Assembly (NCBI GenBank): GCA_028875855.1
Contig: JAGWVA010000037.1
Coordinates: 1-39,343 of the forward strand
Direction of reading: 5' to 3'
DNA from: Paracoccaceae bacterium
GTDB taxonomy: Bacteria > Pseudomonadota > Alphaproteobacteria > Rhodobacterales > Rhodobacteraceae
Length of the DNA stretch: 39,343 bases
Shown here: positions 1 to 39,343 of the stretch, piece by piece
Layout of the letters: each line of letters opens with the position of its first letter
Numbering within the stretch: the stretch's first letter is position 1
Translations under genes and position numbers: made by a program
The notes under the pieces: model-generated
The model's database searches: none
Told to the model about the DNA's origin: nothing
Seen by the model: only the letters and a program-made list of their open reading frames with translations

Positions 1-1
1 T

Positions 2-997
2 CACGCAGTAATAACATGGTTTTTTCTCCACTCCGGGCGTTGGGAGTTGCCGCCATCTCGGTTCATTGTGCACGCCGGGCAAACAAGTGTTGCTCTGTTT
101 TTCATGATAACTTCTTTTCTATTTTGGGGTCGCATTCTAGAGGCCCGAGAGCGCTTTTCTTGGGCTAATTTCTTTATTGCTCGATTCTTTCGCTTATATC
201 CGGTTTTTTTGGTTATGCTAGGCCTCGTCGTGTTGTTGTCTCTTGTTGTTGGGGAATATAGACGCGTTTATGGTAGTGTTATTGATTCGGCGCTGATCTG
301 GACAACCATGCTAGCCACGCCTGATATTAATGGAGTAACTCAAAGTTGGAGAATGGTGGCTGGTGTGACATGGACGCTTAGCTACGAATGGTTTTTCTAT
401 TTCAGCCTCCCGTTCTTTGGATATATTTTCGCAAAGACACAAAGAGCTGGGCTTGCAGCATTTTCGTTTATCATATGTTTGGCGTTAGCGCATTATCATG
501 GCTTTTCGCACAGTGTGCTGCAATCATTTATGGGGGGGATTATAGCTGCACATCTTGTTCGCAGGCCGGGCATCCAGGGGATTGCAAGTCGCAGAGGTGC
601 TGGGCTTTTGGCGCTTTCGGCATTGGCTAGCGTTGTTTATTTCAGCCCCACCGCTTACAGCGTGCCGGCGACAATTGGCTTGACTATTTTCTTTGTGTGC
701 GTTGCCGCCGGGAGTGACATTTACGGAATCCTCAGGCGACCGGCTCTCGTTTGGCTTGGGGAGATTACTTACTCCCTATATTTAATCCATGGGTTGTTTC
801 TTTATACTTTTTTCGAGTTTTTGTTTCCCAGTATAAGTCATTATCCGATGCTTTATGTCTTCTTTTCTGCGCTAATGACGATAGCAATTGTCGTTGTATC
901 CACACTATCCTTTTTGCTCATTGAGGAGCCCTGCATAAGGTTTGGCCGCAAGCTACAGTCGCAAATTTTTGGTAAAAACTTCGCTGGGGCTACTTAA
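2..997 (+). CDS. Acyltransferase 3 family membrane protein (5' end outside window)
   Basis: The reading frame is open from the first bases of the window, so the true start lies upstream and the first in-frame TTG (47) is not a credible start. The visible part has the family's early HAGQTSVALFFM segment (equivalent to the usual G-x-VFF-x-SGF region), then FFIARFFRLYP, the arginine-rich loop after the second helix. About eight further hydrophobic helices follow, ending in LLIEEPCIRFGRK. Such OafA/NodX-type enzymes transfer acyl groups, usually acetyl, to surface polysaccharides or lipids at the inner membrane; the substrate here is unknown. Codons are strikingly T/A-rich compared with every gene right of 6.45 kb, which suggests recent acquisition, perhaps from a surface-polysaccharide locus. 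Family assignment is firm; the substrate is not. Confidence 0.85.
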   Translation, partial: HAVITWFFLHSGRWELPPSRFIVHAGQTSVALFFMITSFLFWGRILEARERFSWANFFIARFFRLYPVFLVMLGLVVLLSLVVGEYRRVYGSVIDSALIWTTMLATPDINGVTQSWRMVAGVTWTLSYEWFFYFSLPFFGYIFAKTQRAGLAAFSFIICLALAHYHGFSHSVLQSFMGGIIAAHLVRRPGIQGIASRRGAGLLALSALASVVYFSPTAYSVPATIGLTIFFVCVAAGSDIYGILRRPALVWLGEITYSLYLIHGLFLYTFFEFLFPSISHYPMLYVFFSALMTIAIVVVSTLSFLLIEEPCIRFGRKLQSQIFGKNFAGAT

Positions 998-1019
998 TAA
1001 TATTTTATTGCATTGTCGG

Positions 1020-1230
1020 TAGGCTCTGCTGCATACATACCTTGAGGAATTCATCTCGTGGATCCAGCATGGTGGCTGGGCGTCATGAGCAGACCCACAC
1101 CCCCGACCTACAAGACCAAGAACTGGCCGGCCTACAATGAAGCGCTCAAGCGCCGAGGCTCGCTGACGATCTGGTTCGATCCCGCGATGAACTGGGATGC
1201 TGTGCCGACAGGCAGGCGCGGCCGTCACGG
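1020..1230 (+). mobile_element. Left-end remnant of an IS5-type insertion sequence
   Basis: The stretch starting GGCTCTGCTGCAT at about 1022 resembles an IS5-group terminal inverted repeat, and the transposase start follows about 60 nt later. Similarity stops after the GRRGR codons near 1224, and no right end is visible before the next gene at 1319. It looks like an internally deleted fragment marking a past rearrangement between the AT-rich acyltransferase gene and the yecA-like gene. The terminal-repeat assignment is from memory of the family, not from a search. Confidence 0.55.
1085..1225 (+). pseudogene. IS5-family transposase, N-terminal fragment
   Basis: From the ATG at 1085 the frame encodes MSRPTPPTYKTKNWPAYNEA, then LKRRGSLTIWFDP and GRRGR. 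This is the characteristic N terminus of IS5-group DDE transposases common in Rhodobacterales and other Proteobacteria. A complete enzyme is roughly 300 residues. Here homology ends after about 45 codons and the frame continues with unrelated residues to a stop at 1267. The DDE catalytic residues are all absent, so the fragment cannot be active. The frame is also open upstream from an ATG at 1058, but the family start is the ATG at 1085. Confidence 0.75.
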
Positions 1231-1318
1231 ACCATCCGAGCGGTCTGGTCAGAACGAGTTCGATTGAGAATTCAGCCCAGTGCGGCTAAGGGGTGCGTAG
1301 CTGCAGGAGGGACAAGTC

Positions 1319-1993
1319 ATGGATCAGGACGACAAACGGCTCGACCACCTGGAAGAGCTCTTGCAGGCGCTGCCCGTCGAGAACGAACCGATGACGGTGA
1401 GCGAACTTGATGGGTTCGTCACCGGCCTTCTGGCATGTCCCGAGATGATCCCGCCGTCGGACTGGCTCTCACAGGTCTGGGGCGTCACGGGGGACGCACA
1501 ATTCCCCGACCTCGCCACGGCGCAGGAGACGATCGGGGCGGTGATGGCCCATTACAACGATGTCGCTGCCCGGATCTCGCAATCGCTCTGGGTGGAGCCG
1601 ATCTACGAGATCGATACGAACAGCGACGAGACCCTCTGGGAGCCTTGGGTTGACGGGTTCACGCGCGCCATGGCCTTGAGGCCCAAGGCTTGGGAAGCCC
1701 TTCTTGATCGGGCGGACGAAGAGACCCGTGAGACCATGATATTCATCATGGCGTTGCAGGACATCTATATCGGGAACAGCAAGTTCAGCGATGAAGAGAT
1801 CGACCAAGAGGCGCCTGATCTGATCCCGAACTGCGTGGCGACGATCCTGCACCAATCGCGCCCCGAACTCGCCCGAGCGAAGCCTGCCAATCTCTCCGGC
1901 CAGCCGTTCAAGTCCGCGCCCAAGACAGGTCGCAACGATCCTTGCCCCTGCGGCTCGGGTCGCAAATACAAGCAGTGCTGCGGCAAGAACTGA
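1319..1993 (+). CDS. YecA/UPF0149 family protein with C-terminal SEC-C zinc motif
   Basis: This 224-residue protein begins with a helical UPF0149 (YgfB/YecA) domain; its early segment [17 protein letters not shown] is typical. It ends in a SEC-C motif, [21 protein letters not shown], with the C-x-C-x8-C-C zinc ligands that also occur at the C terminus of SecA. The ATG has a clear ribosome site (GCAGGAGG about 8 nt upstream). E. coli YecA has been linked to SecA/ribosome-associated metal binding; the exact role is unsettled. It stands alone, between the IS remnant and the converging helicase/primase genes. It could be chromosomal DNA next to the element or cargo of it. Confidence 0.85.
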
Positions 1994-2220
1994 TCGGTGA
2001 CGTAGGTTTCACGGGCGCCAACCGCAGATAGCCGCACCTGTCTCGTTATGGGCGAGGATCTGGCGGGCGGTCCCCTTGCTCAAGTGATCCGCCCGCGACG
2101 GCAGTATCGGCTGGAGTGCCCCCACTGAAGTGGTCCAGCAACTGGGATATGACGATCTTATGCTGATAACCACCCCCGACTTGTTCCACACCACACCTGC
2201 GCACCTATAGTAAATTAAGT

Positions 2221-2250
2221 GCGGCGGCGGCATAGCCGGCCGCCCGCCGC
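2221..2250. terminator. GC-rich stem-loop between convergent genes
   Basis: The arm GCGGCGGCGGC (2221-2231) faces GCCGCCCGCCGC (2239-2250) across a short loop, forming an imperfect GC-rich hairpin with one bulged base. It lies in the 281-nt gap where the yecA-like gene and the minus-strand helicase gene converge. The rest of that gap (1994-2220) holds no gene I can support. There is no clear U-tract on either side, so termination is an inference from position. Confidence 0.35.
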
Positions 2251-2274
2251 CCTCCTTAATTCCCGGATTCCACA

Positions 2275-3540
2275 CTATCCGTCCACACCCGTTTCAGGTG
2301 TGGTGGAAGCAGGCTGCTGGACCACCTCGACCACGGTAACGGTGCGGCCAGAGCGGGCATCATATGCCTCCCCCGGCTTGACAAATCCTCGTTTCGTCAA
2401 TTGGGAAAGAATCCCTTTGATCTTATGACGTACGCCGTTTTGCTCGCTCGTTAAGTCAGCCTTTTTTACTCCCCGCCCGACGTCCCATTTTAGATGCTCG
2501 GCAATAGCGTAGCCCACCCAGTCATGGTTTTGGATGTTTTGCTTCGCGGGCTCTGACCTTCCCGCAAGCATTTCACAAATTTCGTGCAAGAGGCCGTCAG
2601 CGACTGGTTCGCCCTGCGTGGGAGGCTGGGTCTCGATGCAAACGCCGATTTCGTCACCAACGTCGAGATGTGCTTTGCCGTTGTTCAATTTAACGCCAAT
2701 CATCGTGCGCCACTGGACTGTTGATTTCTGCGCGAGATTAGCTTTTCCGTCCACTACCTGGATATAGGGGCCCTCCCAGGGGTCAAGGCCCATGTTCTCC
2801 AGCTCAGCAGGCGGAAACAGACTGAGCGAGCGCGCACTCCTGACACCGTCGATGACTGCGCCCGCTCCACGGCTTGCGTAAATGCCTTGACCCTTTGGAT
2901 CGATCGCGCCCGCTTTGTTGACGTGGTGTACGAGCTCGACAGCGCAGTTGCCTTTGTCCGCTACCGCCCGCCATTGGGCTACAACAGCATTCATGGCCGT
3001 CGTATCGTTCTCGTCGACCAAATGAGATGTCACGAAGGGGTCTATGATAATAACATCGATCTGATGCCGTTTGATGGCGTCGATCAGGGCTGCAACGACC
3101 GGCTCAGCGATTGCCACCCCGGAACGCTCAGTCTTCGCGACACAAATAGGGACGTCCCGGCCACTGTCAGCCATGAACTGACCCGCGAGATCGTCATTTG
3201 TGATATTGTAATGCAGGCAGGCCGCCGCAACACGGCGCTCGATTTCCTCCTTGGGGTCCTCGCCGTTCCAATACCAGACGCGCAGAGGTTTGAGGCCTGT
3301 GTCACCAAATAGCTGCCAGGCAGTTGCCATGGCGAGCGCTTCCGCGATCAGCAGGCTCGATTTCCCCAATCCGCCCGGCGACACTGTCAGCGATACAAAG
3401 CCCCGGACGAGGTGCTTGCCATAGAGCCACTGGCGCGGCGGAATGTCTTTGGGGTCGCGCAATACGAAGGCGGTCGGCGCAATGCCGGAGCTTCCTTCTT
3501 CAAACGCTTCCGGCTGGGGCATGGTGGACGCGTCATTCAT
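2275..3540 (-). CDS. RepA-like AAA helicase of an integrative element
   Basis: The predicted protein has 421 residues and a single ATPase core of the RSF1010 RepA/AAA_25 type. Walker A is SPGGLGKSS (residues 54-62), a catalytic acidic strand-end WNGED lies near 91-95, Walker B is IDVIIIDP (161-168), and the sensor region VELVHHVNKAG is at 201-211. An arginine-bearing ASRGAGAVIDGVRSARS segment covers 222-239. Such proteins form hexamers that unwind DNA at the replication origin of plasmids and satellites. The start is the ATG at 3540, which overlaps the end of the primase gene by 8 nt (ATGAATGA), so translation is probably coupled. The C-terminal 150 residues resemble a winged-helix DNA-binding region but I cannot assign it. 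Base composition is lower in GC than the chromosome to the right. Confidence 0.85.
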   Translation of the reverse strand: MNDASTMPQPEAFEEGSSGIAPTAFVLRDPKDIPPRQWLYGKHLVRGFVSLTVSPGGLGKSSLLIAEALAMATAWQLFGDTGLKPLRVWYWNGEDPKEEIERRVAAACLHYNITNDDLAGQFMADSGRDVPICVAKTERSGVAIAEPVVAALIDAIKRHQIDVIIIDPFVTSHLVDENDTTAMNAVVAQWRAVADKGNCAVELVHHVNKAGAIDPKGQGIYASRGAGAVIDGVRSARSLSLFPPAELENMGLDPWEGPYIQVVDGKANLAQKSTVQWRTMIGVKLNNGKAHLDVGDEIGVCIETQPPTQGEPVADGLLHEICEMLAGRSEPAKQNIQNHDWVGYAIAEHLKWDVGRGVKKADLTSEQNGVRHKIKGILSQLTKRGFVKPGEAYDARSGRTVTVVEVVQQPASTTPETGVDG

Positions 3541-4417
3541 GGTGCGCCTCCACGGTCCGAAGGTGGTCGTTCCAATCCATCCCATCGGGTGCGTGCAGCA
3601 TGGACACGCTCCAGCCTGCTTTGTGAGCACGCAGGGCGAGGTCATGCCCGGCATCACGACCGGCTTGATCTCCATCGGTCGCAACAATCAGGTCCCCCGG
3701 CGTATGCGGGAGCCGCAACCCACGCATCCCGCTCGCGGAAAGAGCTGCCCAGATCGACGCAGGGGCGCGGAGAAGGCCGCTTGCGAGCGACAGGGCCGTC
3801 TCGATGCCCTCCGCCACGACAAGCGCGCCCTCGGCCTGCACGAGCCGCACAGCGCCTCCAGCGACGGCCCCGAGCATGGCCTTTTGCGGATCAACCTGCG
3901 CCTTGCCGGTACCATCCGGGGCGAGGAACGTCCGATGGACCGCAGGACGGTCTGCACCCTCGACCAGCGCCACCATCGCGGGCAGCATCAGGCCGCTCGG
4001 ATGCCTCAACGCCGGATGAAACCGCAGCGACGGGGGCATCGGGCATATGATCCCCCGTCCGCGAAGATAGGTTTCGCCTGGCGTGCCCTCGATCGAGCTC
4101 GCCTGGTGCCACAGGCTCAGCGCATGCCGGGCCTTCCTGTCGGCCTCGGCCTGCCGTTCGCGCTCGCGCTGCGCCAGAAGATCCGGGTCGGGCGCGGCGT
4201 AACTACCGGGCGCGATCCCAGAGGCAGCCAACACGTCGCCGAATGCGCAGCCGAGTTTCTTGCAGTGCAGCAAGAGCCGGCCGTCGGCGCCGTCCGAGAT
4301 GGTCAGCGCATCCTGATCGGAGCGACGCTCGGGTTGGCATACGGGACAGGGTGCAGTGCCGTAGCGCCCGCGCCAATGGCCACCCAGGGTTTGGGTGAGT
4401 GAATTTCCATTCGTCAT
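3533..4417 (-). CDS. Toprim-domain primase of an integrative element
   Basis: This 294-residue protein has an N-terminal zinc ribbon (C24-x2-C27 and C52-x4-C57). A basic linker (RERERQAEADRKARHA) and a Toprim domain follow. The Toprim glutamate lies in VVAEGIETALS (E203) and the paired aspartates in VATDGDQAG (D248, D250). This layout matches phage/plasmid primases that make RNA primers at a dedicated origin. A ribosome site, AGGAAG, precedes the ATG by 8 nt. It is followed by, and overlaps, the hexameric helicase gene, giving a primase-helicase replication pair. About 93 nt separate it from alpA upstream, so one alpA-primase-helicase transcript is likely. Family confidence is high; autonomous replication of the element is inferred. 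Confidence 0.88.
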   Translation of the reverse strand: MTNGNSLTQTLGGHWRGRYGTAPCPVCQPERRSDQDALTISDGADGRLLLHCKKLGCAFGDVLAASGIAPGSYAAPDPDLLAQRERERQAEADRKARHALSLWHQASSIEGTPGETYLRGRGIICPMPPSLRFHPALRHPSGLMLPAMVALVEGADRPAVHRTFLAPDGTGKAQVDPQKAMLGAVAGGAVRLVQAEGALVVAEGIETALSLASGLLRAPASIWAALSASGMRGLRLPHTPGDLIVATDGDQAGRDAGHDLALRAHKAGWSVSMLHAPDGMDWNDHLRTVEAHHE

Positions 4418-4510
4418 TTTTGGGCTTCCTTAAAAGAAAGCCCGGCGATGCTGGTTTAATATGGCTATGGAGATTTAGTACGCTCGGGCCCAGCGTAAAC
4501 CGGGCTAGTT

Positions 4511-4690
4511 TCAGATGTGGTTCGATGGGTTGCGGTTCACGATTGCCAGGATTTCCTGTTCCGGCCAGCGGGACAACGATCCGATCTTAACGGGCCGCGG
4601 AATAGTTCCATCGGCGACGCGGCGATAAAAACTCGCCGGCGAAATTCCGAGGATGTTTGCCGCTGTGCGGCAGTTGAGCAGACGTGCCAT
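4511..4690 (-). CDS. AlpA-type helix-turn-helix excisionase/regulator, 59 aa
   Basis: A small gene read on the minus strand: ATG at 4690, TGA at 4511, preceded by AAGGAG 7 nt upstream. The product starts MARLLNCRTAANILGISPAS and contains FYRRVADGTIPRPVKIG. This is the MerR-like winged helix of the AlpA/Xis family: a first helix with the TAA-x-LGIS turn, a recognition helix SFYRRV, then the basic wing with PVKIG and SRWPEQEIL. AlpA proteins control excision and integrase expression in P4-like elements. It sits between the integrase and the primase, the usual place in such elements. The repeats at 4773-4840 lie just upstream and are its likely target. The call is strong for the family, moderate for excisionase function. 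Confidence 0.88.
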   Translation of the reverse strand: MARLLNCRTAANILGISPASFYRRVADGTIPRPVKIGSLSRWPEQEILAIVNRNPSNHI

Positions 4691-5033
4691 GATGTTCTCC
4701 TTTTCTGATGGCTCGACGAATATGGCACATCATGAGCCGGGATGCAAATGGCGGCGAGAAAAAAGTGTGAAATGTCAGTATGTTGTCGATTAATTGACAA
4801 CGCTAGCCCTTCGATTGACACTTAACTGACAACGCAAGCCGATCCATGCGGTTTTCCCCGACTCAATGTATCGGAGGGCGACTCGGTTTAGGGGGAAGTG
4901 TCAGAACAGATCATGGCGCCGTTACTGAAGCGAGCCGCCATGCATGTATCGGTTCGCGGCGCCTGATGGCGGCATTTCCGAAATCGACCTATGTGATAGA
5001 GTGAGGTTTTCCCTTCGGCGGGAAGCTTAACCT
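4691..5033. other. Non-coding control region between integrase and alpA
   Basis: These 343 nt hold no credible gene. The left half contains the palindrome and direct repeats described at 4773-4840 and must include the alpA promoter (minus strand). One candidate -35 for that promoter, TTGTCA, lies within the palindrome. The right half includes a short hairpin (TTCCC/GGGAA near 5013-5028) just past the integrase stop. It lacks a U-tract, so I do not call it a terminator. Confidence 0.5.
4773..4840. repeat. Palindrome plus 19-bp direct repeats upstream of alpA
   Basis: TTGTCGATTAATTGACAA (4783-4800) is an 18-bp palindrome with a single mismatched pair. TTAATTGACAACGCTAGCC (4790-4808) recurs as TTAACTGACAACGCAAGCC (4822-4840), 17 of 19 identical, 32 bp apart. 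Additional TGTCA/TGACA cores occur at 4773-4779 and 4815-4820. Spaced repeats of this sort are typical of Xis/AlpA or integrase arm sites, repressor operators, or iteron-type origins. Position directly upstream of alpA favours an operator or arm-site role. Confidence 0.7.
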
Positions 5034-6278
5034 TTACTCGACGCCGCCAGTTACATGCAGGTAGAGGCGTTCCGCGATTTCAGCTCGCTCTTTGGAGGTA
5101 TCCTGCCGGCGGTAGTTCCGATCGAGTCCAACGAGCGAGTGGTCGCAGAACGCGTCGGCGAGATAATCTGGGATCGGCGGCGCGGCCTTGCGGCAGAAAA
5201 TCTTGATCGCATTCCGGAAGCCGTGTGACGTGATGGTCGGGTCGAACTGCTTGAGGACCTTCAACAGGGCGTTGGGCGATATATGGCCCCGTGTCACGGG
5301 GCTCGCAAAGACGTAATCGTTGGCCTCGGACCCCTGCAGGGCCTCAATCCGACGCTGCAGGCCCTCCGGAAGCGCTAGACTGTAAGCGCGGCCAGACTTC
5401 ATCCGTCCGGGGGCGTCCTTCTCTTTTCGTTCAGGGACTGTCCAGATACCCGTGGCGGGATCGTAGTCTTCCCATTTCATCTCAACGATCACACCGACCC
5501 GGTGGGCCGTCACCATCGCAAAGAGGATCGCTGTCTTGGTCGTTAGCCCCGCATCCCGGCCCACCAGCCATTGCCACAGATCCGGCAACCGTTCTGGCTC
5601 CAGCGTGCCGTGGTGGCGCGTTGCCGTCTGCCTTTTCGGAAAGGTTCGCCTGGGTGGTGTCGGATTATAGGGGATGAGCTCCTGCACCGCGGCCCTTTCA
5701 AAGACCTTACTGATGTGCCCAAGCGCATGCCCGGCGGTGGTGGGTATGGTTTTGAACAAGGGTTCTAGCAGCGAGAAGATCTCCGCCCGCGTGATCTGCG
5801 CGATTGGGCGCTTGCCGAGCGTTGGGCTGATGTGTTGCTCGTGGATTGCCCGCGGCCTCCGTCTGCTAGGCCCGCTCTGCAGTGTCATCTCAACACCGCC
5901 GAACCATTGCTCCCACAGATCGTTGTAGGTCGGCCCACCCGGCGACTGTACCGTAGCTGCGGCTGCATGGGGGCGCCTGCGCACGATGGCTTCCAGTTCA
6001 GTGCCGTTTTTTGCGGATAGAAAAGCACTGCTCAACGCCTGGGTCGAAAACCCTTCGCCGCGAAGGCGCTTTGCTATCAGTGCCAGCTCACGTGCCTGCG
6101 CCAGGGTCGTGTCGGGATAATCGCCGATCTTCAGCCACGTCTCGACCCTGAGGTAGAACGCCTTGCTCCCTGACTTCCAGCCGCGAACGTATAGCCCGCT
6201 TCGGCCTCCAGTGCTGTGGGCCTCCCCATCCTTGGCAGGCGTCCACTTCTTGATCGCCACATCGGTCGATAGCGCCAT
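5034..6278 (-). CDS. int: Tyrosine recombinase integrase (P4-like)
   Basis: This is a site-specific recombinase of 414 residues if the ATG at 6278 is used. It has an N-terminal arm-binding domain of the P4 type (AIKKWTPAKDG, SGLYVRGWKSGSKAFYLR), a SAM-like core-binding domain, and a C-terminal catalytic domain. The catalytic set is visible: R260 (AHRVGVI), H352-x2-R355 (SHGFRN), H380 (CDHSLVG) and nucleophile Y389 (RNYRRQ). The ATG at 6278 has GGGAAG upstream and fits the family start. An in-frame ATG at 6314 would add 12 residues but lies inside a tandem repeat with no ribosome site. It reads leftward into the element and is the outermost gene before the chromosomal GC content resumes, as expected for an island integrase. 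No frameshift is seen, so it is probably functional. Confidence 0.92.
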   Translation of the reverse strand: MALSTDVAIKKWTPAKDGEAHSTGGRSGLYVRGWKSGSKAFYLRVETWLKIGDYPDTTLAQARELALIAKRLRGEGFSTQALSSAFLSAKNGTELEAIVRRRPHAAAATVQSPGGPTYNDLWEQWFGGVEMTLQSGPSRRRPRAIHEQHISPTLGKRPIAQITRAEIFSLLEPLFKTIPTTAGHALGHISKVFERAAVQELIPYNPTPPRRTFPKRQTATRHHGTLEPERLPDLWQWLVGRDAGLTTKTAILFAMVTAHRVGVIVEMKWEDYDPATGIWTVPERKEKDAPGRMKSGRAYSLALPEGLQRRIEALQGSEANDYVFASPVTRGHISPNALLKVLKQFDPTITSHGFRNAIKIFCRKAAPPIPDYLADAFCDHSLVGLDRNYRRQDTSKERAEIAERLYLHVTGGVE

Positions 6279-6302
6279 GGTCTCAACTTCCCGCGCGACA
6301 GT

Positions 6303-6322
6303 ATAGATACACATAGATACAC
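6303..6322. repeat. Perfect tandem 2 x 10-bp repeat at the integrase 5' end
   Basis: ATAGATACAC occurs twice without a spacer (6303-6312 and 6313-6322), just upstream of the chosen integrase start and over the alternative ATG. It may be an operator or an arm-type site for the integrase. No function can be proven from sequence. Confidence 0.55.
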
Positions 6323-6446
6323 TTATTGTACGCGCTTCGGTGAGGCAAGCGGAGATGGCGTGATGCTAAATGATCAATAAAATATGATGCATTACAGCTT
6401 TCTTGGGCGCTTTGGGCTTATTTTTAAGATAGGTATTGCTCTCTGT

Positions 6447-6456
6447 CTCTCCGCCA
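6447..6456 (+). other. Candidate attachment-site core (tRNA-Ser 3'-end-like)
   Basis: CTCTCCGCCA matches the acceptor-stem 3' end common to bacterial tRNA-Ser genes, a frequent target of tyrosine integrases. It lies about 170 nt outside the integrase start and close to the point where AT-rich DNA gives way to GC-rich DNA. No tRNA body (T-arm) precedes it, so it could only be the short duplicated half of an att pair, with the intact tRNA outside the window. Apart from this candidate and the tandem repeat, the interval 6279-6551 shows nothing. Ten bases can match by chance, so confidence is low. Confidence 0.25.
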
Positions 6457-6503
6457 CCTTCCCCAACGTTCCGCGATATGGCGCTTCTGCGGCAGACGAC
6501 TCA

Positions 6504-6523
6504 GGGCCGCCCAGAGACGGCCC
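6504..6523 (-). terminator. Weak hairpin downstream of the small membrane protein gene
   Basis: GGGCCG (6504-6509) pairs with CGGCCC (6518-6523) across an 8-nt loop, about 30 nt past the stop of the last gene of the minus-strand operon. There is no U-tract. It may serve as a transcript end or simply protect the mRNA. Confidence 0.3.
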
Positions 6524-6551
6524 CGGCTTGGCGTCCGATGATCGACCGCCC

Positions 6552-6758
6552 CTACCCCCGCAGTTTCCGGCGCAGGCTGAGGGCGAGGATCGCGATGCAG
6601 CCCATGAGCAGCAGGCCCGCCCCCGCCAGCGGCGCGAGCCCCCCGTAGCGGACCGCGAGTGCCACGAGCGCGATCAGCCCCAGCACCTGCAAGGCAAGGT
6701 TGCCGTCATCGACGAAGAGGCCGAGGATCTCGGAGAAGATCGAGGACACGAATTTCAT
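6552..6758 (-). CDS. Small two-helix membrane protein, function unknown
   Basis: A 68-residue protein with a short amphipathic N terminus (MKFVSSIFSEILGLFVDDG), two hydrophobic helices (about residues 20-37 and 42-61), and a positively charged tail RRKLRG that probably stays in the cytoplasm. Its ATG overlaps the TGA of the preceding membrane protein gene as TGATG, so the two are almost certainly co-translated. I recognise no family. Partnership with the upstream COG4280-like protein is inferred from the coupling. An upstream in-frame extension to 6869 lies entirely within that neighbour and is not credible. Confidence 0.7.
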   Translation of the reverse strand: MKFVSSIFSEILGLFVDDGNLALQVLGLIALVALAVRYGGLAPLAGAGLLLMGCIAILALSLRRKLRG

Positions 6759-7501
6759 CACACGGCCTCCTGCCGGCTGCGGGCCCCGGTCATCACCTGA
6801 ACGGCAACGAGCGAGACGATGAGAAGAATGGCAAGCAGGCCAAGAATCGACAGGTCGGCCCCGGGCCATGCCGCGCCCAGACCCTCGCCGGTCCAGAAGA
6901 TGCCGAAGGCGGTCAGCATCAGCCCCACGGCGAATTTCAGCGTGTTCTCGGGCACCGTGCTCAGCGGTTTGTGGACGACCGCACCGACCAGCAGCACGGC
7001 GATGGCGGCGGCCAGCGCGCCGAGGCCGGCGATCAGGGTCATGTGATGCGCGGTGCCGACCGCGATGACGATGAAGACGACCTCGACCCCTTCCAGCAGG
7101 ACTGCCTTGAAGGCAGCCATGCCCGCCAGCCAGTCGGCCCGCTTGTCGGCCGCAAGCTTCGTCAGCGCGTCGGTCTCCTTGGCAAAGGCGGCCTCTTCGT
7201 CATGCAGCGCGATATGGCCCGAGGCGCGCAGGATCGCCTTGCGCAGCCAGCGCATGCCGAACAGGATCAGCAGCGTGCCGATCACGAATTGCAGCGCCTC
7301 GAGCGGGATCATCGCAAAAAGGGGTCCGAAGACCAGCACCAGCACAACCAGCAGCGCCAGTGCAGCGAAGGTTCCCGTCAGGGCGGGCCGCCAGCTGCGC
7401 GTCAGCGCCACGGCCAGCACGATGGTGAAGGCCTCGACGACCTCGACGACCGAGGCGAGGAACGCCGCCGTCAGGGTCGGCAGGATGGATGTCAGGTGCA
7501 T
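6758..7501 (-). CDS. Polytopic membrane protein, COG4280-like, with internal repeat
   Basis: The protein has 247 residues and roughly seven hydrophobic helices. It contains an internal duplication: AAFLASVVEVVEAFTIV (from residue 12) aligns with AAFKAVLLEGVEVVFIV (from residue 129). Each copy carries an E-x-V-E pair in the membrane (E20/E23 and E137/E140). The two halves are joined by a charged cytoplasmic loop rich in K, D and E (about 86-125). Paired acidic residues in duplicated helices recall metal or cation transporters such as FTR1, TerC and UPF0016, but no substrate is established for this family. The ATG at 7501 follows GGAAAGGACC. It is the first of two overlapping genes downstream of the RpiR regulator (66-nt gap), which suggests shared control with the ABC importer. 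Confidence 0.75.
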   Translation of the reverse strand: MHLTSILPTLTAAFLASVVEVVEAFTIVLAVALTRSWRPALTGTFAALALLVVLVLVFGPLFAMIPLEALQFVIGTLLILFGMRWLRKAILRASGHIALHDEEAAFAKETDALTKLAADKRADWLAGMAAFKAVLLEGVEVVFIVIAVGTAHHMTLIAGLGALAAAIAVLLVGAVVHKPLSTVPENTLKFAVGLMLTAFGIFWTGEGLGAAWPGADLSILGLLAILLIVSLVAVQVMTGARSRQEAV

Positions 7502-7567
7502 GTCGGTCCTTTCCAGTTTCCCAGACCGCCCCAAACGGCGGCGTATCCGTGCCGGGCGCGGGTGGCG

Positions 7568-8494
7568 TCAGGCGAAATCATCGTTGCCTGTGCCCGTCGG
7601 GCGCAGGCGCGTGCCGCGCTTCAACCAGTCGCGGTCGATGCGGCCCCGCAGGCGGCTGACGCTGTCGAGATGGCCGATCGCCCCCGTGCGGTCGCGCGCG
7701 GCAAGGCCCAGCGTCAGGGCCTCGATCAGCACCATGGTCGCGCCGTGCAGCGCGAGGTGATCCGTCCGGCCCCGCGGCACGGTCAGCACGCAATCCGCCC
7801 GGTTTCCCACCACCGGGCCAAGGCGATCGGAGATCAGCACGACCCTCGCCCCCACGTCCGCCGCGCGATCAAGGATCACCTCGACCTCGCGGTAGAGCGG
7901 CGCATAGGCCAGCATCACGATGACATCGGCAGGCGCGACCCAGGCCAGCTGGTCGGCAAGGGCCACCCCCGGCTCGGTCAGGGCCGCGCTCCGCAGGCCG
8001 ATGCGATTGAACTGGAGCGCGGCATAGCGCGCGATCGCGCCCGAGGGGCCGATGCCGAAGACATGCCGCACCGCCGCGCCGGCCATCAGGTCCAGCGCAT
8101 GGGCGAAGGCTTCGGCAAGATCGGGGCGGCGCAGCGCGGCCAGCGCATCCTCGTGCAACTCCACCACATGCGCGAGGATGGCGGCCGGTTCTCCGGTCGT
8201 GGCATCGAGCGTGCGCGACAAAAGCCGCGCGGGGGACGCGGCGCCCGTCAGTTCGGCCAGCAGGTCCTCCCGCAGTTCGAGCAGCCCGCCATAACCCAAC
8301 GAGCGCGCCGTGCGCACGACCGTGGCGTCGCTCGCGCCCGCCGCCTCGGCGATCTGGGCGGCGGAATGCAGCACGACGGCCTCCTTGTGGGCGGTGAAGA
8401 ACAGCGCCATGCGCGCCTCGGCGGGCGAAAGCCGCGGCAGAGACGCCTCGACCCGGAGATCGAAGCCAAGACGTTCGGTGTTCTCTGCCCCCAT
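7568..8494 (-). CDS. RpiR/MurR-family transcriptional regulator (HTH plus SIS domain)
   Basis: A 308-residue regulator. The N-terminal HTH_6 domain (about residues 10-85) shows LSPAEARMALFFTAHKEAV, SAAQIAEAAGASDATVVR and ARSLGYGGLLELR. A SIS domain (about 125-260) follows, with VFGIGPSGAIARYAALQFNRIG and ADVIVMLAYAPLYREVEVIL. SIS domains in this family bind phosphosugars or related phosphorylated ligands. The ATG at 8494 has GGAAGAGG upstream. It lies 131 nt downstream of the ABC ATPase gene, same strand, and has its own upstream inverted repeat (8518-8553), so autoregulation and control of the adjacent membrane genes or transporter are likely. The actual ligand is unknown; a phosphorylated organic compound would fit the Pho-box-linked transporter. 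Confidence 0.88.
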   Translation of the reverse strand: MGAENTERLGFDLRVEASLPRLSPAEARMALFFTAHKEAVVLHSAAQIAEAAGASDATVVRTARSLGYGGLLELREDLLAELTGAASPARLLSRTLDATTGEPAAILAHVVELHEDALAALRRPDLAEAFAHALDLMAGAAVRHVFGIGPSGAIARYAALQFNRIGLRSAALTEPGVALADQLAWVAPADVIVMLAYAPLYREVEVILDRAADVGARVVLISDRLGPVVGNRADCVLTVPRGRTDHLALHGATMVLIEALTLGLAARDRTGAIGHLDSVSRLRGRIDRDWLKRGTRLRPTGTGNDDFA

Positions 8495-8517
8495 GGCGCG
8501 CCTCTTCCGATTTCGTA

Positions 8518-8553
8518 GTGAAGACTTCGAACTTTTAAAATTGTTGTCTTCAC
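8518..8553 (-). promoter_or_regulatory. Candidate RpiR operator: 8-bp inverted repeat
   Basis: GTGAAGAC (8518-8525) and GTCTTCAC (8546-8553) form a perfect inverted repeat around a 20-bp AT-rich core (TTCGAACTTTTAAAATTGTT). It begins 24 bp upstream of the rpiR-family start codon. The AT-rich core is the likely -10 region of this gene's promoter. Binding there would block transcription, consistent with autoregulation; this is inferred from position and symmetry. Confidence 0.6.
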
Positions 8554-8625
8554 GACGTCGCTTACCAACCCATGCCGCGGCTGACAATCCGCTTTTGCCC
8601 GGAAAGCCCGTCCGGCAGGGCCGTC

Positions 8626-9660
8626 TCAGGCCGGATAGACAAGGCAGCGGTCCCAATCGACGTGAAAGGCCACGCGCTCGCCCGGTGCGATGCGGCGATC
8701 GACGCGCAGGTGGATCGCCCCGCCCGGAAGATCGACCAGCGCCTGCCATGCGCCCCCGGCATAGCCACAGACCTCGACCGTGCCCGCGACGGTTCCCGCA
8801 TCCGGATCGGCGGGCCGCAACCACTGCGGGCGCAGGAACATCTCGGCCGCGCCGGGCCGCAGCCCTTCGGGCCGGGGGCCACGGGCCTCGCCCCAGATCA
8901 GCGCGTCGTCGGTCGCCTCGACCGCGAAGGGACCGGCCGCCCCGGTGAAATGCGCCACGAAGGGCGTTGCGGGCCGGTCATAGACCGCATCGGGCGCGCC
9001 GATCTGCAACAGCTCCCCGTGCCGCAGGACACCGACCTGATCGCCCAGAAAGAACGCCTCGGACTGGTCGTGGGTGATGTAGAGCGCGGCGATGCCCGCG
9101 TCGCGGATCGTCGCCGCGATCATGTCGCGCAACTCGTCGCGCAGCTTCGCGTCGAGGTTCGACAAGGGCTCGTCGAACAGCAGAAGCTGGGGCCGGGTCG
9201 CCAGCGCCCGGGCGAGCGCCACGCGCTGTTGCTGGCCGCCCGACAGCTCGTGCGGGTAGCGTGCGCCAAGCCCTTGCAGACCTACTTCGGCAAGGGCCGC
9301 GGCCGCACGCGCGCGCCAGTCCGTGGCCGCGCGCTCGCGCAGCGGCAGGCCCACGTTGTCCGCGACCGTGAGATGCGGCCAAAGCGCGTAATCCTGAAAC
9401 ACCATGCCAAGCGCGCGCCGTTCCGGCGGGGTGAAGGCGCGACCGGCAGCATCGACAGGCGCGCCCGCGATGTGGATGGCGCCGCCGTCCAGCGTCTCCA
9501 GCCCCGCCACGAGACGCAGAAGGCTCGTCTTGCCGGACCCCGAGGGACCGAGCAGACACAGGATCTCCCCCGGCATGAGCGAAAGCGACACCCCGGCGAC
9601 GGCCTGGGTCTGACCGTAGCGCTTTTGCGCCGCGCGGATTTCGAGGGCGGGAATGCTCAT
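8626..9660 (-). CDS. ABC transporter ATP-binding protein (FbpC/PotA type)
   Basis: The 344-residue nucleotide-binding subunit has Walker A GPSGSGKT (residues 38-45), Q-loop FQDYALWPH (about 88-96), signature [15 protein letters not shown] (from 139) and Walker B LLLFDEP (159-165), with the switch histidine in ITHDQSEAF. About 120 C-terminal residues form a TOBE-type domain, as in importers for polyamines, Fe(III), sugars and 2-aminoethylphosphonate. The ATG at 9660 overlaps the permease stop as ATGA, so the two are coupled. It should power the fused permease encoded upstream. Substrate cannot be read from this subunit. Confidence 0.9.
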   Translation of the reverse strand: MSIPALEIRAAQKRYGQTQAVAGVSLSLMPGEILCLLGPSGSGKTSLLRLVAGLETLDGGAIHIAGAPVDAAGRAFTPPERRALGMVFQDYALWPHLTVADNVGLPLRERAATDWRARAAAALAEVGLQGLGARYPHELSGGQQQRVALARALATRPQLLLFDEPLSNLDAKLRDELRDMIAATIRDAGIAALYITHDQSEAFFLGDQVGVLRHGELLQIGAPDAVYDRPATPFVAHFTGAAGPFAVEATDDALIWGEARGPRPEGLRPGAAEMFLRPQWLRPADPDAGTVAGTVEVCGYAGGAWQALVDLPGGAIHLRVDRRIAPGERVAFHVDWDRCLVYPA

Positions 9661-11438
9661 GTCATGGGCTCGGTGGAAAGGCGCTGCCAGGCGCGGGGGG
9701 TCAGGCGGGAAAAGGCGAAGCGCAAGACCAGCACCGCGCCGCCCACAAGGGCGATGGCGGTCAGTTGCAGGGCGGCCTCGGTCTCGAAGTTGAAGCCGTG
9801 CAGATAGGCGATCAGCGCGACTGCCAGCGGCGGAGAGCCCGCCGGATACAAAAGCTCGGACGCCGGCAGTTCGAACACGATGTGGCTTGCCGTCAGCAGG
9901 AAGGCGAACATCAGCGGCGTCGCCAGAAGCGGCAGACGGATGTGCAGCCAGCGGCGGGAGGCGGGCAGCCCGTGGACGGCGGCGGCCTCCTGCAGGTTGC
10001 GGTGTTGCTGGCCGACCGGGCCCAGCAGCATCCGCGACGTCACGGGAAGCGCGCCGGTGATATAGGCCATGACCAGCGCCACCGATGATCCGTAAAGCGG
10101 CAACCACGGCTGGTTGAAGGCGAAGATGTAGCCGGCCGCAAGGATCAGGCCGGGCAGCGCCATGATGGTCAGAAGCCCCCAGTCCAGCAGCCGCGTCAGC
10201 CCACTTGGGCGCATCAGCGCCAGCGCAAGCGTCAGCCCCAGCACGATGGCGCAGACCGCCGCCACCAGCGCCATCCGCACCGAGTAGAGCAGCGCCCCGA
10301 AGACCTCGGGCAGACGGAAGACATCGGCGTAATGCGACAGGCTGATATTCGACAGCGTGAAGGGCTTGGAGGCATCGCCCACCAGCGACACGGCGGCGGC
10401 GGCGAAGACCGGGATGCCGAGCGCGAGGATCAGCACGACCGCGACCGCACCAAGATGACCGGCACTCATGGGCCGGGAAAGGCGGCGGCGGCGCGGCGGG
10501 CGGGCGCGGCCCGTGATGACGCGGTAACGCTCCGCCCGGCGGTTCACGCGGGTCTGCAGCCACACCGCAGGCAGCACGAGGCTCAACAGCAGCCAGCTGT
10601 TGGCCGCCGCAAGGCTGAAGTTCAGCGGCATGGCATTGAGCGCCGCGTAGATCGCATAGGTTGCCAGCGGGAAATTGGCCCCCGCCGCGAGCGTGGAGGC
10701 GACGCCGAAATCCGCCAGCGACTCCGCATAGACCATGGCAAATGCCGCCAGCAGCCCGGGAACAAGCAGGCCAAGCGACAGCCGCAGCCGCGTCCGGGCC
10801 GAGCAGCCGTGAACGCGGCCGGCCTCGTCAAGTTCCTCGGGCAGCGATTGCCACGCGGCGACGAGGGTCAGGTAGGCGAAGGGGATGCCCTTCAGGCCCA
10901 GCACGAACATCACGCCGAAAGGGCTCACCATGAGCGCGGCGGCCCATGGCACGTCGATCAGGCCGCCGGGCGCCAGCAGAAGCTGCCAGCCGACCGCCAT
11001 GAAATAGGATGGCAGAAGCAGGATCGCCCAGACCGCGCCCTCGATCAGGGATCGGCCGGGCAGCGCCGTGCGGGTGGTGAGCCACGACAGCCAGACGCCA
11101 AGGGTCGTCGCGATCGCCCCCGCCCCGGCGCCGATCCACAGCGAATTGAGCAGGGCGCGCAGGTTGTAACTGCCAAGCGCCTCGCCAAAGCTGTGCAGGC
11201 TCAGGATGCCGCCCGGGCCGGTCTGCCCGAACAGATGGGGAAAGAACGCAAGCGCCAGAAAGCTCAGCAGCGGATAGCCCAGAAGCAGCATGACGGTGCC
11301 GATGCCCACGATCGGCAGCACGATCCGCTGCGGCGCCCGCAGCATCATGTCCGCGACGCGCGACGCGGCCGACGGGCCGCTGCGAAGACGCGGGGGCATT
11401 GCCCCCGCGACCCCGTCTTCCATGTCCCCCGAGACCAT
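9657..11438 (-). CDS. Fused two-domain ABC permease (FbpB/PhnU2-like)
   Basis: A 593-residue inner-membrane protein with about twelve helices in two homologous BPD_transp_1 halves. Each half has the cytoplasmic EAA loop that contacts the ATPase: DEAGRVHGCSARTRLRLSL in the first and QEAAAVHGLPASRRWLHIRL in the second. A basic linker (RARPPRRRRLSRP) separates the halves. The fused design is typical of Fe(III) (FbpB), sugar-phosphate (AfuB) and putative 2-aminoethylphosphonate permeases. It starts 4 nt after the binding-protein stop; an alternative ATG at 11423 is preceded by a G-rich site and cannot be excluded. With its neighbours it makes a complete importer. Confidence 0.88.
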   Translation of the reverse strand: MVSGDMEDGVAGAMPPRLRSGPSAASRVADMMLRAPQRIVLPIVGIGTVMLLLGYPLLSFLALAFFPHLFGQTGPGGILSLHSFGEALGSYNLRALLNSLWIGAGAGAIATTLGVWLSWLTTRTALPGRSLIEGAVWAILLLPSYFMAVGWQLLLAPGGLIDVPWAAALMVSPFGVMFVLGLKGIPFAYLTLVAAWQSLPEELDEAGRVHGCSARTRLRLSLGLLVPGLLAAFAMVYAESLADFGVASTLAAGANFPLATYAIYAALNAMPLNFSLAAANSWLLLSLVLPAVWLQTRVNRRAERYRVITGRARPPRRRRLSRPMSAGHLGAVAVVLILALGIPVFAAAAVSLVGDASKPFTLSNISLSHYADVFRLPEVFGALLYSVRMALVAAVCAIVLGLTLALALMRPSGLTRLLDWGLLTIMALPGLILAAGYIFAFNQPWLPLYGSSVALVMAYITGALPVTSRMLLGPVGQQHRNLQEAAAVHGLPASRRWLHIRLPLLATPLMFAFLLTASHIVFELPASELLYPAGSPPLAVALIAYLHGFNFETEAALQLTAIALVGGAVLVLRFAFSRLTPRAWQRLSTEPMT

Positions 11439-11442
11439 GCGC

Positions 11443-12465
11443 TCAGTGCACGATGTGGTTCGTGAACCAGCTCACCACGCTCGCCTCGCGCGGGCCCCAG
11501 ACCATCGGATCGACATACTGGGTCTTGAGCGCGGACAGTTGCGGCAGATGGGCGTCCGGCGTCTCGCCGTTGATCAGCGGGTTGAAGAGCGAGTCGCCGC
11601 CCGCGTCGCCGGTCATCGCGATCTTCTGGCCTTCCTTCGACAGCACGAACTGGATGAACTGCTCGGCTTCCTTCTGCACCTCGGGCGAGGCACCGGCGGA
11701 AATCGCGATGGTGCGCGGCAGCAGGCTGACCGGGGTCGGATAGACGACGGCGAAGGGCTGACCCTTCATCTTGCGGCCGATGCCCGCGCTGTCCTGCGCG
11801 ATGGCGACCGAGGTCACGCCCAGGCCGAGCGCGCGAAGATTCGGGCCGTTGGTGTCGAAGACCTTCACGTCGTTGGCCTTCATCTTTTCCCACCAGGCCT
11901 TGCCCTGCTCGACGCCGCCCTGCCACTGCATCATGCCCGCGACCATCGGATAGGTCGGGCCAGAGATCGCCGGGTTGTTCATGCCGACCTTGCCCTTGAA
12001 GGCGGGCTTCGTCAGGTCATCCCAGCTCGTCGGCCAATCGGCCTTGTTCGGCAGCTTCTTGGTGTTGACGACGATCGCGCCCGCGATGGAGACGGCGGTG
12101 GCGGTGTAGGCGTGATCCTTCGGCTGCAGTTCGGCCCCGGTCGCGTTCCAGTCGGCCTTGGGCGCGAAGGGCTTCAGCATGCCCTCGTTGGCCAGCGCGC
12201 GCATGCCTTGCGCCCCGTCCACCCACAGGATGCCCCATTGCGGGTTCTGTTTCTCGGCGGCGACCTTGGCCAGAAGCGGGCCGGTCGAGCCGTCAACCAC
12301 CTTCGTCGGAATGCCGGTGGCCTTCTGGAAGGCCTCGCCCATCGCGGTGTCGTAGCCGATGGCGGCATAGATGACGAGCGGCGTGGCCGCGGCGGCGGCA
12401 CTGGCCAGGCCGCAGACGATGGCGGTGCTGGCGACAAGCGTCTGGATCAGCGAGTGTGAGCGCAT
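11443..12465 (-). CDS. Periplasmic binding protein of organophosphate/phosphonate-type ABC importer
   Basis: The protein has 340 residues, with a signal peptide (hydrophobic core LVASTAIVCGLASAAAAA, cleavage near residue 26-27). The mature start is TPLVIYAAIGYDTAMGEAF, the family 1 solute-binding fold of FbpA, AfuA and AepX/PhnS2 proteins. Further family segments are VDGSTGPLLAKVAAEK, PNKADWPTSWDDL, and FIQFVLSKEGQKIAMTGD. An AGAGGAAG-type ribosome site precedes the ATG at 12465. First gene of a minus-strand operon with the fused permease and ATPase. The Pho-box-like promoter at 12595-12627 and the divergent phnCDE operon argue for a phosphorus-containing ligand such as an aminophosphonate or sugar phosphate. 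Iron or another oxyanion remains possible. Confidence 0.85.
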   Translation of the reverse strand: MRSHSLIQTLVASTAIVCGLASAAAAATPLVIYAAIGYDTAMGEAFQKATGIPTKVVDGSTGPLLAKVAAEKQNPQWGILWVDGAQGMRALANEGMLKPFAPKADWNATGAELQPKDHAYTATAVSIAGAIVVNTKKLPNKADWPTSWDDLTKPAFKGKVGMNNPAISGPTYPMVAGMMQWQGGVEQGKAWWEKMKANDVKVFDTNGPNLRALGLGVTSVAIAQDSAGIGRKMKGQPFAVVYPTPVSLLPRTIAISAGASPEVQKEAEQFIQFVLSKEGQKIAMTGDAGGDSLFNPLINGETPDAHLPQLSALKTQYVDPMVWGPREASVVSWFTNHIVH

Positions 12466-12594
12466 GGGTCTTCCTCTCTTGGGCCGGAACGGGCCGGCCC
12501 CGATGGCCGCCCGGGCGAATGGAATGTTCTGAAACCGATCCGGCGACGGGCCGGACCCCGTGAACGTCAAAGCGACAAAATCTGCGCGGACCCG

Positions 12595-12627
12595 GTCTAG
12601 GATGCGTTCATTACAGCCGGGTGACAG
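12595..12627 (-). promoter_or_regulatory. Pho-box-like promoter of the binding-protein operon
   Basis: Read on the minus strand: CTGTCAC-CCGG-CTGTAAT (12627 to 12610). The two heptamers start 11 nt apart, as in the PhoB consensus CTGTCAT-N4-CTGTCAT. After exactly 9 nt comes CTAGAC (12600-12595), a plausible -10. The opposite promoter has the same layout and spacing, which strengthens both calls. Transcription would reach the start codon at 12465 after about 120 nt. Control by PhoB under phosphate limitation is inferred. Confidence 0.72.
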
Positions 12628-12722
12628 ATTTGTAGCGAATGCAACAACGCTGGCTGACGTTTGTGTGATCGACGCCGCCTGTGGACTGTGCGGATCGGCG
12701 CCGCCGCGCCGGCACAACAAAA

Positions 12723-12766
12723 CTTTCACGAAGCTGTGACTGCCCTGTGATCTGATGCCGCTAGCA
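12723..12766 (+). promoter_or_regulatory. Pho-box promoter of phnCDE
   Basis: Three heptamers at an 11-bp period: CTTTCAC (12723-12729), CTGTGAC (12734-12740) and CTGTGAT (12745-12751), against the consensus CTGTCAT. Nine nucleotides further is CTAGCA (12761-12766) as the -10. The start would fall near 12773, about 20 nt before the phnC ATG. The repeats replace a conventional -35, as usual for PhoB-activated promoters. Confidence 0.78.
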
Positions 12767-12792
12767 GTCCCCCGTCTGCGGAAGGGGACACA

Positions 12793-13620
12793 ATGCTGCT
12801 GAGCGTCGAAGGTGTGACAAAGGTTTTCGGATCGGCCACTGCTGTGGAACGGGCGACCTTTGCCGTCGAAAAGCCCGCCATGATCGGCATCATCGGCCGG
12901 TCTGGCGCGGGCAAGTCAACGCTGCTGCGCATGATGAACCGCCTGACGGATGCGACCGCGGGCCGGCTCGTCTTCGACGGACAGGACATCCTGTCGCTGA
13001 CGGGGGCGGCAAAGCGTGCATGGCAAAGCCAGTGCGCGATGATCTTCCAGCAGTTCAACCTTGTGCCGCGGATGGATGTCGTCTCGAACGTCCTGCACGG
13101 CACGCTCAACCGTCGTTCGACCCTGTCGACGGTCTTCAACCTCTACCCGCGCGACGACATTCATCGCGCGCTCGACATCCTCGACCGCCTCGGGATCGCG
13201 ACCCAGGCCGCCAAGCGGGCCGAGGCGCTGTCTGGCGGCCAGCAGCAGCGCGTCGCCATCGCCCGTGCGCTGATGCAGAACCCGAGGATCATCCTTGCCG
13301 ATGAGCCGATCGCCAGCCTCGACCCGATGAATGCGCAGGTCGTCATGGACACGCTGCGCCGCATCCACGAGGAAGACGGACGGATGGTGATCGCGAACCT
13401 CCATACGCTCGACACCGCGCGGCGCTATTGCGACCGGGTGATCGGGATGCGGGACGGGCGGATCGTCTTCGACGGCGGCCCCGACCTTCTGACCACCGAC
13501 GCCGCGCGCGAGATCTACGGCGCGGGCGAAGACTTCTCGGAACACGCGACCTCCACAGCCATCGAGACGCTGGAGACCGCGACCGCCTATCCCCGCGCCC
13601 AAAGCGGCGTCGGGGCCTGA
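12793..13620 (+). CDS. phnC: Phosphonate ABC transporter ATP-binding protein
   Basis: The 275-residue ATPase of the PhnCDE importer has Walker [10 protein letters not shown] (residues 35-43), Q-loop [16 protein letters not shown], which is characteristic of PhnC, signature LSGGQ (146-150), Walker B IILADEP (166-172) with IASLDP, and the switch histidine in ANLHTLD. It energises uptake of phosphonates, and in some bacteria phosphite or phosphate, across the inner membrane. A ribosome site GAAGGGG lies 6 nt before the ATG. First gene of the plus-strand operon directly behind the three-heptamer Pho box. The C-terminal tail (about 240-275) is longer than needed for the fold and carries no motif I recognise. 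Confidence 0.94.
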
Positions 13621-13622
13621 AA

Positions 13623-13644
13623 CGCCGGGCCATCCCGCCCGGCG
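13623..13644 (+). other. Intergenic stem-loop between phnC and phnD
   Basis: CGCCGGGC (13623-13630) and GCCCGGCG (13637-13644) make a perfect 8-bp stem with a 6-nt loop, in the 42-nt gap ahead of phnD. With the hairpin after phnD it encloses the binding-protein message. Such hairpins often raise the stability of the binding-protein segment; there is no U-tract for termination. Confidence 0.5.
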
Positions 13645-13662
13645 CCAACCTCGGAGACAGAG

Positions 13663-14562
13663 ATGAAGACGATCCTCGCAGCCGCCTTGATGACGACCGC
13701 CATGGTCGCCACCGCCCAAGCCCAGGAGCCGATCAAGGAATTCCGCATCGGGATTCTTGGGGGTGAAAACGCCCAGGACCGCATCAACGAGAACCAGTGC
13801 CTCGTCACCTACTTCCAGAAGCTGCTGGGCGTGCCGGTGAAGCTTTACACCCCGGCCGACTACAACGGCGTGATCCAGGGCCTGCTTGGCGGCACCATCG
13901 ACTTTGCCGGCCTTGGCGCATCCGGCTACGCCAAGACCTATGTCGAGAACCCCAACGCGGTCGAGCCGGTGCTGACCACGGCGAACCCCGACGGCTCCTA
14001 CGTCTATTACTCGATCGGCTTCGCGCGGAAGGATTCGGGCATCAAGACGCTTGCGGATGCCAAGGGCAAGGTCTTCGGCTTCGGCGACCCGAACTCGACC
14101 TCGGGCTACCTGATCCCCTCGATCGAGATCCCGGCGAAGCTCGGCCAGCCCATGGACAAGTTCTTCGGCCAGGTGAAGTTCACCGGCGGGCACGAACAGA
14201 CCATCGTCGCGGTTTACAACAAGTCGATCGACGCGGGCGTGACCTGGGCCGACGGCCAGGGCCGCTGGGAAGACGGCTTCAACAACGGCGCGCTGCGCAA
14301 GGCGGTGGACGCGGGCCTGATCGACATGAACAATCTTGTCGAGATCTGGCGCTCGAAGCCGATCCCGAACGGGCCGTGGGTGCTGCGCACCGCCCTGCCG
14401 CAGGACGTGAAGACGAAGGTCGTGGCCTTCCTGAAGGACCTCAACAAGACCGACAAGAAGTGCCTCTACAACATCGCGGGCGGCGAGTCGGCCGGCCTCG
14501 TTCCGATCACCAAGGATTACTACGACTCGATCATCGCGGTGCGCCGCGCGAAGTCGAACTGA
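13663..14562 (+). CDS. phnD: Phosphonate-binding periplasmic protein
   Basis: The protein has 299 residues and an N-terminal signal peptide (MKTILAAALMTTAMVATAQA, cleavage likely after AQA at about 20). The mature protein has the PhnD fold: FRIGILGGENAQDRI, PADYNGVIQGLLGGTIDFAGLG, and the phosphonate-oxygen-binding loop GDPNSTSGYL. That loop corresponds to the Ser-Thr-Ser of E. coli PhnD (here S145, T146, S147). It captures phosphonates in the periplasm for PhnC/PhnE. GGAG lies about 8 nt before the ATG. It is flanked by hairpins on both sides, which may allow higher expression than the other subunits. Confidence 0.94.
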   Translation: MKTILAAALMTTAMVATAQAQEPIKEFRIGILGGENAQDRINENQCLVTYFQKLLGVPVKLYTPADYNGVIQGLLGGTIDFAGLGASGYAKTYVENPNAVEPVLTTANPDGSYVYYSIGFARKDSGIKTLADAKGKVFGFGDPNSTSGYLIPSIEIPAKLGQPMDKFFGQVKFTGGHEQTIVAVYNKSIDAGVTWADGQGRWEDGFNNGALRKAVDAGLIDMNNLVEIWRSKPIPNGPWVLRTALPQDVKTKVVAFLKDLNKTDKKCLYNIAGGESAGLVPITKDYYDSIIAVRRAKSN

Positions 14563-14578
14563 TCTTTCCATGACGCTC

Positions 14579-14606
14579 CGGGCGGGTCTGGAAACAGGCC
14601 CGCCCG
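14579..14606 (+). other. Strong GAAA-tetraloop hairpin between phnD and phnE1
   Basis: CGGGCGGGTCTG (14579-14590) pairs with CAGGCCCGCCCG (14595-14606), 12 bp including one G-U pair, closed by a GAAA tetraloop. It lies 16 nt past the phnD stop and 19 nt before phnE1. There is only ATTT after it, so it probably acts as an mRNA 3'-end stabiliser or partial terminator rather than a full stop. Confidence 0.65.
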
Positions 14607-14625
14607 ATTTCATGCGGGGGCATCC

Positions 14626-15465
14626 ATGACGAACGAGGCGCTGCGCGGGGCCTATTTCCGCGAATTGCGGCGGCGGCGGCTGACCGGCGCGCTGACGCTC
14701 GCCCTGTTGACGCTTGCGATGGTCGCGGGGTTCTGGATTGCCGACATGCGCAATTCCGGCACCTTCTTCGGTGGCCTGCGTCACCTGTTCGACTTTCCCG
14801 CCGATATCCTTGCCGAGGCCAGCCGAAAGGCTGCGAAGATCCCCGGCGAATGCCTGCACTCTCTGCCCGCGCTGATCGAGACGCTGAACATCGCCGCCGT
14901 CGCCACGCTTGTCGGCACGCTGGGCGGCGGCCTCATGTCGCTGCTGGCCGCACCCGGCTTCGCGCCCTTCCCCCGCGCCGTGCCGGTGTTCCGTCGGATG
15001 ATGGACCTTGGCCGCGCGCTGCCGGAGATCGTGGTGGCGCTGGTGCTGATCTACGTTCTTGGCGGCGGCCCGGTGCCTGCGACCATCGCCATTTCGATCC
15101 ATTCCATCGGCGCGCTTGGCAAGCTCTTCTCTGAAGTAAACGAGAATGCCGACCTCAAGCCGGTCGAAGGCCTGACTTCGGTCGGCGCCGTCTGGTCGCA
15201 GCGCATGGCGGTGGGCGTGCTGCCGCAGGTCGCGCCGAACTGGCTGAGCTACATGCTGCTGCGGTTCGAGATCAACATCCGCGCCTCGGCCATCCTTGGC
15301 TTCGTGGGCGCCGGCGGCATCGGCTACGAGCTGAAGAACGCGATCAGCTGGGGCAAGGGCCGCTATGACGAGGCGGCCGCCGTCTTCATCCTGTTGATCC
15401 TGACGATCATCGTGGTGGACCAGACCTCGTCGGCGCTGCGCAACCGCCTGACCACGGGGGCCTGA
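14626..15465 (+). CDS. phnE: Phosphonate ABC transporter permease, first copy
   Basis: This 279-residue inner-membrane protein has about six helices and a BPD_transp_1 domain. The EAA loop is visible as ENADLKPVEGLTSVGAVWSQ followed by the conserved ending of this family, FVGAGGIGYELKNAISWGKG. Length matches ordinary PhnE proteins. It is one of two non-identical permeases in the operon and probably pairs with the second to form a heterodimeric channel under PhnC. The start follows GCGGGGG; the stop is 1 nt from the next start, so translation is coupled. Confidence 0.92.
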   Translation: MTNEALRGAYFRELRRRRLTGALTLALLTLAMVAGFWIADMRNSGTFFGGLRHLFDFPADILAEASRKAAKIPGECLHSLPALIETLNIAAVATLVGTLGGGLMSLLAAPGFAPFPRAVPVFRRMMDLGRALPEIVVALVLIYVLGGGPVPATIAISIHSIGALGKLFSEVNENADLKPVEGLTSVGAVWSQRMAVGVLPQVAPNWLSYMLLRFEINIRASAILGFVGAGGIGYELKNAISWGKGRYDEAAAVFILLILTIIVVDQTSSALRNRLTTGA

Positions 15466-15466
15466 G

Positions 15467-16795
15467 ATGACGGCAGCCGATCTCTCTGTCCTGCGCGCCG
15501 ACGTGGATCGGCGCTTTGCGCGCCGCCGCGCGGTGGCGCTTGGTCTGCCGGTGCTGGTGCTGGCCTACCTCGTCTATATCTTCTTCGCCTTCGACATCGC
15601 CGGGTTGGCCAAGCGCGCGCGGCTCGACAATGCGGCGATCCTGCTGGCGGACACCTACAGCTACCGGACGGCCGTGACGCAGGACCACCGGACCGACACG
15701 CTGAGCGTGGCGATCAAGGGCTCGCGCAAGGGAACGTTGACACCCGCGCAATATCCCGACTGGGTCAAGGTGGACGGCAAGGCGACCTCGGTCGAGTTGC
15801 CGCACGGGGCCAAGGTCGTGATGTCGGGCGACACGGCGGTTTTTACCCTGCCGCAGTATGGGGTGATCCGTGCCCGGCTGGACGCGCAGAACCACATCGT
15901 CGCCGACCTGCCGCCCGGGCCGCGCCCGGACTGGATCAGCCTGTCGCGCACGCGCCTCGCCGTCACCGCGCCCGAAGGGCGGATGAACATGACTCGGTCG
16001 AAGACCGAGGTGTTTCGCTATTCTCTCGGCTGGGCGATGTTCTTCTTCACCCCGTCGAGCCCCTATTACGGGCATTCCGTCGTAGATCTGGCGCGGGCCG
16101 TGCTGACCGGCGACAGGATCGACCCGGCGCGCGGGAACCTTGCCGGGATGGCGGAGGACTTCTGGCGTAACGATGTCTGGACCCATGGCAGCGTCGCCTG
16201 GGCCATGTTCGAGACCGTGCTGATGGCCTTTCTGGGCACCATCGGCGCAGCCCTGATCGCCCTGCCACTGGCGTTCCTGTCGGCGCGCAACTTCACGCCG
16301 CTCATGAGCCTGCGCTTCGGGGTGCGACGGGTGTTCGACTTCCTGCGCGGCGTGGACGGGCTGATCTGGACGATCCTTCTGGCCCGCGCCTTCGGCCTTG
16401 GCCCGTTGACGGGCGCTTTGGCGATCCTGCTCACGGATACCGGCAGCTTCGGCAAGATCTTCTCCGAGGCGCTCGAGAACGTGGATACCCGCCAGATCGA
16501 GGGCATCCGGTCCACCGGCGCGAACCCGGTGCAGCGTTACCGCTTCGGCGTGATCCCGCAGATCGTCCCCGTGCTGATGAGCCAGGTGCTGTATTTCCTT
16601 GAATCGAACACCCGCAGCGCGACGATCATCGGCGCCATCGTGGGCGGCGGCATCGGCCTGCTGCTGACGCAGGCCATCGCCACCCAGAAGGACTGGGATC
16701 AGGTCACCTATTACATCGTGCTGATCCTTGGCATGGTGATGCTGATGGACTGGCTTTCGGGCCTGATCCGCCGCCGCATGATCCGGGGGAAATGA
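15467..16795 (+). CDS. phnE: Phosphonate ABC transporter permease, second copy with large periplasmic insert
   Basis: A permease of 442 residues, about 160 longer than its partner. The C-terminal 210 residues form the normal BPD_transp_1 domain with the EAA loop EALENVDTRQIEGIRSTGAN and the ending IGAIVGGGIGLLL. The extra length lies between the first helix (about residues 23-45) and the core: roughly 150 hydrophilic residues, predicted to be periplasmic, with beta-rich segments (DTLSVAIKGSRKGTLTPAQY). Long PhnE2 proteins like this occur in alphaproteobacterial phn operons; the insert's role is not established. It may contact PhnD. It begins 1 nt after phnE1 and ends directly against the next ATG. 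Confidence 0.9.
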   Translation: MTAADLSVLRADVDRRFARRRAVALGLPVLVLAYLVYIFFAFDIAGLAKRARLDNAAILLADTYSYRTAVTQDHRTDTLSVAIKGSRKGTLTPAQYPDWVKVDGKATSVELPHGAKVVMSGDTAVFTLPQYGVIRARLDAQNHIVADLPPGPRPDWISLSRTRLAVTAPEGRMNMTRSKTEVFRYSLGWAMFFFTPSSPYYGHSVVDLARAVLTGDRIDPARGNLAGMAEDFWRNDVWTHGSVAWAMFETVLMAFLGTIGAALIALPLAFLSARNFTPLMSLRFGVRRVFDFLRGVDGLIWTILLARAFGLGPLTGALAILLTDTGSFGKIFSEALENVDTRQIEGIRSTGANPVQRYRFGVIPQIVPVLMSQVLYFLESNTRSATIIGAIVGGGIGLLLTQAIATQKDWDQVTYYIVLILGMVMLMDWLSGLIRRRMIRGK

Positions 16796-17413
16796 ATGGC
16801 ACGCCTTGGGCAGGACCCGTATCTCCATCCCGATTGCGAGATCGTCGAGAGCCGCTTTGGCCGCTTCGTCGAGATCGGCCGGGGCAGCCGCGTCGCCTAT
16901 TCCGAGATCGGCGACTATTCCTATTGCGACCGCTACGCCGATATCGCCAATGCGACCGTCGGCAAGTTCGCCAATATCGCGGCCTTCACCCGGATCGGGC
17001 CGACCGATCATCCGATGGGCAACGCGAGCCTGCACCATTTCCTGTATCGCTCGGGCGATTACTGGGACGATGCCGGCCCGGACGAAGCCTTCTTCGCCCA
17101 TCGCCGCAGCCGCCGGGCCACCATCGGCCATGACACCTGGATCGGCCACGGCGCGGTGATCCGGCCCGAGGTGACGGTGGGCCACGGGGCGGTCGTGGCC
17201 TCGATGGCAGTGGTGACGAAGGACGTGGCCCCCTACCAGATCGTGGCCGGCGTGCCGGCCCGGCCGCTGCGCCCCCGCCACCCGGGGCCAATTGCCGACA
17301 GGCTTCTGGCGCTGGCCTGGTGGGACTGGCCGCACGAGGTGCTGCGCGACCGGCTCGACGATTTCCGCCGCCTGCCGGCCGAGGCCTTTCTCGAGAAATA
17401 CGGGCAGGCCTGA
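16796..17413 (+). CDS. Phosphonate-linked hexapeptide-repeat acyltransferase
   Basis: The 205-residue protein is built on left-handed beta-helix repeats ([65 protein letters not shown]). It ends in the family signature [13 protein letters not shown] and a helical tail. The segment [19 protein letters not shown] contains the acceptor-site histidines of this class. It belongs to the hexapeptide transferases recurrent in phosphonate gene clusters (TIGR03308-type). These presumably acylate an aminophosphonate or pathway intermediate; the reaction is not proven. The ATG abuts the phnE2 TGA with no gap, so it is the last gene of the phn operon. Confidence 0.88.
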
Positions 17414-17530
17414 CGCGGCGCCGCTGCCTTGCGGATGCGACGGGGCGCCCTTGGGTCGCGCCTGCCGCGGACCGGGCTATTGCCCTGCCGCGATGGCGCG
17501 ATAGGTGCCCCGGCAGCCAAGGAGACCGTC

Positions 17531-18748
17531 ATGCCCCACCCCAAGGCAACCCGCGCGGCGGGTGAGCAGATCCTGACAGCCTTCACCCCGCGCATGGGTC
17601 GGCGCTACGCGAACGGGCGCAATTACGATCGCGGGCCCGGGGCGCATCGCGATGTCTCGATGCTGTCCCCCTACATCCGCCGCCGCCTTGTGACCGAACG
17701 CGAGGTCGTGGCCGCAGCCCTTGCCGCGCACGGCCCCGAGGGGGCGGAGAAATTCGTGCAGGAGGTCATCTGGCGGGGCTATTTCAAGGGCTGGCTGGAA
17801 CGCCGCCCGCAGGTCTGGGCCGCTTACCGCGACGGGCTCGATCGTGACCTTCAGACGCTTGCCACCGACCGCCACCTGCGCCGCGAGGTCGAACGGGCCG
17901 AGGCGGGCGAAACCGGGCTTGAGTGCTTCGACGCCTGGGCGCGGGAACTGGTCGAGACGGGCTATCTGCACAACCACGCCCGGATGTGGTTTGCCTCGAT
18001 CTGGATCTTCACGCTGGGTCTGCCCTGGCGGATCGGGGCGGATTTCTTCCTCCGCCACCTGCTCGATGGCGATCCGGCCTCGAACACGCTGGGCTGGCGT
18101 TGGGTCGCGGGGCTGCACACGCGGGGCAAGCCCTACGCGGCGGAGGCGTGGAACATCGCCAAGTTCACCGATGGCCGCTTTGCGCCGCGGGAGGCCGACC
18201 TGTCCCAAGACGTGGAAGGGCTCATGCATCTGGAGCCCGAGGGCCTGCCCGCCGCAGGGCCGCTCCGTTCGCCGACCCCGCCCGACCCGGCGCTTCCGAC
18301 CGCGCTTCTCATCACCGAAGAGGAGTGCCGGCCCGAGGATTTCGCGCCCCATGCCCTGAACCTCTGCGCCACGGCGACCCTGACGGCCAGCCACCTGCGC
18401 TCGCCACGCGCGGTGCCCGACGCCGTTCATGCCTTCGAGGCCGAGGCGCTGGCCGATGCCGCCGCGCGCATGGGCGCCGTGCCGGAAAGCCTCCGCGCGG
18501 GCCTGCCCTCCGACCTTGCCCGCTGGGCAGACCGCGCAGGCGCGCGGCAGATCGTGACGGGCTACGTCCCCACCGGCCCGCTGCGCGACTGGCTGGATCA
18601 GGCGGCCCCGGCGCTGAGGGACGCCGGGATCACGCTGACCGAATGGCGCCGCGACTGGGATGCCGCGATCTGGCCCCATGCGACGGCCGGGTTCTTCAAG
18701 GTCAAGGAACGGCTCCCGCGCATCCTCGAGGATTTCGGTCTGTCCTGA
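17531..18748 (+). CDS. Photolyase/cryptochrome-related FAD-binding protein with atypical domain order
   Basis: The 405-residue product (ATG at 17531, AAGGAG 7 nt upstream) begins directly with the helical FAD-binding domain of photolyases: YANGRNYDRGPGAHRDVSML, EKFVQEVIWRGYFKGWLE, GYLHNHARMWFAS, DGDPASNTLGWRWVAGLHTR and KPYAAEAWNIAKF (to about residue 215). The usual N-terminal alpha/beta antenna domain is missing. Instead about 150 residues follow the FAD domain, starting ALLITEEECRPEDF and including GARQIVTGYVPTGPLRDWL, which look like an alpha/beta fold. The protein may therefore be a permuted or rebuilt photolyase. DNA repair or blue-light sensing is plausible but untested. It is 117 nt from the phn acyltransferase and probably a separate unit. 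Confidence 0.8.
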   Translation: MPHPKATRAAGEQILTAFTPRMGRRYANGRNYDRGPGAHRDVSMLSPYIRRRLVTEREVVAAALAAHGPEGAEKFVQEVIWRGYFKGWLERRPQVWAAYRDGLDRDLQTLATDRHLRREVERAEAGETGLECFDAWARELVETGYLHNHARMWFASIWIFTLGLPWRIGADFFLRHLLDGDPASNTLGWRWVAGLHTRGKPYAAEAWNIAKFTDGRFAPREADLSQDVEGLMHLEPEGLPAAGPLRSPTPPDPALPTALLITEEECRPEDFAPHALNLCATATLTASHLRSPRAVPDAVHAFEAEALADAAARMGAVPESLRAGLPSDLARWADRAGARQIVTGYVPTGPLRDWLDQAAPALRDAGITLTEWRRDWDAAIWPHATAGFFKVKERLPRILEDFGLS

Positions 18749-18778
18749 CCGGTGCCGCCGTCGCGGGCTGCCCGTCCC

Positions 18779-19498
18779 TCAGCCCTCTTCAATATGCCCG
18801 CCAAGGAAAAGATGGCCCACGCGCGGATCGGCCAGAAGCGTCTCGGCGCGGTCGTGCATCCGCGTCTGCCCGAGTTCCAGCACAAGGCCGTAATCCGACA
18901 TGGCCAGCGCCGCCTTGGCGTTCTGTTCGACCATCAGCACCGTGACGCCCTGATCGCGCAGCCGGATCAACGTGGCAAAGACCTCCTGCACAAGGTTCGG
19001 CGACAGCCCGATGGAGGGCTCGTCGATCAGGATCAGCCTCGGGTCGAGCAGAAGCGCCCGGGCGATCTCGAGCTGTTTCTGCTGCCCGCCCGACAGCTCG
19101 ATCGCCTTCTGGTTCCGGCGCTGGCGCAGCATCGGGAACTGGTCCATCACCTCTTCCATCCGCGCCCGCACCCGCGCCTGATCGGGCGAGGTGATGCCGC
19201 CCAGTTCCAGATTGTGCCAGACGGACAGCTGCGGGATCACGTTGCGCCCCTGCGGCACATAGGTCACGCCATGCCCGATCATCTGCGCGGGGCTCGCGCG
19301 GGTCACGTCCTGCCCATCCAGCAGGACCTGTCCGGAATGGATGTTCAGCAACCCGAAGATCGCCTTGAACACGGTCGATTTGCCCGCGCCGTTCGGGCCG
19401 ATCACCGTGGTGATCGAGGCCTTGGGGATGACGAAATTGACCCCGTTCAGGATGGTGATCTTGCCATAACCGCCGTGCAGGTCCTTCAGTTCAAGCAT
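18779..19498 (-). CDS. livF: LIV-type ABC transporter ATP-binding protein
   Basis: A 239-residue ATPase of the branched-chain amino acid/HAAT transporter family: Walker A GPNGAGKST, Q-loop VPQGRNVIPQLSVWHNLELG (the LivF hallmark), signature LSGGQQKQLEIARAL and Walker B LILIDEPSIGLSP. It forms a heterodimer with LivG on the cytoplasmic face. Last gene of the minus-strand livKHMGF operon, 3 nt after livG. It converges with the photolyase-like gene over a 30-nt gap without a visible terminator. The substrate is set by the binding protein and need not be an amino acid. Confidence 0.92.
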   Translation of the reverse strand: MLELKDLHGGYGKITILNGVNFVIPKASITTVIGPNGAGKSTVFKAIFGLLNIHSGQVLLDGQDVTRASPAQMIGHGVTYVPQGRNVIPQLSVWHNLELGGITSPDQARVRARMEEVMDQFPMLRQRRNQKAIELSGGQQKQLEIARALLLDPRLILIDEPSIGLSPNLVQEVFATLIRLRDQGVTVLMVEQNAKAALAMSDYGLVLELGQTRMHDRAETLLADPRVGHLFLGGHIEEG

Positions 19499-19501
19499 GG
19501 C

Positions 19502-20254
19502 TCAGCCCCCGAGATAGGCGTCGATCACGGTCTGGTTCGACCGGATCTCGTCTGGCGCGCCCTCTGCGATGATCCGCCCTTCGGCCAGAACGATGATCCT
19601 TGTGCAGAGCGACATCACGAATTCCATGTTGTGTTCGATCACGACGAAGGACGTGCCGTGTTCACGGTTATAGGCGACCAGCCGCTCCTTGAGATTGGCG
19701 AGCATGGTCAGGTTCACGCCCCCCGCCGGCTCGTCCAGCAGCACGAGGCTTGGCCCGGCCATGAAGGCCATCGCGGCATCGACAAGCTTCTGCTGGCCGT
19801 AGGACAGCGCCCCCGCCATCGTGTCGCGCAGATGATCCAGACGGAAGAACCGGATCATCTGATCGGCATCGGCCGTCAGTCCCGCATCGGGCGCGCCGAA
19901 AAGCCGGCCCAGCATGGTTCCCCGATGCTCCTGCCCCGCAAGGATGATGTTGTCGAGCACCGACATCTGCGGAAAGACCGAAAGCTGCTGAAAGGTGCGT
20001 CCGACGCCCAGCCGGTTCAGATCGCAGGCGCGCCGTCCCGAGACGCTCTGGCCGTTCACCTCGACGCGGCCGCTGTTCGGGGTCAACTGGCCCAGGATGC
20101 AGTTGAACAGCGTCGATTTTCCCGACCCGTTCGGCCCGATCAAGCCGAGGATCTCGCCGGGCATGACGTCGAAGCTGACGCCCTGCACCGCATGGATCGC
20201 GCCGAAGCTTTTCGACATGTCGCGGACCGACAGGACCGGGGTTCCCGCGCTCAT
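19502..20254 (-). CDS. livG: LIV-type ABC transporter ATP-binding protein
   Basis: This 250-residue LivG-type ATPase has Walker A GPNGSGKST, the LivG-typical VGRTFQQLSVFPQMSVLDNI, signature LSYGQQKLVDAAMAF and Walker B LVLLDEPAGGVN. The signature reads LSYGQQ rather than LSGGQ, which is normal for LivG. The ATG at 20254 overlaps the livM stop as ATGA, indicating coupling. Together with LivF it powers uptake through LivH/LivM. Confidence 0.92.
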   Translation of the reverse strand: MSAGTPVLSVRDMSKSFGAIHAVQGVSFDVMPGEILGLIGPNGSGKSTLFNCILGQLTPNSGRVEVNGQSVSGRRACDLNRLGVGRTFQQLSVFPQMSVLDNIILAGQEHRGTMLGRLFGAPDAGLTADADQMIRFFRLDHLRDTMAGALSYGQQKLVDAAMAFMAGPSLVLLDEPAGGVNLTMLANLKERLVAYNREHGTSFVVIEHNMEFVMSLCTRIIVLAEGRIIAEGAPDEIRSNQTVIDAYLGG

Positions 20255-21228
20255 AGCTGCGCCCCCTGTTTCATGTCGCCGCGCAGCTCGCGGCCCGGGC
20301 GGAAGCGATCGCGCAGGCGCTGGCCCAGCCCGATCAGGCCGCTTGGGCAGAAGACCATCAGCAGGATCACCATGGTTGCATAGATCATCAGGTAATAGCC
20401 CTCGGTGAAGCGCAGGAATTCTGGCAGAAGGATCACCACGGCTGCGCCCAGCACCGGGCCGAAGAAAAAGCCCGAGCCGCCCACCACGACCATCAGCAGC
20501 ACGCGCAGCGACTGCACGAAGGAAAACGACCCCGGCTCGATATATTGCACGAGCGGCGAGAACATCGCCCCCGCAAGGCCCGCGTAGGCCGAGCCGATGG
20601 CAAAGGCCAGCAGCGTGATCCGCCGCGTGTCGAGGCCAAGGCTTTCGGCGCGGATCGGGTTCTCGCGCAGCGCCTTGAACGCACGGCCCCAGGGCGAGCG
20701 CACGATGCCCCACATCAGCGCGGACGAGATCACGAAGACGATCAGGGTGAAATAGTAGAACGGCAGGTTGGGATCGGTGTTGAACAGCCAGAAATCCGGG
20801 CGCGGCATTCCCGACAGACCGTAGGGCCCGCCGGTCAGCCAATCCTCGTTGCGCGCGACAAGGAAGAAAAGCGTGTTGAAGGCCAGCGTGACGAAGGCAA
20901 GGAAATGGCCCTGCACCCGCAAGGCGGGAAAGCCCAGCGCAAGGCCCACCAGAAAGCACAGCAGCACGCCCGCCGGCATCGCCACGAGCCAGGGCACCCC
21001 GGCCAGCGTCAGAAGCGCCACCGTATAGGCCCCGATCCCCATGAAGGACGCCTGCGCCAGCGAGATCTGCCCGGCATAGCCCAGCGTAAGGTTCAGGCCC
21101 ACGGCGGCGATGGCGAAGACGAGCCACGAGGACAGGATGTAAAGGATGTAATCCGTCTGCCCGACAGGCGCGAGCGCAAGCGCCACGAGCCCGAGGCCCA
21201 ACAGGACAGGTTTGCCCGGACGGCGCAT
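20251..21228 (-). CDS. livM: LIV-type ABC transporter permease
   Basis: A 325-residue inner-membrane permease with about nine helices. Family segments include AVGLNLTLGYAGQISLAQASFMGIGAY, QGHFLAFVTLAFNT, GRAFKALRENPIRAESLGLD (the cytoplasmic coupling loop) and LAGAMFSPLVQYIEP. It pairs with LivH. The start at 21228 shares one base with the livH stop (TGATG) and the end overlaps livG by 4 nt, so the three are one translational unit. Confidence 0.92.
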   Translation of the reverse strand: MRRPGKPVLLGLGLVALALAPVGQTDYILYILSSWLVFAIAAVGLNLTLGYAGQISLAQASFMGIGAYTVALLTLAGVPWLVAMPAGVLLCFLVGLALGFPALRVQGHFLAFVTLAFNTLFFLVARNEDWLTGGPYGLSGMPRPDFWLFNTDPNLPFYYFTLIVFVISSALMWGIVRSPWGRAFKALRENPIRAESLGLDTRRITLLAFAIGSAYAGLAGAMFSPLVQYIEPGSFSFVQSLRVLLMVVVGGSGFFFGPVLGAAVVILLPEFLRFTEGYYLMIYATMVILLMVFCPSGLIGLGQRLRDRFRPGRELRGDMKQGAQL

Positions 21229-22106
21229 CAGACCTTCCTCCCCTCGGACGTGCCCAGAAGGCCCTGCGGCCGCCACAGGATGATGACGATCAGCAGTACC
21301 AGAGGCAGCGCCGCGCGGTATTCGGTGGTGACATAGGTCGCGGTCAGGTTGTCCAGCACCCCGATCAGCAGCCCGCCCGCCAATGCGCCGCGGATCTGGT
21401 TGAACCCGCCGACGATCGCCGCGATGAAGGCGACCAGACCCAGCGTCTCGCCGTTCGAGAACTTGGCCAGATAGACCGGCGAGATCAGGAACGAGGCCAG
21501 CGCCGCAAGGGCCGCGTTGATGAGGAAGGTGTAAAGCACCATGCGCTTCGTGTTCACGCCGAGGATCTCGGCAACCGCCGGGTTCTGCGCCGTCGCCTGC
21601 ATGCAGCGCCCCGTGCGGGTGCGGTTCAGAAACAGCGTCAGGGCCACCACGATGGTCAGCGACACGACGAGGTTCAGCAGATCCTGCACGGAGACGACGG
21701 CCCCGTCCATGTGCAGCGTCGTCTGCGGAAATAGGCTGGGATAGGGCTGCGCCTCGGCGCCGTAGAACTGCTTCGTGCCTTCCTTCAGAAGGATCGACAG
21801 CGCCATCGTCGCGATGATCAGCGGCAGGCCGCCGTTGGGCAGCATCGGCTCCACGATCAGCTTCTTGAACAGAAGCCCCAGCACGATCACCGCGACGATC
21901 AGCCCGAAAATCAGCGCAAGCCACAGGGGCATGTGCAGCCAATGAATGCCGATCAGCACGAAGAAGGCGGGCAGCATGACGAATTCGCCCTGCGCGAAGT
22001 TCACCGTCTGCGCGGCCTGCCAGACCAGCGTGAAGCCGATCGCCGCGAGCGCGTAGATCGAGCCGGTGGAAAGTCCCGACAGCAGGACCTGAAGGAATTG
22101 CGACAT
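21228..22106 (-). CDS. livH: LIV-type ABC transporter permease
   Basis: This 292-residue inner-membrane permease starts MSQFLQVLLSGLSTGSIYAL and contains GFTLVWQAAQTVNFAQGEFV and the coupling loop CMQATAQNPAVAEILGVNTK. The sequence ends IILWRPQGLLG, as usual for LivH. It forms the heterodimeric channel with LivM. It lies 97 nt downstream of livK with a strong hairpin between them. Confidence 0.92.
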   Translation of the reverse strand: MSQFLQVLLSGLSTGSIYALAAIGFTLVWQAAQTVNFAQGEFVMLPAFFVLIGIHWLHMPLWLALIFGLIVAVIVLGLLFKKLIVEPMLPNGGLPLIIATMALSILLKEGTKQFYGAEAQPYPSLFPQTTLHMDGAVVSVQDLLNLVVSLTIVVALTLFLNRTRTGRCMQATAQNPAVAEILGVNTKRMVLYTFLINAALAALASFLISPVYLAKFSNGETLGLVAFIAAIVGGFNQIRGALAGGLLIGVLDNLTATYVTTEYRAALPLVLLIVIILWRPQGLLGTSEGRKV

Positions 22107-22168
22107 GGGGATGTTCCGTTGCAGCCGGACGCCGGGCCGCTCCTTGCGGCTTCGTCAGGCGATGGGGT

Positions 22169-22196
22169 GGCGGCGCCCGTTGCGAAAGGCGCCGCC
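22169..22196 (-). other. Intergenic hairpin between livK and livH
   Basis: GGCGGCGCC (22169-22177) and GGCGCCGCC (22188-22196) form a perfect 9-bp stem with a 10-nt loop, 7 nt after the livK stop. There is no U-tract. The position fits an mRNA-protecting or attenuating element that lets the binding protein be made in excess over the permeases. Confidence 0.6.
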
Positions 22197-22203
22197 GGGC
22201 TCG

Positions 22204-23346
22204 TCAGTTCGCGGGCACGGTGCCGATCACGACCTGCTTGCCGTTCTTCACCTCGGTCATGAAGCTTTCGCGGCTCAGTTCGCCGGTCTTGTCCCACGAG
22301 GTGGTCAGAAGCATCCCGGGATACTTCTTCACATCAAGCGTCAGCCCGTGCATCTTGGATGCCAGCGCCTTGCGGTCGAACTTGCCGATCATCTCGGTGG
22401 CATATTTGATCGCATAGACGCCAATGTAGCCCTTGATGCCGTTGTGGTCGGTGTCGCGGCCATAGGCCTTGCGGAACTTCGCGACGAAGGCCTCGATCGA
22501 GGGAACCGGCGCCGAAGTGGCAAGCCCGACATGGGCAAAGGCGCCTTCCGCCGCGCCGCCCGCGAGGTCGATCACCTTCTGGCCGGTCAGCGTCACCTCA
22601 CCCACGAGCGGCGCCTTGAGCCCCTGCTTCTTGGCTTCCTTGAGGAAGCGCGCGTCCTCTTCCTCGTTGAGATAGACAAAGACGGCCTGCGCGCCCGACT
22701 GCTTGATCTTCGACACGTCGGACGAGAAATCGACCTGCCCCTGCTCGCTCGGCACATCGGCCACGACGTCGATGCCGACCCGCTTCATCTCCTTGCGGAA
22801 GACATCGTGCCCGCCCTTGCCGAAGTCGTTGTTCACCCATTCCACGGCGATCTTCGTCACGTGAAGCTGGTCCTTGAAATAGGCCGTCAGCGCCGGCACG
22901 CCCTTCTGCGCGCCCGATGAGGTGCGGAAGATGTAGGGGTTGTTGCGCTCGGTGATGTTCGGGGCCTCCGATCCGGTGAACTGCGGCACGCCCGCGCGCT
23001 GTGCGACCATCATGTTCACGATGGTGGAGCCGGAATAGACCGTGCCCATGATCGCATAGGCCCCGGAGTCGATGGCCTTCTGCACCAGCGCGCGCGAGAC
23101 CTGCGGATCGGTCTGCGTGTCATAGGTGTCCATGACGATCTGCCGGCCAAGGATGCCGCCCGCGGCGTTGATCTCCTTGACCGCGAGCATGGCGCCGTCG
23201 TGGTAGTTCGTCCCCGACACCGCGCCCGCGCCCGACATCTCGCAGACGCAGGGGATCTTCACCACATCGGCTGCATGCGCGGCAAGGCCCGTGCCCGCCA
23301 GCGCGGCAGCGAAGGTTGCCGCCGTGAGTAACGTCCGTCTTTGCAT
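22204..23346 (-). CDS. livK: LIV-type periplasmic binding protein (possible hydroaromatic ligand)
   Basis: The 380-residue protein starts MQRRTLLTAATFAAALAG, a signal peptide with a twin-arginine-like RR; cleavage is near AHA at about residue 25. The type I fold (Peripla_BP_6) shows MSGAGAVSGTNYHDGAMLAV, NAAGGILGRQI, AIMGTVYSGSTI and PYIFRTSSGAQKG. AGGGAGGAC precedes the ATG closely. First gene of livKHMGF. LIV-family binding proteins in Rhodobacterales take up amino acids, amides, urea and aromatic or hydroaromatic acids. The neighbouring AroE-like and lactonase-like genes make a cyclic acid a reasonable guess. An in-frame ATG at 23364 would add six residues. Confidence 0.88.
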   Translation of the reverse strand: MQRRTLLTAATFAAALAGTGLAAHAADVVKIPCVCEMSGAGAVSGTNYHDGAMLAVKEINAAGGILGRQIVMDTYDTQTDPQVSRALVQKAIDSGAYAIMGTVYSGSTIVNMMVAQRAGVPQFTGSEAPNITERNNPYIFRTSSGAQKGVPALTAYFKDQLHVTKIAVEWVNNDFGKGGHDVFRKEMKRVGIDVVADVPSEQGQVDFSSDVSKIKQSGAQAVFVYLNEEEDARFLKEAKKQGLKAPLVGEVTLTGQKVIDLAGGAAEGAFAHVGLATSAPVPSIEAFVAKFRKAYGRDTDHNGIKGYIGVYAIKYATEMIGKFDRKALASKMHGLTLDVKKYPGMLLTTSWDKTGELSRESFMTEVKNGKQVVIGTVPAN

Positions 23347-23446
23347 TTCCAGTCCTCCCTCCATGCCCGATTTCGGGCCTTTGATGTTGCCGAGGCGCGC
23401 CGCCTTGCGTGCCCCGGGTCTTCGATCCTCGGTCGCGCACGCCCCC

Positions 23447-23474
23447 CCTCCCGAACGCCCCCTCCCGAACGCCC
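23447..23474. repeat. Perfect tandem 2 x 14-bp repeat upstream of livK
   Basis: CCTCCCGAACGCCC is repeated head to tail at 23447-23460 and 23461-23474, in the 136-nt gap between the aroE-type gene end and livK. It could be a regulator site for livK or simply a replication-slippage duplication. Confidence 0.5.
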
Positions 23475-23482
23475 GGACGACG

Positions 23483-24334
23483 TCACGCCCCGGGCGTCTT
23501 CGCCCGGATGTCATCCTCGATCAGCCGGCGCAGTTCGTCCGTCACGTCGGGTGTCGCATCGAACCAGTGGCGGAACCCCTCCACCGCCTGGAACAGAAGC
23601 ATCCCGAGGCCGTCCACCGTGCGATGACCGCGCGCCTTCGCGGCTTTCAGCAATCCCGTCTCGAGCGGCACATAGACCACGTCGTAAACGATGGCCCCGG
23701 GCGCGAGCGGGCTCAGATCAAGCGTGTTCGCAGGCTGATGGACCATCCCGAGGCTGGTCGCGTTCACCAGAAGGTCACAGCCAGCCATAAGGCCGTCGAG
23801 GTCTTCAAGGCCATGCGCGCTCACCCCCTGACCGAAATGCCGGGCAAGGGCGTCGGCCTTCTCGACGGTCCGGTTGCACAGGGCGACCGACAGCCCCCGT
23901 GTCTGCAATCCGTAGGCGGCTGCCCGCGCCGCACCGCCCGCGCCCAGAACGACAGCCTTGCGGGCCGTCTTGTCCCAGCCCGGCACGGCATGGTCGAGAT
24001 TGCCAAGGAAACCAATGGCATCGGTATTGCCGCCGACCAGCGCCTCCCCCTCCCACCAGAGCGTGTTGACCGCACCCATGGCCGTCGCGGCCGGGTCCAC
24101 GCGGTCTAGGAAGGGGATGACGGCGGTCTTGTGGGGGACCGTGACGTTGCCGCCGGCCCAGCCTGCGGCGCGAAAGCCCTTGAAGAAGTCGGGGATCGCC
24201 TCGGGGGCGACATCGAGCATCTCGTAGCTGCCGGGAATGCCGTAGTGCTTCAGCCAGTAGCCATGCAGCATGGGCGAACGCGAATGCGAGATCGGGTGAC
24301 CCATCACGAAGGCGCGGGGCGGATTGGCAGGCAT
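23483..24334 (-). CDS. aroE: Shikimate dehydrogenase family protein, NADP-type
   Basis: This 283-residue enzyme has the full AroE set. The shikimate-binding HSRSP has both serines (S18, S20). The catalytic lysine lies in NVTVPHK (K69), and the substrate/cofactor region GNTDAIG contains D105. The Rossmann loop is GAGGAARAA (from 131). The cofactor loop NRTVEK (N154-R155-T156) indicates NADP(H). It reversibly reduces 3-dehydroshikimate to shikimate. Whether this is the biosynthetic aroE or a catabolic paralogue cannot be decided; its place directly ahead of the liv operon and behind a conserved small gene favours a catabolic set. GGGAGAG lies upstream of the ATG. Confidence 0.87.
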   Translation of the reverse strand: MPANPPRAFVMGHPISHSRSPMLHGYWLKHYGIPGSYEMLDVAPEAIPDFFKGFRAAGWAGGNVTVPHKTAVIPFLDRVDPAATAMGAVNTLWWEGEALVGGNTDAIGFLGNLDHAVPGWDKTARKAVVLGAGGAARAAAYGLQTRGLSVALCNRTVEKADALARHFGQGVSAHGLEDLDGLMAGCDLLVNATSLGMVHQPANTLDLSPLAPGAIVYDVVYVPLETGLLKAAKARGHRTVDGLGMLLFQAVEGFRHWFDATPDVTDELRRLIEDDIRAKTPGA

Positions 24335-24343
24335 GGTCTCTCC

Positions 24344-24661
24344 CTAGATGTCGGCGGCTGCCGCGAGTGTGAGCTTACCCTGCCGCTGCTCGTGAGCAAT
24401 GGCGCGGAAGTCATAAGTTGCGTGAATGTCGGTGCGGAACGCGCCCCAGGCGGTGCTTTCGATCGCGCGGTTTACCTCGCGCAGGCGATGGGCCGGAAAG
24501 CGCAGCGTCACGACCTGCCCGAGGCCCATCATCACATACCAGCTGACCACCTCCACGCCCTCGGGCGGGAACTGCTCGAAATAGCCCTGCCGCTCCAGTT
24601 GTTCGTGAAGCGCGCCCACCACCCTCGATTGGTCGTGGCGCAGCACGACCGACAAAAGCAT
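24344..24661 (-). CDS. Conserved small protein of unknown function
   Basis: The 105-residue product starts MLLSVVLRHDQSR and carries the block PPEGVEVVSWYVMMGLGQVVTLRFP. I remember this block from short conserved proteins in Rhizobiales and Rhodobacterales with no assigned activity. No signal or membrane helix is seen, so it is probably cytoplasmic; the fold looks like a small alpha-beta (ferredoxin-like) dimer, but this is a guess. It ends 9 nt before the aroE-type start and so is co-transcribed with it. The ATG at 24661 lacks a good ribosome site, but it matches the family start. The frame is open upstream to a GTG at 24733. Confidence 0.72.
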   Translation of the reverse strand: MLLSVVLRHDQSRVVGALHEQLERQGYFEQFPPEGVEVVSWYVMMGLGQVVTLRFPAHRLREVNRAIESTAWGAFRTDIHATYDFRAIAHEQRQGKLTLAAAADI

Positions 24662-24693
24662 CGGGTCGGATGCCCCGTGCGAGGGGACAGGCG

Positions 24694-24750
24694 TCACGCC
24701 TGACGCCCGGGTTCGGCGGGAATATCCCGGCACCGGTCCTGCTTGAACAT
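24694..24750 (-). CDS. Possible 18-codon upstream ORF with strong ribosome site
   Basis: On the minus strand, GGAGG is followed 5 nt later by ATG (24750) and a frame for MFKQDRCRDIPAEPGRQA ending at TGA (24694). It ends 32 nt before the conserved small gene, whose own start lacks a good ribosome site. It could be a translated leader that delivers ribosomes to that gene, or a tiny peptide. The rest of 24662-24974 contains no other gene. A minus-strand TATAGC near 24846 may belong to the promoter. Confidence 0.35.
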   Translation of the reverse strand: MFKQDRCRDIPAEPGRQA

Positions 24751-24974
24751 GTCGTCCTCCCCGCGCATCGCCTCACGCAGCGGCAGCCTTCGCCATATCG
24801 GGCCGACGCGCCACTAAGTTTCTCTGCGGGCGGGATAAGATTTGGCTATACCCTTTCTGCCGGAAGGCCGGGCGGCGCCCCCAAACGCCTGTGTTTGCGC
24901 ATGTCTTTGCGGGCGCGGGCCACATCCAGCCTTGGAATGCCCGCGCCACATAGGGATGGCTGCGGACGGCGTGG

Positions 24975-25784
24975 CTAGCCTTCGCGGCGCGCGCCCGACA
25001 GCAGAAGCGACACAAGCAGGCCGGACTGAGCGTCGAACATCCCGCTTCCGGGCATGGTCGCACAGCCCGTCGCGCGGGCGGCTTCGATCAGGGGCGTGAT
25101 CTCCGGCTTGGTGACCGCATCCGCGACGAACTGCCCGGGCGACAGCAGATCGGCCTCCACCGGCAAGGGATCGCCCGCGCGCATCCCAAGGGGGCTTGCA
25201 TTGGCAATCAGGTCGAAACCGCGGGGATCGCGGCCCGCGGGGCCGACACGGCCCGGAAACCGGGCCGCAAGACGGTCAACCAGCGCATCGCGCCGCGCCG
25301 CGTCGATGTCATGCACGCCAAGCCACCCGGCGCCCCGCGCGAGGATCTCGTAGGCGATGGCCGATCCCGCGCCCCCTGCCCCGATCAAGAGCGCGCGCTT
25401 GCCTGCGGGCTCGAAACCACGCGCGGCGATCCCGTCCATGTAGCCCTTCCCGTCGGTGTGATCGCCCCACCAGCGGCCATCGGCCTGACGGCACAGGATA
25501 TTCGCAGCGCCCGCCCCCTTTGCCCGGTCGCTCGCCGCCCCGCACCACGCCAGTGCCGCCGCCTTGTGGGGAACCGTCACGACGATCCCGTCAAGATTGC
25601 GCATGAGGGCGACCGACCGCATGAAGGCGTCGAAATCGACAGCCGCCACATGGGCGGGGATGACAAGCGCGTTCGCGCCACGCTCTGCCAGGATACGGCT
25701 GAGATTGCCGGGCGATTTCACCTGCGCGATGGGATCGCCGACGATCAGGAAGATCCGGGTTTCCCCGTCGAGTTGCAGCGCCAT
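24975..25784 (-). CDS. AroE-like dehydrogenase, NAD-type, altered substrate site
   Basis: A 269-residue member of the shikimate/quinate dehydrogenase family. The catalytic lysine is kept in TVPHK (K74), as are HTDGKG (D111) and GAGGAG (135-140). The first substrate serine of the usual HSxSP is replaced: QVKSP has V22 and S24. The second strand of the Rossmann fold ends VHDID (D159/D161) instead of NRT, which points to NAD(H). Both changes are typical of catabolic or non-shikimate members (quinate/shikimate, YdiB or aminoshikimate-type branches). GGAGG lies 11 nt before the ATG at 25784. It is divergent from the lactonase-like gene over 165 nt, so a shared regulator site is likely there. Confidence 0.85.
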   Translation of the reverse strand: MALQLDGETRIFLIVGDPIAQVKSPGNLSRILAERGANALVIPAHVAAVDFDAFMRSVALMRNLDGIVVTVPHKAAALAWCGAASDRAKGAGAANILCRQADGRWWGDHTDGKGYMDGIAARGFEPAGKRALLIGAGGAGSAIAYEILARGAGWLGVHDIDAARRDALVDRLAARFPGRVGPAGRDPRGFDLIANASPLGMRAGDPLPVEADLLSPGQFVADAVTKPEITPLIEAARATGCATMPGSGMFDAQSGLLVSLLLSGARREG

Positions 25785-25949
25785 GCCGAGAGCCTCCGAC
25801 CGCCGTTTGGCGCAGCATGGTCGCAAAACCCGGACAGTGCCAGCCAGCGGCCCGCAAAATCGGCGACCCGGCAGGAGTTCCCGTTGTTGATCGCGCCGCA
25901 TCTCCGTAGCTTGGGCGCGATCCGGCTGACTGACGTGAAGGTGCAGGCA

Positions 25950-26786
25950 ATGAGCGTTTTCGATGAACCCAAGATCGATTCTCACGTCCATCTGACGGAC
26001 CCGGACCGGTTTCCGTTCAACCCGGCCGTCGCCTACCATCCGCGCGGTCAGGAGATCGGAACGCTGGAACAGATGCGCGAAATGATGGCGTCCTATGGCA
26101 TCCGGCACAGTTTCCTTGTCCAGCCGAATTCTGGCTACGGCACGGACAACGCCTGTCTTCTGGACGCCATCGCCTCGGACCCCGCGCGGTTCCGGGGGGC
26201 GGCCATCGTCCCGAACGACGCGAGCCGAGATCATCTGGCCGGGCTCAAGGCGCAAGGGGTCATCGGCGTTGCGCTCAATCCCTCGCTCATGGGCAACGAC
26301 CATTATGCCGATGCGCAGCCGCTCTTCGGGCGGCTGGCCGAACTCGACATGCTGGTCAACCTGCAGGTGGAGGGCGACCAGATCACGCAATATGCCCCCT
26401 GGGTCCGGGACCTGCCGGTCCGGGTGCTGGTGGACCATTGCGGCCGCCCGGCGCTGGACAGGGGGCTGTCGCAGACGGGCTTTCAGACGCTTCTGGACCT
26501 TGCCGACACCGGCCGGGTCTGGGTGAAGGTTTCCGGCTACCCGAAATTCTCGCGCCAGCGCGTGCCTTTCACGGATTGCTGGCCCTATGTCGAGGCGCTG
26601 AAGGAACGGTTCACCGCGGATCGGCTGCTGTGGTCCACGGACTGGCCCTATCTGCGCGCGCCCGACCGTCAGGACGTGGGCGTCCTGCTGCGGCTTGCCG
26701 AGCGGCTCTTTCCCGACGCGGGCGAGCGTCGCCGCCTGTTCTGGGACACGCCGGCTGCGCTGTTCGGGTTCGACGCGCCGCATTGA
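25950..26786 (+). CDS. Amidohydrolase-superfamily hydrolase, 2-pyrone-4,6-dicarboxylate-lactonase-like
   Basis: The 278-residue TIM-barrel hydrolase of the COG3618/LigI group has the metal-binding HxH in KIDSHVHL (H12, H14), VDHCGRP (H163) and the catalytic aspartate in WSTDWPYL (D231). The opening DPDRFPFNPAVAYHP and the block VRVLVDHCGRPALDRGLS closely follow LigI, which opens the lactone ring of 2-pyrone-4,6-dicarboxylate in protocatechuate/gallate breakdown. Related members hydrolyse sugar or sulfo-lactones, so the exact lactone is open. GAAGG is 9 nt before the ATG. The frame is open far upstream, but that part covers the antisense of the AroE-like gene. Context with two dehydroshikimate-type enzymes supports ring-acid catabolism. 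Confidence 0.8.
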   Translation: MSVFDEPKIDSHVHLTDPDRFPFNPAVAYHPRGQEIGTLEQMREMMASYGIRHSFLVQPNSGYGTDNACLLDAIASDPARFRGAAIVPNDASRDHLAGLKAQGVIGVALNPSLMGNDHYADAQPLFGRLAELDMLVNLQVEGDQITQYAPWVRDLPVRVLVDHCGRPALDRGLSQTGFQTLLDLADTGRVWVKVSGYPKFSRQRVPFTDCWPYVEALKERFTADRLLWSTDWPYLRAPDRQDVGVLLRLAERLFPDAGERRRLFWDTPAALFGFDAPH

Positions 26787-26931
26787 CCGGCCGGGGCGGT
26801 CAGGGAGGGGACGACCGGATCGGCATGTCCGACGTCGCAATTCGCCGGTCCCGTTGTCCCCGTGCGGCTATGGTGCCCGGAAGGCATGGGCAGATCATGC
26901 CGCTGCGGCACGATTACCGGGCAGGAGAGCC

Positions 26932-27846
26932 ATGACGCGTCATCCGTCCTTCGGGATCTTTCTCGCCCTGTTCGGGGCGCTGGCGATCACGCCCGACACG
27001 CTTCTGATGCGTTGGTCGGGGATGGGCGGGGCCGAGATGGTCGCCTGGCGCGGTCTGCTGATGGGATCGGCGCTGCTTGCGGCCTGGGTCATCGTCCGGC
27101 GCGGGCATTTGCGCGACGACCTGCGGGGCACCCTGACCGGGGCGGGGCTGATCGTCATGCTGGGCCAGGCCGCGGGGGCCACGCTGTTCGCCACCGGCAT
27201 CGCCGTCGCCCCTGTCCCCGTGGTCCTGTTCGCCGTGGCGACGGTGCCGGTCTTCGCGGCCGTTCTGTCCCGGCTGCTGCTGGGCGAGGCCGCGCACTGG
27301 TCGATCTGGGTCGCCATCGTGGCGGTGCTTGCCGGGATCGGCCTTGCGGTCTTCGGCGGCCCCGCGGGCCGCGTCGATGGGAGCCCCCTGCTGGGCGCCG
27401 CGGCGGGCCTTGGCGTGGCGATGAGCCTTGCGCTTGGCTTCGTCACCATCCGGCGCAACACGCGCCTGGCGATCCTGCCAGCCGTCGGGGCCGGCGCCCT
27501 GCTGGCCGGCCTGATCGCGCTGGTCCGGGTCGGACCGGAGGCGCTGGCCCATGGGCAGATCTGGGCCATCGTCATCGCGGGCGGGCTGGTTCTACCGCTG
27601 TCGTTCTTCTCGCTGTCGATGGCATCACGTTACACCCATGCGTCGAACGTCAGCCTTCTGATGCTGCTCGAGACGATCCTCGGGCCGATCTGGGTCTGGG
27701 CGGGAACCGGCGCCGCGCCGACCCGGGCGATGCTGGCAGGCGGTGCCGTCGTGATCACGACCCTCGCGCTTTACCTCTGGCAGGCCGGCAACCGGCAGGC
27801 GCGCGCCGCGCGGGCGGGCGGCCCCTTACGATCATCGTCGCGCTAG
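26932..27846 (+). CDS. EamA/DMT-family transporter
   Basis: A 304-residue inner-membrane protein with ten predicted helices in two EamA repeats (about 8-135 and 150-285). The first ends GEAAHWSIWVAIVAVLAGIGLAVFGG and the second LLETILGPIWVWAGTGAAPT with ALYLWQAG, the usual DMT signatures. Members export amino acids and metabolites; the substrate is not predictable. The ribosome site GCAGGAGAGCC precedes the ATG. The 145-nt gap before it suggests an independent start, although read-through from the lactonase-like gene is possible. Confidence 0.87.
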   Translation: MTRHPSFGIFLALFGALAITPDTLLMRWSGMGGAEMVAWRGLLMGSALLAAWVIVRRGHLRDDLRGTLTGAGLIVMLGQAAGATLFATGIAVAPVPVVLFAVATVPVFAAVLSRLLLGEAAHWSIWVAIVAVLAGIGLAVFGGPAGRVDGSPLLGAAAGLGVAMSLALGFVTIRRNTRLAILPAVGAGALLAGLIALVRVGPEALAHGQIWAIVIAGGLVLPLSFFSLSMASRYTHASNVSLLMLLETILGPIWVWAGTGAAPTRAMLAGGAVVITTLALYLWQAGNRQARAARAGGPLRSSSR

Positions 27847-27925
27847 CGAGGCTGGCGATGCCATGTTAGGCACGCCTCACTGGCCGATCGGGGCCGGGAC
27901 GGGCGGAACGGGGGAGGTTACGGCC

Positions 27926-29464
27926 ATGGCGGGGACGGTGAAGGATCTGGTCGCGGGACATGCCGACGGCGCGCCCGCGCTTGGGGCGCCGGGGCGGGCA
28001 TGGATGGATTTCGCCGGCCTCAGAAGCCTCGCGGACGCGGTGCGGACATCGCTTCATGCGGCCGGGATCGGCCGGGGCGATCGGGTCGCCATCGTGCTGC
28101 CCAACGGGCCGGACATGGCGGCAGCCTTCGTGACCATCGCGCAGGTTGCGACGACCGCGCCCCTCAACCCCGCCTACAAGCGCGAGGAATTCGACTTCTA
28201 CCTGAGCGACCTGAAGGCAAAGGCGATCGTCCTGCCCGAGGGCCCGGACGGCCCCGCCGCAGAGGCCGCACGCGCCCATGGGCTGACGATCCTGCGGCTT
28301 GCGGCCGATCCCGCGGCCCCCGCGGGTCGGTTCACCCTTACGGCCGAGGGCAGCCCGGCTGGCGCCGCCGCGGACACGGCAGCACCGGGGCCGCAGGATG
28401 TGGCGCTGATCCTGCACACGTCGGGCACCACCTCGCGGCCGAAGATCGTGCCGCTGCTTCAGGCCAATATCGCGGCCTCGGCGGGCAACATCGCGCGGTC
28501 GCTGGCGCTGACGCCCGCGGATCGCTGCCTGAACGTGATGCCGCTCTTTCACATCCACGGGCTGATCGCGGCGGTTTCGGCAAGCCTTTCGGCGGGCGCG
28601 GCTGTCTCCTGCGCGCCGGGCTTCGATGCGCTGCGTTTCTTCGGCTGGCTCGAAGAGGTGCGGCCGAGCTGGTACACCGCCGTGCCGACGATGCATCAGG
28701 CGATCCTTTCGCGAGCCGCGCGCAACGCCGAGACGATCGCCAAGGTGCCGTTGCGGCTCTTGCGGTCATCGTCGGCCTCGCTGCCGCCGCAGGTCATGAC
28801 CGCGCTGACCGAAACCTTTGGCGCCCCGGTGATCGAGGCCTACGGCATGACCGAGGCCTGCCACCAGATGACCTGCAACCCCCTGCCCCCGAGCGCGCAG
28901 AAACCCGGGTCGGTCGGGGTGCCCGCGGGCCCGGAGGTCCGGGTTGCCCATGAGGTCGAGAACCGGCTGGTGGACGGCATCGGCGAGGTCGTGATCTCGG
29001 GCCCCAACGTCACGCCGGGCTACGAGAGCAATCCTGAGGCCAACGCCAAGAACTTCTTCGAGGCCGAGGGGAAGCGCTGGTTCCGCACCGGCGATCAGGG
29101 CAGCTTCGATGCCGAGGGCTACCTTACGCTGACCGGGCGGCTGAAGGAGATCATCAACCGCGGCGGCGAGAAGGTCAGCCCGCTCGAAGTGGACGCGGTG
29201 CTGATGGATCATCCGGCGGTGGCGCAGGTGGTGACATTTGCGATGCCGCATCCGAAGCTAGGCGAAGAGGTGGCGGCGGCCGTCGTGCTGCGCGAGGGGA
29301 CCGAGGCCGACGAGCGCGCGATCCGCGATTTCGCCGCCGCACGCCTTGCCGCCTTCAAGGTGCCGCGCCGCGTCGTGATCCTGCCCGAGATCCCCAAGGG
29401 GGCGACGGGCAAGTTGCAGCGCATCGGGCTGGCCGACAAACTCGGGCTGGTCGGCGAAGGCTGA
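27926..29464 (+). CDS. Acyl-CoA synthetase, oxalyl-CoA-synthetase (AAE3)-like
   Basis: This 512-residue AMP-forming ligase (ATG at 27926 after GGGGGAGG) has the P-loop TSGTTSRPK (165-173), LFHIHG, the adenine-binding EAYGMTEACHQMT, RTGDQG, and the hinge GRLKEIINRGGEKVSPLEVD. The catalytic lysine is in PKGATGKLQR. The TSGTTSRPK loop, the PLFHIHGL and WYTAVPTMHQ blocks and the SNP-like TCNPLPPSAQKPGSVG region closely match plant/yeast AAE3 (Pcs60) oxalate-CoA ligases rather than fatty-acyl ligases. It would form oxalyl-CoA or another short dicarboxyl-CoA from acid, ATP and CoA. No oxalyl-CoA decarboxylase is in the window. Confidence 0.85.
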   Translation: MAGTVKDLVAGHADGAPALGAPGRAWMDFAGLRSLADAVRTSLHAAGIGRGDRVAIVLPNGPDMAAAFVTIAQVATTAPLNPAYKREEFDFYLSDLKAKAIVLPEGPDGPAAEAARAHGLTILRLAADPAAPAGRFTLTAEGSPAGAAADTAAPGPQDVALILHTSGTTSRPKIVPLLQANIAASAGNIARSLALTPADRCLNVMPLFHIHGLIAAVSASLSAGAAVSCAPGFDALRFFGWLEEVRPSWYTAVPTMHQAILSRAARNAETIAKVPLRLLRSSSASLPPQVMTALTETFGAPVIEAYGMTEACHQMTCNPLPPSAQKPGSVGVPAGPEVRVAHEVENRLVDGIGEVVISGPNVTPGYESNPEANAKNFFEAEGKRWFRTGDQGSFDAEGYLTLTGRLKEIINRGGEKVSPLEVDAVLMDHPAVAQVVTFAMPHPKLGEEVAAAVVLREGTEADERAIRDFAAARLAAFKVPRRVVILPEIPKGATGKLQRIGLADKLGLVGEG

Positions 29465-29539
29465 GGGGGCGGCTGACCCGGGCGCGGGAGACCGTGCCGG
29501 GGCAGGCCAAAGGGAAATCAGGGAACGGGAAGCGCGAGA

Positions 29540-30520
29540 ATGCGGATCTGCGTGTTCGGGGCCGGGGCGATCGGCGGATACATGGGGGCGAAGCTGGCAC
29601 AGGCGGGGGCCGAGGTCAGCCTTGTCGCCCGGGGGCCGCATCTTGCCGCGATGCAGGCGCGCGGCCTGACCCTCATCGAAGAAGGCCAGAGCACGACCGT
29701 GCCCGTGCGCGCCGAGGAAGACCCCGCGGCCCTTGGCGTTCAGGACTACGTGATCGTCACGCTAAAGGCGCATTCCGTGCCGGGCGTCGTGGCCCGGATG
29801 CAGCCCCTGATCGGCCCCGACACGACCATCGTCAGCGGCGTGAACGGCGTGCCGTGGTGGTATTTCCACAAGATCGGCGGGCCGCTCGAAGGCACAAGGC
29901 TGGCAAGCGTCGATCCCGGCAATGTCCAGTGGGACGGCTTCGGCCCCGACCGCGTGCTGGGCTGCGTCGTCTATCCGGCCGCCGAAGTGGCGGAACCCGG
30001 CGTCGTGCGGCATGTCGAGGGCAACCGCTTTTCGCTGGGTGAACCCGACGGGTCGAAGTCCGACCGCGCATTGCGGCTGTCCGAGGCGCTTCAGGCCGCC
30101 GACCTCAAGGCCCCGGTGCGGCCAAGGATACGCGACGAGATCTGGGTCAAGCTCTGGGGCAACCTGTCGTTCAACCCGATCTCGGCGCTGACCCATGCCA
30201 CGCTGGACGTGCTCTGCACCGATCCCGGAACCCGCGCCGTGGCGCGCGGCATGATGGTCGAGGCGCAGGAGATCGCCGAGAAGCTGGGCGTGAAATTCCC
30301 GGTCGATGTCGATCGCCGGATCGAGGGCGGCGCGGCGGTCGGCGCACACCGGACGTCAATGCTGCAAGACCTCGACGCCGGGCGCCCGATGGAGATCGAC
30401 GCGCTGGTGACAGCCGTGCAGGAGCTGGGCCGGCTGACCGGTACGCCGACGCCCACGATCGACGCGGTGCTGGCGCTCGTGCGGCTGCGAGCGCGGGTGG
30501 CCGGGCTCTACCCGGCCTGA
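29540..30520 (+). CDS. 2-dehydropantoate 2-reductase family protein
   Basis: A 326-residue ketopantoate-reductase (PanE/ApbA) homologue. The N-terminal NADP-binding motif is FGAGAIGGYMGAKL (from residue 6), with ARG at the end of the second strand, then VTLKAH with the conserved lysine. The C-terminal helical domain contains KLWGNLSFNPISALTHAT and HRTSMLQDLDAGRPMEID, the substrate-site blocks. PanE makes pantoate for CoA, but many paralogues in alphaproteobacteria reduce other 2-keto acids, so I give no symbol. It lies 75 nt after the CoA ligase and is probably co-transcribed. Confidence 0.87.
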   Translation: MRICVFGAGAIGGYMGAKLAQAGAEVSLVARGPHLAAMQARGLTLIEEGQSTTVPVRAEEDPAALGVQDYVIVTLKAHSVPGVVARMQPLIGPDTTIVSGVNGVPWWYFHKIGGPLEGTRLASVDPGNVQWDGFGPDRVLGCVVYPAAEVAEPGVVRHVEGNRFSLGEPDGSKSDRALRLSEALQAADLKAPVRPRIRDEIWVKLWGNLSFNPISALTHATLDVLCTDPGTRAVARGMMVEAQEIAEKLGVKFPVDVDRRIEGGAAVGAHRTSMLQDLDAGRPMEIDALVTAVQELGRLTGTPTPTIDAVLALVRLRARVAGLYPA

Positions 30521-30550
30521 TCGCCCCCGCGACGCCGGGGAAATTTCGGC

Positions 30551-30579
30551 CTTCACTTTTCGGGATTACGCCGTATAGT
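30551..30579 (+). promoter_or_regulatory. Candidate leuA promoter
   Basis: CTTCAC (30551-30556, compare CTTGAC) and TATAGT (30574-30579) are separated by 17 nt. Transcription would start near 30586, almost at the ATG of the leader peptide (30588), so the leader message would be nearly leaderless. Confidence 0.55.
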
Positions 30580-30587
30580 CCCGGGCC

Positions 30588-30674
30588 ATGACACGGGCGA
30601 TCCATATTGCGACCTCTGCCGGCCTCATCCGCCGCTTGCCCGCCCGTGGGCTTCTGCTTCTTAGCTGCCTCTGA
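30588..30674 (+). CDS. leuL: leu leader peptide (28 aa, four consecutive Leu codons)
   Basis: The frame ATG 30588 to TGA 30674 encodes MTRAIHIATSAGLIRRLP followed by ARGLLLLSCL. The run CTT-CTG-CTT-CTT (30651-30662) and a last CTC just before the stop put seven leucines in 28 residues, clustered at the end. It stands 76 nt upstream of leuA, the leucine biosynthesis gene, and overlaps the stem-loop at 30668-30703. This is the layout of ribosome-mediated attenuation: scarce Leu-tRNA stalls the ribosome on the Leu run and changes RNA folding. No ribosome site precedes the ATG; given the promoter position it may be translated as a leaderless message. Confidence 0.82.
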   Translation: MTRAIHIATSAGLIRRLPARGLLLLSCL

Positions 30675-30721
30675 GCGTGCCTTCGGGTGCGACCGCTCAG
30701 AGGTGACCAGCACCCAGAAGC
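30650..30721 (+). promoter_or_regulatory. leuA attenuator RNA structure
   Basis: A perfect 10-bp stem pairs CCTCTGAGCG (30668-30677) with CGCTCAGAGG (30694-30703); its loop can fold further on a GCC-TTCG-GGT mini-hairpin. The 5' arm overlaps the last codon and stop of the leader peptide. In competition, GCTTCTG within the Leu codons (30650-30656) is complementary to CAGAAGC (30715-30721), close to the leuA ribosome site. There is no U-tract after the stem, so control may act on translation initiation or Rho rather than on intrinsic termination. Confidence 0.68.
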
Positions 30722-30750
30722 AAGGCAACCGACAGCAAAGAGACAGACCC

Positions 30751-33527
<2,777 letters not shown>

Positions 33528-33573
33528 GGCCCGGCCCGTCACGCCGGATATCAGCGCCGGGAGGCAGGCCGCC

Positions 33574-34494
33574 TTGGCAAAAGACAAGAACCTCCAGGAC
33601 GAGATCATCAAGCCGGTCAGGCGTATCCTGATCGCGATCATCATGATCGTCCTTTTTGCCGTCTTCCTGCTGTGGCGCGTCAACAGCCCGCGGGTCGAAC
33701 GCTTTCGCATGGCGCTCCTCGACCGCTTCGTGCCGAGCTTCTCGTGGCTGATGGCGCCGGTGACGCGCATCACCGTGATGGCCGAAGGGTTCCAGTCCTA
33801 CGCCAGTCTTTACGAACAGAATCAGGAACTTCGGCGCGAATTGCAGCAGATGAAGGCCTGGAAGGAAGCCGCCCTTCAGCTTGAGCAGAAGAACGCCAAG
33901 CTTCTCGACCTGAACCAGGTGCGGCTGGACCCGAGCCTTACGCACATCACTGGCGTCGTGCTGGCCGATTCCGGCTCTCCGTTCCGGCAGTCGGTCCTGC
34001 TGAACGTGGGCGCGCGCGACGGCGTGGTGGACGGCTGGGCCGTGATGGACGGGCTGGGGCTGGTCGGTCGTATCTCTGGCGTGGGCCAGTCCACCAGCCG
34101 CGTGGTGCTGCTCACGGATTCCAACAGCCGCATCCCCGTGACGATCCAACCTTCGGGCCAGCACGCGATCCTTCAGGGGGACAACACCGCGGTTCCGCCG
34201 CTTGATTTCGTCGAGAATGCCGACCTCGTGCGGCCCGGCGATCAGGTGGTCTCGTCAGGCGACGGCGGCGTCTTTCCTCAGGGTCTTCTGGTGGGACAGG
34301 TGATCGAGGGGCCGGACCGGCGGCTGAAGGTGCGGCTGGCCGCGGATTACGAGCGGCTGGAATTCCTGCGCGTGATCCGCAGCCGCCCGGCCGAGCATAT
34401 CACGGACCCCGGCACGCTGATCGCGCCGCCGGGACAGCCTTCGGGCAGCGTTGCCCCGCCGCCTCAGGGCGCGAAGGCCAACACCAATGGCTAG
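33574..34494 (+). CDS. mreC: Rod shape-determining protein MreC
   Basis: The 306-residue bitopic protein has a short cytoplasmic N terminus, one membrane helix (about residues 13-34), a coiled coil (LYEQNQELRRELQQMKAWKE to about 115), and then the periplasmic beta-barrel pair with GVVLADSGSPFRQSVLLNVG and VLLTDSNSRIPV. It links MreB to PBP2 and RodA. The start is TTG at 33574, with GGGAGG 9 nt upstream; no better ATG is near. The end overlaps mreD by 8 nt. The last 20 residues are a flexible, proline-rich tail. Confidence 0.93.
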   Translation: MAKDKNLQDEIIKPVRRILIAIIMIVLFAVFLLWRVNSPRVERFRMALLDRFVPSFSWLMAPVTRITVMAEGFQSYASLYEQNQELRRELQQMKAWKEAALQLEQKNAKLLDLNQVRLDPSLTHITGVVLADSGSPFRQSVLLNVGARDGVVDGWAVMDGLGLVGRISGVGQSTSRVVLLTDSNSRIPVTIQPSGQHAILQGDNTAVPPLDFVENADLVRPGDQVVSSGDGGVFPQGLLVGQVIEGPDRRLKVRLAADYERLEFLRVIRSRPAEHITDPGTLIAPPGQPSGSVAPPPQGAKANTNG

Positions 34495-35026
34495 GCCGCT
34501 CTTCAACCCGGCCTGGACCTATCCGGCGCTGTTCGTGGCGATCGCGGTCGGCGTCACGCTGCTGCGGATGCTGCCGCTGTCCACCATGCCCACGCATCTT
34601 CCCGGCCCCGAGGTCCTGACCTGCCTCGCCTGCGCCTGGGTGCTCCGGCGTCCGGACTACGTGCCCGCCGCGCTGATCGCGCTGGTGTTCCTGTTCGAGG
34701 ATTTCGTGCTGATGCGCCCGCCGGGCCTCTGGGCGCTGATCGTCCTGATGGGAACGGAGTTCCTGCGCGGCCGCGTCGTGTTCATGCGTGAGTTGGGTCT
34801 GGCGCTCGAATGGGCTATGGTGTCGGTCGTGATGGTTGGAATGGTCCTTCTTTACCGGCTGGCTTACGCCGTGGCCTTTATCGAGAACCCGCCGCTTGCC
34901 CTCGTCGCGCTGCAGATGCTGGGCACAATCCTGTGCTATCCGCTGGTGGTCGGTGTCTCGCGCTATGGCTTCGGGCTGCGAAAGGCGGCGGCGGGCGAAG
35001 TGGACCGGTTCGGGAGGCGCATATGA
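34487..35026 (+). CDS. mreD: Rod shape-determining membrane protein MreD
   Basis: A 179-residue inner-membrane protein with about five helices (among them YPALFVAIAVGVTLLRML and AMVSVVMVGMVLLYRLAYAV). MreD is poorly conserved, so the call rests on size, hydrophobicity and position between mreC and the PBP2 gene. The ATG at 34487 overlaps the mreC end by 8 nt; the stop overlaps the next start as ATGA. It is part of the elongasome that moves with MreB. Confidence 0.9.
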   Translation: MARPLFNPAWTYPALFVAIAVGVTLLRMLPLSTMPTHLPGPEVLTCLACAWVLRRPDYVPAALIALVFLFEDFVLMRPPGLWALIVLMGTEFLRGRVVFMRELGLALEWAMVSVVMVGMVLLYRLAYAVAFIENPPLALVALQMLGTILCYPLVVGVSRYGFGLRKAAAGEVDRFGRRI

Positions 35027-36963
35027 AGCGATCCCCCCGCGACGCTCAGGAGAGCACCCGCACCATCACCCGCCGCACGCTTCTGCTCGGCGTCGGACAG
35101 GCGGCCATCGTGGCGGGCCTCGCGCTCCGGATGCGCCAGATGCAGGTGGTCGAGGCCGGCCAATACCGGCTGCTGTCGGACAAGAACCGCATCAACATCC
35201 GGCTGATCCCCCCGGCACGCGGCCTGATCTTCGACCGGCAGGGCGTCCTGCTGGCAGGCAATGAACAGAACTACTCGGTCGATATCGTGCGCGAGGATGC
35301 GGGCGACGTGCCGGCCGTGCTGCAACGTCTGGCGCAGATCGTGCCGATCACGCCGGAAGAGATCGCGCGCACGATCCGCGACGTGCACCGCCACAGCCCC
35401 TTCGTGCCGGTCACGGTGTCGGACAGGCTCAATTGGGACGAATTGTCCCGCGTGGCCGTGAACGGTCCCGCGCTGCCCGGCGTCTCGCCCGCGGTGGGTT
35501 TGTCGCGCACCTATCCGCTGTCCGACGTTCTGGCCCATGTGGTGGGCTATGTCGGCCCGGTCAGCGAGGCCGACCTGAAGAACATCCCGAACCCCGACCC
35601 GCTGTTGCAGATCCCCAAGTTCGAGATCGGCAAGATCGGGCTGGAAGCGAAGATGGACGACGCCCTGCGCGGCAAGGCCGGGCTGAAGCGGATCGAGGTG
35701 AACTCGCTCGGGCGGGTGATGCGCGAGCTGGACCGTCAGCCAAGCCAGCCGGGCGAGAACATCCAGCTCACGATCGACGCGCGGCTGCAGGATTTCGCCA
35801 TGGCGCGCCTTGCCGGCGAAAGCGCCGCCGCCGTGGCGATCGACGTGCAGACCGGCGACGTTCTGGCCAGTGCCTCGGCCCCGTCCTTCAACCCCAACCT
35901 GTTCGTGCGGGGGATTTCGAGCAAGGATTACAACGCCTACCGCAACAACGATCACCGCCCGCTGGTCAACAAGGCGGTGCAGGGCATCTACCCGCCCGGC
36001 TCGACCTTCAAGATCGTCACGGCGCTGGCGGCGCTGAATTCCGGCGCGCTGAAGCCCACCGACAAGATCTACTGCCCCGGCTACATCGATGTCGGCGGAC
36101 GGCGGTTCCACTGCTGGAACCATGCCGGTCACGGCTGGCTGGATGTCGAAGGCGCGATCACGCAAAGCTGCGACGTCTTCTTCTACGAGGCCGGCCAGCG
36201 CGCGGGCATCGACACGATCGGCAAGATGGCCCGGCACATGGGACTGGGCGAGCGGCACGACCTGCCGATGTCGTCGATCTCCTCTGGCCTTGTCCCGAGC
36301 CGCGAATGGAAGAAGCAGCGCTACCGTCAGGACTGGCAGATCGGCGACACGATCAACGCCTCCATCGGCCAAGGCTTCGTGCTGGCCTCGCCGCTGCAAC
36401 TGGCGGTGATGGTCGCACGGCTCGGATCGGGCAAGATGGTGCGGCCCCGTTTGGTGAAATCCGTCAACGGGGTCGAGGTGCCGATCGTGCCGGCCGCCGA
36501 CATCGGGATCGGCGGGGCCTTTGTCAACTCGGTGCGGCGCGGCATCTGGGGCGTCGTCAACGGCCCGCGCGGCACGGCGCATAACGCCAAGATCGCCGAT
36601 GCGACCATGACGCTGGTCGGCAAGACCGGGACGAGCCAGGTGCGCAACATCACCGCCGCCGACCGCGCCGCAGGCCTGACCGGCGGCGACAAGGTTCCCT
36701 GGGCGGAACGCGATCACGCGCTCTTTGTCTGCTACGCGCCCTTCGACAAGCCGAAGGTGGCCGTCTCGGTCATCGTCGAACATGGCGGCGCCGATCACGG
36801 GGCGGCCCCGATGGCGCGCGACATCATGCTGTTTGCCCTGACGGGTGGCCTGCCGCCGCTCAGCGCCTACCCCGCGGGCGACCGCAAGACGATCGAGGCG
36901 CAGCAGAAGGCGCTCCAGCTTTACGACTTCACGACGCCCCCGACCACGAGGACGCGCGCATGA
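35023..36963 (+). CDS. mrdA: Penicillin-binding protein 2 (elongasome transpeptidase)
   Basis: This 646-residue class B PBP has an N-terminal membrane anchor (about residues 19-36), a pedestal/dimer domain with ARGLIFDRQGVLLA, and a transpeptidase domain from about 250. Active-site motifs are S327-T-F-K330 in PPGSTFK, S382-C-D384 (the SxN motif in the SxD form seen in many PBP2 proteins) and K534-T-G536 in VGKTGTSQV. It cross-links peptidoglycan made by RodA during lateral growth and is the target of mecillinam. Starts ATGA-coupled to mreD and ends ATGA-coupled to rodA. Confidence 0.95.
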   Translation: MKRSPRDAQESTRTITRRTLLLGVGQAAIVAGLALRMRQMQVVEAGQYRLLSDKNRINIRLIPPARGLIFDRQGVLLAGNEQNYSVDIVREDAGDVPAVLQRLAQIVPITPEEIARTIRDVHRHSPFVPVTVSDRLNWDELSRVAVNGPALPGVSPAVGLSRTYPLSDVLAHVVGYVGPVSEADLKNIPNPDPLLQIPKFEIGKIGLEAKMDDALRGKAGLKRIEVNSLGRVMRELDRQPSQPGENIQLTIDARLQDFAMARLAGESAAAVAIDVQTGDVLASASAPSFNPNLFVRGISSKDYNAYRNNDHRPLVNKAVQGIYPPGSTFKIVTALAALNSGALKPTDKIYCPGYIDVGGRRFHCWNHAGHGWLDVEGAITQSCDVFFYEAGQRAGIDTIGKMARHMGLGERHDLPMSSISSGLVPSREWKKQRYRQDWQIGDTINASIGQGFVLASPLQLAVMVARLGSGKMVRPRLVKSVNGVEVPIVPAADIGIGGAFVNSVRRGIWGVVNGPRGTAHNAKIADATMTLVGKTGTSQVRNITAADRAAGLTGGDKVPWAERDHALFVCYAPFDKPKVAVSVIVEHGGADHGAAPMARDIMLFALTGGLPPLSAYPAGDRKTIEAQQKALQLYDFTTPPTTRTRA

Positions 36964-38108
36964 GCTACCTCGAATACAACGTCAAGACGGTCCCGACCGG
37001 CCTGCGCAAGGTGCTTTACATCAACTGGGCGCTGGTCTTCCTGCTGGCGGCCGTGGCGGGCTCCGGGTTCCTGATGCTCTACTCGGTGGCAGGCGGCTCG
37101 TTCCGGCCCTGGGCCGAGCCGCAGATGATCCGCTTCGTCGTCGGCCTCGTCATCATGTTCACCTTCGCCTTCATCCCGCCCTGGATCTGGCGCAGCAGTT
37201 CCGGCGCAGCCTATGTGATCGCGCTTCTCCTGCTGGTGCTGGTGGACGTTGCGGGCTCGCGCAACATGGGCGCGCAGCGCTGGCTGAACCTTGGCTTCAT
37301 GCGCCTGCAACCGTCGGAACTGGCGAAGATCACGCTCGTGATGCTGCTGGCGGCCTATTACGACTGGCTGGACGTGAAGAAGGTCTCGCGCCCGCTGTGG
37401 GTGCTGGTTCCGATCGTCCTGATCCTGATCCCGACCGCGCTTGTGATGAAGCAGCCCGATCTCGGCACGGCGATCCTCTTGTTGCTGGGCGGCGGCGTGG
37501 TGATGTTCGCGGCGGGCGTGAGCCTTTGGTATTTCGCGGGCGTCGGCGCGCTTGGCACGGGGCTTGTCAGCGCGGTGATGATGTCGCGCGGCACCAAGTG
37601 GCAGCTTCTGAAGGACTATCAATACAAGCGGATCGACATCTTCCTCGACCCCGGGTCGGACCCTCTGGGTGCGGGCTATCACATCATGCAGGCCAAGATC
37701 GCGCTTGGCTCGGGCGGCTGGACCGGGCGGGGCTTCCTGCAAGGAACGCAGTCGCGGCTGAACTTCCTGCCGGAGAAGCACACCGACTTCATCTTCACCT
37801 CGCTGGGGGAAGAGTTCGGCTTCATCGGCACGATCACGCTGCTCACGCTTTATGCGCTCATCATCGCCTTCTGCCTGCATTCCGCGATGAACAACAAGGA
37901 CCGCTTTGCCTCGCTCCTGACGCTGGGGGTGGCGACGACCTTCTTCTTCTATTTCGCGGTGAACATGGGGATGGTGATGGGGCTGGCCCCGGTCGTGGGC
38001 GTTCCGCTGCCGCTTGTGTCCTACGGCGGGTCGGCCATGCTGGTGCTGATGGGCGCCTTCGGGATGGTGCAAAGCGCGCATATCCACCGCCCGCGCGGAC
38101 GGATCTGA
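36960..38108 (+). CDS. mrdB: Rod shape-determining glycosyltransferase RodA
   Basis: The 382-residue SEDS-family polymerase has about ten helices. Family blocks include NMGAQRWLNLGFMRLQPSELAKI, LVMKQPDLGTAIL, PEKHTDFIFTSLGEEFGFIG and the C-terminal PLPLVSYGGSAMLVLMGAFG. It polymerises lipid II into glycan strands together with PBP2. The start overlaps the mrdA stop as ATGA. Last gene of the mreBCD-mrdAB unit; the 97 nt that follow show no clear terminator. Confidence 0.95.
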   Translation: MSYLEYNVKTVPTGLRKVLYINWALVFLLAAVAGSGFLMLYSVAGGSFRPWAEPQMIRFVVGLVIMFTFAFIPPWIWRSSSGAAYVIALLLLVLVDVAGSRNMGAQRWLNLGFMRLQPSELAKITLVMLLAAYYDWLDVKKVSRPLWVLVPIVLILIPTALVMKQPDLGTAILLLLGGGVVMFAAGVSLWYFAGVGALGTGLVSAVMMSRGTKWQLLKDYQYKRIDIFLDPGSDPLGAGYHIMQAKIALGSGGWTGRGFLQGTQSRLNFLPEKHTDFIFTSLGEEFGFIGTITLLTLYALIIAFCLHSAMNNKDRFASLLTLGVATTFFFYFAVNMGMVMGLAPVVGVPLPLVSYGGSAMLVLMGAFGMVQSAHIHRPRGRI

Positions 38109-38205
38109 ACGCCCGGGACCGTGCCGCGGCGATGGCAAGCGCAAGACCCCCGGTTGGCGGGTGGCGCGCCGCGTGCTAGGTGGGCCCGACGACGCGGGAG
38201 GGCTC

Positions 38206-39141
38206 ATGCCGATCAATGTCCAGTTCGCCGCCGGCCCGAAGCTTTGGCCGGACTACGAGGCGCCCCTGCGCGCGGCCTTCGCCGAGATGGGCCTGAACGC
38301 CGCGATGGCCGAAGAGATGGCGCCCGAGACGGTTGATTACATCGTCTTCGCCCCGGGCGGCACGATCACCGATTTCAGCCCTTACACGCGCTGCAAGGCG
38401 GTGTTGAACCTCTGGGCCGGGGTAGAGCGGATCGTGACGAACCCGACGCTCACGCAGCCCCTCTGCCGCATGGTGGACCCCGCGCTGACCGAGGGCATGG
38501 TGGAATATGTCACCGGCCACGTTCTGCGCCATCACCTTGGGCTCGACCGACACATCCTGCATCAGGACGGCGTCTGGCGGCATCACCTGATCCCGCCGAT
38601 CGCGCGTGAACGGCCGGTGACGATCCTCGGCCTTGGCGCGCTTGGCGCGGCCTGCGGGCAGGCGCTGGCGGCGCTGAACTTCCCCGTCACCGGCTGGAGC
38701 CGGACGCCGAAGGAGGTGGCGGGCCTGCGCTGCCTGTCCGGGATGGACAGGCTGGAGGCCGCGCTGGAGGGCGCGCAGATCGTCGTCCTGCTCTTGCCGC
38801 TGACCGCCGAGACGACGGACCTCCTGAACGCCCGCCGCATCGCACGGATGGCAAGGGGCAGCTTCGTCATCAACCCCGGCCGCGGGCCCCTGATCGACGA
38901 TGGAGCGCTGATCGAGGCGCTGGACGCGGGTCAGATCGCCCACGCCACGCTGGATGTCTTCCGCACGGAGCCGCTGCCGCCCGATCATCCGTTCTGGGCG
39001 CATCCGCATGTGACCGTCACCCCCCACATCGCCGCCGACACCCGCGCCGCCAGCGCCGCGCGCGTGGTGGCCGAGAACATCCGCCGCGGCGAGGCGGGGG
39101 AGCCGTTCCTGCATCTCGTGGATCGCGCCCGCGGCTACTGA
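38206..39141 (+). CDS. ghrA: Glyoxylate/hydroxypyruvate reductase A-like D-2-hydroxyacid dehydrogenase
   Basis: A 311-residue 2-hydroxyacid dehydrogenase. The N-terminal part follows GhrA (LNLWAGVERIV, and VDPALTEGMVEYVTGHVLRHH). The cofactor domain has GLGALGAACGQAL and WSRTPKEV (Ser-Arg, favouring NADPH), then NPGRGPLIDDGALIEALDAG and DVFRTEPLPPDHPFW. The catalytic histidine is in TPHIAADT. It reduces glyoxylate or hydroxypyruvate. The ATG at 38206 has GGGAGGG 4-5 nt upstream; an in-frame ATG at 38161 is less likely. Confidence 0.88.
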   Translation: MPINVQFAAGPKLWPDYEAPLRAAFAEMGLNAAMAEEMAPETVDYIVFAPGGTITDFSPYTRCKAVLNLWAGVERIVTNPTLTQPLCRMVDPALTEGMVEYVTGHVLRHHLGLDRHILHQDGVWRHHLIPPIARERPVTILGLGALGAACGQALAALNFPVTGWSRTPKEVAGLRCLSGMDRLEAALEGAQIVVLLLPLTAETTDLLNARRIARMARGSFVINPGRGPLIDDGALIEALDAGQIAHATLDVFRTEPLPPDHPFWAHPHVTVTPHIAADTRAASAARVVAENIRRGEAGEPFLHLVDRARGY

Positions 39142-39222
39142 CCCCTTGTGAAAGATCGGGATTGCCCCACGGCCCTTCGCGCGTGAAGCTGTCGGAAAAT
39201 GAAAACCGACGGGGAGACGAAG

Positions 39223-39343
39223 ATGGCCGGGAATCTGAGCCTTGAGGAGTTGAGGTCGGCGGTTGATGCGGGGGCCATCGACACGGTGATCGTGGCGATG
39301 GTGGACATGCAGGGGCGTCTGATGGGCAAGCGGTTTCATGCGC
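39223..39343 (+). CDS. Glutamine-synthetase-family protein, N-terminal part (runs off window)
   Basis: The ATG at 39223 follows GGGGAGACGAAG. Forty codons are visible: MAGNLSLEELRSAVDAGAID, then VIVAMVDMQGRLMGKRFHA. The VDMQGRLMGKR block is the N-terminal beta-grasp signature of GS-like enzymes such as gamma-glutamylputrescine synthetase (PuuA/GlnA3 class) rather than the main GlnA. The catalytic domain lies beyond the window, so the substrate amine cannot be judged. Confidence 0.75.
   Translation, partial: MAGNLSLEELRSAVDAGAIDTVIVAMVDMQGRLMGKRFHA

Follow-up and report, generated by a model that had tools for sequence, protein, structure and literature searches.

The window, the whole 39,343-nt stretch of DNA that was analysed, contains two divergent operons separated by an intergenic region of 327 nt (positions 12466–12792, direct reading). 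The region is bordered on one side by the binding-protein gene of an ABC importer (minus strand) and on the other by phnC (plus strand). The plus-strand operon comprises phnC (12793–13620), phnD (13663–14562), two copies of phnE (14626–15465 and 15467–16795) and the gene of a phosphonate-associated hexapeptide transferase (16796–17413). Their products score above the cut-offs of TIGR02315, TIGR03431, TIGR01097 (both PhnE copies) and TIGR03308, respectively. The minus-strand operon, referred to as the left operon, encodes a binding protein of the SBP_bac_6/8 class (11443–12465), a fused ABC permease (9657–11438), an ABC ATPase (8626–9660), an RpiR-type regulator with a SIS domain (7568–8494; the start at 8494 is our choice within the open reading frame 7568–8824) and an OFeT_1/GDT1-like membrane protein (6758–7501; 27.0 bits with a cut-off of 26.9), which is conserved together with the importer. 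The 3′ end of the left operon adjoins a mobile element; positions 2275–6314 encode an integrase (5034–6314) as well as Toprim/DUF7146 and AAA_25 proteins.

Each operon is preceded by an array of heptamer direct repeats with a period of 11 bp. The putative left Pho box on the minus strand (12627–12610) reads CTGTCAC-CCGG-CTGTAAT, and a degenerate third repeat, TCGCTAC (12638–12632), lies 11 nt upstream in register. The putative −10 hexamer CTAGAC (12600–12595) starts 9 nt past the last repeat. The putative right Pho box on the plus strand (12723–12751) reads CTTTCAC-GAAG-CTGTGAC-TGCC-CTGTGAT and is identified both by inspection and by the profile described below. Upstream of it, a degenerate fourth repeat, GCACAAC (12712–12718), is in register and occupies the position of a conserved YGTYAC repeat in relatives. 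The hexamer CTAGCA (12761–12766), the putative −10 element of the phn promoter, again follows the last repeat after 9 nt. The sequence-only reading had described two outward-facing arrays with exactly this period, these gaps and CTAG-type hexamers, and its letters and coordinates are exact.

Pho boxes consist of tandem direct repeats of 7+4 nt according to the available text of PMC4415409, and in the E. coli phoA promoter the Pho box covers the −35 place, as described in the accessible part of PMC3348028. The sites in the window share both properties with E. coli-type PhoB promoters. Unlike these, their heptamers run to CTGTCAC and CTTTCAC, and the putative −10 element is nTAnnn of the CTAG type.

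Homologues of phnC are present in 71 of 149 family genomes (one genome per genus), and the upstream regions of 29 relatives were examined. An unsupervised motif search of these upstreams returned the grid YGTYACAAAACTTTCAC-n4-CTGACAC. TA lies on this grid in 26 of the 29 (offset 49 in 17, offset 71 in 8 and offset 93 in one), the mean TA rate being 2.8%, and is absent from the grid in the other three. Of these offsets, 71 and 93 were included once the sequences had been inspected; 49 and 71 are the sole histogram peaks of at least 3. The host phnC site shares the register of the relatives' grid. The arrays of relatives have 2 to about 6 repeats. In eight of the 29 (L028, L030, L032, L036, L038 and L052–L054) the array contains exactly two additional repeats (22 bp) before the TA, and in L042 it contains four, so that array length varies in whole repeats.

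A first profile was derived from 28 relatives with the host excluded. L050 was omitted because its grid could not be anchored, while L029 and L039, which have no TA, were retained. The resulting matrix places the host phnC site first of 78,576 window positions with 27.1 bits. Over the whole host genome, the profile yields at least five matches at E ≤ 10. These lie before ugpB (17.3 bits, E 0.02), before phnC in the window (16.9 bits), before pstS (15.5 bits) and before phoU-phoB (12.5 bits, E 0.69), and the fifth adjoins an open reading frame without a family match (9.8 bits, E 5.0). The whole-genome profile searches scored 150 of 357, 330 and 246 first-look candidates, and weaker sites may be missed. 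The best four host matches are textbook Pho genes, which validates the profile. Thus, the right-hand site is recognised by a model trained on the promoters of other genomes, and together with the TA grid of the relatives this makes its assignment as a Pho promoter close to certain.

The PstS type of the host occurs in just 2 of 90 family genomes. Since this is too rare for a training set, ugpB was used instead; it was found in 34 of 71 genomes, and the upstreams of 29 relatives were examined. The second profile (R2) added those 10 of the 29 ugpB upstreams that have a grid score of at least 3. R2 is too diffuse, giving at least two host matches and missing phnC, ugpB and phoU.

The host genome encodes PhoB (TIGR02154, 356.2 bits with a cut-off of 296.2), and its gene adjoins phoU. 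A PhoR-like kinase scores 325.6 bits, just below the cut-off of 334.2. The phoR-phoU-phoB locus (L061, C139:21000–28500) and pstS (L003, C116) are on separate contigs. In the former locus, a Pho array separates the PhoR-like gene from phoU.

The left site is weak when judged by its profile score only, even though it has two perfect heptamers. A 45-column matrix gives it 13.8 bits in register with the TA, second of 78,598 window positions; the next place has 12.8 bits. Of 149,562 positions in twelve further host loci, one outscores it. The 28-relative matrix gives 11.1 bits one repeat off and 6.2 bits in register with the hexamer. The left site is missing among the whole-genome matches listed for both profiles; the list of R2 is insensitive, because phnC is missed there too. 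The bits given beside the whole-genome lists are 10.3 for phnC and 7.1 for the left site. A scan with a weight matrix from related Rhodobacterales, which had been proposed as a check of both sites, places the right site first in the window. The left one ranks second in the window, but with a margin of 1.0 bit and outside the whole-genome matches listed.

The left site is taken as a probable Pho promoter because its layout recurs before homologous operons. The binding protein is rare. A single-sequence search found it in 2 of 295 family genomes, and a search with a ten-row alignment in 3 of 394 family and 1 of 385 class genomes, the host being included in each of these counts. Ten named loci also carry a homologue, which in one case is a 32-residue fragment. 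The layout precedes the importer operon, with differing neighbours, in each of the three other alphaproteobacterial homologues found. In Solirhodobacter olei, whose binding protein is 84% identical, CTGTCAC-GTGC-ACGTAAT is followed after 9 nt by GTATGC, and the neighbour is a cupredoxin-like gene. This box is identical to that of the window at 15 of 20 positions and lies within the best-conserved stretch of the promoter.

The second homologue is found in a genome of the host's own genus (G182). Its binding protein is 38% identical and the operon order is RpiR, binding protein, permease, ATPase and OFeT_1-like protein. The array GTGACAC-AAAA-CCGTTGC-CTGC-CTGCAGC-GCGC-CTGTCGC lies before the RpiR gene, followed after 9 nt by CTAGAA. 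It ranks first of 31,890 locus positions (19.8 bits) and is among at least six whole-genome profile matches; the others are located at phoU-phoB, a phn transferase, ugpB and pstS, and one is unassigned. In the same genome, a Pho-like CCGTCGC-AGAA-CCGTCGC, followed after 9 nt by CTAGCG, is present before the gene of a phn hexapeptide transferase (C21:475–516, L105).

The third homologue is from another genus (G077) and its importer has genes of DnaJ and a glycine-zipper protein as neighbours. Here, CTGTCAT-ACGA-CTGTTGC is located 157 nt upstream of the binding-protein reading frame, and the hexamer CTAGAC and its 9-nt spacing are the same as in the left promoter of the window. The locus was obtained only after the spacing rule had been fixed. 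When both strands of its 12 kb are scanned with a relaxed form of the rule, the site is the sole match. The matrix gives the site low scores (5.7 and 0.3 bits) and ranks another place of the locus higher, so the site is one found by the spacing rule and not by the matrix. Among 20,000 shuffled upstreams each, the relaxed rule is matched 123 times for G077, 382 times for S. olei and 61 times for the window. The rule does not match the G182 site, which was recognised otherwise and then by the profile. Upstream of eight non-alphaproteobacterial loci, no repeat pair was found within up to 400 nt by a stricter rule, which also missed the G182 site. The same layout before three homologues with other neighbours supports the proposal that the left importer belongs to the phosphate-starvation programme of phnCDE; very probably, it is under phosphate-starvation control.

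Such repeats are by themselves no proof of PhoB. A perfect pair, CTGTCAC-GAAC-CTGTCAT, is also present at host contig C75:5602–5619 (L002 about 4103, minus strand) between the gene of an OmpR-type regulator (PF00072/PF00486) and tctC, and is likely a TctD-type operator. Accordingly, the phn promoter alone might belong to the Pho regulon, and the left repeats might be bound by another regulator of the OmpR family (for example a TctD-like one) or resemble Pho boxes by chance, with the operon run by its own RpiR. The RpiR gene in the left operon and the low profile score of the left site would agree with this. However, the tctC site has no TA at the 9-nt spacing, whereas repeats and −10 spacing recur together before the three homologous operons in other settings. 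Furthermore, the G182 operon is found by a profile for which only phnC promoters served as training set, and the exact minus-strand repeats arise in none of 5,000 shuffles. Restriction of Pho control to the phn promoter is thus improbable, and Pho promoters on both sides are the preferred reading.

The identical geometry of the two sites is the standard layout of the family. One grid of 9 nt followed by a hexamer with TA at bases 2–3 fits five Pho promoters of the host (phnC, left importer, pstS, ugpB and phoU); in the case of phoU, whose last repeat is degenerate, we chose the register. The 9-nt spacing is common to these five and to two of the homologues. Therefore, no special link between the sites in the window is needed, and their matching spacing does not show coupling. 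The location of both arrays in one 327-nt region, facing outward, would also suit a single shared operator on which PhoB molecules co-operate, by looping or in a common complex, as a coupled switch. Against this, each array is followed by a separate −10 hexamer at the standard spacing. In the places annotated, neither the phnC promoters of the relatives nor the importer promoters of the three homologous operons are accompanied by this partner, and the pairing itself was not found elsewhere. Such a coupled switch is very unlikely compared with two separate promoters.

The pattern CTGTNACNNNNCTGTNAY has four exact places in the 3.86-Mb host genome, two of which are the sites in the window. At up to two mismatches it is not enriched (151 places vs 157 for the reversed control), so loose repeat matches are meaningless. 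Of 5,000 dinucleotide shuffles of the 327-nt region, none reaches the plus-strand score and 4 reach the minus-strand score. The pattern CTGT.AY-N4-CTGT.AY-N10-TA occurs three times in 272,310 host positions, at both sites in the window and at pstS; these positions comprise the window and 15 host loci, most of them chosen for carrying similar repeats. The match in spacing, which the sequence-only reading had considered hard to explain by chance, reflects the ordinary Pho layout. That it is a coincidence and neither site a promoter, as the lacking enrichment of loose matches might suggest, is scarcely credible given the family-wide conservation before phnC and the identity of the best genome matches.

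The window most probably contains two separate, outward-facing PhoB-dependent promoters, and this is the reading that we favour with considerable confidence. Under phosphate shortage, PhoB in its phosphorylated form would occupy the 11-bp repeats head to tail, covering the −35 place, and keep sigma-70 RNA polymerase at the CTAG-type −10 hexamer 9 nt past the last repeat. This recruitment mechanism is taken from the E. coli literature (the available parts of PMC4415409 and PMC3348028). Transcription from the plus-strand promoter would cover phnCDEE and the hexapeptide transferase gene. The minus-strand promoter would drive the importer operon with binding protein, fused permease, ATPase, RpiR/SIS regulator and OFeT_1-like protein. 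Both would fire independently under phosphate limitation. We infer PhoB binding, start sites, phosphate response and one transcript per operon from the layout of the sites and its recurrence in relatives.

The left importer lacks the features examined as diagnostic of AepX/PhnS, FbpA and AfuA. It misses the NCBIfam equivalog cut-offs of the PhnS2/AepX-type 2-aminoethylphosphonate importer, though three parts resemble this putative system (TIGR03261, 106.4 bits with a cut-off of 392.75; TIGR03262, 91.8 with 593.25; TIGR03265, 286.1 with 457.7). No phnWX or phnWAY was seen among the genes scanned beside the left operon. The binding protein matches PF13343. A fold search with its model (mean pLDDT 79) ranks HitA first and the putative AEP binder 4r6y second, followed by ferric-binding and AfuA proteins. 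An FbpA-type ferric importer is rejected despite this ranking; the YY pair of HitA, which we take to be the FbpA-type iron ligands, aligns with S226-A227. Among solved structures, sequence similarity is highest to P5PA, a G6P-binding protein (8x1a) and AfuA. A hexose-phosphate binder of the AfuA type is rejected as well, the sugar-contacting His205/Asp206 of AfuA not being kept and likewise aligning with S226-A227.

In P5PA, phosphate is held by T37, S147-G148-T149 and S183, according to the accessible text of PMC8427247. The aligned residues of the left binding protein are T61, S168-G169-P170 and T205. All 10 aligned rows have T61, G62, S168 and G169; T205 is present in eight, with Ser and Val in one row each. 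T61-G62 and S168-G169 align with the phosphate-holding residues of both AfuA and P5PA. Unlike AfuA, the left protein has no His205/Asp206, and unlike P5PA, it has P170 at the position of Thr149. Judged by this alignment, the left protein keeps most of the phosphate cradle, and an organophosphorus substrate is therefore likely. A phosphorus-bearing ligand fits the left Pho promoter.

The OFeT_1-like protein accompanies the importer in the window, G182, G077, S. olei, a Thermaceae MAG and a Deinococcales MAG, although the proteins of S. olei and the Thermaceae MAG are below the Pfam cut-off of OFeT_1. Across phyla, the partners are located at L112 7662–8402, L062 3210–3947, L018 8754–9668, L016 8702–9445 and L015 10000–10743, besides the one in the window. 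With this partner, the system may have a metal role. A contig labelled 'Phycisphaera MAG' shares open reading frame lengths with an Acidithiobacillus locus (L017 and L019) and is probably misbinned.

A related case is AepXVW of Pseudomonas putida BIRD-1, a PhoBR-dependent importer with a binding protein of the pfam13343 class, whereas marine AepX is phosphate-insensitive (both from the available text of PMC8316502). The left binding protein belongs to the same broad class. It differs from AepXVW in its score, far below the AepX-like cut-off, and in the RpiR and OFeT_1-like partners of its operon. Term searches of titles, abstracts and full texts in the open-licence literature, which were not exhaustive, returned no report of the divergent pair or of Pho control of this importer type.

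The explanation is ordinary in kind; its new part is one more member of the Pho regulon, an importer family without an assigned substrate. Tentatively, the left operon might represent a new Pho-controlled organophosphorus uptake system outside the named importer families. It would combine an AfuA/PhnS-like binding protein carrying the phosphate cradle, a fused permease and an ATPase with an RpiR/SIS protein sensing a phosphorylated intermediate, and with an obligate OFeT_1/GDT1-like partner, which perhaps moves the metal counter-ion of the substrate. If so, phosphate limitation would be the key to finding the substrate of the left importer, which appears to be Pho-controlled in the alphaproteobacterial homologues found. 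The promoter provides a regulatory handle on the importer, suggesting a demand for its cargo at times of phosphate shortage. For the family, the phnC and ugpB promoters of many genera yield a testable Pho-promoter rule: repeats every 11 bp, 9 nt and a TA-bearing hexamer.
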